Source of the DNA: an uncultured Erysipelotrichaceae bacterium | Lineage (GTDB): Bacteria > Bacillota_I > Bacilli_A > RFN20 > CAG-826 | Assembly (NCBI GenBank): GCA_902803375.1 | Contig: CADCPN010000002.1 | Span: forward strand, 1-47,529 | Length of the DNA stretch: 47,529 nt | Direction: 5' to 3' | Shown here: piece by piece, positions 1 to 47,529 of the stretch | Layout of the letters: the number at the start of each line of letters is the position of its first letter | Position numbering within the stretch: the stretch's first letter is position 1 | The notes under the pieces: generated by a model | Told to the model about the DNA's origin: nothing | What the model saw: the letters and a program-made list of their open reading frames with translations, nothing else | Database searches by the model: none | Program-made: the position numbers and the translations under genes

Positions 1-1
1 A

Positions 2-37
2 ATGGATGCCTCCGGTTAAGTTTAGGGAAGCATCCAT
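2..37. other. Inverted repeat at window edge
   Basis: ATGGATGC (2-9) and GCATCCAT (30-37) form an 8-bp stem, with TCC/GGGA able to extend it. There is no T-run on either side, so I cannot call it a terminator. It may be the 3' end of a transcript that begins outside the window. The rest of 38-119 holds a short CCAG-GAAA-CTGG hairpin (70-81) and a CCGTT/AACGG inverted repeat (93-103); I see no gene there. Confidence 0.35.
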
Positions 38-119
38 GTTGGCCTTATGATATAATCCAATTAACTTGTCCAGGAAACTGGGTACATATCAGCCGTTTAA
101 CGGACACGCAGTCTTTTAT

Positions 120-494
120 TTACTTGTGGTTCTCGACGAACTTCTCAATGGCGAGAAGGGTCTCATCCGAGATGACGTGCTCAATCTGACAGCAGTCAGA
201 TTCGGCGATGGCTTCTTCGACATTGATGGAGATGAGAAATTCCTTTAGGACCTCATGGCGATGAAGGACTTCTTCCGCCAGCTTGCGACCGGCTTCGGTG
301 AGTTTCATATCGCCATAGTCTTTGCGGGTAATGAGTCCGCGGTCGATAAGTTCATGGCCCATCTGGTGGACGGCCGGTTTGGAGATATTGAGCTTCTTGG
401 CCACGCGAGTGGTCTCGAGGGGTTCTCCATCTCTTTCTAGCATTAGCAGGGTCTCGACAAAATCTTCCTGCGCTTTGGTGTAATTTCTTGGCAT
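120..494 (-). CDS. mntR: DtxR/MntR-family metal-dependent transcriptional regulator
   Basis: A 124-residue DNA-binding protein of the iron/manganese-dependent DtxR family. Residues 1-60 form the winged helix (AKKLNISKPAVHQMGHEL is the recognition region) and the rest is the metal-binding dimerisation region, with His, Glu and Cys residues around HRHEVLKEF and DCCQIEHVIS. Length fits the short MntR/IdeR-like class with no SH3 domain. I chose the ATG at 494 because TAAAAT lies 7 nt upstream and TTGTAA a further 16 nt up, which makes a leaderless start; a longer form starting at TTG 533 is possible but would include the promoter. A GTAAT-GAAA-ATTAC inverted repeat in that promoter could be its own operator. 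The target metal (Mn or Fe) is inferred. No metal transporter lies in the window. Confidence 0.85.
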   Translation of the reverse strand: MPRNYTKAQEDFVETLLMLERDGEPLETTRVAKKLNISKPAVHQMGHELIDRGLITRKDYGDMKLTEAGRKLAEEVLHRHEVLKEFLISINVEEAIAESDCCQIEHVISDETLLAIEKFVENHK

Positions 495-501
495 ATGTAA
501 C

Positions 502-529
502 ATTTTAAGCAAAGTAATTTTCATTACAA
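502..529 (-). promoter_or_regulatory. mntR promoter with inverted repeat
   Basis: On the minus strand TTGTAA (524-529), a 16-bp spacer and TAAAAT (502-507) form a promoter whose predicted start falls at the ATG of the regulator. The inverted repeat GTAATTTTCATTAC (514-527) covers the -35 and half of the spacer, a typical place for autorepression. Confidence 0.55.
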
Positions 530-557
530 TCAAAAGGCTTCGTTAATGATTTCCTTA

Positions 558-589
558 TCGGTAAATTGGGGGGGTTACTCCCCTACCGA
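558..589. other. Inverted repeat between divergent genes
   Basis: TCGGTA (558-563) and TACCGA (584-589) flank GGGG/CCCC (571-574/580-583). It sits between the divergent regulator and kinase genes, directly upstream of the kinase -10 (TAGAAT, 597-602). It may be an operator or a chance structure. Confidence 0.3.
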
Positions 590-611
590 AAAAGGGTAGA
601 ATAGCCCAGCA

Positions 612-1100
612 ATGAAAAAGCTAATCTTAGTCTCTGGCCCCGCCGCCATCGGAAAATCCACCTGGAGCAAAGCCTACATGGTCTCCCATCCGGACGAGAA
701 AGTCGAAATTATCGCCGCCGATGAAGTTAGAAAAGAAATGTATGGCAGTTACCACTCCTTCCCGCCTAACGGCAACATGATGATCATCTATGAGAAGATG
801 ATCGAAATCGCCTCTGACTACGCGAAAAACAACGAATCCGTCACCGTCATCTTCGACACCACGATGCTCTACGATGAAAGGCGACTATTCTTCCGCCGCC
901 ACCTAAGCATGTTCGATGACTATAGCCTCGTCTGCCTCAAGCTTCACGACTACTCCCTCTGCCTCAAGCGCAACAAGATGCGCCCCGAGGAGAAATGGGT
1001 TCCGGAGAACATCATTATCGATATGGCTAAGCACTACGCCGATCCTAGCGACGAGACCAAAGCCCACTTCGACCATTTCTACGAAATCTACGTCGACTAA
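612..1100 (+). CDS. AAA/P-loop kinase-like ATPase (polynucleotide-kinase-like)
   Basis: A 162-residue cytosolic P-loop protein. GPAAIGKST at residues 9-17 is Walker A; IIAADEVRKEMYG matches the substrate/Mg-binding strand of AAA_33 and PNK-like kinases; IFDTTMLYDERR and RNKMRPEEKWVPE supply the lid arginines expected in this family. The substrate cannot be read from the sequence: small nucleic acids, nucleosides or other small molecules are all possible. There is no Shine-Dalgarno; TAGAAT lies 9 nt upstream of the ATG, suggesting a leader of about 3 nt. It is monocistronic and ends in a strong terminator shared with the convergent gene. Confidence 0.8.
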   Translation: MKKLILVSGPAAIGKSTWSKAYMVSHPDEKVEIIAADEVRKEMYGSYHSFPPNGNMMIIYEKMIEIASDYAKNNESVTVIFDTTMLYDERRLFFRRHLSMFDDYSLVCLKLHDYSLCLKRNKMRPEEKWVPENIIIDMAKHYADPSDETKAHFDHFYEIYVD

Positions 1101-1104
1101 TAGA

Positions 1105-1131
1105 AAAGCACCACACGGGTGCTTTCTTTTT
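1105..1131. terminator. Bidirectional terminator
   Basis: AAAGCACC (1105-1112) pairs with GGTGCTTT (1118-1125) and is followed by a T-rich tract on the plus strand, and by TTTTC on the minus strand. It serves both the kinase gene and the convergent GtrA-family gene. Confidence 0.85.
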
Positions 1132-1145
1132 GCTTTGCTTACCTA

Positions 1146-1712
1146 TTAGGCCTGTGAGACGTCTTCCTTTTTCGGGGCCTTGTATAGGATGAACTTACGG
1201 GTCACGTAATTGAAAATCGTGGAGAAGGCGGTCTTGAGGACGAACACGATGGTGAAGGCCCAGAAGGTGGCGATATCCGCGCCGAATAGCGTGGAGAAGT
1301 TAACGTTAAGGATGTTGACGTTGATGCTGGTCCATTCAAGGCAGATCATGTAACCAAGGAAGCCAATGATGGAGGCGCCAACTAAGCCCAAGAAGGCATA
1401 AAGGGTGAATAATCCCGCGCCTTTGAGGGACTTAGCCTGCTTCTCGTCCGCCACGTTGCGAAAGGCCCAGACCGCGTTAAGCGACCAGGTAGCCGGAGTG
1501 GCGACGAGGAAGCCGATTAGGCCAACGACGAACGTGACGAAGAAGGCGGCGATGTGATTGGATTGGTTTGCGCTCACCCAGCCATGGAGCAAGGAAGTGA
1601 CCCAGACCTCAACGACATAGTCGATGAGGGTGCCGTAAACGCCAACGGCAAGGTAACGGAGCAGTTCTAGCCAAAAAGAGGTGTCTGCCTTAGACTTAGA
1701 AATTGTCGGCAT
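1146..1712 (-). CDS. GtrA-family membrane protein
   Basis: A 188-residue protein with four predicted membrane segments (about residues 15-40, 55-80, 95-125 and 150-175). LLRYLAVGVYGTLIDY at the start and NYVTRKFILY at the end are hallmarks of the GtrA family, thought to flip or carry polyprenyl-linked sugars during cell-surface glycosylation. It is somewhat longer than the usual 120-150 residues because of the 105-150 region. It follows the DUF2188 gene by 12 nt and probably shares its transcript. No glycosyltransferase is nearby, so its sugar is unknown. Confidence 0.85.
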   Translation of the reverse strand: MPTISKSKADTSFWLELLRYLAVGVYGTLIDYVVEVWVTSLLHGWVSANQSNHIAAFFVTFVVGLIGFLVATPATWSLNAVWAFRNVADEKQAKSLKGAGLFTLYAFLGLVGASIIGFLGYMICLEWTSINVNILNVNFSTLFGADIATFWAFTIVFVLKTAFSTIFNYVTRKFILYKAPKKEDVSQA

Positions 1713-1724
1713 AAAAGGAAATGA

Positions 1725-1982
1725 TTACTCCTTAGCGGATTTTGCTGCGGGTTTAGCAGGCTTGCTGGCTTTAACAACAGACTTTTGAACCTGCCCTTTG
1801 CTCTTGCCCTTAGAAGCATGAACCTGGAGGGTGGCGCCCTGGTTCTCTGCCATTTTCACGCAGTATTCCTCTGCTTCTTTCTTGGTCGCGAATAGCTTGA
1901 TAACCTTGTCAGATCCCTTGATGAAAACCTGCCACTTGTTGTCGCTTGCGCGCTTGCTAACATGATAAACCTTAGTCGCCAT
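1725..1982 (-). CDS. DUF2188 domain protein
   Basis: A small basic protein of 85 residues. Residues 4-55 match the DUF2188 pattern: a YHVSKRASDNKWQVFIKGSDK strand pair and an FATKKEAEEYCVKMAENQGA helix ending in LQVHASKG. The last 30 residues are a Lys/Ala/Pro tail that recalls nucleic-acid-binding tails. The ATG has AAGGAG 14 nt upstream and a TAGAAT -10 further up. Molecular function is not known for this family; DNA or RNA binding is only inferred from charge. Confidence 0.75.
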   Translation of the reverse strand: MATKVYHVSKRASDNKWQVFIKGSDKVIKLFATKKEAEEYCVKMAENQGATLQVHASKGKSKGQVQKSVVKASKPAKPAAKSAKE

Positions 1983-2152
1983 TGTATTTTGACTCCTTAT
2001 TTATTAGTTATTCTAACAAGAAGTTAGTTTTCTTCCACAACAAGGAAATACCCGACGTTCAGAAATGGCGGTATTTCAAGCATTGTTTATCTCAAGAAGA
2101 AAAATGTATGGGCTTGAAGGCGATTGCGTCCTCGATTCCCCTATTAGGCGTC

Positions 2153-2167
2153 TATAATAGCGCCATG
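2153..2167 (+). promoter_or_regulatory. -10 box giving a leaderless start
   Basis: A consensus TATAAT (2153-2158) is followed by 6 nt and then ATG (2165). Transcription would begin at the A of the start codon. The -35 is weak (CTCGAT, 2131-2136, 16-bp spacing). Confidence 0.6.
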
Positions 2168-3043
2168 CGACGCGGAATCGTTTTTCTCAATGGATATAAG
2201 CTTATCCCTAGCCTCGATAATAGCGCGACTAGACTCACCAAGGAGTTTGCTTCTTTAGGCGTGGAGCTCGTCCGCGAATATTCCACATCCTTTCACGGAT
2301 ACATCGATGAAAACGGCATGCTTACCTCTAAGCCTTATGATGCGGACTTCATCATCTATCTCGATAAGGATAAGTACATATCCTCCATGCTTGAGAAGAT
2401 GGGCTACCGCCTTTTTAACTCCAGCCATTCAATCGAAGTCTGCGACGACAAGATGCTCACCCACCTTGTTCTCGCCAGCAGCGGCATCAAGATGCCTAAA
2501 ACCCTGTCTGGCCCCCTTAACTATTCCGGAAAGGCCAATGACGTGTATGTAGATACGGTCCTGGAGGAATTGGGTTTGCCCGTTGTGGTCAAAGCCAATT
2601 TCGGATCCATGGGTGCCGGCGTTTATCTTGCAAGCAGTAAAGAGGAGCTCATATCTCTTGAAACCAAGCTTAACGATAAGCCCAGGCTTTATCAGCAGCT
2701 CATCTCCTCAAGTTATGGCAAAGACTTCCGCCTGATTCTCGTCGGAGGGAAAGTCGTGGCAGCCATGGAGAGAGAATCCCTTGATGGCGATTTCCGCTCC
2801 AACATCGGCTTAGGCGGAAAAGGCAAAGTCATCGACGTGCCGCAATCGTTCGTCAAAGTTGCGGAGAAAGCAGCCCGCATCATTGGCCTAGATTACTGCG
2901 GTATCGACTTGCTTCTAGGGGAGCATAATGAGCCGATTCTATGCGAGGTGAACTCCAATGCCTTCTTTGAGGGTATTGAAGAAGTCACCGGCATCAACGT
3001 TGCCAAAGCCTACGCCGAATATATTGTCTCCAAAGTCTATTAA
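2165..3043 (+). CDS. RimK-like ATP-grasp ligase
   Basis: A 292-residue ATP-grasp enzyme of the RimK/glutathione-synthetase type, forming an amide bond between a carboxylate and an amine by way of an acyl phosphate. The N-terminal domain begins MRRGIVFLNGYKLIPS. ATP-binding parts follow: LPVVVKANFGSMGAGV, GKDFRLILVGGKVVAAMER, GDFRSNIGLGG, then the Mg ligands D (GIDLL) and E/N (CEVNSN). The frame stays open upstream to 1982, but that stretch does not resemble the family and contains the promoter, so I start at 2165. The S33 peptidase gene begins 2 nt after its stop. The substrate is unknown; amino-acid ligation to a protein, peptide or cofactor is possible. Confidence 0.82.
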   Translation: MRRGIVFLNGYKLIPSLDNSATRLTKEFASLGVELVREYSTSFHGYIDENGMLTSKPYDADFIIYLDKDKYISSMLEKMGYRLFNSSHSIEVCDDKMLTHLVLASSGIKMPKTLSGPLNYSGKANDVYVDTVLEELGLPVVVKANFGSMGAGVYLASSKEELISLETKLNDKPRLYQQLISSSYGKDFRLILVGGKVVAAMERESLDGDFRSNIGLGGKGKVIDVPQSFVKVAEKAARIIGLDYCGIDLLLGEHNEPILCEVNSNAFFEGIEEVTGINVAKAYAEYIVSKVY

Positions 3044-3045
3044 CC

Positions 3046-3996
3046 ATGAAAATCGATACCACCTACCTCATCAATATCAACGGCGTGAAGCAGAAGATCC
3101 GTCTTTTAGGTACCTCCGAGAATAACCCGGTCATCCTTTTCGTTCATGGCGGGCCAGGCAATCCAAACCGACACAAGATTCGTAAATACCTGTCTTCCCT
3201 TACTTCAAAATACACCCTTGCCGCCTACGACCAGCGCGGTACTGGCGGCTCTTATGCCCCCATCCTGAAAAAGACCGGCTTAAGCGTTGAAGACATGGTT
3301 GATGACGTTATAGGCTGGGCGAAATGGCTGGAGAAGAAGTTTTATGCCGACAAGGTTTACATTGTCGGCGAATCCTTTGGCAGCTATCTCTCCACACTCG
3401 CGCTCATAAAAGCGCCCGAACACTTCAAGGCCTATATCGGATATGGCCAGGTCTACGACTTTGACGAAGACCTTCTCGCTCAATACGAGATGGCCTACGC
3501 CAGAGCTGAAGAGTTGCAGGATGACGAGGCCATTGAGTTCTTAGATTACCTTGGCTATCCCTCCAATTGGTCAAAGGAGGAAAAGAAGGCGAAGATGGAT
3601 GAATTCAGCAGCCTCTTCTATCCTCTTGTCGAAGGAGAGGGGTTCCCTTCCTACGAAGAAAGGGAGATCAAGCCGTTCCTAAGAAGTCGCGAATACACGC
3701 TCTCCGACAAAGATGGCTGGAGAAAAGGATCGCGGTTCTCCTCTGACTGGTTCGCGAAAATCGTATTCGAAGGGACCTATCCTTCCTTGAAGGAGAGCGA
3801 CGGCAAAATCGATATCCCTTATTACGTCTTCGCTGGCAAATACGACTACGTCACCCCATATTCCTTATCGAAGAAATGGTTTAAGAAGGTCGTTGCCCCG
3901 AAAAAGGAATTCATCACCTTTGATTACTCGGCGCATCTGCCGGCGTTTGAAGAGCCGACTTGGTTCAAGCACGAGCTTAGACGTCTATTCAAATAA
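3046..3996 (+). CDS. Alpha/beta hydrolase, S33 proline-iminopeptidase-like
   Basis: A 316-residue cytosolic hydrolase. FVHGGPGNP (about residue 30) is the S33 oxyanion motif, DQRGTGGS follows, GESFGS carries the nucleophile Ser, GKYDYVTP the acid Asp and SAHLPAFE the catalytic His, so the triad is complete. Between core strands lies a helical cap (about 140-240). The family removes N-terminal residues, often proline, from peptides or hydrolyses related amides. Its start is 2 nt after the ATP-grasp gene with no Shine-Dalgarno, so it is probably translated by coupling. A ligase-hydrolase pair acting on the same amide is an attractive inference, not shown. Confidence 0.82.
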   Translation: MKIDTTYLININGVKQKIRLLGTSENNPVILFVHGGPGNPNRHKIRKYLSSLTSKYTLAAYDQRGTGGSYAPILKKTGLSVEDMVDDVIGWAKWLEKKFYADKVYIVGESFGSYLSTLALIKAPEHFKAYIGYGQVYDFDEDLLAQYEMAYARAEELQDDEAIEFLDYLGYPSNWSKEEKKAKMDEFSSLFYPLVEGEGFPSYEEREIKPFLRSREYTLSDKDGWRKGSRFSSDWFAKIVFEGTYPSLKESDGKIDIPYYVFAGKYDYVTPYSLSKKWFKKVVAPKKEFITFDYSAHLPAFEEPTWFKHELRRLFK

Positions 3997-3998
3997 TC

Positions 3999-4037
3999 AA
4001 AAACGGACAAGGCATGTATGCGTCTTGTCCGTTTTTT
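3999..4037. terminator. Bidirectional terminator
   Basis: AAAAACGGACAAG (3999-4011) pairs with CTTGTCCGTTTTTT (4024-4037): a stem of about 12 bp with A- and T-runs on both flanks. It serves the peptidase gene and the convergent phosphatase-NUDIX gene. Confidence 0.9.
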
Positions 4038-4046
4038 GGTTCGTAG

Positions 4047-5126
4047 TTATCTCTTACCGTAGAAGGTAGTGGCCGCGGCGACGATATGGCGGTCGCTTTC
4101 ATGGCTGAGGAAGCGAATCGCGTCCTCAGGAAGGACCCAGTGGAGCGAGGAGACTTCCTCTAGCTGTGGCTTGGTCTGCGAGTAGGCAGCCTCGGCGAGG
4201 AAGAAGACGACCTGCTTCACGACTCCGGATTTCGGGGAATAATCCACAGTCTCGCGGAAGCCAGGGATAAAGTTAACCTCAAGGCCTGTCTCTTCTTTGA
4301 TTTCGCGGGCAGCAGTATCAAGTTCATCCTTATCAAAGGATTCCACATGTCCCTTTGGGATGGAGTAATGGCCGGCAGCCATGTGCTCAATAAGGACTTT
4401 GCCTTCATGGAAGACGACGGCACCGCAGGACTTCTCTTGCTTGCCGAGGATATTCTTAAGCATGTAGTACTCATCTTCGCCTAAGCCAATGGCTTCGCAG
4501 TAATGCTCGAAGTCGCCGTATTTCTCCACAAAGGAATTCGCGACGTCTTTAAGGAATTTGATGCTCGGGGTAAGAAGCAATTCTGGGACTTCCGGATGGT
4601 TGGCCCTGGTATCCGCGGTCATTCTGGAAAGAAGAGGGAAGGAAGCCATGTAATCGACGTTGATCTCGTCGAAGTCGACGCCGGCCATACCAAGGAGCAA
4701 AGCGGAGAAGACGCCGGTCCTATCCTTGCCCGCGTTGCAGTGGATAACAAGGGGCTTTTCGGCGTGCATGATCGTGCGGAGAATGGCTCTAGCGGATTCT
4801 GGGTCTTCGACCATCTCCATATAAGACTCAACATATTCGTCATAGTCATGGGCAATGCGGCCGTTTCCGTTCACTTCAAGCTTATAAACGGTGAAACGGG
4901 GGTCGTTTTCCATTGGATCCGGATTTCTAAGCTGAGTCTGCTTGCCACGGATGTCGATGATGGATTTAATGCCGAGGGAGGCCATCTTATCCATATCCGC
5001 CTTGGATGCGTTGCAAAGGGTGGCGCTGCGATAGATCACGCCGAAGCTTGTCTCGCCATATTCGCAGCTATATCCGCCAAGATCGCGGAAGTTTTCGATA
5101 TTCTCTAATTTGATGTGTCTGGGCAT
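4047..5126 (-). CDS. Tyrosine phosphatase-NUDIX hydrolase fusion
   Basis: A 359-residue two-domain protein. Residues 1-230 are a Y_phosphatase3-type (PF13350-like) phosphatase: ENFRDLGGY near the N-terminus, DIRG, and the CX5R loop HCNAGKDRTG with Cys130 and Arg136. Residues 236-359 are a NUDIX hydrolase of the Ap4A-pyrophosphatase type: SIPKGHVES then REIKEETGL. The NUDIX box has one extra residue, and Asp where the first Glu is usual. The natural substrates could be phosphoinositides, phosphotyrosine or nucleotide derivatives. I start at the second ATG (5126): TAGACT lies exactly 6 nt before it, and no Shine-Dalgarno serves the ATG at 5132. It appears monocistronic. Confidence 0.82.
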   Translation of the reverse strand: MPRHIKLENIENFRDLGGYSCEYGETSFGVIYRSATLCNASKADMDKMASLGIKSIIDIRGKQTQLRNPDPMENDPRFTVYKLEVNGNGRIAHDYDEYVESYMEMVEDPESARAILRTIMHAEKPLVIHCNAGKDRTGVFSALLLGMAGVDFDEINVDYMASFPLLSRMTADTRANHPEVPELLLTPSIKFLKDVANSFVEKYGDFEHYCEAIGLGEDEYYMLKNILGKQEKSCGAVVFHEGKVLIEHMAAGHYSIPKGHVESFDKDELDTAAREIKEETGLEVNFIPGFRETVDYSPKSGVVKQVVFFLAEAAYSQTKPQLEEVSSLHWVLPEDAIRFLSHESDRHIVAAATTFYGKR

Positions 5127-5149
5127 GCGCATAGTCTACGTTTAGAAAG

Positions 5150-5184
5150 AGCAAAAGAAAAGCGAGACAAGTAAGCCTCGCTTT
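5150..5184 (-). terminator. mscL terminator
   Basis: On the minus strand AAAGCGAG pairs with CTCGCTTT (5177-5184 with 5159-5166), followed by TTCTTTTGC. It ends the mscL transcript just before the phosphatase promoter. Confidence 0.85.
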
Positions 5185-5205
5185 CGATGAACTTTCCTAC
5201 AGGAA

Positions 5206-5976
5206 TTATTTGGCGGCTTCGGCTTTGGCAGTCGGGGTTTCGCCGTTGGACTTCTTGAGTTCGAGAAGGATGCTAGCAAGGAGTTCTTCCTGAGTCGGCT
5301 TCGGCTTGTCGGGTTGAACCGGTGCCGGGCGCTCTTCCGGATGCTTCTGGTAGTACTTCTCCTGAGCCTCAGCTTCCATGGCAGCGCGCTTGGCGCGGGC
5401 AGCCTGGACGACCTTGACGATGATGAACAAGGTGATGGCAATGATGAAGAAGGAGATGATGGCGTTGATGAAGGAACCCCAGTCGATGACGGCGGACATT
5501 TTATAGGTGAAGGTGGTGCCGTGTAGATCGTAGAGACCTAGAAGGGAGTTCTTCCACTGAGTGAAGTCAGTGTCTTCAACGGTGATGGTCTTGCCCTGAG
5601 CAGCGGCGAACTTGATGACCATGTCATTGACTTCGGCAGTGCTGAACTTCTGAGCATTGTAGGCGACTCCGCCGACGGAGTCAGCGAAGGCAGCGCCAGC
5701 CTGGGCGGTGTTTCCCGGGGCAGCGGGGAGGACGGTGACAAGTCCTTTGATACCACCCGGGACACCCCAGGTAGCGACGCTAAGCAAGATGTTGACTAGC
5801 GCAGTGACGATAGCGTTGAACGCTCCGCCGATGACGACGCCAACGGCCATATCAAAGATATTGCCGCGGAAGATGAACTTCTTGAAGTCGGACCAGATAC
5901 CTTCGTTCTTGGATTTCATCTTCTTTTTTAAAGCTGCTTTTTCAGCTTTTTTCTGTTCTTTTTCTTCCTGTGTCAT
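5206..5976 (-). CDS. mscL: Large-conductance mechanosensitive channel with enlarged loop
   Basis: A 256-residue membrane channel that opens under membrane tension to release solutes on osmotic downshock. Residues about 30-62 are the amphipathic N-terminus and TM1 ([22 protein letters not shown]), and about 165-195 is TM2 ([21 protein letters not shown]), both clearly MscL. The segment between them is about 100 residues, against roughly 30 in E. coli MscL (136 residues in total), and is Ala/Gly-rich. A Lys-rich N-terminal extension of 25 residues and a Pro-rich acidic C-terminal tail add further length. AGGAGG (5987-5992) lies 10 nt before the ATG; TATAAC (6000-6005) is a likely -10. Confidence 0.9.
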
Positions 5977-6052
5977 TTATAAATGACCTCCTGAACCCCG
6001 TTATATTATCCGCACATGGCACAATAAACAACCAAAGTGAGGGAAATATTAA

Positions 6053-6456
6053 CCTTCCGTTATCGGATTTATTACACTTCTCGTTTTACGTAAAAGAAAA
6101 GTTGCAATTACCCCAATAAAGCCATCTAAGGTCATTGGTTTATCGCTTGGCATCTTGGCCTTAGTCTGCTCTGGCGTAGGCATGGGAACGTTGGTCGGCG
6201 GCAAAACCAAAAGCAATAAAAGCGCGGATTGAATGGCAGGCCTTAACGACTCGGCCAAGTTAGCCAACGTCTCTCTTCCGGGCAGCCATGACACGATGGC
6301 CCTATATTCCCTAGCCGACGTCGCCAAAGGTATGAATAAAACATGTCTTCATTGTTAGAAGGCAAATCGGGCTGTGAAATTGTCATTCCGAATTTCGCCA
6401 CATCTTCTTTAGCCAAAAAGATAATCGATGCCAACCGTGAGGGAGGGCCGCTATGA
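6053..6456 (+). pseudogene. Broken PI-phospholipase-C-like gene with N-terminal membrane segment
   Basis: One frame reads through 6053-6355: a Lys/Arg-rich stretch, a membrane segment (VIGLSLGILALVCSGVGMG), an in-frame TGA at 6230, then MAGLNDSAKLANVSLPGSHD followed by TMALYSLADVA. NVSLPGSHDTM matches the catalytic His region of PI-PLC X-domain proteins, and a Trp codon (TGG) would be expected at the TGA. After a frame change near 6343-6356 the sequence continues as GCEIVIPNFATSSLAKKIID to a TGA at 6454, which resembles the C-terminus of such enzymes. About 200 residues of the barrel are missing. No start codon survives. It ends in an ATGA overlap with the next gene. Confidence 0.6.
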
Positions 6457-6823
6457 AGAAAGCGTTTTTCGTCGTAGACGTCATCCTTTCCGGGATCTTG
6501 ATTTTATTGGCTCTAATCTTCATGTTTTTGGAATTTCACGCGGCTTTTGCAGGGGATTCCGCGTTATTTGAGTCTCCGGCAAAGAGCTTTGCACTTATTT
6601 ATTAAGGGGCGTCTACTTCCTGATTATGGCCCTTGCCGGCGTTGCGGTTTTCTTTAGTAGGAGACAAGCTTGGGCGAAAGATGTCCTCACCATTTTGCTA
6701 CCAGCGCTCTTATTCAGCACCTTGGCATTAATCTTTCCATCTCCGATTTATCTATTTATCGGTTTTACCTCTTTGACAGCATTAGTCGCACTTTTCTTCT
6801 TCCTTTCTCTTTTAAGAAACTAG
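6453..6823 (+). pseudogene. Frameshifted four-helix membrane protein gene
   Basis: From ATG 6453 (with GAGGGAGGG upstream) 50 residues read as a membrane protein (VVDVILSGILILLALIFMFL) to TAA 6603. The following frame, open from before 6600 to 6823, continues without overlap as LLRGVYFLIMALAGVAVFF and two more membrane segments. One base change in frame near 6590-6602 would restore a protein of about 125 residues with four membrane segments. It overlaps the PI-PLC remnant by ATGA and so was once its operon partner. The family is not recognised. Confidence 0.55.
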
Positions 6824-6873
6824 AGAAACGTTAAAATTCGTTTTTCACATTTTTCGAGCGGAATTGGCGGTGC

Positions 6874-6891
6874 TACAATACGGGTACTATG
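6874..6891 (+). promoter_or_regulatory. -10 box for the CvpA-like gene
   Basis: TACAAT (6874-6879) stands 9 nt before the ATG (6889), with no Shine-Dalgarno between; TTTTCG (6851-6856) is a weak -35 at 17 bp. The predicted leader is 2-3 nt. Confidence 0.45.
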
Positions 6892-7701
6892 AATAGCTTC
6901 ATTGATTTAACTTTTCTTTCTTCATTTGACTGGTTCTCCATCCTTTTCATCCTAATATTCGTTGTTCAAATCCTAATGGGTTTTGCAAAAGGCTGGCTGA
7001 AATCCATTTTAAAACTCGTGGTGATCGTCGCCGCGGTTGGTCTGGCGTTTGCTTTTTTCAAGCCGGTAGGCGATATGATCTACGGCACTAGCCTCGGCGG
7101 AACTCTCACCGATAAGTTCTCATCATTAATGGTCGCCGCCAACGATAGAGCGGGCGCCGAAATGGATAAAGAGGCACTGGACAACTACTTGAGGGCTCAA
7201 AACCAAACCCTCCCCGAATTCCTTCACAGTCTTTATGCCACCACGCCGTTCCCGAAAGCTGCTTACGAAAGTTTGGATAAACTCGTAATCGCCAATATCG
7301 ACGCTTCCGCCGGTTCCTTCACCATCGCCGGTGTCATCGCCCCGGCAATCGCCCAGGAGGCCTGTCTTGCTTTAGGTTTCGGTTCAGTCTTGCTAGGTTC
7401 CTTCATCGTTCTTCTTATCGTCAGCCTCATCATCACGGGCATCGTCAAAAAGATTAAGTCCAAGCCAGGAGCTCTTTCCCGCATCCTAGGCGGACTCGTC
7501 GGCGCCGTTTATGGCTTCGCCCTATGCTGGGTCTTAGGAATCGTTTTGAACTCCATCGTCGGTCTAGGAAACGAATGGGGAGACGCCATCGCCGCCTCCA
7601 CCCACGTCAACGACAGCTCCTCCTGGTGGGGCCCCGCGAAATGGATGATGAACATCGATGTCTCAGCCGTTACGAACTGGTTCACTTCCCTTGTTCGCTA
7701 A
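6889..7701 (+). CDS. CvpA-like membrane protein
   Basis: A 270-residue integral membrane protein with about four to five segments: residues 12-32, 37-58, 135-155, 160-185 and 195-225. ILMGFAKGWLKSILKLVV near the N-terminus and RILGGLVGAVYGFALCWVLG in the second half fit the CvpA (colicin V production) superfamily, whose members are poorly characterised. A polar loop of about 75 residues separates the halves and is longer than in most CvpA proteins. It has its own promoter and terminator. Role unknown. Confidence 0.65.
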   Translation: MNSFIDLTFLSSFDWFSILFILIFVVQILMGFAKGWLKSILKLVVIVAAVGLAFAFFKPVGDMIYGTSLGGTLTDKFSSLMVAANDRAGAEMDKEALDNYLRAQNQTLPEFLHSLYATTPFPKAAYESLDKLVIANIDASAGSFTIAGVIAPAIAQEACLALGFGSVLLGSFIVLLIVSLIITGIVKKIKSKPGALSRILGGLVGAVYGFALCWVLGIVLNSIVGLGNEWGDAIAASTHVNDSSSWWGPAKWMMNIDVSAVTNWFTSLVR

Positions 7702-7742
7702 AACACAAAATCCTTAAAAAGTTTTCCACAATTTCAAAGCAG

Positions 7743-7773
7743 AAACCGCTCAGTAGTTGGGCGGTTTTCCTTT
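7743..7773 (+). terminator. Terminator of the CvpA-like gene
   Basis: AAACCGC (7743-7749) pairs with GCGGTTT (7761-7767), followed by TCCTTT. Confidence 0.8.
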
Positions 7774-7983
7774 ACTCATCTACTTTTTTGTCGCTGAGTC
7801 CCTTTGGTGGAAAATCATGGACAGTGTATAACTTTTTGAAGTAAGAATTTGTTCGTTTTCCCAGATTTTCATATCAAAAAACTACTAGCGAAAACCAACT
7901 TCCTTCGACCGCGTGCTTAGTCTTTCAAAACACGTTTTTTGCAAGGCTCATTTTGGGGTGAAAATATTTTCCAAAAAGTCGTA

Positions 7984-8140
7984 TTTGCAAATAAAAAAAG
8001 TCTTTATAACATATACTGCGCATACTCCTTTTAGGAGCAAAGCATCGCCACATAGCTGAAGAGCACAGGGATGGTTTCAAGGGAGAGCCGACCTTCTATT
8101 CAGCTATCCACACACACACATGTAGGGAGGAAGGATCCAA
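7984..8140 (+). promoter_or_regulatory. nrdD promoter region and structured leader
   Basis: The 440 bases between the CvpA-like terminator and nrdD hold no gene. TTGCAA (7984-7989) and TATAAC/TATACT boxes near 8004-8018 could be the promoter. Downstream, CTCC-TTTTA-GGAG forms a small hairpin. ATAGCTGAA (8052-8060) and TTCAGCTAT (8099-8107) make a perfect 9-bp stem around 38 nt, which itself contains GGTT/AGCC and AAGG/CCTT pairings. A CA repeat and the strong ribosome site AGGGAGGAAGG (8124-8134) follow. CCTTC inside the stem could pair with GAAGG of the ribosome site. I do not recognise a known riboswitch and saw no NrdR box pair. Confidence 0.5.
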
Positions 8141-8142
8141 TT

Positions 8143-10512
8143 ATGTTGCAAGTTGCAAAACGCGACGGCTCGCTTGTGCCGTTCGACCTCAAGAAAATCG
8201 AGAACGCGATGGGACGCGCTTTCTCCGCTGAACACGTCGATGTCCCCGCTGATGTCCTAGAGCTTCTCGCTCTCCGCGTCACCAGCAATATCAACCACAA
8301 GATCAAGAACGAGGTCATCTCCGTCGAAGACATTCAGGACTCCGTTGAAGTCGTTCTCATTCAGACCGGCTATGTGGAAGTTGCCAAGTCCTATATGGAT
8401 TACCGTTCCAAGAGGAGCGCCATCCGCAACGTCAAATCCACCAACCTCGACTTCAAGAAGACCGTCGATAACTACCTTCGCGTCGCCGACTGGCGCGTTA
8501 AGGAGAACTCCACCGTCACCTATTCCGTCGGCGGACTTATCCTTTCCAACTCAGGCGCCGTCACCGCGAATTATTGGCTAAGCGAAGTCTACGATAAGGA
8601 GATCAGCGATGCCCACCGCAATGCGGATATCCACATCCATGATCTTTCCATGCTCACCGGCTACTGCGCTGGCTGGAGCTTGAAACAGCTCATCAAGGAA
8701 GGCCTCGGCGGCGTCCCGGGCAAGATTACCTCCGCTCCGGCAAAACACCTTATGACCCTCTGCAACCAGATGGTCAACTTCCTTGGCATCATGCAGAACG
8801 AATGGGCCGGCGCTCAGGCTTTCTCCTCCTTCGATACTTATCTTGCTCCGTTTGTCAAAGTCGACCACCTCACCTATAAAGAGGTTAAGCAGTGCATCCA
8901 GTCCTTCATCTTCGGGGTCAATACGCCGTCTCGTTGGGGCACCCAATCTCCGTTCACCAACGTCACCTTAGATTGGACCTGCCCTGAAGACATGGTCAAT
9001 CTCCCAGCCCTCGTCGGCGGTAAGGAAATGGACTTCACCTACGGCGATTGCAAAGAAGAAATGGCCATGGTCAACAAAGCCTTCATCGAGACCATGATCG
9101 AAGGCGATGCCAATGGACGTGGCTTCCAGTATCCGATCCCGACCTATTCCATCACCAAAGACTTCGACTGGTCCGCGACCGAGAACAATAAGCTTCTCTT
9201 CACGATGACCGCCAAATACGGCACCCCGTACTTCAGCAACTACATCAACAGCGACATGAAGCCGAGCGATGTCCGCTCCATGTGCTGCCGTCTCCGTCTC
9301 GACCTCCGCGAACTCCGCAAGAAGTCCGGCGGCTACTTCGGCTCTGGCGAATCCACCGGCTCCGTCGGTGTCGTCACCATCAACATGCCGCGCATCGCTT
9401 ATCTAGCCACCGACAAGGCTGACTTCTATGCCCGTCTAGACAAGCTAATGGATATCTCTGCCCGTTCCCTCAAGATCAAGCGCGACACCATCACCAAGCT
9501 TCTTGAGGCCGGCCTATATCCGTACACCAAACATTATCTCGGCTCCTTCAAGAACCACTTCTCCACCATCGGCCTCGTCGGCATGAACGAAGCCTGCCTC
9601 AATGCCCGTTGGATTAAAGAAGACCTCACCCATGAGGCTGCCCAGGAATTCACCAAGGAAGTCCTCAACCACATGAGGGAAAGACTCTCCGACTACCAGG
9701 AGAAGTATGGCGACCTCTATAACCTAGAAGCCACCCCAGCCGAATCCACCTCCTTCCGTCTTGCCAAGCACGACAAAGAGACCTATCCGGACATTATCAC
9801 CGCCTCCAAAGACGGCGAGACCCCGTTCTACACCAACTCCAGCCACTTGCCGGTCGGCTATACCGATGACATCTTCAATGCCCTCGATATCGAAGATCAG
9901 TTCCAGACTCTCTACACCTCTGGCACCGTCTTCCATGCCTTCCTCGGTCAGAGGCTCCCGAGCTGGGAATCCTGCATGAAGCTCGTCAGGAAGATCGCCG
10001 AGAACTACAAACTCCCGTATTACACCATGTCGCCGACCTATTCCGTCTGCGAAGACCATGGCTACCTCACCGGCGAGCAGTGGAAGTGCCCAATCTGCGG
10101 CAAGGAGACCGAAGTCTACTCCCGCATCACCGGCTATTACCGTCCGATTAAGAACTGGAACGCAGGCAAGACGCAGGAATTCAAGATGAGAAAGACTTAC
10201 GTCTATAGCGATTCCGATGCTCCGAAGGCAGAGCACCGCTGCTGTGAAGAGCAAAAGAAGAAAGCGGCCCCAAAGGTCACCGAACTCCTCCTCTTCACCT
10301 CCCCGACCTGCCCGAACTGTAAGATGGCCAAGATGCTTCTCGATAAGAGCGGCCTTCACTACAACAACCTCGATGCTTTGCAAAACCGCGAGCTCACCGA
10401 GGCCTACGGCATCAAGCAGGCCCCGACCCTTCTTGTTCCGGAAGGTGACGGCTATAGAGCCTACGACAACGCCTCCCTCATCAAGGGATACATCGAATCC
10501 ACCAAAAAGTAA
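8143..10512 (+). CDS. nrdD: Anaerobic (class III) ribonucleoside-triphosphate reductase with C-terminal glutaredoxin domain
   Basis: A 789-residue oxygen-sensitive glycyl-radical enzyme that makes deoxynucleotides from NTPs. Residues 1-95 are the ATP-cone allosteric domain (VAKRDGSLVPFDLKKIE). The catalytic barrel follows. Near the C-terminus are CEDH and CPIC (Cys649, Cys652), likely the zinc site, and then the radical loop RITGYYRPIKNWNAGKT with Gly664. Residues about 710-789 are an added glutaredoxin/NrdH-like domain with CPNC (Cys723, Cys726) and a cis-Pro (QAPTLLV). This suggests electrons come from a redoxin rather than formate. I start at ATG 8143 because of AGGGAGGAAGG just upstream; the frame is open to 8071 but that covers the leader. 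Confidence 0.95.
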   Translation: MLQVAKRDGSLVPFDLKKIENAMGRAFSAEHVDVPADVLELLALRVTSNINHKIKNEVISVEDIQDSVEVVLIQTGYVEVAKSYMDYRSKRSAIRNVKSTNLDFKKTVDNYLRVADWRVKENSTVTYSVGGLILSNSGAVTANYWLSEVYDKEISDAHRNADIHIHDLSMLTGYCAGWSLKQLIKEGLGGVPGKITSAPAKHLMTLCNQMVNFLGIMQNEWAGAQAFSSFDTYLAPFVKVDHLTYKEVKQCIQSFIFGVNTPSRWGTQSPFTNVTLDWTCPEDMVNLPALVGGKEMDFTYGDCKEEMAMVNKAFIETMIEGDANGRGFQYPIPTYSITKDFDWSATENNKLLFTMTAKYGTPYFSNYINSDMKPSDVRSMCCRLRLDLRELRKKSGGYFGSGESTGSVGVVTINMPRIAYLATDKADFYARLDKLMDISARSLKIKRDTITKLLEAGLYPYTKHYLGSFKNHFSTIGLVGMNEACLNARWIKEDLTHEAAQEFTKEVLNHMRERLSDYQEKYGDLYNLEATPAESTSFRLAKHDKETYPDIITASKDGETPFYTNSSHLPVGYTDDIFNALDIEDQFQTLYTSGTVFHAFLGQRLPSWESCMKLVRKIAENYKLPYYTMSPTYSVCEDHGYLTGEQWKCPICGKETEVYSRITGYYRPIKNWNAGKTQEFKMRKTYVYSDSDAPKAEHRCCEEQKKKAAPKVTELLLFTSPTCPNCKMAKMLLDKSGLHYNNLDALQNRELTEAYGIKQAPTLLVPEGDGYRAYDNASLIKGYIESTKK

Positions 10513-10535
10513 GGCGAAAGACTTACGTTGATACT

Positions 10536-10567
10536 AGGCTCCTCGCAAGGGGAGCCTTCTATTCTTT
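10536..10567 (+). terminator. Terminator or attenuator between nrdD and the reductase gene
   Basis: AGGCTCC (10536-10542) pairs with GGAGCCT (10551-10557), followed by TCTATTCTTT. Only 15 nt later comes the next ribosome site, so read-through may set the ratio of the two proteins. Confidence 0.7.
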
Positions 10568-10582
10568 ATAGGAGAGAATCCA

Positions 10583-11497
10583 ATGGTTGATACCATCATC
10601 ATCGGCGGCGGCCCATCGGGCATGACCGCTGCACTATATTTGCTTCGCGCGGGAAAATCCGTGCAAATCCTCGAGAAAGAGTCCTTTGGCGGCCAAATCG
10701 CCAAGTCTCCGCGCCTTGAGAATTACCCGATGGTGAAATCCATTTCCGGCCTGGAGTGGTCTGACGCCTTGTTCAATCAGGTCACCGAATTAGGCGCCGA
10801 CTTCGACCTTGCCGAGGTCAGCGGCGTCGAAAAGCTTGGCGAAGGCCACTTCCTTGTCCACACCAACTATGGCGACAAGGAAGCCAAATCCGTCGTCATT
10901 TCCACTGGCTGTGAGCACCGCAAGCTTGGGCTTGATAGGGAAGAAGAACTAGTCGGACACGGCGTCTCCTACTGTGCAACCTGCGATGGCGCGTTCTTTA
11001 GCGATAAAGACGTCCTCGTCATCGGTGACGCCAATACCGCGCTTCAATACGCGATTTTGCTCTCTTCGATGTGCAAATCCGTGACCATCGTCACCCTGTT
11101 CAAGCGTTTCTTCGCCGACGACATCCTTGTCAAACGCATCAAAGAAAACCCGAAGATCAAAGTCTTCATGGGCTACTCAGCGAAGAAGTTCCTTGGCGAG
11201 GGTGAACTTAATGGCGTTACCTTCGAGGATACCGAGAGCAAGGAAGAGAAAACCTTCCCCTGCGATGGCTGTTTCATCTGCATCGGGCAAGTCCCTAATA
11301 ACGAACCCTTCGCAAACCTCGTTGAGTTAGAAAAGGGCTTCATTAAGACGGATGAGAGAATGGCGACCAAGACCGCGGGCGTATTCGCCTCTGGCGATTG
11401 CCGCGTCAAAGGGGTGAGGCAGGTCATCACCGCGACAAGCGATGGCGCGATTGCCGCCGTATCCGCCTCCAATTACCTCAACTCATTAGAGGAATAA
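10583..11497 (+). CDS. trxB: Thioredoxin-reductase-like flavoprotein
   Basis: A 304-residue FAD enzyme of the low-molecular-weight thioredoxin reductase family. GGGPSGMTAALYLLRAG is the FAD-binding motif, CATCDG (Cys131, Cys134) the redox-active disulfide, and FASGDCR the second FAD motif. The pyridine-nucleotide domain is unusual: the canonical GGGDSA is GDANTA, and HRRDxxR is replaced by TLFKRFF, so the usual NADPH phosphate-binding arginines are absent. This resembles ferredoxin-dependent flavin thioredoxin reductases or NADH-using relatives. It is the obvious partner of the glutaredoxin domain fused to NrdD immediately upstream. AGGAGAG supports the start. Confidence 0.88.
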   Translation: MVDTIIIGGGPSGMTAALYLLRAGKSVQILEKESFGGQIAKSPRLENYPMVKSISGLEWSDALFNQVTELGADFDLAEVSGVEKLGEGHFLVHTNYGDKEAKSVVISTGCEHRKLGLDREEELVGHGVSYCATCDGAFFSDKDVLVIGDANTALQYAILLSSMCKSVTIVTLFKRFFADDILVKRIKENPKIKVFMGYSAKKFLGEGELNGVTFEDTESKEEKTFPCDGCFICIGQVPNNEPFANLVELEKGFIKTDERMATKTAGVFASGDCRVKGVRQVITATSDGAIAAVSASNYLNSLEE

Positions 11498-11549
11498 AAG
11501 AAAATGGATGAATCCATGATCATGGGTCCACCCATTTTCTTTTATTCCT
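11490..11549. terminator. Long bidirectional terminator covering two stop codons
   Basis: AGGAATAAAAGAAAATGG (11490-11507) pairs perfectly with the 18 bases at 11532-11549. The stem contains the stop codons of both the reductase (+) and nrdG (-), and supplies A/T runs in both directions. Confidence 0.85.
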
Positions 11550-12252
11550 TCTCTTCTTCCTCGTAGGAGCGCAGCCTTACATTAGGCACGTATTCCTTTA
11601 AGATCTCTTCAAAACGTTTCGCCTTCTCGTAGGGAACCATATGTAGGCCATGGCTGATGCAGTGCTCGGAATCGATGTAGCGTTGCAGGTAGTACCTATC
11701 CGCACCGGCAATCCATTCCCCAATCTCTCTCATCGCTTGCTCATCGTGATATTCATCGATGATGGTCGTGCGGAATTCAAAGGGAATCGCTTTGCTTTTT
11801 AAGAAGGCAACCGATTCCTTGATGGCAGCAAGATCATAATCAGGCAGGCCAATCGTTTCCCCATATCTATCCGGAGAGTTTTTAATATCCATCGCAACAT
11901 AGTCGACTAAGCCATCGGAGACGAGCTCTTTGAGGATATCAGGCCTCCAGCCATTGCTATCGAGTTTAACTCTGTAGCCTAGGCTTTTGATATCAGATAA
12001 CTTCTGCTTTAGGTCAGGCATCAAGGTCGGCTCGCCACCGGAGACGCAGACGGCGTCGAGGACGCCTCTTCTTTTGCGCAAATACGCCATGATGGTCTCC
12101 CAGGGGATTGTAGGTGCATTCTCTGGATGGAGAACAAGATCGCTATTGTGGCAAAAGGGGCAGCGGAAAGGGCAGCCGGCCATAAAAATGGTCGTAGTGA
12201 TGTTATCGTCAAAATCGACGAGCGAAAGTTTTTCCCAGCCGGAGAAATCCAT
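11542..12252 (-). CDS. nrdG: Anaerobic ribonucleotide reductase activating protein (radical SAM)
   Basis: A 236-residue radical-SAM activase that places the glycyl radical on NrdD. MDFSGWEKLSLVDFDD leads into the [4Fe-4S] motif CPFRCPFCHN (CX3CX2C), and VSGGEPTLMP is the SAM-binding GGE motif. It belongs to the longer NrdG2-type branch rather than the 150-residue E. coli type. AGGAGG (12258-12263) places the start at 12252. It faces nrdD-trxB across a shared terminator, so the three make one functional cluster on opposite strands. The frame is open to 12303, but that part lies upstream of the ribosome site. Confidence 0.92.
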   Translation of the reverse strand: MDFSGWEKLSLVDFDDNITTTIFMAGCPFRCPFCHNSDLVLHPENAPTIPWETIMAYLRKRRGVLDAVCVSGGEPTLMPDLKQKLSDIKSLGYRVKLDSNGWRPDILKELVSDGLVDYVAMDIKNSPDRYGETIGLPDYDLAAIKESVAFLKSKAIPFEFRTTIIDEYHDEQAMREIGEWIAGADRYYLQRYIDSEHCISHGLHMVPYEKAKRFEEILKEYVPNVRLRSYEEEEKE

Positions 12253-12429
12253 AGTCGTCCTCCTAAAATAACGGTGACGCGTATGCAGATAATGTTTTAT
12301 CACGGAAATGGATTCTTGGGGGGAAGAAACTAGGGGCGGCTCGCCTTGTTTTCCTTATCGATTTCGAATAAACGTCACCAAGCGTCTTTTCCTTTGAATT
12401 ACAAGTCTATAAAACGCTTCGCCTTCCCA

Positions 12430-12457
12430 TATAATAACTTTGTTATTGCTTTGGAGG
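12430..12457 (+). promoter_or_regulatory. thyA -10 box and ribosome site
   Basis: A consensus TATAAT (12430-12435) with a poor -35 precedes GGAGG (12453-12457), 10 nt from the thyA ATG. The remaining 12253-12429 carries the nrdG 5' region; I see nothing else there. Confidence 0.6.
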
Positions 12458-12467
12458 CACATACCCT

Positions 12468-13298
12468 ATGTCCCGCGCAGATGAAATTTTTATTGAGAAC
12501 GTGAAAGACATTATGGAGAACGGTGTTTGGGACACCGATTATCCAGTCCGCCCGCACTGGGCCGATGGCACCCCCGCTCACACGATCAAGAAATTCGCCA
12601 TCGTCAACCGCTACAACCTTCAGGAGGAATTGCCGATCCTCACAATCCGCAAGACCGCCTTCAAGTCCGCCATTGATGAGATCCTTTGGATCTGGCAGAA
12701 GAAATCCAACAACGTCCATGATTTGCATTCCCACATCTGGGATTCCTGGGCGGACGAGAATGGCTCCATCGGCAAAGCCTATGGCTATCAGCTTGGCAAG
12801 AAGTCCATCTACCCAGAAGGAGAGTTCGATCAGGTCGACCGCGTCTTGTTCGATTTGAAGAACAACCCGCATTCCCGCCGAATCATGACCAACCTTTATA
12901 ACTTTGACGACCTTCACGAGATGAACCTCTATCCTTGCGCCTATTCCATGACCTTCAACGTCTCCGGCGATACCCTTAACGGCATCCTCAATCAAAGGAG
13001 CAACGACATGCTCACCGCGAATAACTGGAACGTCCTCCAGTATTCCATTCTTCTGATGATGTTCGCGCAAGTCTCCGGACTAAAAGCAGGTACCCTTGTG
13101 CACGTGATCGCGGATGCCCACATCTATGATCGTCATATCGACATCGTCAAGGAGATCATCGCCAAGCCACAGCACAAAGCTCCGAAGCTGAAGATGAACC
13201 CCAACGTCAAAAACTTCTATGACTTCAAAGTCGAGGACTTCGAACTCGAAGACTACGAATACGAAACCTTAGATAAGAAAATTCCGGTGGCAATCTAA
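12468..13298 (+). CDS. thyA: Thymidylate synthase ThyA
   Basis: A 276-residue folate-dependent enzyme that methylates dUMP to dTMP, producing dihydrofolate. NLYPCAYSMTFNV holds the catalytic Cys, NQRSNDMLTANNWNVLQYSI the phosphate/dUMP-binding segment, and HVIADAHIYDRHI the nucleotide-binding His/Tyr. The ANNWN signature matches the Bacillus ThyA/phage phi3T type rather than the E. coli type. folA begins 1 nt downstream, so the dihydrofolate made here is recycled by its operon partner. Confidence 0.95.
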   Translation: MSRADEIFIENVKDIMENGVWDTDYPVRPHWADGTPAHTIKKFAIVNRYNLQEELPILTIRKTAFKSAIDEILWIWQKKSNNVHDLHSHIWDSWADENGSIGKAYGYQLGKKSIYPEGEFDQVDRVLFDLKNNPHSRRIMTNLYNFDDLHEMNLYPCAYSMTFNVSGDTLNGILNQRSNDMLTANNWNVLQYSILLMMFAQVSGLKAGTLVHVIADAHIYDRHIDIVKEIIAKPQHKAPKLKMNPNVKNFYDFKVEDFELEDYEYETLDKKIPVAI

Positions 13299-13299
13299 A

Positions 13300-13815
13300 A
13301 TGGGACAGCTAATCGAAATACTTAACGCCGACAAGAAGTTCGGCATCGGCAAGAAGAACGGTCTTCTGTTTTCTCTTCCGTTAGACATGAAGTTCTTCCG
13401 TGAGACCACTTCCGGTCACGTGGTCGCCATGGGTGAGAATACGCTTCTTTCCTTCCCAGGAAGCAAGCCGCTAAAAAACCGCACCAACATCGTTCTGTCC
13501 CAAGACCCAACTCATAACTATGAAGGCGTGGTCAACGTCCATTCCTTTGAGGAGTTCCTCTCCAAAATCAAAGAGAACCTGGAAAGGGAAGACGTCTACA
13601 TCATCGGTGGTGCATCCATCTATCGTCAGATGCTCCCCTACTGCGATAAGGTCCTTCTCACCAAGGTCAACGCCGACGGCGGTGCCGAGGTCTTCTACGA
13701 GAACCTAGACGCCAATCCTTCTTTCACCTGCATCGAAGAAGGCGAGCCGGTGATGGACGGAAACATCGAAATTCGGTTTACAGCTTACCGCAACGACGCC
13801 AAAAAGGCTTTGTAA
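13300..13815 (+). CDS. folA: Dihydrofolate reductase
   Basis: A 171-residue NADPH-dependent enzyme returning dihydrofolate to tetrahydrofolate. FGIGKKNGLLFSLPLDMKFF carries the loop and the folate-binding Asp; usual WxLPxD is FSLPLD. MGENTLLSFPG replaces the common MGRxTxES, so one phosphate-binding Arg is missing; PLKNRTNIVLS and YIIGGASIYRQ are normal. Its start lies 1 nt after thyA, without its own ribosome site, so translation is coupled. A terminator follows. Confidence 0.93.
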   Translation: MGQLIEILNADKKFGIGKKNGLLFSLPLDMKFFRETTSGHVVAMGENTLLSFPGSKPLKNRTNIVLSQDPTHNYEGVVNVHSFEEFLSKIKENLEREDVYIIGGASIYRQMLPYCDKVLLTKVNADGGAEVFYENLDANPSFTCIEEGEPVMDGNIEIRFTAYRNDAKKAL

Positions 13816-13819
13816 GGTG

Positions 13820-13851
13820 ATCCAAGGATGAGAATTCTTTGGATTTTTTTA
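13820..13851 (+). terminator. thyA-folA terminator
   Basis: ATCCAA (13820-13825) pairs with TTGGAT (13839-13844), followed by TTTTTTATT. Confidence 0.8.
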
Positions 13852-13909
13852 TTCAAATTTAAAAAGTTTAATGGATAATTAATTCGGATTTTACTTAGTT
13901 TTTAAGCCC

Positions 13910-13966
13910 GCAACCAAAAGTTGCCCCGCCTTGACAAGTAAAGTTGGTGGTTCGTTTTTTCACCAA
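13910..13966 (+). promoter_or_regulatory. Control region of the XRE regulator
   Basis: GCAAC/GTTGC hairpin (13910-13924), then a consensus -35 TTGACA (13931-13936), and TTGGTG (13944-13949)/CACCAA (13961-13966) around the expected -10, which is poor (GTTTTT). The inverted repeat is a plausible autoregulatory site. Confidence 0.4.
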
Positions 13967-14006
13967 ATGCAAAATAATGACCATTCCAAGCAAAAAGGAG
14001 AAACCC

Positions 14007-14807
14007 ATGAACATTGAAATCGCAAATCGTCTCGTCGAGCTCCGCAAAAAGAGCGGTCTGTCTCAAGAAGATCTCGCGGAGAAACTAGGACTCTCGCGCC
14101 AAGCGGTATCTAAGTGGGAACGTGCAGAAGCAAGCCCAGATACAGACAATCTCATCGTCTTAGCAAAACTTTATGGCGTCTCCTTAGACGACCTTCTCAA
14201 CACCGATGAGCCCGTTGAGGACATTGTCGCAACCACCAAAGAAAAAGAGGCTGAGAAAGAGCAGGTTAAAATGGAGACCAGCAAAGAAGAGGAAAGCGTC
14301 GAAGCCGAACTCGTTGATGACAAGCCGAGGACTCATAGGGAGCGCGGCGATAAGGTCAACATCGGCCCTGGCGGAATCCACATTAACGACAACAAGCCGC
14401 TCACCGAAGCCCAAAAGAAGAAAAAGGCCAGGGACCACAGGATTGACGTTATCAGCGGAATCGTCACTGGCTCGCTAATCTTCCTCGCCGTCGTCGCTTA
14501 TATCCTCGTCGGCACCTTCTATCCGCCTTTCTGGGCCTATGGATGGATCGTCTTCTTCGCTGCCCCGACTATGGGCTGCGTGTTCGAGACAATCAAGACG
14601 GGAAAGCTTGGGCCTCTAACCGGCGCCGTGGTCTTTCTATCCGTCGCCGGATACATGCTTCTTGGCTTCCTTCTTAACCTCTGGCATCCAGGATGGGTCA
14701 TCTTCCTCTCCATCCCACTATGGGCCGTGATCTCCGGTCCGGTCGACAAAGCCACTCATGACTTCCGTCACCGTCATGATAATGACGATGTCATCGACGC
14801 CAAATAA
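14007..14807 (+). CDS. XRE-family helix-turn-helix membrane protein
   Basis: A 266-residue protein. Residues 1-65 are a Cro/C1-type HTH (RLVELRKKSGLSQEDLAEKL, then SRQAVSKWERAEASPDTD). An acidic, charged linker (70-145) follows, then four predicted membrane segments (about 153-178, 180-200, 210-232 and 235-255) ending in a His/Asp-rich tail. Such HTH-plus-membrane proteins are common in Bacillota and probably sense envelope or membrane state. AAGGAG (13995-14000) fixes the start at 14007. The targets are unknown; its own upstream palindrome is one candidate. Confidence 0.85.
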   Translation: MNIEIANRLVELRKKSGLSQEDLAEKLGLSRQAVSKWERAEASPDTDNLIVLAKLYGVSLDDLLNTDEPVEDIVATTKEKEAEKEQVKMETSKEEESVEAELVDDKPRTHRERGDKVNIGPGGIHINDNKPLTEAQKKKKARDHRIDVISGIVTGSLIFLAVVAYILVGTFYPPFWAYGWIVFFAAPTMGCVFETIKTGKLGPLTGAVVFLSVAGYMLLGFLLNLWHPGWVIFLSIPLWAVISGPVDKATHDFRHRHDNDDVIDAK

Positions 14808-14830
14808 GGCATCTTAAAATGAGAATCTCA

Positions 14831-14860
14831 AAGTCCTTGGAAACAAGGGCTTTTCTTTCA
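14831..14860 (+). terminator. Terminator of the XRE gene
   Basis: AAGTCCTTG (14831-14839), a GAAA loop, CAAGGGCTT (14844-14852), then TTCTTT. Confidence 0.85.
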
Positions 14861-14905
14861 TAAAAAAGACCAGTATAAGCTGGTCAATTTAAATACATGT
14901 CTTAG

Positions 14906-15193
14906 TTATTTCTTGGAAAGGATGCGGTTATAGCCCTTACCGGTTTTTACGCATTTGCTGACCCTGGCGAGGGTGGCGGAGCTAATATCGGTCTCTTTGT
15001 TCACCTCAATATAGGTCTTGCCCTCAAGGAAGAGCTTTGCGGAGTGGATACGGCCGCTTAAGGACTTCAATTCCCTTTGGGAAAGAAGGTCATCCAAAAA
15101 CTCCTTGGCCTCTTCTTTGGTCTCAACTTTCGTTAATGCTTCATAGAGCTCGTCGAGCTCCTGCTCATTCAATTGGATTCCCGGTTTGTTCAT
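14906..15193 (-). CDS. YerC/YecD-type TrpR-like regulator
   Basis: A 95-residue all-helical DNA-binding protein of the Trp-repressor-like YerC family. LTKVETKEEAKEFLDDLLSQ then ELKSLSGRIHSAKLFLEGKT, and the HTH YIEVNKETDISSATLARVSK, match the family closely. Its start overlaps the last 29 nt of the broken ABC ATPase gene, so it was the last gene of that operon and probably still uses its transcript. Unlike its three upstream neighbours it is intact. What it regulates is not known. Confidence 0.88.
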   Translation of the reverse strand: MNKPGIQLNEQELDELYEALTKVETKEEAKEFLDDLLSQRELKSLSGRIHSAKLFLEGKTYIEVNKETDISSATLARVSKCVKTGKGYNRILSKK

Positions 15194-16040
15194 TTTGTTT
15201 CTCGCTGGCGAGGAAGTCTGTTAATTCCTGAGTGGCAGGATTGGAAAGAATGCTGCGATTGCCCTCCTCCACTATTTTACTGCTCTTCAAAAAAACAACG
15301 TAGTCAGAAATCTTGCTGGCAAAGGTCATTTCGTGAGTAACCACCAGCATAGTGATGCCCGTGGTCTTTAGTTTGAGGATCATGTTTCTGACCTCATTCT
15401 TCAAACTCGGGTCCAGAGCGCTGGTCGGTTCATCAAAGCAAAGGACTTTCGGAGATAGGGCAAGGGCTCGCAGAATGGCGACGTGCTGCTTCTCGCCTCC
15501 AGATAGTTCAAAGGGATAGGAGTCGAGTTTGGATTCGAGACGGAATTCCTTAATGTATTTGGTAAGCCTTTCCTGTTCTATCCTCAAAGATTCTTCGTAG
15601 TACTTCTTAGCGGTTTTGCCTCTTTCGAAGAGCTTTTCGCCTTTGGCTTTTTCCTAGGCTTCTTTCTTTAGCTTGAGCTCAAGAGGCACGAAGATATTCT
15701 TGCTCACCTTATATTGTGGGAAAAGGTTAAAGCCTTGGAAAATTAGGCCGAAATTCGACCCACGTTTTGCCACTTCCTTACGGCTAGGCTTCTTATTGGA
15801 GTTAGTGAGTTCGCCGCCGAGATAAATCTCGCCAGAATCCATCGTCTCAAGGTAATTCATAATGCGAAGGAAGGTGGTTTTGCCAGAGCTAGAATCGCCG
15901 ATAATGCAGATAGTCTGCCCTTTCTCTAGTTCAAAGGAAAAGTCAGTGATGGCGACGTTTTTCTTGAAGGCTTTATTTACGTTTTTAACTTCTAAGAATG
16001 CCAGGCGATTATCCTTCGTAATAAGAGAACTTCTTCTCAA
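15165..16040 (-). pseudogene. Amino-acid ABC transporter ATPase with in-frame amber stop
   Basis: A polar-amino-acid (GlnQ-like) ABC ATPase read in one frame but cut by TAG at 15654-15656. Before the stop: GDSSSGKTT (Walker A) and GLIFQGFNLFP (Q-loop). After it: LSGGEKQHVAILRALALSP (signature), CFDEPTSALDP (Walker B) and VVTHEM (H-loop). All catalytic motifs survive. The segment around the stop (residues about 128-150) is Lys/Glu-rich and unlike the family, so an insertion may also be present. The usual ATG ahead of FLEVKNVNKAF is lost. With the two genes upstream also broken, I read it as decay, not read-through. Confidence 0.8.
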
Positions 16041-16648
16041 AAAAATTGAGTAACAGGCTTAGCAAGCCATTAAAGGCCAAATAGAAGAGGCCGGTGTAGA
16101 AGAGAACGTAGATGATCGCATGGGTCGCGACGATCTTCTCGGCTGCCAAGATGATCTCGGTAACAGCAACGGCGCGAGCAAAGGCGGTATCCTTTACCAA
16201 ACCGATGGTCTCATTGGTAAGAGGCAGGGAGAACCTTTTTGATCACCTGCATCAAATAGACGCAGGTGAAGGTCTGGGTTCTCAATAAGCCAAGAACCTG
16301 CGCCGCTTCTCTTTGTCCGGCATCAACCGACTGGTAACCGGCGCGGAAGACCTCGGAGAAATAGACGGCATAGTTGACGACGATGGCGAGGATGACCGCG
16401 ACCATGCGGTTAAGGGCAGGGGCGTGGAAGAGCAGCCCCGGCACGTAGAACACGACCATGATCTGAAGCATTAGCGGGGTTCCGCGAATAATCCAGATGA
16501 AGACCTGCATGCTTTTCCTGACCGCCTTGAAGCGACTCATGCTCAACCAGCAAAAAAGAACCCCCAAGGGGATAGAAAGCACAAACGAGACAACGAAGAT
16601 TAGTGCCGTGGTCTCGAAGCCTTGCAATAGTTTTAAAGTGACTTGCAC
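16009..16648 (-). pseudogene. Amino-acid ABC transporter permease, frameshifted
   Basis: A His/Glu/polar-amino-acid permease. The first part (16211-16648) is normal: GFETTALIFVVSFVLSIPLG, WIIRGTPLMLQ, and the EAA-type loop FRAGYQSVDAGQREAAQVLG. After QVIKKVLP the frame ends at SYQ-stop. Dropping one G near 16228 restores LTNETIGLVKDTAFARAVAV and the rest of the protein to 16009. So a one-base insertion has broken an otherwise complete gene. Confidence 0.82.
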
Positions 16649-16657
16649 AAATCACTT

Positions 16658-17487
16658 TTATTTGAAGTATGCGATAGGAGCGAAGACGGTGTAGCCGATG
16701 GTCATGTAACCTTTGCTCTTGATGGACTCCCAAGAGGAAGTCTCTTTAACACCTGCATACGAAGCGAAGTCTCCTGGCTCATAAAGCGATGCAAATAAAC
16801 CATATTCGTTGGCGATTTGCGCGGTTTTACCAGATTTAAAGGTCGCAGTTGGGGCCTCATTGACCTTGGCGATGAATCCTTTCTCGCCCTTTCTTCCGGC
16901 GATGCCGTAATACTCGTCTGTGAGATTATAGGAGGTGACGGTCTGAAGGTCTTTGTAGCTGGTCTTAGAAGCGATGTAGTACCTGGCCATGACGGAATCG
17001 ATGATGGCAAGCTGGCTGGTGCCGGAGAGGGCTTCGGTGAGAGCGTTCACCTGGGCGCCGCATTCGACGGGTGTGCAGGAAGAGAAGATATCGTTGTTTT
17101 GAAGACATCATCGCCTGCGGAGCCTTTCTCAAAGGCAACGGTGAAGGCGGAATCGGATTTGATTTCAGAATTGAAGGACTTCTTCGCGACGATGATCTGG
17201 GAATTCACCATATAGGGAGAAGAAATCTCCATGGCTTCCCGTCTTTCTTCGGTGATGTTCAAACCATTCCAAATCAAATCGATCTGGTCGGAGCTAAGCT
17301 CGATCTCCTTCTTATCCCACTGGATTTCCTGGAATCTGACATCGACGCCGAGGTTTTCCCCGACGGCCTTTGCCAAATCGATATCAAAGCCAATGAGCTG
17401 TTCATCGGCGGAACCACAGCTAACTAGACCGATGAGTGAAGCGTTGGCAAGCACAATAGCGGTAATGGCTTTCTTCCTAAAACCTTC
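16658..17487 (-). pseudogene. Amino-acid ABC transporter solute-binding lipoprotein, frameshifted and deleted
   Basis: A periplasmic-type binding protein (SBP_bac_3). A signal peptide with lipobox can be read (KKAITAIVLANASLIGLVSC), but it has no in-frame start codon: a TGA stands just upstream. After CGS the sequence jumps to DEQLIGFDIDLAKAVGENLG, missing the first strand of about 25 residues. The frame breaks again near 17094: adding one A restores NDIFSSCTPVECGAQVNALT and the C-terminal half to 16658. At least three lesions are present. Ligand-binding parts (WNGLNITEERREAMEISSPY) remain recognisable. Confidence 0.8.
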
Positions 17488-17498
17488 TCAATGCCTCA

Positions 17499-17570
17499 CT
17501 TTAGTTTGCTAAAGCGTAAACATAATATACCTTAGTGTTCTAAAGCAGTCGACACTTTATTTCACTAAAG
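17499..17570. promoter_or_regulatory. Three CTTTA-N6-TAAAG palindromes at the ABC operon promoter
   Basis: CTTTAGTTTGCTAAAG (17499-17514), CCTTAGTGTTCTAAAG (17530-17545) and CTTTATTTCACTAAAG (17555-17570). On the minus strand a TATTAT -10 lies near 17522-17527 and a weak -35 near 17545-17550, so one site sits in the promoter spacer, one downstream and one upstream. That is a standard repressor layout. The same pattern recurs at 29486-29501. Confidence 0.65.
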
Positions 17571-17663
17571 CAGAATTCCTTTGTTTTGTCCCGTTATCGG
17601 CATGTATTAGCAGTAAGAAAACGCTTTTATCCGAATTCGGCTGGCTAATTGAGAAGAGGGTCC

Positions 17664-17669
17664 TATAAT
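17664..17669 (+). promoter_or_regulatory. -10 box of the MATE gene
   Basis: TATAAT lies 17 nt before the ATG; the expected leader is about 10 nt and includes CAGGA as a weak ribosome site. Confidence 0.5.
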
Positions 17670-17686
17670 CACCCGCGTCAGGATTT

Positions 17687-19057
17687 ATGAAAAAGAGCGT
17701 ATTCAAAGTAGACATGTCCACGGGAAACATCGCCAAGGATGCTCTCCTTTTCTCATTGCCAATCCTTTTCTCTGGATGGCTTCAGCTTCTTTATAACGCC
17801 GCTGACTTAATTGTCTGTGGCCAGTTTGGTTCAAAGTATTCCGTTGGCGCCATCGCAGCCACCAACTCCCTTACTTCCTTAATCGTTTCCTTGTTTTTAG
17901 GTTTCTCCGTCGGCGCCAATGTCTTAATGGCCACGGCATTCGGTGCAAGGCTAAAAGATAAGTCAACCAGAATCATCGGCACCACTTATGCCCTGGCAAT
18001 TGCCTCAGGCATCATCCTTGCCGTCGTCGGCGTCACCTGCTCCCGTTATTTCCTAAAAGCCATGGGCACGCCGGACGAGATCATCGAGTTGTCCAACACT
18101 TACATGATGATCTATTTCGTCGGCATCCCCTTCACGCTTATCTTCAACTTCGGGTCCGCATTGCTTCGTGGCATGGGTGAAACGTTTAAGCCTTTTCTTT
18201 TCTTAGCCTTTGCGGGCGCGGTAAACGTAAGCCTTAACTTCTTGTTTGTCATCACCTTCCACATGGACGTCGCAGGCGTCGCGACCACTACGGTCATCGC
18301 ACAGGCAATATCAGCAATTCTCGTAACGATTTCACTACTCACCAGCAAAAGCCTATTCGCGAACCTGAGAATTAAGTCCATTCGCTTCCATAAAGACGAG
18401 ACCATTGGCATCATCCGTATCGGCGTTCCCGCCGGCATCCAGTCCGCCTTGTTCTCCCTCTCCAACGTCATTCTTCAGAGCTCCATCAACTCCTTCGGCC
18501 CTGACGCCGTTACCGGCGCAGGCGCGGAGAGCTCCATCGAGTCCTTCATGTCCACCGGCGTAGACGCGTTCGCACAGGCCAGCGTCGCCTTCGTTGGCGC
18601 CAACTATGGCGCGAAGAACATCCAGCGCGTGAAGAAATCCATCTTCATCATTTCCTTATATGGTTTGATCTTCACGGCCATCATGGCTACCTTCGCCTAC
18701 TTCATGGCTGAAAGTCTATTACGCATCTATATCCAAGACCCCGTCGCCATCTCCTATGGCGCAGAAAAGCTTCACTTAGTCTCAGCCACATACACCGTGT
18801 ACGCGTTAATGAGCACGATTAGCTGCGCCATCAGAGGATTCGGCTATTCCATCACCCCGATGATTGTCTCCCTCATGGGCATCTGCGTGTTGCGAATCGT
18901 CTATATCTATACCTTGTTCCCGCTTCCGGAATTGCATTCCATCTTTGGTCTCTATATCTCCTACCCATTAAGCTGGGCGGCGACGTTACTGGCCCACCTC
19001 ATATGCTTCTTCCCGCTTTCCAAGAAAGCATTCGCCAAAATCCAGCCTGCTGAATAA
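17687..19057 (+). CDS. MATE-family efflux transporter
   Basis: A 456-residue membrane protein with twelve predicted helices in two halves, as in Na+- or H+-coupled multidrug/toxin exporters. ALLFSLPILFSGWLQLLYNA then ADLIVCGQFGS opens the first half. GVPAGIQSALFSLSNVILQS and GAESSIESFMSTGVDAFAQA mark the second half. Full length for the family. Substrate cannot be predicted. It is divergent from the decayed amino-acid ABC operon, and the palindrome array at 17499-17570 lies about 100 bp upstream of its -10, so shared regulation is possible. Confidence 0.92.
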   Translation: MKKSVFKVDMSTGNIAKDALLFSLPILFSGWLQLLYNAADLIVCGQFGSKYSVGAIAATNSLTSLIVSLFLGFSVGANVLMATAFGARLKDKSTRIIGTTYALAIASGIILAVVGVTCSRYFLKAMGTPDEIIELSNTYMMIYFVGIPFTLIFNFGSALLRGMGETFKPFLFLAFAGAVNVSLNFLFVITFHMDVAGVATTTVIAQAISAILVTISLLTSKSLFANLRIKSIRFHKDETIGIIRIGVPAGIQSALFSLSNVILQSSINSFGPDAVTGAGAESSIESFMSTGVDAFAQASVAFVGANYGAKNIQRVKKSIFIISLYGLIFTAIMATFAYFMAESLLRIYIQDPVAISYGAEKLHLVSATYTVYALMSTISCAIRGFGYSITPMIVSLMGICVLRIVYIYTLFPLPELHSIFGLYISYPLSWAATLLAHLICFFPLSKKAFAKIQPAE

Positions 19058-19070
19058 GCGGGCTTTTTTA
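19044..19070 (+). terminator. MATE gene terminator
   Basis: AGCCTGCT pairs with AGCGGGCT (one G-T pair), followed by TTTTTTA. The stem includes the stop codon. Confidence 0.8.
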
Positions 19071-19095
19071 TTCTCCACAACCGATGTATTTCACG

Positions 19096-19111
19096 CATAA
19101 TAAAGGTTATG
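19096..19111 (+). promoter_or_regulatory. -10 box giving a leaderless start
   Basis: CATAAT (19096-19101) lies 7 nt before ATG 19109, with no good Shine-Dalgarno. Transcription should start at or beside the start codon. Confidence 0.45.
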
Positions 19112-19687
19112 AAGAAAAACAAATTCATCTTCTTAACAGCAAATACGGCCATCATGTATCTGCGCTTGGCCGCCATCATCGCCCTGTTCGTTTTTTTCCG
19201 TAAAGGGAATATGGATGAATACCTCGCCGCGATTGGAACGTTATTCGTCATATCCATCGTTTTGGACATCACGGGAATGCTGATGGCGATTGTGGGCTCC
19301 ATCTACGCCTTCATCATGATTCCAACCGATTTGGGCAGCCCTTATAAAATGGTCATGATGATCAAGCTCTACCAGATCCCCTGCTATATCGGAAATTACC
19401 TTTATTGGGTGATGGTTGGGGCGGGATTCCTCAATCCCTGGCTATTCCTCGCCTATTTCTTCATCATCGGTATCGGAGTAGTCATAACCTACATTTACAT
19501 GATTTCCACCTCGATCCCCAACCTCATTTATTTCTTCAAATCCAAGTTTCTGAGATTAGAAAAAACCACTCCGGCAGAATGGGTTGCAGTTGTCTTCCAT
19601 TTCATGTTTTGCCTCGACGTCATCGGGGCAATCATGCTCTATTTCCTAGAGAGGGGAAAGCAAGATAATCAGATAATCGAAGTTTAG
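19109..19687 (+). CDS. Five-helix membrane protein of unknown function
   Basis: A 192-residue hydrophobic protein with five predicted membrane segments (about 10-30, 43-72, 88-110, 113-140 and 158-182). It opens with KKNKFIFLTANTAIMYLRLA. I do not recognise the family and see no catalytic motif. The start is supported by a CATAAT box 7 nt upstream. Its stop overlaps by a few bases with the stop of the convergent Dabb gene, so the two transcripts meet tail to tail without a terminator between them. Confidence 0.7.
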   Translation: MKKNKFIFLTANTAIMYLRLAAIIALFVFFRKGNMDEYLAAIGTLFVISIVLDITGMLMAIVGSIYAFIMIPTDLGSPYKMVMMIKLYQIPCYIGNYLYWVMVGAGFLNPWLFLAYFFIIGIGVVITYIYMISTSIPNLIYFFKSKFLRLEKTTPAEWVAVVFHFMFCLDVIGAIMLYFLERGKQDNQIIEV

Positions 19688-19971
19688 TCTTCGCTGTCGA
19701 AGATGGCTTTCTTTTCCACAAGGTGACCATACTCGGCTTTCCAGGTTTTATGGAGGGCGCTCTCATCCCAGGTCGGGAGGGCATCTTTTTCCATATCGAT
19801 GGCAATCATAAGGTCGTAACGGTTATCACGCGGGGTGACGTTGGGCTTTAGGGTAACGCCACGGACGCCAGGGATGTCCTTTGCTTTCGCGTAAAGAGCG
19901 CGAACCTTCACAAGCAAAGCGGCTTTGTCGCCGACTTCTTTGCTCCATTTGACAAGGATGTAATGAATCAT
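19684..19971 (-). CDS. Dabb (stress-responsive alpha/beta barrel) protein
   Basis: A 95-residue protein of the dimeric alpha/beta-barrel fold. IHYILVKWSKEVGDKAALLV at the N-terminus, VRGVTLKPNVTPRDNRYDLM and HKTWKAEYGHLVEKKAIFD at the C-terminus fit the Dabb domain. Biochemical role is usually unknown for such stand-alone proteins. I take ATG 19971 as start: TAATAT (19978-19983) stands 6 nt before it, giving a leaderless mRNA; the frame also has a TTG at 19977. Confidence 0.8.
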   Translation of the reverse strand: MIHYILVKWSKEVGDKAALLVKVRALYAKAKDIPGVRGVTLKPNVTPRDNRYDLMIAIDMEKDALPTWDESALHKTWKAEYGHLVEKKAIFDSED

Positions 19972-20036
19972 GGCCAAATATTAACTTTTAGGTATGGCAA
20001 AGGCAAACAAGGTTCAAGTAATACCCATGGCTTCCA

Positions 20037-20083
20037 TTGTTTCTTTTGAAACAAGGTAAATATTTGCTAACATTGTTAGACGT
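20037..20083 (+). promoter_or_regulatory. Promoter and inverted repeats before the Na/Pi transporter gene
   Basis: TTGTTTC/GAAACAA inverted repeat (about 20037-20054) includes a TTGAAA -35. TAACAT, 16 bp on, lies 10 nt before ATG 20084 and is inside a CTAAC-ATT-GTTAG repeat. No Shine-Dalgarno. The repeats may be operator sites. Confidence 0.4.
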
Positions 20084-21760
20084 ATGAATCAAGCAGTTAT
20101 CAAAGCAATCGTTTATTTGCTCGTCGGTATTTCCGTTTTGCTCATCGGCATGAAAATGATGTCTGGGAGTTTGAAGAAATCCTTAGGACACCGCGCCAAA
20201 AAGTTTTTCCAGAAAACCGAAAATAGGCCTTTCCTCAACATGGGATTCGGCGCGTTAGTCACCGCCGGCATTCAATCTAGCGACGCGACCAACGCGATGG
20301 TCATCGGCTTTATCAGCGCTGGCGCGATGGGCATTTACCAAGGCCTCTGCATCATGCTTGGCGCCTATATTGGCACGACTATCACCGGCGTTCTCGCATC
20401 CTTCTCCTCACTAAGCATCTCCCTTTATTTCCTTTTATTGGCATTCATTGGCACCGTCATGATGTTCTTCACCAATGACAGGATGAAGAATATCGGCGAA
20501 ATCGCTGCAGGATTCGGCTTATTATTCTTCGGTTTGGCCATTATGAAGGATTCCTTCAAGAATGAAAGCATCGCCTCTTTCTGCCAGACATTGTTCTCCT
20601 CCATCGACTTCGGACCGTTACTATTTCTAATCGGCGTTATCCTGACCGCGATTATCCAATCCTCCAGCGCAACCACCTCCATCGTCATCGCAATGGTCGG
20701 CTCCGGCGCTTTGGCGCTGCAGGATGGTCTCTTCATCGTCCTTGGCGCGACGCTTGGCACCGTCTGCACTACGATTCTCGCCGCGATTGGTGGCGATACC
20801 CGCGGCAAAAAAGCGGCTTGGGCCGCCTTTATCCTTCGCAGTCTCTCCTCGGTCATCGTCTGCATCCTTTTAGACATCTTCAAGAAACCGATTTCCGTGG
20901 GCATGCACTTCTTCGCGATTGAAGGCAGCGATGAACTCCCCATTGCATTATTCACCGTCTTCTATAACGTTATCTTCATGCCGCTGCTCCTCCCGCTTGT
21001 GAAACCGACGATCCGCTTGATGGATAAACTCATAAAAGAAAGAGAGAATCCGGCCCTTGCCAGCACCGTCAAATTCATCGACGACAAGATGCTCTCTTTC
21101 CCCGATATCGCCGTCTCCCAGGTTAAGAAGGAGATCGTCAACATGTATTCCCTCGCGCAGGAGAACTACAACCGCGCCTTGCATGTCCTTCTTACCAACG
21201 ACGACAAGGAAATTGCGGCAATCAACGAGACCGAAGACAGAATCGACTACCTCAATAATCGCATCACGTCCTTCCTTATTGCCTTGTCCAGCAAGGTCGG
21301 TTCCTATGGCGAGCATAAGATTGGCTCCTACTACCACGTCATTAACGATATTGAGCGTATTGGCGACCATGCGATCAACCTCCTCGAACTTCATAAGCAG
21401 CTAGAAGAAAACGATTTGCACTTCTCTGGTGCGGCATTAGAAGAAATTGAATCTTTCAACAAAGTCGTTTCCGAGATGTTCTCCCTCGCTGAGACCATCT
21501 TTACAAAGAAGGATAAAAACCTTCTTGAGCAGCTGCATTCCCTTGAAGATAAGGCTGATAACTGCAAGACCACCTACTTCTCCAACCATTACCACCGCAT
21601 TATCAACAAAGAATGCGCCAACGAGTTATCACCCTTCTATTCCTCCTTCCTCACGGATATGGAGAGAATCTCCGACCACTTGGATAACATCGGCTTCTCC
21701 ATCGTTGATCCGACCGGCCTCGATGAGGAAAGCGCCGAGAAGAAAGCCTATATCAAATAG
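20084..21760 (+). CDS. Na/Pi cotransporter family protein with PhoU-like C-terminus
   Basis: A 558-residue NptA/YjbB-type protein. Residues 1-310 are membrane-embedded with the paired repeats GIQSSDATNAMVIGFISAGA and AIIQSSSATTSIVIAMVGSG, the QSS motifs that bind Na+ and phosphate in this family. Residues about 340-545 are helical and resemble PhoU (ERIGDHAINLLEL and ERISDHLDNIGF are the metal-binding repeats). In the first repeat, QSSDAT replaces QSSSAT. Phosphate uptake or export is the likely role; direction is uncertain. Terminator at 21771-21811. Confidence 0.9.
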   Translation: MNQAVIKAIVYLLVGISVLLIGMKMMSGSLKKSLGHRAKKFFQKTENRPFLNMGFGALVTAGIQSSDATNAMVIGFISAGAMGIYQGLCIMLGAYIGTTITGVLASFSSLSISLYFLLLAFIGTVMMFFTNDRMKNIGEIAAGFGLLFFGLAIMKDSFKNESIASFCQTLFSSIDFGPLLFLIGVILTAIIQSSSATTSIVIAMVGSGALALQDGLFIVLGATLGTVCTTILAAIGGDTRGKKAAWAAFILRSLSSVIVCILLDIFKKPISVGMHFFAIEGSDELPIALFTVFYNVIFMPLLLPLVKPTIRLMDKLIKERENPALASTVKFIDDKMLSFPDIAVSQVKKEIVNMYSLAQENYNRALHVLLTNDDKEIAAINETEDRIDYLNNRITSFLIALSSKVGSYGEHKIGSYYHVINDIERIGDHAINLLELHKQLEENDLHFSGAALEEIESFNKVVSEMFSLAETIFTKKDKNLLEQLHSLEDKADNCKTTYFSNHYHRIINKECANELSPFYSSFLTDMERISDHLDNIGFSIVDPTGLDEESAEKKAYIK

Positions 21761-21770
21761 CAAAGATCCC

Positions 21771-21811
21771 ACGCTTCTTTAACTTTCCGCTAAAAGGAAG
21801 CGTTTTCTCTT
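21771..21811 (+). terminator. Na/Pi transporter gene terminator
   Basis: ACGCTTC (21771-21777) pairs with GAAGCGT (21797-21803), followed by TTTCTCTT. Confidence 0.75.
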
Positions 21812-21889
21812 ACCTATATATCTATATCGAATGTCGGTGCATTCCATGTATAGGCGCGTATAAGTAATGAGCGATTTGGCGCATTTTAT

Positions 21890-22600
21890 GTGGAAATCTT
21901 AAAAATCCTTGCTCTCCAGATCCTTGTGATGTTCTTCCTATCTGGAATCGACTTCCTGCTGTTTAAGACAGGAATGATCGTTCAAAGGGGTAGCAAAGCC
22001 CTCGGAAACATCCCGGTCTATGTTTCATTGCCAGTAGTCGTCTTCTATATCGCCTGCTTGATCGGCGTCCTTACCGTTGGCCAATGGACCTATGGCGTCT
22101 ATTGGCTTACCAAGGATAAGACGCGCATCTCCTTCAAGCATATCGTCACCGTGCCGACCCTAATCGCATTGGGTCTAGGCTTGATCGTCTTTTTCCCTGG
22201 CATAGGCAACTATATTCCCGAATTCTTAGACACCATCCTCAATTATGGCATTGGACTAAATACTCCGCTTGCCATATTCGGCATCGTCATCTACCTAACG
22301 CAGACCGATCTTAAGGATATGGTGAAGGGATTCTCTAACTACACAGTCTCCTTGGTCCGCCTTATCCTCATCCCCTTCATGACGTTTGGCTTACTGTCTT
22401 TCATCCCGAATGAGTTCATCATGTTGAAGATGACGGCTCTTATTGCCTCTTGCTGCCCGAGCGGCGCCAACATCGCCGTCTTGGCAGAGAAATACGATTG
22501 GGACCTCTCTCTCGCGCAATAGAGACCGTCGTCATCTCTACGTTGCTAAGCTTGGTAACCATTCCGCCAGATCATGATGTTGGCTGGTTATATTGGGGGG
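21890..22600 (+). pseudogene. AEC-family (auxin efflux carrier) transporter, deleted and frameshifted
   Basis: The N-terminus (ALQILVMFFLSGIDFLLFKT then GSKALGNI) is that of AEC transporters, but the sequence then passes almost directly to the central loop, missing about 70-80 residues (helices 2-4). The C-terminal half is present (MTALIASCCPSGANIAVLAE then KYDWDLSLAQ) up to a stop at 22520. In another frame it continues ETVVISTLLSLVTIP, the expected next helix, and then degenerates. So it has at least one deletion, one frameshift and a lost end. The only start is GTG at 21890. Confidence 0.72.
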
Positions 22601-22607
22601 TCAAATA

Positions 22608-22641
22608 CAGAAAAAGTTAAGACACCATTGCATCTCAACTT
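22608..22641 (-). terminator. Terminator of the aldolase gene
   Basis: On the minus strand AAGTTGAGA pairs with TCTTAACTT (22633-22641 with 22614-22622), followed by TTTTTCTG. Confidence 0.75.
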
Positions 22642-22658
22642 TAAATTTTTGTTGATGG

Positions 22659-23297
22659 TTACTTACTTTTTGCAGCGTTGGCAAAGATTTTCAAGCCAGC
22701 ATCGGTTAACGGATGTTCAATCATCTTCATCATGACTTTATAGGGGATGGTGGCAATGTCGCTTCCGGCTAAGGCCGCGGATTCAATGTGTTTGAGGTTG
22801 CGGATGGAGGCGGCGATAATCTCGGTCTTGTAGCCATAGATGGCTTTAACCTTGGCAATGTTGCGAATAAGCTCTTCCGTCTCCATGCCAGCATCATCAA
22901 GTCTGCCCATGAACGGAGAGACAAAGGTAGCGCCGGCCTCCATGGCTAGCAAAGCCTGGTCAACGGAGAAACAAAGGGTAACATTGGTCTTAATTCCTTC
23001 TTTGACAAGGGTTTTGCAGGCTTTTATGCCTTCCCAGGTCATCGGAAGTTTAATGACGATGTTCTTGTGGATCTTGGCGAGATCCCTACCCTGGGCGATC
23101 ATGGTTTCAGCATCGCCCTCGGTGACTTCGGCAGAGATGGGGCCATCAACGAGAGAAACAATCTCATGGATGACATCCTCAAGTTTTCTTCCCTCTTTCG
23201 CGATCAAAGATGGGTTGGTGGTAACGCCACTGACAATTCCGCAGGCAGCGGCAGCGCGGATTTCCTCCACGTTCGCGGTATCGATAAACAATTTCAT
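22659..23297 (-). CDS. fsa: Transaldolase / fructose-6-phosphate aldolase (TalC-like)
   Basis: A 212-residue class I aldolase of the small transaldolase (TalC/MipB) family in sugar-phosphate metabolism. [20 protein letters not shown] then [12 protein letters not shown] is the hallmark N-terminus; [19 protein letters not shown] includes the Schiff-base Lys in KLP; and [13 protein letters not shown] is the phosphate-binding part. Whether it acts as transaldolase or as aldolase cannot be told. AAGGAGT lies 8 nt before ATG 23297, which decides the start against the TTG at 23306. Its upstream region has TATAAT and an 11-bp direct repeat. Confidence 0.92.
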
Positions 23298-23351
23298 AGT
23301 TTTCACTCCTTATGCATCGATTCGAAACTAAAGGTACTTTGGTTTCTGGCC

Positions 23352-23388
23352 ATTATACGCCGGCCCAAGATAAAAGTGCCCAAGATAA
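23352..23388 (-). promoter_or_regulatory. Aldolase promoter with 11-bp direct repeat
   Basis: TATAAT on the minus strand (23352-23357). GCCCAAGATAA occurs twice on the plus strand (23363-23373 and 23378-23388), 15 bp apart, over the -35 zone. The -35 itself is weak, so an activator may bind the repeat. Confidence 0.45.
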
Positions 23389-23673
23389 TTTAACGAGCAC
23401 GCCCTGGAAGCCATGCAAAATAGCGGCCAAAACGTTCCCAAGCATTTCTCATTATGCGCATAAGAGCAGATGGGAAAAAGAGGCTCGCATCGTTTGAAGC
23501 TAGGCTGGGTGGACTGATTCGGAGAAAAAAGAAGAATAGGCGAAGATGGACCGCCTAAAGGCGGAAAGAAAAGAAAAGACGGTGACTTATCGCTAGCTGA
23601 TGATGCACAAAGCCATCTATGAACAGATGATTATCCAATATAAGGCATACAATCTTATCGATTGATTTTAACG
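23389..23673 (+). other. Possible decayed gene, no intact reading frame
   Basis: On the plus strand one frame reads WTDSEKKEE, stop, AKMDRLKAERKEKTVTYR, stop, LMMHKAIYEQMIIQYKAYNL and IDF, which looks like a charged helical protein cut by two TAG codons. I do not recognise the family. A CCGCC-TAAA-GGCGG hairpin lies at 23551-23564. Nothing else is seen here. Confidence 0.3.
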
Positions 23674-23699
23674 ACAAAAAATCCGCTGCGGCGCGGATT
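23674..23699 (-). terminator. tRNA-Ala terminator
   Basis: AATCCGC and GCGGATT (23693-23699 with 23680-23686), followed on the minus strand by TTTTTGTC. Confidence 0.8.
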
Positions 23700-23712
23700 A
23701 TTTATTTTTGTT

Positions 23713-23788
23713 TGGTGGAGCTGGCCAGAATCGAACTGGTGACCTCCTCGTTGCGAACGAGGCGCTCTCCCAACTGAGCTACAGCCCC
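23713..23788 (-). tRNA. tRNA-Ala (anticodon CGC)
   Basis: A 76-nt cloverleaf with encoded CCA. The acceptor is GGGGCTG/CAGCTCC (one G-T pair), the D arm GCTC-AGTTGGGA-GAGC, and the anticodon arm CCTCG-TTCGCAA-CGAGG with CGC at 23753-23755, reading GCG. The T arm has the TTCGATT loop; its first pair is A-C. Flanked by its own promoter and terminator. Confidence 0.95.
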
Positions 23789-23801
23789 AAACAGCCTGCT
23801 T

Positions 23802-23829
23802 ATTATAAACTTCTCACCCGAACCTGCAA
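23802..23829 (-). promoter_or_regulatory. tRNA-Ala promoter
   Basis: Minus strand TTGCAG (23824-23829), 16 bp, TATAAT (23802-23807), 13 nt before the tRNA 5' end. Confidence 0.8.
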
Positions 23830-23852
23830 CATCCTTTAGCGCCACTTGAAGA

Positions 23853-23936
23853 CAGGATAATCCGGTACAGATGTCCTGATGTGGAAATATCCTGTGGGAA
23901 ACTTTGGTTCCTCAGGGTTCATCGAAGGATATTTTC
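23853..23936. other. Repeat-rich region upstream of the Y-family polymerase gene
   Basis: CAGGATA (23853-23859) is complementary to TATCCTG (23888-23894), which is in turn complementary to AGGATAT (23926-23932, with GAAATATCCT/AGGATATTTTC extending the pairing). Two exclusive hairpins, or three half-sites of an operator, are possible. GTGGAAA occurs more than once. No coding sequence was found in 23830-24012. Confidence 0.4.
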
Positions 23937-24027
23937 AGTGTGGAAAAATGTGGATTTCATAGTTTTGAAAGTCATGGTTTTTACAAGCCTACTTTTGAAA
24001 ATTCTTCGGCCCTAATATGGCGCTGAA

Positions 24028-25296
24028 ATGGAAAAGAGGACCGCCCAAAAAGAAGAGGTCTATGCCGTCATCGACCTCAAGAGCTTCTACGCCTCCTGCG
24101 AATGCGCAGCGAGGGGTTTAGACATTTTTTCCACGCCTCTTGTCGTCGCGGATATCAGCAGGACCGAGAATTCGATTGTCATGTCGGCTACCCCTTACCT
24201 TAAAACTAAATACCGTATTCCCAACGTTTGCCGCATCAGGGATCTCCCGAAGGTCCCCAAGATGATTTTTGCCACCCCTAGAATGGCTTATTACATCGAA
24301 ATCAGCGCAAAAGTCGTTTCAATCTTCTTAGATTTCGTTGATGAAGAGGATTTACACGTCTATTCCATCGACGAGTCTTTCCTGCACCTTACCCCCTACC
24401 TAGAGATGTATGGCTGCGATGCCGAAACCATCGTTGCGCGCATCCAGAAGAAGATTTATGACGAGCTTGGTCTCGTCGCGACCAGTGGAATGGGACCCAA
24501 TATGTTCTTAGCCAAGGTCTGTTTGGATAATGATGGCAAAAAGACCGCTCCTTACCGTGGCCATTGGCATCAGAACGACTTCAAGGAGAAGCTTTGGGCC
24601 GTTCATCCGATCACGGAGATCTGGGGAATCAGCACCGGCATCTCCTCTCATTTGTCCCGCATGGGCATCCGCAGCCTCGAAGCCCTCGCTAGGGCCAATA
24701 TCAAAATCCTAGAAAAGGAATTTGGCGTTATGGGCTATCAGTTGCATAACCTTGCCAACGGCATCGATAGCGCCGATATCCGCAAAAAATATGTGCCTAA
24801 GGAGAAGAACCTTTCCGTTGGGCAAACCTTAACGAAGGACTACACCATGCAAAGCGCAAAGCTCATTCTTCGCGAGATGAATGACGACCTCTGTTTCCGC
24901 CTGCGTATGGCCAATAAGAAAACGTCGTGCGTCTCTTTGTTTGTCGGCTATAGCGCCAAGGTCGGCGGCGGCTTTTCTAGGCAATGCACCATCGATGTTC
25001 CAACCGATGACAACGAAAGCCTCTACGAAGCGATTATGGGCCTCTATGACCGTTTCGTCATGAACTTGCCCATCCGTAACCTAGGTATCAGCTTTTCGCG
25101 TCTAGAAGACTACAACGGGCAGCAATATACGTTATTTGAAGATGGCGAAGAGGTGGAGGAACGTCACTCTCTTTATAAATCGCTAGATAACATCCACTTC
25201 CTTTTCGGTGAGAACAGCGCGCTTCGCGCTACCTCCCTTTTGGAGGATTCCACAATTCGACTACGTCACGAAGAGATTGGAGGACATAAAGCATGA
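24028..25296 (+). CDS. Y-family DNA polymerase, UvrX/YqjW type
   Basis: A 422-residue error-prone translesion polymerase. VYAVIDLKSFYASCECAARG holds the first catalytic Asp and the usual steric Phe-Tyr, and YSIDESFLHLTPYL the second catalytic acids (D, E). HhH DNA-binding follows (EIWGISTGISSHLSRMGIRS), and the C-terminal part is the little-finger domain (SVGQTLTKDYT onward). Family and partner match the Bacillus yqjW/uvrX polymerases, which pair with YolD proteins. YolD follows with a 4-nt ATGA overlap. TAATAT stands 9 nt before the ATG, without Shine-Dalgarno. I saw no clear Gram-positive LexA box upstream, but the region has other repeats. Confidence 0.92.
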   Translation: MEKRTAQKEEVYAVIDLKSFYASCECAARGLDIFSTPLVVADISRTENSIVMSATPYLKTKYRIPNVCRIRDLPKVPKMIFATPRMAYYIEISAKVVSIFLDFVDEEDLHVYSIDESFLHLTPYLEMYGCDAETIVARIQKKIYDELGLVATSGMGPNMFLAKVCLDNDGKKTAPYRGHWHQNDFKEKLWAVHPITEIWGISTGISSHLSRMGIRSLEALARANIKILEKEFGVMGYQLHNLANGIDSADIRKKYVPKEKNLSVGQTLTKDYTMQSAKLILREMNDDLCFRLRMANKKTSCVSLFVGYSAKVGGGFSRQCTIDVPTDDNESLYEAIMGLYDRFVMNLPIRNLGISFSRLEDYNGQQYTLFEDGEEVEERHSLYKSLDNIHFLFGENSALRATSLLEDSTIRLRHEEIGGHKA

Positions 25297-25613
25297 TCGT
25301 AAGTGAAAAAGACCGCGGGATGATGAAATGGATGCCCTACCAGTCCCTGGTAGAGCAAAGCAGCGTCCTCGCGAGGATGCGCTATGAGAAGAACAAAACC
25401 CCAAGACCACACATCGCAAGGGAAAGGGCCGAGGAGATCAATGAGATCCTCGTCCATTATTCTAGGGAAGAGGTGGACGCCAAATATTGGGAGGACGGAT
25501 ATCTGTACCACGCCATCGGCGTCATTGACTCCATCTCCTCCTACTCGCGTTCGCTTAGAATCGGGCGCAAAACAATCGAGTTCATTAACCTCATTGAGCT
25601 GCAAAGAATATAA
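25293..25613 (+). CDS. YolD-like protein
   Basis: A 106-residue protein of the YolD family: DRGMMKWMPYQSLVEQSSVL at the N-terminus and a C-terminal half ending in IGVIDSISSYSRSLRIGRKT IEFINL-like strands. YolD proteins are found next to UvrX/UmuC-type polymerases and are thought to act as their UmuD-like regulators. Its ATG overlaps the stop of the polymerase (ATGA), so the two are co-translated. Ends in a strong terminator. Confidence 0.88.
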   Translation: MIVSEKDRGMMKWMPYQSLVEQSSVLARMRYEKNKTPRPHIARERAEEINEILVHYSREEVDAKYWEDGYLYHAIGVIDSISSYSRSLRIGRKTIEFINLIELQRI

Positions 25614-25642
25614 AATACGGGGCGCGTGCCTCGTATTTTTTT
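25612..25642. terminator. Bidirectional terminator
   Basis: AAAATACG (25612-25619) pairs with CGTATTTT (25632-25639) around an inner GGC-GCGT-GCC stem; T-run follows on the plus strand and the A-run serves the convergent GGDEF gene. Confidence 0.85.
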
Positions 25643-26747
25643 ACCGTTTAGCCGGTTGGGCTTTTGTCTCAGCCTTATTTTCGTACATAAGCTTATCCAC
25701 GCGCTGGATGAGAACGTCTACGTCTTCATCGGGCTGACGGATGGCAACGCCGATAGCGCAGGTATAGGTAATTTGTTTTAACTCAGCACGAAGCTTTGCT
25801 TCCACGTCTTTGATTGCGGTTTCGTTTAGATTGAAGAAGAGGATGGCGAATTCATCGCCACCGACACGGTAGCCTGCGGTTCCTCTAACTAGCGAAGAGG
25901 AGATGGCCTCACCAATCGCGGCAAGGGCTTTATCGCCAGCATTGTGGCCAATTTCATCATTAATCTTCTTTAGGTCGTTCATGTCCAAGCAAATAATGCC
26001 GCTGACCTTGCGCTTCGCCCTGGAATCAACAAAGAAGCAACGACGGTTGAGCAAGCCGGTAATGACGTCTCGCCTGGTAATTTGGACGTGAATATAAACG
26101 TAATAGAGGAAGGTGCCAACGGCGAAGGCGCCGGTGCAGATACCCTGGAAATCAACGTAATATCTATCGCCTTTCGGCTGGCTTTCGGATTCAAGAACGA
26201 TAGCGAGGACCGAGATGAGGGAAAGGTAGAGAAGCAAAGCGCCTGAGATGTAATCCTTCTGGTGGAACTCGGAGAAGGTGAAGTAAATCAAGACGATCAA
26301 ATAGAAGAAAGTGACAACGTGCGGGGTATAGCCTAACGGGCCGCGCATAAAGTGATTGGTGGAGCTGAAGGAATAGGAGATGCCGGTGAAGAAGCAGCTG
26401 AAGCTGACAAATAGGTTGAAGAACTCCGGGAGGGTCAAGAAGAGCATGGTTTTCTTCTTTTTCACGAACATCTGGCAGACCTCAAGAAGAACAAGAGGGC
26501 GCAAAGTATAGCCTAAAGCGCAGAAGACAAGACGAGCCGGGGTGAAGGTCGGGAAAATCTCGACTTTGCCGAAGTAGTATTCCAAGTATTCCACAATCGT
26601 CAAGATAAGAATGGTGAAAGTGCACTCCTTCATCGGGGTGAGGTACTTCTTATCCAAGTCCTTGTTGGAGAAGATGATAATCGCCATGCCAAGGCAAAGG
26701 ATTACCGTAATGAAGTAATGACTAAGAAATTCTAGGAAAAACGGCAT
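25641..26747 (-). CDS. Membrane-bound GGDEF diguanylate cyclase
   Basis: A 368-residue protein. Residues 1-205 contain six to seven predicted membrane helices with short loops, a sensor module I cannot assign. Residues about 210-360 are a GGDEF domain: TRRDVITGLLNRRCFF, DMNDLKKINDEIGHNAGDKA and the intact active site YRVGGDEFAILF. It should make cyclic di-GMP. No RxxD product-inhibition motif precedes the active site. It is the only c-di-GMP gene in the window; no EAL, HD-GYP or PilZ is seen. Confidence 0.9.
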   Translation of the reverse strand: MPFFLEFLSHYFITVILCLGMAIIIFSNKDLDKKYLTPMKECTFTILILTIVEYLEYYFGKVEIFPTFTPARLVFCALGYTLRPLVLLEVCQMFVKKKKTMLFLTLPEFFNLFVSFSCFFTGISYSFSSTNHFMRGPLGYTPHVVTFFYLIVLIYFTFSEFHQKDYISGALLLYLSLISVLAIVLESESQPKGDRYYVDFQGICTGAFAVGTFLYYVYIHVQITRRDVITGLLNRRCFFVDSRAKRKVSGIICLDMNDLKKINDEIGHNAGDKALAAIGEAISSSLVRGTAGYRVGGDEFAILFFNLNETAIKDVEAKLRAELKQITYTCAIGVAIRQPDEDVDVLIQRVDKLMYENKAETKAQPAKR

Positions 26748-26797
26748 AATGAAATGGCCTTAATCCGTGATATTTTACACCAATTCGAAAACAGGCA

Positions 26798-26828
26798 AAT
26801 AAAAACCACATCTCTTCTTTAGATGTGG
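26798..26828 (-). terminator. Terminator of the 55-residue gene
   Basis: CCACATCT (minus strand, 26821-26828) pairs with AGATGTGG (26806-26813), followed by TTTTTATTT. Confidence 0.9.
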
Positions 26829-26849
26829 CTTCTAGATCGAACTCGATTT

Positions 26850-27017
26850 TTAATCGTTGAAGACAGGGTAGACGACCATGCCGTTGTTGATAACAGCGGA
26901 AAGGTTGGTATATGCATAGGCGAGTGCGAAGGCAGTTTTCTCCTTGTCTTCGTCTCTTGCCACGTTTTCTTCATCGTCGGAGATCGGGCTCATGGTCCAT
27001 TCGGATTTGTATTCCAT
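26850..27017 (-). CDS. Small acidic protein (55 residues), unknown function
   Basis: A 55-codon gene: MEYKSEWTMSPISDDEENVA at the N-terminus, an acidic stretch, then KTAFALAYAYTNLSAVINNG and MVVYPVFND at the end. It is not recognised. Support for being real is unusually good for its size: AAGGAGG 10 nt upstream, a promoter (TTGCCA, 16 bp, TATAGT), tandem cre boxes next to the -35, and a strong terminator after the stop. There is no signal peptide. Acidic, with a hydrophobic half, it could bind another protein. Carbon-source control is inferred from the cre sites. Confidence 0.78.
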   Translation of the reverse strand: MEYKSEWTMSPISDDEENVARDEDKEKTAFALAYAYTNLSAVINNGMVVYPVFND

Positions 27018-27061
27018 TTTCTTGCCTCCTTATTTGTCGTGCCTCTTTTTGAAGCGCAACA

Positions 27062-27089
27062 ACTATAAGCAAGCCGGAAACAATGGCAA
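27062..27089 (-). promoter_or_regulatory. Promoter of the 55-residue gene
   Basis: Minus strand TTGCCA (27084-27089), 16 bp, TATAGT (27062-27067). The leader is about 38 nt with AAGGAGG. Confidence 0.65.
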
Positions 27090-27093
27090 TACT

Positions 27094-27120
27094 TGAAAGC
27101 GGTTTCTGAAAACGCTTTCT
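27094..27120. promoter_or_regulatory. Two abutting cre (CcpA) boxes
   Basis: TGAAAGCGGTTTCT (27094-27107) and TGAAAACGCTTTCT (27107-27120) match the catabolite-responsive element pattern TGWAANCGNTNWCA closely. They lie 4 bp upstream of the -35, a position where CcpA often activates. Confidence 0.75.
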
Positions 27121-27169
27121 ATTTTTTCATACTAATAAGTGGCTTTTAATCGAATGTTTTTAAATAAAA

Positions 27170-27183
27170 TGAAAGCGTTATCA
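27170..27183. promoter_or_regulatory. Third cre (CcpA) box
   Basis: TGAAAGCGTTATCA is a full match to the cre consensus, 50 bp upstream of the tandem pair. It could also end-regulate the aminopeptidase transcript, whose 3' end is 40 bp away. Confidence 0.75.
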
Positions 27184-27223
27184 AAATTTTCTATCGACAA
27201 CGCTACATTTATTTACAAAATTT

Positions 27224-28450
27224 TCAGTTTGCCCAGTTTCCGTTCTGGAAGATTTGGATTTCCTTACCATCTTCGGTGGTACCGACAATGTTGAGGTCTT
27301 TGCTGCCAATCATGAAGTCGACGTGGCTGAGGGACTTATTGATGCCGAAACCATGGAGTTCTTCATCGGTGTACTTCTCAAAATTCGGATAAAGATTGGT
27401 GAAGCCTCTGCCTAGTGCCAAGTGGCAGCAGGCGTTTTCATCGTAAAGGGTATTGAAGAAAAGAAGGCCAGTGTTGTTGATCGGGGAGTCATACGGAACA
27501 AGGGCGCATTCGCCTAGGTACGCGCTTCCTTCGTCGAGAGTGAGGATGCTGCGAAGGGCTTCTTCACCTTCCTCTGCGTGAACGTCAACGGCTTTGCCAT
27601 TTTCGAATTTAACCCAGAAATCCTTAATAACAGTGCCGTTATAAACAAGCGGCTTAGCGGAATAGACAATGCCTTCCGCCTGGCCTTTCATTGGGGACGT
27701 GAATGCTTCTTCAGACGGAATGTTCGGCTGGAAGTAGGTTCCACCAAGAGTGGCTTCTCCGCCGCCTGCGAAGATGACACCTGGAATAAGACCGACCTTA
27801 AGATCGGTACCGTTGCTGGAGGTATAGTGTAAGGACGCGAGGTGGAGTGAATTTAGCCAATCGCAGCGAGCCTTAAGGCTCTTGTCGTGCTGTTCCCAAT
27901 TCTCGATGCCCTTGCCGTCATTGGCGCGAGAGGTAAGCAAGATAGCTTCCCAAAGCTTTTCCACAGCAGTTTTTTTGCTCTCTTCAGGAAAAACCTTCTT
28001 GGCCCATTCTTTGGAAGGGGCACCAGCGATGCACCACTGGTACTTGTTATCTCTTTCCTCTTTATAGTGGCCGAGGACCCCGTATTTCGCTTTGCGGATT
28101 CTCGCGACCTTAGCGGCGTCGACACCCTTATTTCCATCTGGATCGTCGGAATCGATCCAAAGGAAGCAAGGAAGCTCTTCGGCATTCCACTTCTCGAAGG
28201 CCTCTTCAAACGGCAGAACTTCGGATAGGTACTTCTCTTTGCCGCGCTTCATGGCGACGCGGTTTAGTTTTTGGGAACCCCAGCGTACTTCGACGTGGGC
28301 GGCTCCGTCCTTATAGCATTCTTCGGCAACCATGGTGACGAAGTCTTCCTGGTCGACATTGGCGCGAATCACAACGGACTGGCCTTTTTTCAGTGCGATA
28401 CCCGATTTAACAATGAGTTCCGCATATGCTTTCAAAAGCGTTTTCTTCAT
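27224..28450 (-). CDS. M29-family aminopeptidase (AmpS/PepS-like)
   Basis: A 408-residue cytosolic metallopeptidase that removes N-terminal residues from peptides. The N-terminal domain (LLKAYAELIVKSGIALKKGQ) and the metal-binding C-terminal domain are both present: GGEATLGGTYFQPNIPSEEA with two metal-ligand acids, YLGECALVPYDSPI, and HLALGRGFTN, HVDFMIGS as the remaining ligands. Full length for M29 (about 410). GAGGAGAG lies 12 nt before the ATG. Divergent from the membrane protein gene at 28520, with 69 bp between. Confidence 0.93.
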   Translation of the reverse strand: MKKTLLKAYAELIVKSGIALKKGQSVVIRANVDQEDFVTMVAEECYKDGAAHVEVRWGSQKLNRVAMKRGKEKYLSEVLPFEEAFEKWNAEELPCFLWIDSDDPDGNKGVDAAKVARIRKAKYGVLGHYKEERDNKYQWCIAGAPSKEWAKKVFPEESKKTAVEKLWEAILLTSRANDGKGIENWEQHDKSLKARCDWLNSLHLASLHYTSSNGTDLKVGLIPGVIFAGGGEATLGGTYFQPNIPSEEAFTSPMKGQAEGIVYSAKPLVYNGTVIKDFWVKFENGKAVDVHAEEGEEALRSILTLDEGSAYLGECALVPYDSPINNTGLLFFNTLYDENACCHLALGRGFTNLYPNFEKYTDEELHGFGINKSLSHVDFMIGSKDLNIVGTTEDGKEIQIFQNGNWAN

Positions 28451-28519
28451 AGGTGAATGTACTCTCCTCGCGGTATACTTTAGGCGTTAAAAGCTTTTTG
28501 CAAAAGGAGAACAGGCAAA

Positions 28520-29374
28520 ATGGCAAAGAAAAACGCAGAAAAACAAAGCAAATCTCCAAAGGTCGCTAAGACCCTTGATGAAAAAATGACCCTCACCTGG
28601 ACCATTTGGAATACCGTCGAGGCTGTGTTGTTGTTGGCCGCAGGCATTATCGCGATCGTCTTTGGCATTCAAGCCAAAGACTTCGATAACCAAGACGCGG
28701 ACACGGTTAAGAACATCATCGTCTTTGTGCTCGGCGCATTCGTCATCCTTGATGGCGTGCTCCGTCTCGTGATGCTTGCACTTCATTACAAAAAATCCGA
28801 TGAATCCACCATCCTCATTGGCGGTTTTGAAATCACTATCGGCATCGTCCTCATGCTCGTTGGCGGCGTTTCCGTCATCGATATGATCATCAAGTTCCTC
28901 GGCGTCGCGCTTACCGTCATTGGAACCTTGTTCCTTGGGTTCTCCATCATGGTCATCGTCAAAAAGACCGAAAAGCTATTCATGCCTATCCTCGAAATTC
29001 TATTTGGCGCTATTTTGATTGGCCTTGGTGTCGCAATCCTCATTCTCCATTATGCGGGCGATAATACCACTCAACTCCGTGTCGTATTCGTCCTCATCGG
29101 TTTGATCATGGCGGTCGCTGGCATCGCGCAGGCCGTCGTCGTTCTTATCACAAAGATTCGTAACAAGAAAAAGAAATCCAAAGAGAAAAAGGAAACCATA
29201 AACGCAGTTCCTTCTTCTAAGGAAGATACCGAAGCCATCGAAAATAAAGCGACAGCTATCGAACATAAGCAGAAAGACGAAGCCGAATCCTCTGACTCCA
29301 ACGTCATCGAGGCCGAGGTTATCGACGAAAAGCCCGCGGAAGAAGACCAGCCGGACGAAGACGATAAGGAATAG
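28520..29374 (+). CDS. Multi-helix membrane protein with acidic tail (paralogue 1)
   Basis: A 284-residue protein. After a Lys-rich N-terminus, TWTIWNTVEAVLLLAAGIIA opens six predicted membrane helices (about 27-48, 60-84, 95-118, 122-148, 155-178 and 186-208), arranged as pairs that recall DUF308-type repeats. A basic stretch (KIRNKKKKSKEKKE) is followed by about 55 acidic residues. The next gene encodes a paralogue with the same opening (WxIWNxVExxLxLxAGIxAxVF). AAAAGGAGAA precedes the ATG. Function unknown. Confidence 0.75.
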   Translation: MAKKNAEKQSKSPKVAKTLDEKMTLTWTIWNTVEAVLLLAAGIIAIVFGIQAKDFDNQDADTVKNIIVFVLGAFVILDGVLRLVMLALHYKKSDESTILIGGFEITIGIVLMLVGGVSVIDMIIKFLGVALTVIGTLFLGFSIMVIVKKTEKLFMPILEILFGAILIGLGVAILILHYAGDNTTQLRVVFVLIGLIMAVAGIAQAVVVLITKIRNKKKKSKEKKETINAVPSSKEDTEAIENKATAIEHKQKDEAESSDSNVIEAEVIDEKPAEEDQPDEDDKE

Positions 29375-29400
29375 CCATCAAAATCAGGATTTTCTGTACG

Positions 29401-29430
29401 ACCCTCAGGCGACTGAGGGTTTTGTTTTTA
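29401..29430 (+). terminator. Terminator of paralogue 1
   Basis: ACCCTCAG-GCGA-CTGAGGGT, followed by TTTGTTTTTA. Confidence 0.9.
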
Positions 29431-29469
29431 CAAATGAAGGGAAAACGTAATGTAACTAAGCAATAATGG

Positions 29470-29502
29470 TTGAAAGATTGGATTGCTTTACTATAGTAAA
29501 GC
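29470..29502 (+). promoter_or_regulatory. Promoter of paralogue 2 with 18-bp palindrome
   Basis: TTGAAA (29470-29475), 16 bp, TATAGT (29492-29497). GCTTTACTATAGTAAAGC (29485-29502) is a perfect palindrome centred on the -10 and fits the CTTTA-N6-TAAAG pattern of 17499-17570. Confidence 0.7.
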
Positions 29503-29530
29503 CCGTTACCCGTTTAGGAGGACAATTCTA

Positions 29531-30253
29531 ATGCTAAAACGTGGTTCTATTGGATGGGCGATCTGGAACATCGTCGAATCCCTTCTTATCTTGACTGCCG
29601 GCATCCTCGCTCTCGTCTTCTGTGAGAGCACCGATGCTTATGCCGTCGCCCTCATCACCGTCGGTTCCATTATTGTCACCGACGCTGGCCTACGACTCAT
29701 CCTTGATGTCATTCAGGCCTTCATCGCGCCAGACGCCGCTCTCGTCCGTGCCAACTATGGCGAAGCCGGCGCTTCCGCCATGGAGCTTGCTCTTGGTATC
29801 GCCTTCATCCTTGGCGGCGTTGCCTTCCAGGGCAACGTTAACGGCAGAGCCGATATCCTTGCCATCTTCAACTTCGCCGCTCTCTTCGCCAGCTTGGTCC
29901 TCATCATCCTTGGCAGCATCATCTTCATCTATGGCCTCGTCTACCTTTGCAAAAAGGCTGGCGTCGTCAATAGCATCGTCGTTATGCTCGGTGGCGCCAT
30001 CCTCATCACCCTGGGCGCTTTGATGATCGTCTACGTCTGGAACAGCGACGAGCTTATGAAGTTCATCTTCATCTTCGCTGGCATCGTCCTTCTCATCGTT
30101 GGCGTCTTCGCCCTTCTCGGCACCATCCTCACTCCCCTTGGAAAAGGCAAGAAAGAGGAAGCCACTGTCGTCGATGCAGAAGTCACTGTCGAAACTCCTG
30201 TCGCATCCAAGGAAGCCTCCGTTGAAGTTCCGGGTGCAGAAGAATCCAAATAA
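29531..30253 (+). CDS. Multi-helix membrane protein with acidic tail (paralogue 2)
   Basis: A 240-residue paralogue of the preceding protein: [20 protein letters not shown], then five more predicted helices with Gly/Ile-rich faces ([20 protein letters not shown]) and an acidic tail after [14 protein letters not shown]. The tail shares the xVxDAEV/VIEAEVI element with paralogue 1. TAGGAGG lies 9-15 nt before ATG 29531, which decides the start; the frame is open to 29483 but that includes the promoter. It has its own promoter, palindrome and terminator, so it can be regulated apart from paralogue 1. Function unknown. Confidence 0.75.
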
Positions 30254-30272
30254 TTCCTTCTAACCATATGCG

Positions 30273-30304
30273 AAAAGCCATCCGGAGTTCCGCGGATGGC
30301 TTTT
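30273..30304. terminator. Bidirectional terminator
   Basis: AAAAGCCATCC (30273-30283) pairs perfectly with GGATGGCTTTT (30294-30304). It serves paralogue 2 and convergent folD. Confidence 0.9.
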
Positions 30305-30320
30305 CTAATACATGTATAAG

Positions 30321-31124
30321 CTATTTAGAGGCCTTTGCAGCCACGACAAGGTTCTCCATGAGGGAAATCCTGGTCAATAGTCCAACGCCGCCAGGAACGG
30401 GCGTTTGGATGGCAACGGGGAGGTTAGGGACGGCATCGCCATGAAGCTTGCCATCTTCCCCGCGATTAATGCCAACGTCGACGATGACGGCATCCTTCTT
30501 ATAGGAAAAATGGGAATCAAGGTAGCCTTCTTTTCCGATGGCGATGACGATGAGGTCGCCATGTGCGATATAAAACTGTTTGTCTTCTTCGGTGGTTCTG
30601 CTGTGAAGTATCGTGACGTTGCAGTCGTATCCCTTGGAAGAGAGAAGCCTGGCCATTGGCTTGCCAACGATGTTGCTGCGTCCCAGGACAACGGCATTCT
30701 TGCCTTTGAAGGTGAATCCTTCGTTGCGGAGATAATCCACGATGCCCTTAGGCGTGCATGGGATGAAGGTGGTAAGGGGATGGAAGCCATCGACGTCTTT
30801 GCTTGGGGAGACGGCCATCTTCACTGCTTCTTCATTGATATGAGAAGGGAGCGGAAGCTGGACGATGAGGCCATCTACGCCGGGATCGTTATTGGCTTTC
30901 TCAACAAGGCTAAGAACCTCTTCCTGAGAGGCGGAGGGATCAAGCTTCCATAGTTCAGCATTGGCGCCGATTTCATCAGCATCCTTAAGCTTGCCTCTAA
31001 CATAGGCGTTGGAGGCCGGATCATCGTTGGCCTGAATAATAATGAGATGAGGTTTCTTTGGGAGAGAAAGGATTTCTTTCTTCAGCTCTTCCTTGCGGAA
31101 GGCAACATATTCCTTAATGGTCAT
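30321..31124 (-). CDS. folD: Methylenetetrahydrofolate dehydrogenase/cyclohydrolase
   Basis: A 267-residue bifunctional one-carbon enzyme interconverting methylene-, methenyl- and formyl-THF with [24 protein letters not shown] holds the catalytic Lys, [12 protein letters not shown] and DVDGFHPL the folate site, [16 protein letters not shown] the nucleotide-binding signature, and [12 protein letters not shown] the C-terminal signature (PGGVGPMT in most). The start is ATG 31124: TAAAAT stands 10 nt upstream, without Shine-Dalgarno, and two terminators lie just before it. It supplies the folate pool used by ThyA. Confidence 0.93.
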
Positions 31125-31157
31125 AACGTTGAGTATTTTACCATAGCGAAAAAAGAA

Positions 31158-31173
31158 AAGGGCAAGCGCCCTT
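31158..31173 (-). terminator. Second terminator after secG
   Basis: Minus strand AAGGGC-GCTT-GCCCTT followed by TTCTTTTTT. Confidence 0.75.
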
Positions 31174-31177
31174 AAAG

Positions 31178-31199
31178 AAGAAAAAAGACCCAAAGGTCT
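31178..31199 (-). terminator. First terminator after secG
   Basis: Minus strand AGACC-TTTG-GGTCT followed by TTTTTC, immediately after the secG stop. With the next hairpin it forms a tandem terminator that insulates folD. Confidence 0.8.
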
Positions 31200-31202
31200 C
31201 TA

Positions 31203-31508
31203 TTAGAAGTGAAGATACGGAAGCAAGGCTAGGGCCGACTCAGCAGAGGAGGTTTCTTCGCTGGAGGAGGCAAGTTTGCCGTTGCTGACGGAGATGACAA
31301 CCGCCATGAAGAGAAATAGAACGGCGAAGGCAAAGGTAAGCCAGGTGACAACCTTTTCGGAGCCGCGTTCCTTCTGCTTGACAAAGACATTGAGGCCGCC
31401 GCCGGTGATAGCGCCGGAAGCACCTTCGGATTTACCGCCCTGGAGCAAGGACAAAATGATGATGATCAAGCTCACGATAATGAAGAGAATGTCGTACCAC
31501 TTAAGCAT
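31203..31508 (-). CDS. secG: Preprotein translocase subunit SecG
   Basis: A 101-residue membrane protein of the SecYEG channel. Two helices (about 5-22 and 52-74) flank the conserved cytosolic loop LLQGGKSEGASGAITGGG. The C-terminal tail (residues 78-101) is Ser/Ala/Glu-rich and a little longer than usual. AAGGAG lies 9 nt before the ATG. The SecA motor of the same pathway is 5 kb away in this window. Confidence 0.9.
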   Translation of the reverse strand: MLKWYDILFIIVSLIIIILSLLQGGKSEGASGAITGGGLNVFVKQKERGSEKVVTWLTFAFAVLFLFMAVVISVSNGKLASSSEETSSAESALALLPYLHF

Positions 31509-31576
31509 ATTAGTTTTCTCCTTTCTCTACAGAATTTGCGTTTATAAAGTTACTCTAGTTGGGTTGCTTTAGCAAC

Positions 31577-32203
31577 TCAAACCAATAAGTCCTTTAGATT
31601 GAATATCTTTTCACCGGTGACTTTTTCGTAGCGATTGTGACGGTCAACGACGATGGAATCCACGTTTGCCTTATGTCCAGTTTCACCATCCTGGAGCGAA
31701 TCTCCAACGTAAACAGTGGAGAAACGGTGGTCGATTTTCATGTCTTCCTGCGCCTTATAGATGCAATCGGGGGCCGGTTTGGCATGCGCGACCCTTTCGC
31801 TGCCGACGATGGTTTCAAACACATCTGGGAAATTTAGCAGCTTTAAGGTCAATTCGATGTGATGGGTCGTGTTGTTTGAGACGATGCCAAGCCTTTTGCC
31901 CCTTCTTTTCAGTTCCTTAAGAACCTCGAACGTTTCGGGGAATGGCTTAATCATCTCAATGAATTCCGGATTGTCCAAAGCCTCGACGATCTTGGCGATG
32001 AACAAAGGCCTATCCTCTTCCTTAACGTTCTTCTCATCCATGACCTCGGTGAGGTTATGATGGGTGAACTCCTCAATCTCCGCATCGGTGATGTCATGCA
32101 TGCCAATGGCATCAAAGCCAAATCGAAAGGTCGGATATAGGGAGTCAATGGTATCGCAGAGGGTGCCATCGAAGTCGAATAGGTAAACGTCGTAGTCTTT
32201 CAT
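31577..32203 (-). CDS. HAD-family hydrolase (phosphoglycolate-phosphatase-like)
   Basis: A 208-residue haloacid-dehalogenase phosphatase. VYLFDFDGTLCDT is motif I with the nucleophile and acid Asp, GIVSNNT motif II, HAKPAPDCI motif III (Lys) and VYVGDSLQDGETG motif IV. A helical cap (residues about 20-85) places it with Gph/PpaX-like enzymes. Its ATG overlaps the uvrB stop by 4 nt, so it is co-translated with UvrB. It could clean up phosphoglycolate from damaged DNA ends, which is inference from the neighbour. A GTTGC-TAAA-GCAAC hairpin lies just past its stop. Confidence 0.85.
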   Translation of the reverse strand: MKDYDVYLFDFDGTLCDTIDSLYPTFRFGFDAIGMHDITDAEIEEFTHHNLTEVMDEKNVKEEDRPLFIAKIVEALDNPEFIEMIKPFPETFEVLKELKRRGKRLGIVSNNTTHHIELTLKLLNFPDVFETIVGSERVAHAKPAPDCIYKAQEDMKIDHRFSTVYVGDSLQDGETGHKANVDSIVVDRHNRYEKVTGEKIFNLKDLLV

Positions 32204-34200
32204 CGTTGGTTAAGTTGGGCTTTGGCCTCAAAGAGGATGTCGCGAAGCTCGGCGGCGCGCTCGAAGTCGTAGGCCTTGGCGGCGGCCTTCATCTGCTTCT
32301 CGATATCGGCGATGCGCAGCTCCATCTCTTTGCGAGAGGTCTTGCCGTCGTCGTTGATAAGGGCCTTAACCTCTTCCTCGCTGTTATGCAGCGGCGGGCG
32401 AAGCTCCTTGGCAATGGTTGTTGGAATGATGCCATATTCCGCGTTATAGGCTTGCTGAATTTCACGGCGTCTATTGGTCTCAGCGATAGCCTCCTTCATG
32501 GAGTCGCTGTAATAGTCGGCATACATGATGACCTCGCCTCTGGCGTTACGCGCGGCGCGGCCAATGACCTGAATAAGGGATCTAGTGGATCTAAGGAAGC
32601 CCTCTTTGTCGGCATCGAGGATGCAGATAAGGGAGACTTCTGGGATATCTAAGCCTTCGCGTAACAAGTTGATGCCGACGAGGACATCGTATTTGCCTTT
32701 GCGAAGCTGATAAATGATCTCGGAACGCTCAAGGGTCTTGGTCTCGTTATGGAGATAAGTGACCTTGATGCCGTGGTCCTTAAGGAATGATGTAAGGTCT
32801 TCAGCCATCTTGATGGTGAGGGTGACGATCATCGTTCTCTCGTTCCTCTCAATCCTCTTCTTGATCTCAGACATGAGGTCATCGATCTGGCCCATGGTCG
32901 GACGAACGTGAATGATCGGGTCGAGTAGGCCAGTCGGACGGATGATCTGCTCAACGACCTCCCCTCCCGTCCTTCCAAGCTCATAATCACCTGGGGTAGC
33001 GGAGGTGCAGACGCAGTTGGCAGGCATCAACGCCTCGAACTCAGAGAAGTTCAAAGGACGGTTGTCTAGGGCGCTAGGAAGGCGGAACCCGTATTCTACA
33101 AGCGTGAGCTTTCTGCTGCGATCTCCGTTATACATACCGCGGATTTGCGGGAAAGTTACGTGAGATTCATCTATAAGGAGGAGATAATCATCCGGCATAT
33201 AGTCGATGAGGCAGAACGGGCGTTCCCCCTCTTTTCGACCATCGATATGGCGGGAGTAGTTTTCAATGCCAGGGCATCTGCCGAATTCGAGCATGCTCTC
33301 CATATCCTGACGGGTGCGCATCTCAAGGCGTTCCGCCTCCAGAAGCTTGCCCTCGCTACGAAGAACGGCAAGCCTATCCTCAAGTTCTGCGGAGATACTC
33401 TTGCAAGCGGCCTCGATACGCTTTCTAGTGGAGGCATGGTCGTAAGCTGGGAAGAACGGATAGGTTTGATACGTGCGTTGGATTTCGCCGGTTAAGATAT
33501 CAACCTGGGCGATGGATTCAACTTCGTCGCCGAAGCAATCGATGCGGATATAGAAATCGCGGGTGGCAGGGCAAATATCGATGGTATCGCCCCTGACGCG
33601 GAAAGTACCCGGTTTCAGTTCAAGGTTATTGCGGGTGTACTGCGCGTCGAGAAGCTGGCGGAAAAGGCCCTTGCGGTCAAGGGTTTCACCTACGCGGACT
33701 TCAAAGATTAGGCCTAAGTATTCATTCGGATCGCTTAAGCCATAAATCGCCGCGACGGAAGCGACGATGATGGTGTCGCTACGGGAAAGAAGCGAGTTCA
33801 TGGCCGAAGTTCTCATCATATCGATCTCTTCGTTCATGACCGCGTTCTTATCGATATAGGTATCGGTTTTGGGGATATAGGCTTCCGGCTGATAGAAATC
33901 GAAGTTGGAGATGAAATACTCCACTCGATTCTCTGGAAAGAGCTCTTTGAACTCGCCATAAAGCTGAAAGGCGAGGGTCTTGTTATGGACCATGACCAAA
34001 GTTGGTCGGTTGAGCGCGGCGATGATGTTGGCGTCGGTGAAGGTTTTGCCGGTACCGGTAGCGCCTTTGATAACCTGGACGCGTTTTCCATCCATAACGC
34101 CCTTGAGAACCTGCTCAATGGCGTGGGGCTGGTCGCCGGTAGGCTTAAATTTGGATACGAGCTTAAACGGGCGAACTTCGCGTTCAATCTTGTTGGCCAT
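32200..34200 (-). CDS. uvrB: Excinuclease ABC subunit B
   Basis: A 666-residue helicase-like subunit that verifies DNA damage and loads UvrC in nucleotide excision repair. GATGTGKTFTDANI is Walker A; the damage-probing beta-hairpin reads SNFDFYQPEAYIP, against YYDYYQPEAYVP in most bacteria; LLIDESHVTFPQ is the DEAD-like box; VLVGINLLREGLDIPE and QVIGRAARN are helicase motifs V and VI; and the C-terminal UVR domain binds UvrC. uvrA is not adjacent. It lies between yitT (1-nt overlap) and the HAD gene (4-nt overlap). Confidence 0.96.
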   Translation of the reverse strand: MANKIEREVRPFKLVSKFKPTGDQPHAIEQVLKGVMDGKRVQVIKGATGTGKTFTDANIIAALNRPTLVMVHNKTLAFQLYGEFKELFPENRVEYFISNFDFYQPEAYIPKTDTYIDKNAVMNEEIDMMRTSAMNSLLSRSDTIIVASVAAIYGLSDPNEYLGLIFEVRVGETLDRKGLFRQLLDAQYTRNNLELKPGTFRVRGDTIDICPATRDFYIRIDCFGDEVESIAQVDILTGEIQRTYQTYPFFPAYDHASTRKRIEAACKSISAELEDRLAVLRSEGKLLEAERLEMRTRQDMESMLEFGRCPGIENYSRHIDGRKEGERPFCLIDYMPDDYLLLIDESHVTFPQIRGMYNGDRSRKLTLVEYGFRLPSALDNRPLNFSEFEALMPANCVCTSATPGDYELGRTGGEVVEQIIRPTGLLDPIIHVRPTMGQIDDLMSEIKKRIERNERTMIVTLTIKMAEDLTSFLKDHGIKVTYLHNETKTLERSEIIYQLRKGKYDVLVGINLLREGLDIPEVSLICILDADKEGFLRSTRSLIQVIGRAARNARGEVIMYADYYSDSMKEAIAETNRRREIQQAYNAEYGIIPTTIAKELRPPLHNSEEEVKALINDDGKTSRKEMELRIADIEKQMKAAAKAYDFERAAELRDILFEAKAQLNQR

Positions 34201-35204
34201 TATTCAGCATCCTCCTTCTTTTCGTTGATACGCTCGGCAATGGATGCGCGGGGCATAGCAAAAGGAACGAAACCCTCACCGTTAACAGTGGAGGCAGGGC
34301 TGATAATCATGAAGGCTTTGGGGTCGACGCTGGAGACGAAGGCTTTTAGCCTGGTTGCCTGTTCGCGGCTCAAAGCAACCTTGATGACGCTCTTGGGGTC
34401 ACCAGTATAGGCGCCTTCGCCATGGAGAATAGTGCAGCCTCTTTCGAGACTATCTTCAATGAAATCGACAATTTCCGGATAGGAATCGGAAATGATTTCC
34501 ACGACGAAATAGCAGTTGCTAGAAACGTAAACGACTTGAATCATGAAGGCGCAGACGAACGCGCTGATAATGCCAATGAGGCCTAAGGCCATCATGTTGG
34601 GTTCGCTGTTCCACATGGCGATGATGCCAGTGGCAACGATCGTGGCATCGATGATGAAGGTGCCAAGGGATTCTTTAATCGGGGTGAATTTAGCGATGAG
34701 GATGGCGATGACATCAAGGCCACCAGTGCTTCCGCCGCCCAAAAAGGTAACAGCAACGCCCAAACCAATGAGTACACCGCCGAAGATGGCGCAAAGCAAA
34801 TAGCCCATCATCGGTTCAGATGCTGGGTTGTTGATCAAACTGGCCGTAATGAAATCGAACCATCCGGTTCGATACATCAAAGAGTAGAAAGCCGGATAGA
34901 TGATTGACGCGTATAGCGTGTGCGCGGCAAACTTTTTGCCCAAGGCGATGAAGCCAATGATGAAACAGAGGATTTCCAATCCCCAGGTCACAAGGTCAAC
35001 AGCCATGAAGTCGCTGCCGCTAGCAGTAATGAAGTGCTGGACGATGATGCCAATGCTGGCGATACCGCCCGTGAGCAGCTTTGCAGGGACGATGAACATT
35101 GCATCGCCCAAAGCAAGGACAAAGCAGCCCAACGTGATCAAGAAAATATTCTTAAACCACGCAAAAAGCTGCTTTTTGTTCTGGAATTTACTTTTTAGGT
35201 TCAT
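34200..35204 (-). CDS. YitT-family membrane protein
   Basis: A 334-residue protein. Residues 1-215 carry about six membrane helices with the YitT signatures FIVPAKLLTGGIASIGIIVQ and FLGGGSTGGLDVIAIL. Residues 225-320 are the cytosolic DUF2179 domain (YVSSNCYFVVEIIS, then ATRLKAFVSSVDPKAFMIIS). Family function is unclear; transport or sensing is suspected. It overlaps prfB by 17 nt and uvrB by 1 nt, so secA-prfB-yitT-uvrB-HAD may be a single transcript. Confidence 0.9.
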   Translation of the reverse strand: MNLKSKFQNKKQLFAWFKNIFLITLGCFVLALGDAMFIVPAKLLTGGIASIGIIVQHFITASGSDFMAVDLVTWGLEILCFIIGFIALGKKFAAHTLYASIIYPAFYSLMYRTGWFDFITASLINNPASEPMMGYLLCAIFGGVLIGLGVAVTFLGGGSTGGLDVIAILIAKFTPIKESLGTFIIDATIVATGIIAMWNSEPNMMALGLIGIISAFVCAFMIQVVYVSSNCYFVVEIISDSYPEIVDFIEDSLERGCTILHGEGAYTGDPKSVIKVALSREQATRLKAFVSSVDPKAFMIISPASTVNGEGFVPFAMPRASIAERINEKKEDAE

Positions 35205-36307
35205 CTTTTCTGGCCTCCATCTCGAGGTAGGAGAAGATGAACTGGTTGATGTCGCCGTCCATTACGGAAGCGATATCGCCCACTTCGAAGTTGGTGCGGT
35301 GGTCCTTAACCATCTGGTAAGGCTGGAAGACGTAGCTACGAATCTGGCTCCCCCATTCAATGTTTTTCTGTTCGCCGACGACGGACTTAAGCTGGCGCTC
35401 GCGCTCTTCGAGTTTGCGCTGCATAAGCTTATCGGTGAGCATCTGCATACAGGTCGCTTTGTTGAAAAGCTGGCTGCGCTCTACCTGGCAGCTGACGACG
35501 ATGCCAGTCGGAAGGTGGGTGATACGGACTGCGGAGGAGACTTTGTTGACGTTCTGTCCACCAGCGCCGCCGGAACGATAGGTATCAACCTTTAGATCCT
35601 TAGGGTCGATGACAATATCGGAAACAGCGCCGAATTCCGGGACAACGTTAACGGAAGCGAAGGAGGTATGTCTTCTCGCATTGGCATCGAAAGGAGAGAT
35701 ACGAACGAGGCGGTGGACGCCCTTTTCGCTCTTGAGCATGCCATAAGCATCTTCGCCGATAACCTTGATGGCAGCGGACTTAATGCCTGCTTCATCGCCA
35801 TCTTCGACGGAGATGATCTGAATCTTGAAATTGTTGCGTTCAGCGAAGCGGGAATACATGCGAAGAAGCATGGAGGCCCAGTCCTGAGCTTCGGTTCCGC
35901 CTGCGCCAGGGTGAATTTCGAGAGTGCAGTTTAGAGAATCATATTCGCCAGAGAAAAGAAGCTTGTGGTGCATGGCTTCGCACTCAACGGAAAGCTCCTG
36001 TTCCATGGAGTCGACGAGTTCTTTCATTTCCTCGTCGGCATCGGTGGTCTCACCGAGCATGTCGGTGATGTCCTTAAAGGCGGAGGAAGCCTTTAGATAG
36101 CCTTCCTTCTTGTTTTGCAAAGCAGATAGGCGGCTGCTGACAGCCTTGGCAGCGTTCTGGTCATCCCAGAATCCTTCGGCGTTCTGTTTGGCCTCTAGCT
36201 CTGCAATTTCTGCATCGATTTTGGGGAGGTCAAAGAGAATCACCGAGCTGCGAGACAAGCTTGCCCAAATCTTGGGCAGCCTGTTTTAGTTCGACTAGCT
36301 CTTTCAT
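35188..36307 (-). CDS. prfB: Peptide chain release factor 2, programmed +1 frameshift
   Basis: RF2 ends translation at UGA and UAA. A 25-codon first part (36307-36233) reads MKELVELKQAAQDLGKLVSQ LGDSL-like to TGA at 36230-36232. CTT-TGA-C then slips +1 into DLPKIDAEIAELEAK and the rest, giving about 372 residues. The Shine-Dalgarno-like stimulator is GGTGAT, 3 nt before CTT, rather than the common AGGGGG. SPF (in RISPFDANARRHTS) is the stop-reading motif and GGAGGQNVNK the GGQ catalytic loop. AAAGGA precedes the start. It follows secA by 20 nt. Confidence 0.95.
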
Positions 36308-36327
36308 ACTATTCCTTTGGTTTTTTA

Positions 36328-38934
36328 TTACTTGTTTTCGGCCTTATTCTCTTCAGTTGGAACGTCGATGGCAACCGGTTTGTCCTCAAGGGCAACGGTT
36401 TCTTCCTTCATTTCAACTTTGGCTTCATGGACATCTTCGGCATTAGAGGTCTCCTCTTCCGGGGCTTTGGAGTGTTCAGGGGCCGGGGCTTCGGCAGGTT
36501 TTGCTTCCTCAATTGCTTCTGGCTCAGCCGGGGCGGCAGAGGGCTGCTCGGCGGCAGGGGCGGCGGCTTCAGGAGCTGGCTCCTCGCGCTTGACGAGGCG
36601 GACATTCATGAAGTTATAGGCGCAGTCGACGGAGATGTTCTGATTCATCTCGCGGAAGAGAGAATAGCCTTCGTTGACGTAGTCCTGTAGCGGGTTGGTC
36701 TGCGCATAGCTGCGTAGGCCGATGCCCTCACGGAGATGGGACATGGTGTCGATGTGCTTGGTCCAGTTACGGTCGATGACGGTGAGGGAAATCTGACGTT
36801 CCACCTGGTCAGCCTGTTCAGCGGGCCAAGTCTTTCTCTTGCGGAGATAGCTGGAATATAGGAATTCGCCTAGGTCTTCGCCTCCTTCTTCCACAGAAGC
36901 TTCATCATAAGCTTTGGCGGGGAAGGATCCTTCCGGAACAAATGCGGGTTCGACGAGTTTGCGGAGGGCTTCGCCAGAGATTAGGCCCTCGTCACGGCCA
37001 GCATTGGTGGCCTTCTTTGCGAGGAAGTTACCAGTCTCCTGGAAGAAGCTATGGACCAATTCGGTGATATCGCCAGCCAGCATGATGTTGTCGCGCTTGG
37101 TGTAAACGATCTGTCTCTGCTTCGCGAGAACATCATCGTAGTCGAGCAAATTCTTGCGGGTATCGAAGTTGCGGCCTTCGATCTGCTTCTGGGCATTGGT
37201 GATGGCATTCTGAATCATCTTCATCTCGACGTGTTCGGAGCCAATGAGCTTCTTGAAATATTCGCGACGGTTGTCGTCGATGAATCTTCTCATGAGCTCA
37301 TCGTCGAAAGAGACGAAGAAGCAGGAATAGCCCGGGTCGCCCTGACGGCCGGAACGGCCACGGAGCTGGTTATCGATACGTCTGGATTCGTGACGTTCGG
37401 TGCCAAAGACGCATAGACCACCAAGTTCTCTGACGCCTTCGCCTAGCTTAATATCGGTACCACGGCCTGCCATGTTGGTGGCAAGGGTAACGGCGCCGCG
37501 GGTACCGGCCCGAGCGATGATTTCGGCTTCACGGGCCTGGTTTTTAGCGTTTAGAACCTCATGCGGAATACCGACGGCGGTGAGTCTGGCAGAGATTTCT
37601 TCGTTGGATTCGACGGAGACGGTACCGATAAGGATCGGCTGGCCCTTCTCGTGGACCTTCTTAACCTCGTCGACGAGGCCTTTGATCTTGTCTTCGTGGG
37701 TCGCGTAGATTCTATCGAGGTCATCGATGCGGATAACAGGACGGTTGGTCGGGATGACGATAACCCTCATGTTATAGATTTTCTCGAATTCTTCCTCTTC
37801 GGTCTTGGCGGTACCGGTCATGCCGGAAACCTTCTTGTAGAGGCGGAAGAAGTTCTGATAGGTGATGGTGGCGAGAACAGTGGTCTCCTGTTTGATTTCG
37901 ACACCTTCCTTAGCCTGAATAGCCTGCTGGAGGCCATCGTTATATTCACGGCCTTTCATGATACGGCCGGTGAATTGGTCAATTAGCTGGATCTGTCGAT
38001 CGCGGTCGACCATGTATTCGACGTCGCGGTGCATGATGTAGTTAGCCTTTAGAGCCTGGTGGATACGGTGGACGAGGTCCTGGTGCTCTGGGTCGTAAAG
38101 GTTGCGGATGCCGAACATCTGCTCGGCCTTGTTATTGCCCTCATCGGTGAGGTTGCAAGTCTTGGTCTTGATATCGACGGTGAAATCGACTTCCGGCTTG
38201 AGGTACTTAACGAAGCGATCGGCAACCATGTACTGGCTGGCCGCGGCTTTCTTGCCACCAGAAATGATTAGCGGGGTACGGGATTCATCGATAAGGACGG
38301 AGTCGGCTTCGTCGACGATGCAGAAGGAAAGTCCGCGGAGAACGCGGTTCTCAACAGACTGAGTCATGTTATCGCGCAGATAATCGAAGCCAAGTTCGGA
38401 GTTCGTGGTATAGGTGACGTCGCAAAGATAGGCTTCCTTTTTCTCAGCGGGGGACTTGGAGGCGAGGTTGATGCCAACGGTCAAGCCGAGGAAGCGATAG
38501 ACGCGTCCCATCTCCTCTGCGTCACGAGAGGCGAGGTATTCGTTAACGGTGATAACGTGAACGCCATTGCCGGCAAGAGCGTTGAGGTAAACGGCCATGG
38601 TCGCGGTGAGGGTCTTACCTTCACCAGTTCTCATTTCAGCAACATTGCCGCCGTGAAGAACGAGGGAACCGACGATCTGAACCTTGTACGGATAGAGGCC
38701 AAGGGCACGCCTAGCACCTTCACGGCAAACCGCGAAAGCTTCGTACTTGATGTCCTCCATGGTCTTAGCGCCAGATCTTAGGAGTTCCTTGTATTCCTTG
38801 GTTTTGGCGCGGAGCTCATCATCGGAAAGGGCAGCCATCTTGTCCGCATAGGACATGACGATGTCGGCTTCCTTCATGTATTTGTTGAGTTCGCGTTTTT
38901 CGAAATTGAAGATTTTTTCAATAATGTTAGCCAC
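36328..38934 (-). CDS. secA: Preprotein translocase ATPase SecA
   Basis: An 868-residue motor that drives secretory proteins through SecYEG. MRTGEGKTLTATMAVYLNAL is Walker A, VDEADSVLIDESRTPLIISG the DEAD motif, and TNMAGRGTDIKLGEG with QLRGRSGRQGDPG the second helicase domain. The helical wing/scaffold follows to about residue 785. The usual C-terminal zinc motif (CxCxSGxxxxxCH) is absent; instead about 80 residues rich in Pro, Ala and Glu close the protein. It starts with GTG (AGGGAG 8 nt upstream). Its promoter carries an 18-bp palindrome. Confidence 0.96.
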   Translation of the reverse strand: MANIIEKIFNFEKRELNKYMKEADIVMSYADKMAALSDDELRAKTKEYKELLRSGAKTMEDIKYEAFAVCREGARRALGLYPYKVQIVGSLVLHGGNVAEMRTGEGKTLTATMAVYLNALAGNGVHVITVNEYLASRDAEEMGRVYRFLGLTVGINLASKSPAEKKEAYLCDVTYTTNSELGFDYLRDNMTQSVENRVLRGLSFCIVDEADSVLIDESRTPLIISGGKKAAASQYMVADRFVKYLKPEVDFTVDIKTKTCNLTDEGNNKAEQMFGIRNLYDPEHQDLVHRIHQALKANYIMHRDVEYMVDRDRQIQLIDQFTGRIMKGREYNDGLQQAIQAKEGVEIKQETTVLATITYQNFFRLYKKVSGMTGTAKTEEEEFEKIYNMRVIVIPTNRPVIRIDDLDRIYATHEDKIKGLVDEVKKVHEKGQPILIGTVSVESNEEISARLTAVGIPHEVLNAKNQAREAEIIARAGTRGAVTLATNMAGRGTDIKLGEGVRELGGLCVFGTERHESRRIDNQLRGRSGRQGDPGYSCFFVSFDDELMRRFIDDNRREYFKKLIGSEHVEMKMIQNAITNAQKQIEGRNFDTRKNLLDYDDVLAKQRQIVYTKRDNIMLAGDITELVHSFFQETGNFLAKKATNAGRDEGLISGEALRKLVEPAFVPEGSFPAKAYDEASVEEGGEDLGEFLYSSYLRKRKTWPAEQADQVERQISLTVIDRNWTKHIDTMSHLREGIGLRSYAQTNPLQDYVNEGYSLFREMNQNISVDCAYNFMNVRLVKREEPAPEAAAPAAEQPSAAPAEPEAIEEAKPAEAPAPEHSKAPEEETSNAEDVHEAKVEMKEETVALEDKPVAIDVPTEENKAENK

Positions 38935-38964
38935 GTGTATACTCCCTGAAAAAACAGCGGGTTA

Positions 38965-38993
38965 ATCTTACCATTAGAGTAGACTCTAATCAA
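38965..38993 (-). promoter_or_regulatory. secA promoter with 18-bp palindrome in the spacer
   Basis: Minus strand TTGATT (38988-38993), a 17-bp spacer and TAAGAT (38965-38970). ATTAGAGTCTACTCTAAT (38973-38990), palindromic except for its central two bases, lies between them and overlaps the -35. Confidence 0.65.
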
Positions 38994-39006
38994 TTCAGCG
39001 CATTCG

Positions 39007-39645
39007 CTATGTTTTGCCCTTAAAGCACAATACTAGGCCGATTGCCTTCTTTGCCCCTGTTTTTTCCAGTAGGTTCAGGCATTGAATCAGTTTCGATTCT
39101 TTTGAAAGACAATCGTCAAAAACAACCACCGTTTTACCCCGAATTCGGATACCGTTTTGCAATTTGATGCGGATTGTTGGTTCTTTGCTCTCACCTTTTT
39201 GACTGCATGATTCAGAATCGATTTGCTCGAAATAAAAACATTTCTGCAATGGGTGTTTTATTTGTTTCAAAATCTCCTCGTTCGCAGAAAAGCCCCTCTC
39301 CCGGAATTGTTCAGGCGACGTCGGAACGAAAGTTAAAACGGCGCGGGAAAACCTTAGGGAAAGCAGGTCGGCATAGGGGTTTAGAAAAACACAGGCCAGT
39401 TCAATGTCGCCGCAGTCTTTCAGCTGTCTTAGATGCGAATTCACGCCCTCTTCGTTGTCATAAACCGACCATACCTCAAAGCCATCGATCATGGCTGAAT
39501 GCAGATTTGGCTGTAGGCTTTCTAGACATTTACTGCAAAGATGTGGCGCAGTGGCAGAAAGCATCCTCCAGGAGTTAGGTTTTATCTTTTCGAAGCACAC
39601 TTTGCAGAAAGGTGTTGCAGTACTCAATTTCCCTAATTGCTGCAT
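39007..39645 (-). CDS. comFC: ComFC-like phosphoribosyltransferase-fold competence protein
   Basis: About 212 residues. A zinc ribbon (PFCKVCFEK ... HLCSKC) is followed by a PRTase-like domain: AVLTFVPTSPEQFRERGFSA and GKTVVVFDDCLSKESKLIQC. The PRPP-binding loop is normally DDxxTTGxT; here DDCLSKESK lacks the TTG core, so catalysis is doubtful. ComFC assists ComFA in DNA uptake for transformation. The start is uncertain: I give ATG 39645, which overlaps comFA by about 70 nt; TTG 39627 is another choice. It is the last gene before secA. Confidence 0.75.
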   Translation of the reverse strand: MQQLGKLSTATPFCKVCFEKIKPNSWRMLSATAPHLCSKCLESLQPNLHSAMIDGFEVWSVYDNEEGVNSHLRQLKDCGDIELACVFLNPYADLLSLRFSRAVLTFVPTSPEQFRERGFSANEEILKQIKHPLQKCFYFEQIDSESCSQKGESKEPTIRIKLQNGIRIRGKTVVVFDDCLSKESKLIQCLNLLEKTGAKKAIGLVLCFKGKT

Positions 39646-40747
39646 CCATGGCCTCGCTGGTTTTGCTGCCGACGAATGTGACTTCTCCTTTTGGCGCATC
39701 CATTTTCCTCCCTGCCCTTCCGGCAATTTGTATCAAAGCGGCCGCATCGTAGATCCGATTATCCGCATGAAAGACGATGACCTGTAGGTTCTTGATGGTT
39801 ACGCCGCGTTCTAGAACCGCAGTCGTGATCAAAAAGGGGTATTTCCCATCCTTGAAGTTTTGGATGATCTTCTCTCTCCCCTCACGTTTTGAAGAGACGT
39901 AATTGCCGCCAGACACGCCAAAGCAAACGATGCGAAATAGGCTTTCAGACAAAGAGACGCTTGGCACGAAAACAAATACGGGTTTCCCTTCTTTCTTATA
40001 CTTTCTAAGTTTGGAAATTAACCACAATTTCTGTAGTCGTCCCGGCAAAGTCACAATGCTGGGGACCGGAATAGGATGCTTATGAAAACGGGTATGAAGA
40101 GTAAGCATCATGTGACCCGGGGAACGGTATTCCTTCACAACCTCCTTTGATGGGGTGGCTGACATCATCAAACAATGGCCTTTTAAGGCCTGACGGAACA
40201 TATCCAGAAGAAGGTCGCTTCCCTTGAATGGAAAGGCATCGATTTCATCCATGACAAGCAGGTCAAAATAATGGGGATAGCGATAGAGCTGATGGGTCGT
40301 TAAAATGACGCAATCTGCCTCTAAAGTCGATACATGTCCCCCATAAACGGCCACAACCTTCTGTTCGGGAAACGCCTCTTTCAATCTAAAGAAAAGCTCG
40401 ATGACAACGTCTCTTCTAGGCAAGGCAAACCCTACTTTTAATCCCAAGCTCATCGCATAGGCAATCACGCCATAGCTAATCTCGGTTTTCCCTGAGCCGC
40501 AGACGGCATAAACAAGGGTGTCGATTCCCGATTTGAAATTCGCAATGATCTGGTTGGAAAGCTCATTTTGCTCCTTCGATAATGGGTACTTCAAAGACAG
40601 CCTGACGTTCTGCATTTTTCCAGGCTTAAACTTGGCTTCTTTCCCCGCGAAGCCGATGCATCTGCGGCAGTAAGGCTCACCGTTTCGATGCCCAATAAAT
40701 CTTGGGTCTTTGTTTCCGCATCTAGGGCAAATAAAAATACTTTCCAC
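39575..40747 (-). CDS. comFA: ComFA DNA-uptake helicase
   Basis: A 390-residue DEAD-box-like ATPase thought to pull transforming DNA into the cell. An N-terminal four-Cys zinc finger (CPRCGNK ... CRRC) is followed by YAVCGSGKTEI (Walker A), LLVMDEIDAFPF (DEID), MMSATPSKE, TTAVLERGVTIKN and QIAGRAGRK (motif VI). All motifs are intact. The start is GTG; TATAAG stands just 5 nt upstream, so the message may be nearly leaderless. No other competence gene is in the window. Confidence 0.92.
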   Translation of the reverse strand: MESIFICPRCGNKDPRFIGHRNGEPYCRRCIGFAGKEAKFKPGKMQNVRLSLKYPLSKEQNELSNQIIANFKSGIDTLVYAVCGSGKTEISYGVIAYAMSLGLKVGFALPRRDVVIELFFRLKEAFPEQKVVAVYGGHVSTLEADCVILTTHQLYRYPHYFDLLVMDEIDAFPFKGSDLLLDMFRQALKGHCLMMSATPSKEVVKEYRSPGHMMLTLHTRFHKHPIPVPSIVTLPGRLQKLWLISKLRKYKKEGKPVFVFVPSVSLSESLFRIVCFGVSGGNYVSSKREGREKIIQNFKDGKYPFLITTAVLERGVTIKNLQVIVFHADNRIYDAAALIQIAGRAGRKMDAPKGEVTFVGSKTSEAMDAAIREIEYCNTFLQSVLRKDKT

Positions 40748-40769
40748 ATTACCTTATAAGATGGGAAAA

Positions 40770-40801
40770 ATAAAAAAGGCTACTAGATTTCTCTAATAGC
40801 C
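40770..40801 (-). terminator. Terminator of the TsaC-RpiB gene
   Basis: Minus strand GGCTATTAG pairs with CTAGTAGCC (one T-G pair), followed by TTTTTTATTTTT. It separates prfA-prmC-tsaC/rpiB from comFA. Confidence 0.85.
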
Positions 40802-40816
40802 CCAGTTTCCTTTTGT

Positions 40817-41863
40817 TCAGCACTCAATCTGAGAGACGCGGCGATGATGTTTTTCCTCAACGGAGAATTTCTCGCTTAGGAAGATATCCACGCGGCGGAG
40901 AACATCTTCTTCCTTCATGTATTTGGCGCCAAAGGAGACCATGTTCGCGTTGTTGTGGCTGCGGGTTTTACCCGTTGCGTCATCGTCATACCCCATGCCG
41001 CAGCGGATGCCATGGACCTTATTGGCGGTGATCATAACGCCCTCGCCGGAGGTGCAGCAGACGATGCCTAGCTCAGCGGAGCCATTGGCGACGTCTTGGG
41101 CGGCCTTTCTAGCGAACTCAGGATAGTCACAGGAGAAGGTGTTGAAGGTGCCTTCGTCCAAGACTTTGATGCCCATGCATTCCAGGTGTTTCACGATGTT
41201 CTCCTTCAAGAAGAAAGCGCCGTGGTCACAGCCAATGGAAACAGTCATCTTCGCTTGATCGGCAACTGCTTTAATCTCGGCGAACGGGATAGGCCCTTCT
41301 CTCACCAAAGAGATTTCGGGGCCACCCATGTTAACGATGGTAGAAGCCTGCATCGAGGTGCATTCGCCTTTAATGATGGCGGGAACCTCGGATTTGAAGA
41401 CCTCATAGGTCTGCTCAAACGTGGTGGAAGTCAGCTCGCCGGAGATATTGGCGGAGGGAACAAGCAGCGGAGCACCAACCTTATCGATAAGGTCGAGGAG
41501 CTCTTTGCTGTCCGGGACGCGGACCCCGATGAGTGGGGTGCCAAGGGTGACCCATTCCGGAAGGCCAGGTCTTGCCTTCAATAGCAAGGTGATTTGGCCA
41601 GGCATGTACTTCTTCATGACGGCGATGGACCTAACGTCCACCTCTGCATAGCGGGCGACGTCTGCTAGGCAAGAGCACATCAAGGTAAAGGGCTTGGTCG
41701 GCGGGCGACGTTTGATCTTCGCAAGCTTCTCAAACGCCTCTTTCTTCGTAGAGATCGCACCCATTCCGTAGACGGTCTCAGTCGGGAAGCAGACGACCTC
41801 CCCTTCTTGAAGAAGCTTTACGGCCTCTTCCTTGTTTTTCCATTCCAGAACTTTGGTTTCCAT
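40817..41863 (-). CDS. TsaC/Sua5 (YrdC) and RpiB fusion protein
   Basis: A 348-residue two-domain protein. Residues 1-205 are a YrdC/TsaC domain making threonylcarbamoyl-AMP for the t6A tRNA modification: CFPTETVYGMGA, KIKRRPPTKPFTL (the KxR ATP site) and PSANISGE. Residues 207-348 are a RpiB/LacAB-type sugar-phosphate isomerase (SIGCDHGAFFLKENIVKHLE, VCCTSGEGVMITANKVHGIR, HNNANMVSFG). In Bacillus the two are separate neighbours (ywlC, ywlF). The join at about 206 has no linker. AAGGAG precedes the start, inside the end of prmC. Confidence 0.9.
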   Translation of the reverse strand: METKVLEWKNKEEAVKLLQEGEVVCFPTETVYGMGAISTKKEAFEKLAKIKRRPPTKPFTLMCSCLADVARYAEVDVRSIAVMKKYMPGQITLLLKARPGLPEWVTLGTPLIGVRVPDSKELLDLIDKVGAPLLVPSANISGELTSTTFEQTYEVFKSEVPAIIKGECTSMQASTIVNMGGPEISLVREGPIPFAEIKAVADQAKMTVSIGCDHGAFFLKENIVKHLECMGIKVLDEGTFNTFSCDYPEFARKAAQDVANGSAELGIVCCTSGEGVMITANKVHGIRCGMGYDDDATGKTRSHNNANMVSFGAKYMKEEDVLRRVDIFLSEKFSVEEKHHRRVSQIEC

Positions 41864-41872
41864 AAGTACTCC

Positions 41873-42718
41873 TTAATGGCAGAAAACGAATAGGAAGCGG
41901 GTAAAGCCATTGAGGTCTTTCACGAATTCGAACTCGTAATCTTCCAAATATTTTTTCATTAGATCGGTGAGGTATTCCTCAAGGTCATATCCAATTTCGA
42001 AGGCCATGAGCAAAGTGCCCTTCTTAACCTTCTTATAATCGCGGAAGATCTCCTCGTAAGCGGAGTGATCCTTGTCTAGCCACAAAGCTAGGCCCGGCTC
42101 GTAGTTTTTCACAGAATCCTGGGTCTCATCCTTATTAAGGATATACGGAGGATTAGAGATAATGATATCAATGTTCATGTTGGCATCGATATAAGGCTGG
42201 AGAGAAGGCCCTTCTAGGACGTTGACGTTCATGCCAAGGTCATGGAAGTTCTTCTTCGCAACCTCTAGCGCGTCTTTGGAGACGTCGCTGGCGGAGACGA
42301 GCCAGTTGTGGAACATGGTCTTCAGCGCGATGGCGATCGCGCCGGAGCCGGTGCCGATGTCGGCGACGACCAACCAGTTCCTAGGATCATAGTAGTCGTA
42401 GATCTTCTCGCTGAGCATCGCGACCAATTCCTCGGTCTCTCCTCTTGGGATGAGAACGCGCTCATCCACGTAGAGTTTATTCTGAAGGAATTTGGCCTCA
42501 TTGATGATGTATTCGACGGGTTCTCCCTTCAAAAGCCGCGCAAATTGGCCACGGAATAGGTCATATTGCGTGAATTCGTCATCGGCGTGATAAAGGGTAT
42601 CGATCTGTGCCTCATAGCCCATATCGTGAGCGATGAGGAGGCGAATGTCGCCCGAAAGGACGCCCTGGGGCTTTCCTTCCTTAATCGCTTCCTGATATGC
42701 CTCTGAGATCTTAATCAT
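41873..42718 (-). CDS. prmC: Release factor glutamine methyltransferase PrmC
   Basis: A 281-residue SAM-dependent enzyme that methylates the Gln of the GGQ motif in RF1 and RF2. The N-terminal helical domain is followed by VADIGTGSGAIAIALKT (SAM site) and IIISNPPYILNKDE with the NPPY catalytic motif. The gene overlaps prfA by 8 nt and is followed at 9 nt by the TsaC-RpiB gene, the usual Bacillota order prfA-prmC-tsaC. Confidence 0.95.
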   Translation of the reverse strand: MIKISEAYQEAIKEGKPQGVLSGDIRLLIAHDMGYEAQIDTLYHADDEFTQYDLFRGQFARLLKGEPVEYIINEAKFLQNKLYVDERVLIPRGETEELVAMLSEKIYDYYDPRNWLVVADIGTGSGAIAIALKTMFHNWLVSASDVSKDALEVAKKNFHDLGMNVNVLEGPSLQPYIDANMNIDIIISNPPYILNKDETQDSVKNYEPGLALWLDKDHSAYEEIFRDYKKVKKGTLLMAFEIGYDLEEYLTDLMKKYLEDYEFEFVKDLNGFTRFLFVFCH

Positions 42719-43790
42719 TCTTTTCAGCCTCTAGCATCTTCTGCTCCTGGTCGAAATGGATAAGGGCCTCAATAATGGGATCGAGTTCGCCTTCCATAAC
42801 GCGGTCGAGCTGGTTGATGGTGAATCCGATACGATGGTCAGTGATGCGGTTCTGAGGATAGTTGTAAGTACGGATCTTCTCAGAGCGCTCGCCGGTGCCA
42901 ACCTTAAGCTTTCTTTCGGCTGCACGTTTGGAATCTTCCTGCTCCTGATAGAAGGCCGCGACTTTGGCACGGATCATCTGCATGGCGATTTCCTTGTTCT
43001 GGAGCTGGGCTTTTTCTGTCTGGCAAGCAGCGACAAGGCCGGTCGGCAAGTGGGTGATACGGACGGCGGATTCGGTCTTGTTGACGTTCTGTCCACCAGC
43101 ACCCTGGGAGTGATAGGTATCGATTTTGAGGTCGGCCGGATTGATTTTGATATCGAGTTCCTGAGCTTCCGGCATGACCAAAACGGTCGCGGTAGAGGTG
43201 TGAATGCGGCCAGCGGATTCGGTCTTCGGGACGCGCTGAACGCGGTGAGCGCCGGATTCAAACTTCAATTTAGAGTAAACGGAATTTCCTTTGATGGAGA
43301 AGATGACCTGGGAGTATCCGCCGGAAGGGCCCATGGAAGCTTCCATCAATTTAATGGTCCAGCCCTGTCGTTCGGCGTAGCGGGAGTACATTCGGAAGAG
43401 GTCGCCGGCGAAAATATCGGCTTCATCGCCGCCGACGGCACCGCGGATTTCAACGATGATGTTCTTGTCATCATTGGGGTCCTTCGGAAGAAGAAGAGTC
43501 TTAAATTCAGCTTCCATCGCGGCCATCTTTTCTTCATCTTCCTTGCGGGTTGCTTTAGCAAATTCAGCCATTTCCGGGTCGCTTTCAAGCTCAAGGGAGT
43601 CCTTGGCGTCCTGCTCAAGCTTTAGGTATTCGTTGTAGCGAAGGGCTGCTTCTTCGATGTTGCTCTTCTGTTTGGAAATCTTGGTGAAGCGCTCAACGTC
43701 ACTCATGATCTCTTCGTTTTGTAGTTCTTTTTCTAGTGACTCGTAGCGATCTTTGGTCGCTTCGAGGCGTTTTCTCATACTTTCATCCAT
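42711..43790 (-). CDS. prfA: Peptide chain release factor 1
   Basis: A 359-residue RF1 that reads UAA and UAG. RVPKTESAGRIHTS holds the PxT stop-reading motif (PKT here), and SQGAGGQNVNKTESAVRITH the GGQ loop modified by PrmC. ATG 43790 and an in-frame ATG at 43778 are both possible starts; family N-termini favour either. Upstream are TATAAT on the minus strand near 43818-43823 and a TAGATT 5 nt before the first ATG. Divergent from dnaX. Confidence 0.95.
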   Translation of the reverse strand: MDESMRKRLEATKDRYESLEKELQNEEIMSDVERFTKISKQKSNIEEAALRYNEYLKLEQDAKDSLELESDPEMAEFAKATRKEDEEKMAAMEAEFKTLLLPKDPNDDKNIIVEIRGAVGGDEADIFAGDLFRMYSRYAERQGWTIKLMEASMGPSGGYSQVIFSIKGNSVYSKLKFESGAHRVQRVPKTESAGRIHTSTATVLVMPEAQELDIKINPADLKIDTYHSQGAGGQNVNKTESAVRITHLPTGLVAACQTEKAQLQNKEIAMQMIRAKVAAFYQEQEDSKRAAERKLKVGTGERSEKIRTYNYPQNRITDHRIGFTINQLDRVMEGELDPIIEALIHFDQEQKMLEAEKND

Positions 43791-43843
43791 AATAAAATCT
43801 ACCTATTTCGCGGCCGCATTATAACACGGGAAAGAAGACTCTC

Positions 43844-43889
43844 CTAATCAAAGATTAGACTAGGAGGTGAGCCGCTTAGACGATATAAT
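43844..43889 (+). promoter_or_regulatory. dnaX promoter region with inverted repeat
   Basis: CTAATC-AAA-GATTAG (43844-43858) and TATAAT (43884-43889), the latter 14 nt before the dnaX ATG. No Shine-Dalgarno lies between the -10 and the ATG; GGAGGTGA at 43863-43870 is upstream of the predicted transcript start. Confidence 0.5.
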
Positions 43890-43903
43890 CAACAAGAACG
43901 TTT

Positions 43904-45814
43904 ATGGCCTACACTGCACTTTATAACAAATACCGCCCGCACACTTTTGAAGAGGTCGCGGGCCAGCAGGCAATCGTCAGAACCCTGCGGAACGCTATCG
44001 CCAACAACAAGATCGCGCATGCCTATCTTTTCTGTGGCCCCCGCGGCACGGGAAAGACCTCTATGGCCAGGCTTTTTGCCAAGGCCTTAAACTGTGAAGA
44101 AGGCGTTGGTCATCAGTGCAACCATTGCGAAAACTGCATTCAGCTCAATGAGGGGTCTCATCCTGACGTCATCGAAATCGACGCCGCGAGCAACAATGGC
44201 GTCGACCAGGTCAGAGACCTTATCGATCAGGTTCGCTACAGCCCTTTAAAAGGCCGTTATAAGATCTACATCATCGACGAAGTCCATATGATGAGCTCCG
44301 GCGCATTCAACGCTTTGCTCAAAACCCTAGAAGAACCGCCTGATCACGTCGTGTTTATTCTCGCCACCACCGAGCCACACAAGGTTCTTCCGACCATCCT
44401 TTCCCGCTGCCAACGCTATGACTTCGGCAAAATCGCCGATAGCGACATGCGCAACAAGCTTGTTGGGATCCTCAACGAAGAAAAGGTCAAATACGAAGAT
44501 AACGCCCTCAACGAAATCATCGATCTCGCCGATGGCGGTATGCGTGATGCCTTGTCTATCTTGGACCAGGCTCTCGCCTATGGCGGAAATGAATTGCTAG
44601 AAAAAGACGTTCTTTCCGTCTTCGGCCTAGCCTCTACCAAAGAAAAGGTCGAACTATTAAAGACCATTGCCTCCAGCGATATTAGCGGCGTTCTAGGAAA
44701 GCTCAATGACTTTCTTAACGCCGGCATCGATATCAAGAGGCTCTCCGCCAACTTGCTCGATATCCTTAAAGACCTCCTCATCTATGAGAAAACCAACGAT
44801 GGCTCCCTCATTAAGGTTCTTAAAGCCAACGATGCGGAAGAACTATCCCAGTACATCAATCCCCGCCTGGCCAACAAGATGATCGACATCCTCTTGAAAG
44901 CCCAGTTGGATTTCAAATCCGTCTCTAACATCCGTTCCCTATTCGAATTGACCTTGCTTCAGCTTGCTTCTCTCAATGGCGAGCCCGAATCGGTCGTCGC
45001 CCCGATGGCAAAGCCAGTTGCCCCCAGACCAAAACCGGTGCCGGCAGCCAAGCCTGTCGAGCCCTCTCCAGTCCCGGCGCCTAATAGAGCCCCTGCAGTC
45101 TCCGAGCCGACACTCGCCTTCCCCAACCCAAAGTCAGTCAAACCAACTCCATCGCCCAAGCCGATGGTTGAAGAAGAGCCCAAAGGCCCCTATACCGGCA
45201 CTTCCGCTCCCGCCTTCTTATTCGAAGACGACGAGACAGATAAAAAGCCTGCAAAAACTGAACCAATCCCAGCAAAACCCGCTCAAACGCCTGCTCCAGC
45301 ACCCGTGAAGGCAGTCCCCGAGGAAAAGTACCACGCCCCCGTTGCCACCCCGGCAATCGATGCCAGCAAAGTCATGCACGCCAGCATTGAGGTCATGGGT
45401 GACCCTATCGTCCTCGATGACAATGTCTGCATCGACATCATGACTCTTGGTCCCAAATTCAAAGCCGAAAGACAGTCTCTCCGCGAAAAATGGGATTCCT
45501 TCAATGAGATGAGGCTTGATCCCAAGATTGGAGACGCCGCCACCTTGCTTTCACAGGGCAAGCCCTTCTGCCTTTGCAAAGAAGCTTTGCTCGTCAACTT
45601 CAACTTCACCAACCAAAAAGACCGCGCCAATATCGCGGCCAATCAAGAAACCCTCCAGGATATGGTCGAGAGCATCCTCGGAAGGCGCGTATTCGTCTAT
45701 GCCCTCGACCGCGAGGATTCTAACAGAATCCAGCGTTCCTACTTCAGTTTGGCACAGCTCAGCAAATTGCCTGATCCTGACACCATAAAACTTAATCTAC
45801 CCAAGGAGTATTAA
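43904..45814 (+). CDS. dnaX: DNA polymerase III subunits gamma/tau
   Basis: A 636-residue clamp-loader ATPase that loads the sliding clamp and couples polymerases at the fork. FCGPRGTGKTSMARLFAKAL is Walker A, CNHCENC (with the preceding Cys) the zinc site, IIDEVHMMSSGAFNALLKTL the Walker B/DEAD part, and TILSRCQRYDF holds sensor 1/SRC. Residues about 365-470 are a Pro/Ala/Lys-rich linker and 490-636 a tau C-terminal domain. I saw no clear slippery run for a gamma form. It heads dnaX-ybaB-recR-tmk-holB. Confidence 0.96.
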   Translation: MAYTALYNKYRPHTFEEVAGQQAIVRTLRNAIANNKIAHAYLFCGPRGTGKTSMARLFAKALNCEEGVGHQCNHCENCIQLNEGSHPDVIEIDAASNNGVDQVRDLIDQVRYSPLKGRYKIYIIDEVHMMSSGAFNALLKTLEEPPDHVVFILATTEPHKVLPTILSRCQRYDFGKIADSDMRNKLVGILNEEKVKYEDNALNEIIDLADGGMRDALSILDQALAYGGNELLEKDVLSVFGLASTKEKVELLKTIASSDISGVLGKLNDFLNAGIDIKRLSANLLDILKDLLIYEKTNDGSLIKVLKANDAEELSQYINPRLANKMIDILLKAQLDFKSVSNIRSLFELTLLQLASLNGEPESVVAPMAKPVAPRPKPVPAAKPVEPSPVPAPNRAPAVSEPTLAFPNPKSVKPTPSPKPMVEEEPKGPYTGTSAPAFLFEDDETDKKPAKTEPIPAKPAQTPAPAPVKAVPEEKYHAPVATPAIDASKVMHASIEVMGDPIVLDDNVCIDIMTLGPKFKAERQSLREKWDSFNEMRLDPKIGDAATLLSQGKPFCLCKEALLVNFNFTNQKDRANIAANQETLQDMVESILGRRVFVYALDREDSNRIQRSYFSLAQLSKLPDPDTIKLNLPKEY

Positions 45815-45816
45815 TC

Positions 45817-46119
45817 ATGAACCAAATGCAACAGATGCTCGCCAATGCGCAGCGCATGCAGAAAGCCCTAACTAAAGCCCACGCCGAACTCGACGCGAAG
45901 GAATTCGCCGTCAGCAAGAACGGCATGGTCGAGATGGTCGTTCTCGGCAACAGAACAATCAAATCCATCAACATCGACGAAGAAGCTCTCTCCGCCGACA
46001 ACAAAGAGATGCTCGAAGAGACCATCGTCCTCGCCCTAAACGAGGCCCTTGAGCAGATCAACAAGGCCAACGAAGAGATCGAGCAGAAGATCACTGGCCA
46101 GGCCGGGATGCTCTTCTAA
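45817..46119 (+). CDS. ebfC: YbaB/EbfC nucleoid-associated protein
   Basis: A 100-residue dimeric DNA-binding protein, mostly helical with a central sheet (NQMQQMLANAQRMQKALTKA, then VEMVVLGNRTIKSINIDEEA). It is thought to coat DNA and possibly help recombinational repair with RecR. AAGGAG overlaps the dnaX stop. Its stop shares a base with the recR start (TAATG). Confidence 0.93.
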   Translation: MNQMQQMLANAQRMQKALTKAHAELDAKEFAVSKNGMVEMVVLGNRTIKSINIDEEALSADNKEMLEETIVLALNEALEQINKANEEIEQKITGQAGMLF

Positions 46120-46715
46120 TGAAAGACCTCCCGACTTATAGCGCCCTCGTAGATTCCTTTTCTAAATTGCCTGGCGTCGGCACCAAAACCGCCGAGAGAA
46201 TGGCCTATGCCGTTCTAGAGATGAAAGAAGAGGACGCTTTAGAGTTCTCTTCCGCCATCAAAGCCGCGAAGGAGAAAGTCCACAAATGCCCAAACTGCGG
46301 TTTATATGCAGAAGGGGAACTTTGCGATGTCTGCAACGATCCTTCCCGCGACCACAGTACCTGCATCGTCGTCAGCTATCCCAAAGATGCCCTTGCGTTC
46401 GAGAAGCTCAACGACTTTCATGGTGTCTACCACGTCCTAGGCGGCGTCATTGCCCCCTCTAAAGGCATGGGTGGCGGCGATTTGGCAATCGATTCGCTTC
46501 TTGACCGCATCGACAAAGAAGGAATCAAGGAAGTCATCATCGCTACCAACCCTACGTTGGAAGGCGAGACCACCGCACTATTTGTCGCTCGTATTCTAGA
46601 GAAAAAAGGAGTCACTGCTTCGAGACTAGCCTATGGCCTCCCGATGGGCGCTTCTTTGGATTATGCCGATTCTTTGACCTTGACTAAGGCCTTGGAGGGA
46701 AGGAAAAAGATATGA
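46119..46715 (+). CDS. recR: Recombination protein RecR
   Basis: A 198-residue ring-forming protein of RecFOR repair that helps load RecA. SKLPGVGTKTAERMAYAVLE is the HhH, CPNCGLYAEGELCDVC the four-Cys zinc finger, and CIVVSYPKDALAFEKL with GVIAPSKGMGGGDL the Toprim domain. It begins at the ebfC stop and overlaps tmk by 4 nt. It ends in TGA, in keeping with the standard code. Confidence 0.95.
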   Translation: MKDLPTYSALVDSFSKLPGVGTKTAERMAYAVLEMKEEDALEFSSAIKAAKEKVHKCPNCGLYAEGELCDVCNDPSRDHSTCIVVSYPKDALAFEKLNDFHGVYHVLGGVIAPSKGMGGGDLAIDSLLDRIDKEGIKEVIIATNPTLEGETTALFVARILEKKGVTASRLAYGLPMGASLDYADSLTLTKALEGRKKI

Positions 46716-47338
46716 GTTTATTCATCACCCTTGAAGGCGGAGAAGGCTCCGGCAAGAGCACCGTCCTCCGTAACATCGTCTCCGCTCTTGAAAAGGAAGG
46801 CTACGCGGTCATCACCACTCGCGAACCGGGCGGAACCCCGATCTCTGAGGAGATCCGCAACGTCATCCTCGACAAGAAGAACACCGATATGGATCCACGC
46901 ACCGAGGCTTTGCTATACGCAGCCAGCCGTCGTCAGCACCTTGTCCAGAAGGTTTGGCCAGCCCTAAAGGAAGGCAAGATCGTCCTTTGCGACCGCTACC
47001 TCGACTCCTCTTTGGCCTACCAGGGCGGTGCGCGAAACCTCGGCATCGATGAGGTTTTGAGCATCAACATGTTCGCAACCGAGGGCACCTTTCCCGATAT
47101 CACGTTGCTTTTCGATCTCGATCCCGAGGTCGGATTAAGCAGAATTGCCGCTAATGCCGGGCGTGAAGTCAACCGTCTCGACCTCGAGAAGATTGAATTC
47201 CATAAACAGGTCCGCGCCACCTTCCTTTCCCTTGCTAAGCGCTATAGCGATCGTTTCGTCGTCCTCGACGCGAGCAAGAACGTTGAGGACGTCACCGCGG
47301 ATGCCCTTGCGGCCATCAAAGCCCGTTTGGAGAAATAA
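46712..47338 (+). CDS. tmk: Thymidylate kinase
   Basis: A 208-residue enzyme that phosphorylates dTMP to dTDP. ITLEGGEGSGKSTVLRNIVS is the P-loop, TTREPGGTPISEEIR the DRX/dTMP-binding region and LCDRYLDSSLAYQGGARNLG the catalytic motif. It takes the product of ThyA, encoded elsewhere in the window. ATGA overlap with recR; holB starts 2 nt after its stop. Confidence 0.95.
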   Translation: MSLFITLEGGEGSGKSTVLRNIVSALEKEGYAVITTREPGGTPISEEIRNVILDKKNTDMDPRTEALLYAASRRQHLVQKVWPALKEGKIVLCDRYLDSSLAYQGGARNLGIDEVLSINMFATEGTFPDITLLFDLDPEVGLSRIAANAGREVNRLDLEKIEFHKQVRATFLSLAKRYSDRFVVLDASKNVEDVTADALAAIKARLEK

Positions 47339-47340
47339 GC

Positions 47341-47529
47341 ATGCTCGTTGGACCCTATGTCAAAAACAAACAGCCCCTGGTCTACAGGACTTTTTGCAAT
47401 GCCTTGGCATCGGGCCACCTAAGCCATGCCTATCTCCTCGTCGGTGAAGCGGGCACTCCGTTAAAGGAGACCGCCACCTATCTAGCAAAGAGCATTCTTT
47501 GCGACCATCCCAATCCCCTCGCAGACGAA
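47341..47529 (+). CDS. holB: DNA polymerase III delta' subunit, partial (cut by window end)
   Basis: The first 63 codons of a clamp-loader AAA protein: VKNKQPLVYRTFCNALASGH then LSHAYLLVGEAGTPLKETA. The last segment lies where Walker A would be and lacks GKT, as is usual for delta'. Identity is also supported by position after tmk. GGAG lies 9-12 nt upstream. The gene runs past the end of the window. Confidence 0.85.
   Translation, partial: MLVGPYVKNKQPLVYRTFCNALASGHLSHAYLLVGEAGTPLKETATYLAKSILCDHPNPLADE

What the first reader, a model, noticed from the sequence alone, without database searches (positions are those of the whole stretch)
4047..5126. Tyrosine phosphatase fused to a NUDIX hydrolase
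Both active sites look usable (HCNAGKDRTG; REIKEETGL), though the NUDIX box has an extra residue and Asp for the first Glu. The two activities would act on phosphoesters and on pyrophosphates, so a common substrate such as an inositol (pyro)phosphate or a dinucleotide is conceivable. A PI-PLC remnant lies 1 kb away, but a functional link is speculation.
Basis: partly seen in the sequence, partly recalled or inferred. Interest (0 to 1): 0.5.

Follow-up and report, generated by a model that had tools for sequence, protein, structure and literature searches.

The report
Phosphatase fused to Ap4A-hydrolase-like NUDIX enzyme
In two related groups of uncultured bacteria, one gene joins a phosphatase to an enzyme that resembles those destroying the stress nucleotide Ap4A; the fusion is real and inherited, but a few relatives have lost one half or the other, so the two halves do not seem to need each other.

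Summary
Window 4047-5126 (-) (5132 with the first ATG) is one intact gene: an atypical lipid/tyrosine phosphatase domain (PF13350), then a NUDIX domain. It is not a joining error: the fusion is intact in 43 genomes, 25 of 31 in the window's genus (g1; one more is cut by a contig end) and 18 of 37 in genus g50. No full-length match was listed in the other 211 genomes of the order. The P-loop HCxxGKDRTG and NUDIX RE..EE are kept in 43 of 43. The odd NUDIX box is fixed in this lineage (Asp in 42 of 43), and also occurs in 2 of 29 standalone relatives, so it is neither a defect nor unique to the fusion. The NUDIX half resembles Ap4A/ApnA hydrolases most; the phosphatase half resembles M. tuberculosis PtpB and a C. 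difficile PTP. A common substrate is not supported: at the same locus three genomes keep the NUDIX but lack the phosphatase site, and one keeps only the phosphatase. Inositol-phosphate synthase and kinase families were not found (0 of 31 each). Best reading: a lineage-specific fusion of two separately useful enzymes, a new variant of known kinds.

The parts
4047..5126 (-). fusion gene (alternative first ATG at 5132; residue numbers in this report count from 5132)
4446..5114 (-). phosphatase domain, PF13350, residues 7-229
   Evidence: fold match to 1ywf over residues 7-230, Z 23.5
4713..4742 (-). phosphatase P-loop HCNAGKDRTG, residues 131-140
   Evidence: HC..GKDRTG in 43 of 43 fusions
4080..4424 (-). 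NUDIX domain, PF00293, residues 237-351
   Evidence: fold matches to ApnA-acting NUDIX enzymes over residues 230-361
4281..4352 (-). modified NUDIX box, residues 261-284: Asp267 in place of the first Glu and one extra residue; R276 E277 E280 E281 kept
4239..4241 (-). Tyr298, aligned with the adenine-contacting tyrosine of human Ap4A hydrolase; Tyr in 39, Phe in 4 of 43
5206..5976 (-). mscL (long form, 256 aa), next gene upstream on the same strand; kept there in 23 of 25 g1 loci and 21 of 22 g50 loci examined besides the window
5158..5185 (-). terminator-like hairpin between mscL and the fusion gene (weak: 4 such sites in the region, 4.9 expected from shuffles)

Best explanation
One protein, probably cytosolic, carries two enzymes joined by what is most simply one gene fusion in the ancestry of genera g1 and g50. 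Shown by computation: an N-terminal phosphatase of the MptpB/LipA kind (atypical lipid phosphatase) with an intact P-loop, and a C-terminal NUDIX domain of the Ap4A (ApnA) hydrolase kind with intact metal ligands. Inferred from the families: the NUDIX half cuts Ap4A-like dinucleotides asymmetrically to ATP + AMP with divalent metal; the phosphatase half uses Cys132 as nucleophile, Asp137 as general acid, and Lys136/Arg138 to hold the phosphate of a separate phosphomonoester (a phosphoprotein or a small molecule). Inferred from natural losses: the activities do not depend on each other. The fusion would then serve co-expression or common regulation, perhaps with mscL, rather than substrate channelling.
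For: NUDIX half: the leading solved relatives by sequence are CT771, Aquifex Ap4A hydrolase, human NUDT2 and Ndx1. In the fold comparison Ap4A/Ap6A hydrolases and MutT1/Rv2985 fill ranks 5-22 (Z 19.5-21.6); four more Ap4A-hydrolase entries and CT771 apo lie at 17.6-18.2, and the other NUDIX entries of the 50 rows shown at 17.6 or less. The ApnA tyrosine is present: residue 87 of human Ap4A hydrolase in 1XSC (PMC5389931, passages) aligns with Y298 (the shift of 5 between 3u53 and 1xsa numbering is my own count). Phosphatase half: PF13350, P-loop HCXXGKDR[TA]G as defined in PMC3091653 (passages), PtpB Z 23.5. One origin: the NUDIX domains of 43 fusions and 3 decayed proteins lie on one side of a branch, 29 standalone ones on the other (100/99; the same with 39 fusions). 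Independence: P-loop lost but NUDIX kept in G257, G270, G266; NUDIX missing in G237 at the same slot. Related NUDIX domains in the order are joined to other partners: GDPD, GNAT, PF04227, Vsr.
Against: No assay exists. The canonical first Glu is Asp in 42 of 43, so catalysis or substrate may have shifted. Of the 48 loci of the two genera that hold any part of this gene, 43 keep both active sites, 1 is cut by a contig end and only 4 show a loss, so keeping both halves is the common state. In the phosphatase tree the 43 fused rows do not form one side of a branch: standalone phosphatases of G237, G273, G063 and G065 fall among them (5 label changes, the contig-cut G012 being labelled standalone), which could also mean repeated fusion; the shared NUDIX clade and shared locus speak for one. 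YqeK, a symmetric Ap4A hydrolase, matches in 255 of 279 genomes, own included, so the NUDIX half is not needed for Ap4A clearance as such.
Confidence: 0.6

Rival explanations
1. Sequential enzyme: the NUDIX half cleaves a dinucleotide, nucleotide sugar or RNA 5' cap and the phosphatase half then removes the phosphate that is exposed (for example from AMP).
For: Both active sites are kept in 43 of 43 intact fusions. Mycobacterial MutT1 is a separate NUDIX-phosphatase fusion (NUDIX + histidine phosphatase) that also acts on diadenosine polyphosphates (PMC11784022, passages; fold match).
Against: Either half is lost on its own at the same locus. In MutT1 the mutation of the RHG motif did not affect the phosphatase activity tested, so that precedent does not show channelling.
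Confidence: 0.12
2. Shared inositol (pyro)phosphate enzyme: both halves remove phosphates from an inositol phosphate.
For: Atypical lipid phosphatases act on phosphoinositides (PMC3091653, passages) and one member uses InsP6 (PMC6409689, abstract). Yeast DDP1, a NUDIX enzyme, takes both diphosphoinositides and dinucleotides (PMC8064635, start of abstract in listings).
Against: PF01658 0 of 31 and PF03770 0 of 31 (controls rang in 6 and 1 of 14). No entry named as a diphosphoinositol phosphohydrolase is among the listed sequence matches, which is not an exclusion. Either half is lost alone. No signal peptide is apparent at the N-terminus (read by eye, not tested), so dietary phytate is an unlikely substrate.
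Confidence: 0.05
3. The NUDIX half is not an Ap4A hydrolase but a NUDIX of other specificity (8-oxo-NTP, capped RNA), altered by the Asp and the extra residue.
For: The box change is nearly fixed in the fused lineage (41-42 of 43). The top NCBIfam hit is MutT1 8-oxo-(d)GTP phosphatase, far under its cut-off (38.4 of 475 bits), and MutT1 ranks with Ap4A hydrolases by fold.
Against: REUXEE and the ApnA tyrosine are kept. Two standalone relatives have the same kind of box change, so it need not go with a new role.
Confidence: 0.2

Closest known systems
Atypical lipid phosphatases, MptpB/LipA kind (PF13350; PDB 1ywf, 8dhi)
   Same: whole domain, P-loop HCXXGKDR[TA]G, fold
   Different: no apparent signal peptide (by eye) and joined to NUDIX; activity untested
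Asymmetric Ap4A hydrolase, NUDT2 / Aquifex aq_158 / Chlamydia CT771
   Same: fold, RE..EE, X-loop tyrosine, PKGH.E stretch
   Different: first box Glu is Asp, one extra residue in the box, N-terminal phosphatase domain
Mycobacterial MutT1 / Rv2985
   Same: a NUDIX acting on ApnA joined to a phosphatase domain in one protein
   Different: MutT1 has the NUDIX first and a histidine phosphatase; here a Cys phosphatase comes first
Yeast Siw14 / plant PFA-DSP phosphatases
   Same: Cys-phosphatase superfamily, weak sequence match (6byf, 1xri)
   Different: PF03162 is under its cut-off (16.2 of 27 bits); that PF03162 stands for these enzymes is recalled

Membership tests
Atypical lipid phosphatase (MptpB/LipA kind) | P-loop HCXXGKDR[TA]G | tested here: met
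   HCNAGKDRTG; 43 of 43 fusions; definition from PMC3091653, passages
Atypical lipid phosphatase (MptpB/LipA kind) | Pfam PF13350 above gathering score and MptpB fold | tested here: met
   149.9 bits against 22.2; 1ywf Z 23.5, rmsd 2.6, 215 aligned
Atypical lipid phosphatase (MptpB/LipA kind) | phosphoprotein and phosphoinositide phosphatase activity | not testable with these tools
   needs purified protein
Asymmetric Ap4A hydrolase (NUDT2 kind) | canonical NUDIX box GX5EX7REUXEEXGU | tested here: not met
   REUXEEXGU met, but Asp for the first Glu and X8 for X7; so it is called Ap4A-hydrolase-like, not a proven member
Asymmetric Ap4A hydrolase (NUDT2 kind) | X-loop tyrosine that contacts adenine | tested here: met
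   Y298; Tyr 39, Phe 4 of 43; alignment with the human enzyme; role from PMC5389931, passages
Asymmetric Ap4A hydrolase (NUDT2 kind) | fold ranks with ApnA-acting NUDIX enzymes | tested here: met
   Z 20.3-21.6 for 1vc8, 3i7u, 4ijx, 4mpo, 1ktg, 3u53; MutT1/Rv2985 entries (19.5-20.7) overlap them, so fold does not tell the two apart
Asymmetric Ap4A hydrolase (NUDT2 kind) | hydrolysis of Ap4A to ATP + AMP | not testable with these tools
   needs assay
MutT1 (NUDIX + histidine phosphatase) | C-terminal RHG histidine phosphatase domain | tested here: not met
   no such domain in the Pfam scan; NF052459 38.4 of 475 bits
Siw14/PFA-DSP inositol pyrophosphate phosphatase | PF03162 over its cut-off | tested here: not met
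   16.2 of 27 bits
Diphosphoinositol polyphosphate phosphohydrolase (NUDT3/DDP1 kind) | close sequence relation | tested here: inconclusive
   no entry so named among the listed matches, where ApnA hydrolases lead

The most novel reading that the evidence does not exclude
An alarmone-controlled phosphatase: binding or turnover of Ap4A in the NUDIX half gates the phosphatase half, in a stress operon with the mechanosensitive channel gene mscL. The forms that lost the phosphatase site would be relics that keep only the alarmone-clearing role.
Probability: 0.06. Interest if true: 0.7.

Novelty: new variant of a known kind. Interest (0 to 1): 0.35.

Why it matters
It is a second joining of an ApnA-type NUDIX to a phosphatase (MutT1 being the other), with a phosphatase of another class and in reverse order. 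Nature supplies the controls: orthologues at the same locus with both sites, with the NUDIX site only, and with the phosphatase only. That makes the question of what such fusions are for testable by comparing orthologues. If the phosphatase proves to respond to Ap4A, it would link this nucleotide to dephosphorylation in Bacilli.

Tried and rejected
Sequencing or assembly error joining two genes: rejected (43 intact fusions without internal stop).

NUDIX half replaces a missing YqeK: rejected. YqeK matches in 255 of 279 genomes of the order (248 over the cut-off), own included.

27 of 29 standalone relatives are canonical, but G159 and G155 (genus g40) have Asp with one and two extra residues. 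Of the other g40 standalone genes only that of G167 was read (canonical).

A tyrosine-kinase partner: the BY-kinase model TIGR01007 passes its cut-off in 4 of 31 genomes, none of them among the 19 of genus g1. This weakens, but does not exclude, a phosphotyrosine role; other kinases were not searched.

Fusions elsewhere: none added in drawn samples of 395 (class) and 392 (phylum) genomes at E <= 1e-42. The samples overlap the order set; a divergent fusion under that threshold, or one with the domains reversed, could be missed.

Fold of the decayed N-terminal domain (model of G257 with 3 sequences, mean pLDDT 74.6): the 50 PDB rows shown are led by NUDIX enzymes, so whether a phosphatase fold remains is open.

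Papers: four searches aimed at such a fusion listed no paper whose title or abstract start describes a PTP-NUDIX fusion; the held library is partial. The main text of PMC5389931, a survey of the Nudix clan, has no hit for 'tyrosine phosphatase' or 'fused'. A search for the paper behind 8DHI gave nothing relevant.

Rows dropped: A1 holds 23 of the 26 g1 fusions (a near-copy, one with a long N-terminal read-through, and the contig-end one left out). The trees lack 4 g50 fusions because a script did not find the cut point; one search repeats them with all 43. In both, the contig-cut G012 is labelled standalone in the phosphatase tree. Two fetched loci with standalone or partial matches (L057, L059) were not put into. 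The box pattern returned none for some rows by its own limits; replace it. Residue labels of the table are shifted by 2; one search corrects them. The match list was cut, so 14 g50 genomes are known only to have weaker or no matches.

Full report
What is there. The finding is one open reading frame on the minus strand, 4047-5132 (361 aa; 359 aa from the second ATG at 5126). Pfam gives PF13350 Y_phosphatase3 over residues 7-229 (E 1.5e-43) and PF00293 NUDIX over 237-351 (E 2.4e-12). A model from 23 sequences is confident (mean pLDDT 94.6, pTM 0.89).

It is a real, inherited fusion. Full-length relatives without internal stops are found in 25 of 31 genomes of the window's genus g1 (own included; a 26th, G012, is cut by its contig end) and in 18 of 37 genomes of genus g50 in the same family. 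In the remaining 211 of the 279 genomes searched in the order no full-length match was listed. Samples of 395 genomes of the class and 392 of the phylum added none at E <= 1e-42 (they overlap the order set).

Both active sites are under constraint. Over the 43 intact fusions H131, C132, G135, K136, D137, R138, T139 and G140 are invariant, and so are G261, H262, E264, R276, E277, E280 and E281. Asp267 stands in place of the first Glu of the NUDIX box in 42 of 43 (Glu in G002). The spacing from Gly to Arg is one longer than canonical in 41, two longer in G269, canonical in G002. Of 29 standalone relatives 27 have the canonical box, but two of genus g40 have Asp with one (G159) or two (G155) extra residues. 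Mean pairwise identity is 45.7% for the phosphatase half and 51.5% for the NUDIX half (903 pairs, r = 0.51).

One fusion, then losses. The NUDIX domains of the 43 fusions and of 3 decayed proteins lie on one side of a branch and 29 standalone ones on the other (support 100/99; few columns). The phosphatase tree is less clear: standalone phosphatases of G237, G273, G063 and G065 lie among fused ones (bootstrap supports 88-95), as expected if the NUDIX half was lost or the phosphatase moved, though repeated fusion is not excluded by that tree alone. mscL lies upstream on the same strand in the window, in 23 of 25 other g1 loci, and in 21 of 22 g50 loci, counting G258 where the two matches overlap slightly; of the three others two end at a contig end (G003, G244) and one differs (G018). 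The RimK-like gene lies downstream in 15 of those 25 g1 loci (a 16th, G003) and in 20 of 22 g50 loci. At that same slot G257, G270 and G266 have a shortened N-terminal part without HCxxGKDRTG and without a PF13350 match, but with a NUDIX box like that of the fusions. G237 has the phosphatase alone; no NUDIX match lies between it and the RimK-like gene about 300 bases on. Each half has therefore been kept without the other. Of the 48 loci in the two genera that hold any part of this gene, 43 keep both sites, 1 is contig-cut and 4 show a loss.

What the halves resemble. NUDIX: by sequence the leading solved relatives are CT771, Aquifex Ap4A hydrolase, human NUDT2 and Ndx1. By fold, the rows after the phosphatases are Ap4A/Ap6A hydrolases and MutT1/Rv2985 (Z 19.5-21.6), with the other NUDIX entries shown at 17.6 or less and five further Ap4A-hydrolase/CT771 entries at 17.6-18.2. 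Y298 aligns with the tyrosine that contacts adenine in human Ap4A hydrolase. Such enzymes cut Ap4A to ATP and AMP (PMC10148737, passages). Phosphatase: PtpB of M. tuberculosis (Z 23.5) and a C. difficile PTP (Z 22.6). The P-loop is the diagnostic one of atypical lipid phosphatases, in which the Asp is needed for catalysis and the Lys for substrate binding (PMC3091653, passages).

Why not one substrate. Besides the losses, no inositol-1-phosphate synthase (PF01658) or inositol phosphate kinase (PF03770) was found in 31 genomes (controls rang in 6 and 1 of 14). BY-kinases pass the cut-off in 4 of 31 genomes, none in g1. Related NUDIX domains in the order are joined to other things: GDPD in G071, GNAT in G092, PF04227 in G082 (pseudouridine-5'-phosphate glycosidase, recalled), Vsr in G063. 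The window itself has two more fusions, NrdD-glutaredoxin and Sua5-RpiB. Gene joining thus looks common here, and a fusion alone is weak evidence for a shared pathway. YqeK, a symmetric Ap4A hydrolase, matches in 255 of 279 genomes, so the NUDIX half does not fill a gap.

Mechanism and confidence. I hold it most likely (0.6) that this is a bifunctional protein with two separate hydrolytic activities, the NUDIX half acting on ApnA. Motifs and folds are shown; the activities, the substrates and the reason for the fusion are inferred. Steady linkage to mscL suggests co-expression, but a terminator-like hairpin lies between the two genes in the window (such sites are no commoner there than in shuffles), and shared descent alone can explain the linkage.

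Novelty. Both domains are known kinds; the combination is a new variant as far as four searches of a partial library show. The nearest parallel is mycobacterial MutT1, NUDIX plus histidine phosphatase (PMC11784022, passages).

Noticed in passing
window 8071-10512 (+): Anaerobic ribonucleotide reductase NrdD with an ATP-cone and a C-terminal glutaredoxin domain (PF00462, E 1.6e-7), followed by a TrxB-like gene; suggests a built-in electron donor.
   Followed up: partly
window 40817-41863 (-): Sua5/YrdC domain fused to a ribose-5-phosphate isomerase B domain in one ORF (PF01300 and PF02502).
   Followed up: partly
window 5206-5976 (-): MscL is 256 aa, with two separate matches to the MscL model, i.e. 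with extra sequence; ORFs of this family of 196-272 aa stand in 20 loci.
   Followed up: partly
window about 6233-6456 (+): PI-PLC-like fragments in two frames beside mscL, recognised by eye; PF00388 has no match in the own genome and passes its cut-off in 10 of 31 genomes sampled, all in g1.
   Followed up: partly
G257, G270, G266 (L066 4734-5558 -, L065 4660-5505 +, L067 4538-5368 +): Orthologues with a decayed phosphatase domain: the P-loop is gone, the NUDIX box is kept.
   Followed up: yes
G159 (L111 1474-1932 +) and G155 (L112 1483-1962 +): Standalone NUDIX genes of genus g40 with Asp and one or two extra residues in the box, like the fused ones but outside their clade.
   Followed up: partly
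own genome G000:C8:27210-27674 (-): The YqeK match lies in a 416-aa open frame, as in many relatives, which suggests a fusion with another domain, perhaps NadD (partner not checked).
   Followed up: no
L077 2078-3238, L075 2596-3549, L080 3331-4686, L072 3844-4698: Ap4A-hydrolase-like NUDIX domains joined to GDPD, GNAT, PF04227 and Vsr domains in other genera of the order.
   Followed up: partly

Follow-up and report, generated by a model that had tools for sequence, protein, structure and literature searches.

The stretch at 17499–17570 of the window (the whole 47,529-nucleotide piece of DNA that was analysed) very likely serves as the operator region of a hisXYZ*-hisR operon for histidine uptake, with a candidate repressor encoded by the operon itself. 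The array can be assigned to HisR because its sites match a published consensus, because the operon contains a HisR-family gene, and because sites and operon occur together in relatives. A HisR operator array is a known kind of switch, found here in a new host and with an unusual number of sites. This assignment gives a regulator, a likely ligand and a wiring to an otherwise anonymous operator array, and it would add a lineage of uncultured Bacilli, with a promoter of three sites, to the range of HisR.

The motif CTTTA-N6-TAAAG occurs three times within 72 bp, once with a mismatch, and the copies cover a sigma-70-like promoter. The candidate HisR-type operators 1 (CTTTAGTTTGCTAAAG, 17499–17514) and 3 (CTTTATTTCACTAAAG, 17555–17570) are exact matches to the motif, and operator 2 (CCTTAGTGTTCTAAAG, 17530–17545) has one mismatch; being palindromes, they are listed without a strand. 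The 232-bp intergenic region contains three sites that keep 9 or more of the 10 arm bases, whereas 5000 dinucleotide shuffles gave 0.05 such sites on average and never more than 2; the clustering of palindromes at 17499–17570 is significant and far beyond chance. All four palindromes of the original prediction were confirmed, namely, these three and a distant, exact copy of the motif at 29486–29501. The HisR operator consensus common to Firmicutes, Actinobacteria and Synergistetes is cacTTTAnnnnnnTAAAgtg (PMC9413887), and, in the orientation of the operon, operators 1, 2 and 3 agree with it at 13, 10 and 12 of 14 positions, respectively. An RNA element in place of a DNA operator was rejected, since an Rfam search of 14500–18200 gave no match.

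The promoter-like sequence of the transporter operon, TCGACT-17-TATATT, lies at 17524–17552 on the minus strand and was recognized by its match to the consensus only. Its hexamers, TCGACT (17552–17547) and TATATT (17529–17524), are 17 bp apart and enclose operator 2 in the −35/−10 spacer. The other two operators flank the promoter, with operator 1 directly past the −10 on its 3′ side and operator 3 directly 5′ of the −35. Judged from the positions of these elements, the arrangement would be that expected of a repressor array.

Which protein could act on these sites? The last gene of the leftward operon, which runs in the order binding protein, permease, ATPase and hisR, is an intact hisR (14906–15193, minus strand) that encodes a TrpR-related protein of the YerC/YecD family with 95 amino acids (TIGR02531, PF01371), and this protein is the candidate repressor. 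It matches TIGR02531 with an E value of 3.5e-20 and 72 bits (cut-off 42) and PF01371 with an E value of 1.8e-18, whereas its 27 bits against the TrpR model TIGR01321 are far under the cut-off of 67. No other TrpR-family protein was found in the genome. Relatives with solved structures are 3KOR, 3FRW and 3G1C; 3G1C is HisR of E. eligens, which PMC9413887 discusses. As expected of a member of the HisR regulon, we found a repressor gene, an operator in the promoter, and the co-conservation of site and operon in relatives. The candidate targets are the amino-acid ABC transporter genes that share the operon with hisR; their specificity is presumably for histidine, and they are disrupted in the window. 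Furthermore, hisD was not detected in the genome (the assembly is 88.5% complete), which would fit a histidine auxotroph that depends on uptake.

The original prediction had assigned the three promoter sites to one regulator, and this is very probably correct; the HisR/YerC-type protein from the end of the operon, which would be that regulator, did not appear in it. It is extremely improbable that the sites belong instead to another nearby regulator, such as the XRE-type protein encoded at 13944–14807, and that hisR is there by coincidence. The gene of this HTH_3 protein does adjoin the operon, and proteins of that type bind palindromes as well, but the motif is the same as the HisR consensus in the literature (PMC9413887) and accompanies hisXYZ*/hisR operons in relatives, where the mapped neighbourhoods share no such neighbour.

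Among the 224 genomes of the family, 13 have a match to TIGR02531, and in 12 the match exceeds the curated cut-off. The related operons, which consist of genes for a binding protein, a permease and an ATPase and often of hisR, carry one or two sites directly upstream of the first gene. Two sites were observed at loci L030, L031, L032, L033, L097, L117 and L138, and one site at loci L096, L098, L099, L100, L103, L104 and L151; sites with 7 of the 8 core bases were observed at L024, L026, L027 and part of L032. Three loci were seen twice, as the same record (L033 = L102, L034 = L096 and L097 = L139), and L101 starts inside the operon, with the promoter outside the locus. For 16 upstream regions, no more than 1.75% of the shuffles of any one region produced a site as good as the best one there. 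With its three sites, the array of the window is the longest among the loci compared. The original prediction had proposed a comparison across relatives, and there the site and the operon (or the hisR gene) were kept together.

Two further arrangements of hisR were observed. In G017, a genome of the same genus, a stand-alone hisR (L035:6330–6677) is 83% identical to that of the window; its surroundings contained neither transporter genes nor a good HisR site, and no related binding protein was detected in the genome. G187 has two HisR paralogues, one of which (L028:5180–5470) heads a his biosynthesis operon, while the other (L029:4512–4796) stands apart, is 59% identical to the HisR of the window, and has a site-like sequence upstream.

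How might the switch work? When histidine is plentiful, HisR would bind it, and histidine-loaded HisR dimers would sit on the three palindromes and block the promoter from three positions, 5′ of the −35, within the spacer and close to the start site. At low histidine, HisR would release the DNA, and both the transporter and HisR would be made. A requirement for histidine in DNA binding is reported for the HisR of R. gnavus only, and some HisR paralogues serve amino acids other than histidine (PMC9413887). We infer the binding of the sites by the HisR of the window, histidine as its ligand, and repression as the outcome.

Similar operons are known. Acholeplasma laidlawii has a hisXYZ*-hisR operon with one HisR site (PMC9413887), and the operon of the window resembles it in the operator consensus, the repressor family and the gene order (binding protein, permease, ATPase and, last, the repressor), as well as in that a histidinol dehydrogenase gene was not found. 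On the other hand, the binding-protein gene of the window is permuted and its transporter genes are disrupted. Compared with the HisR regulon of Firmicutes (PMC9413887), the promoter of the window has three operators rather than one or two, and its host is an uncultured lineage of Bacilli outside that study. E. coli TrpR shares the superfamily PF01371 with the HisR of the window and differs from it in operator sequence and, presumably, in ligand. In the trp operator, to which TrpR binds, the half-sites share their register relative to the dyad with those of the sites of the window.

Could the same regulator control genes beyond this operon? The original prediction proposed a wider regulon, with the membrane-protein gene at 29531 as a second target of the regulator of the array and the MATE gene as a possible third. 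A perfect 18-bp palindrome (GCTTTACTATAGTAAAGC, 29485–29502, listed without a strand) is present in a promoter-like position before the membrane-protein gene. On the plus strand towards the divergent MATE gene, operator 3 lies exactly between the hexamers of a weak promoter-like pair, TCGACA-16-CAGAAT, and on the strength of this weak match an effect of the array on the MATE gene is possible. However, a regulon of this breadth is unlikely. In the 1.67-Mb genome, CTTTAN6TAAAG occurs in 8 places compared with 7 for the reversed pattern, which served as the control for enrichment in place of a promoter-versus-coding count, so that the genome-wide scan proposed in the original prediction revealed no excess. 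Of the five copies beyond the window, at least three fall within genes. The motif was not in excess in the genomes of the genus, and its TAAAGC version returned nothing further. A genome-wide regulon of the motif was rejected on the grounds that there is no excess in the organism's own genome or in the genus.

Homologues of the 29531 gene are present in most genomes of the genus. Approximately 25 of them were checked, including that of G007, which bears hisR, and none had a full-core site in the 150 bp upstream. Furthermore, no MATE gene was seen beside the related operons in the mapped neighbourhoods. The distant copy at 29485–29502, taken alone, is not significant, and with neither a site before the homologues in the genus nor an excess in the genome, the claim that it marks a second target is unsupported. 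We treat this palindrome as a coincidence or a species-specific gain. The region at 28520–30253 contains two adjacent paralogous membrane-protein genes, which are 26% identical over most of their length and adjoin each other in several genomes of the genus; the second gene of the pair matched no Pfam family.

The operon, presumably under HisR control, is itself disrupted in this assembly. The gene of the amino-acid binding lipoprotein (SBP_bac_3; 16667–17472, minus strand), which has the same permuted order as the intact L103 and L104, lacks a start codon before its signal-like sequence and has a frameshift between about 17113 and 17056. The amino-acid ABC permease gene (16012–16651, minus strand) is frameshifted at about 16223–16239, and the amino-acid ABC ATPase gene (15165–16004, minus strand) has an in-frame TAG at 15654–15656. 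A missing start codon, two frameshifts and one stop thus lie within 15165–17472, beside an intact hisR and well-kept operators, and this pattern suggests that the transporter is decaying while hisR lasts longer. With its transporter genes disrupted, the switch may now mainly control hisR.

It is possible, although we consider it doubtful, that the lesions are assembly errors and that the operon is fully working, a question that concerns the state of the operon and not the identity of its regulator. The genome is a draft of 64 contigs, hisR is intact, the operator array is well kept, and the residues that flank the lesions are well conserved, all of which would be compatible with such errors. 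Against them stand the number of lesions, four separate ones in about 2 kb, and the open frames of further long genes in the window (813, 868 and 666 codons). The G017 genome, whose HisR is so close to that of the window and which has no detected binding protein, also argues for decay, as it indicates that hisR can outlive the transporter.

The binding proteins of these operons have a further feature. We consider it probable that HisR-controlled operons in Bacilli and Clostridia encode, under the same operators, circularly permuted amino-acid (probably histidine) binding lipoproteins of a single origin with at least two cut points. By the same reading, most of them are probably cut inside lobe 2, and in the window, L103 and L104 the cut would follow the first strand. 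The proteins of type A (L096–L102, L138, L139 and L151; intact frames of about 280–300 codons) start in lobe 2, with its C-terminal part, followed by a linker, the usual first strand (GYTVFAPIAY), lobe 1 and the start of lobe 2. In those of type B (intact frames of L103 and L104), lobe 1 minus its first strand comes first, lobe 2 follows, and the first strand stands at the C-terminus. The broken gene of the window has the type B order, that is, lobe 1 without the first strand, lobe 2, a linker and the first strand.

When the type A profile was aligned with an ordinary binding protein, 3hv1, the blocks were swapped, with 138–270 matching 9–140 and 27–120 matching 155–246. The AF2 model of type A has a mean pLDDT of 88.3 and a pTM of 0.82, and type A thus combines swapped segments that align to one ordinary binding protein with a good predicted fold; the AF2 model of type B, which was built from a two-row alignment only, has a pLDDT of 32 and carries no weight in either direction. 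In a structure comparison of the type A model, it was mostly the C-terminal part (about 142–277) that aligned, and it did so with the N-terminal part of amino-acid binding proteins of ordinary order, a result on the predicted structure that agrees with permutation and in which the N-terminal half was hardly tested. After the segments had been rearranged into a common order, a tree placed the permuted proteins together on one side of a branch supported at 98/95. The permuted clade spans Bacilli and Clostridia, mostly under the same operators, and binding proteins of ordinary order occur in other hisR operons (L026 and L030–L032).

The closest solved relatives of the binding protein of the window include the histidine-bound 4OHN, in a family that has many specificities. 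A search of plasmid DNA returned short conserved ABC stretches only. In the literature library searched, which is incomplete, no natural circular permutation was reported for amino-acid binding proteins, and the sole natural precedent found was TpMglB-2 of Treponema pallidum, a circularly permuted glucose-binding lipoprotein (PMC4990184). TpMglB-2 and the clade of the window are alike in being natural circular permutations of the binding lipoprotein of an ABC transporter. TpMglB-2, however, is sugar-binding and belongs to a different structural class (Type I/Cluster B), whereas the clade of the window consists of SBP_bac_3 amino-acid binding proteins with two cut points in one clade. If the permutation is real, the chain ends of these proteins would have been moved twice while the promoter, the operon and presumably the substrate were kept, which would make the clade a natural experiment on permutation. 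The permuted binding protein is a less expected feature than the array, and this side result may matter more.
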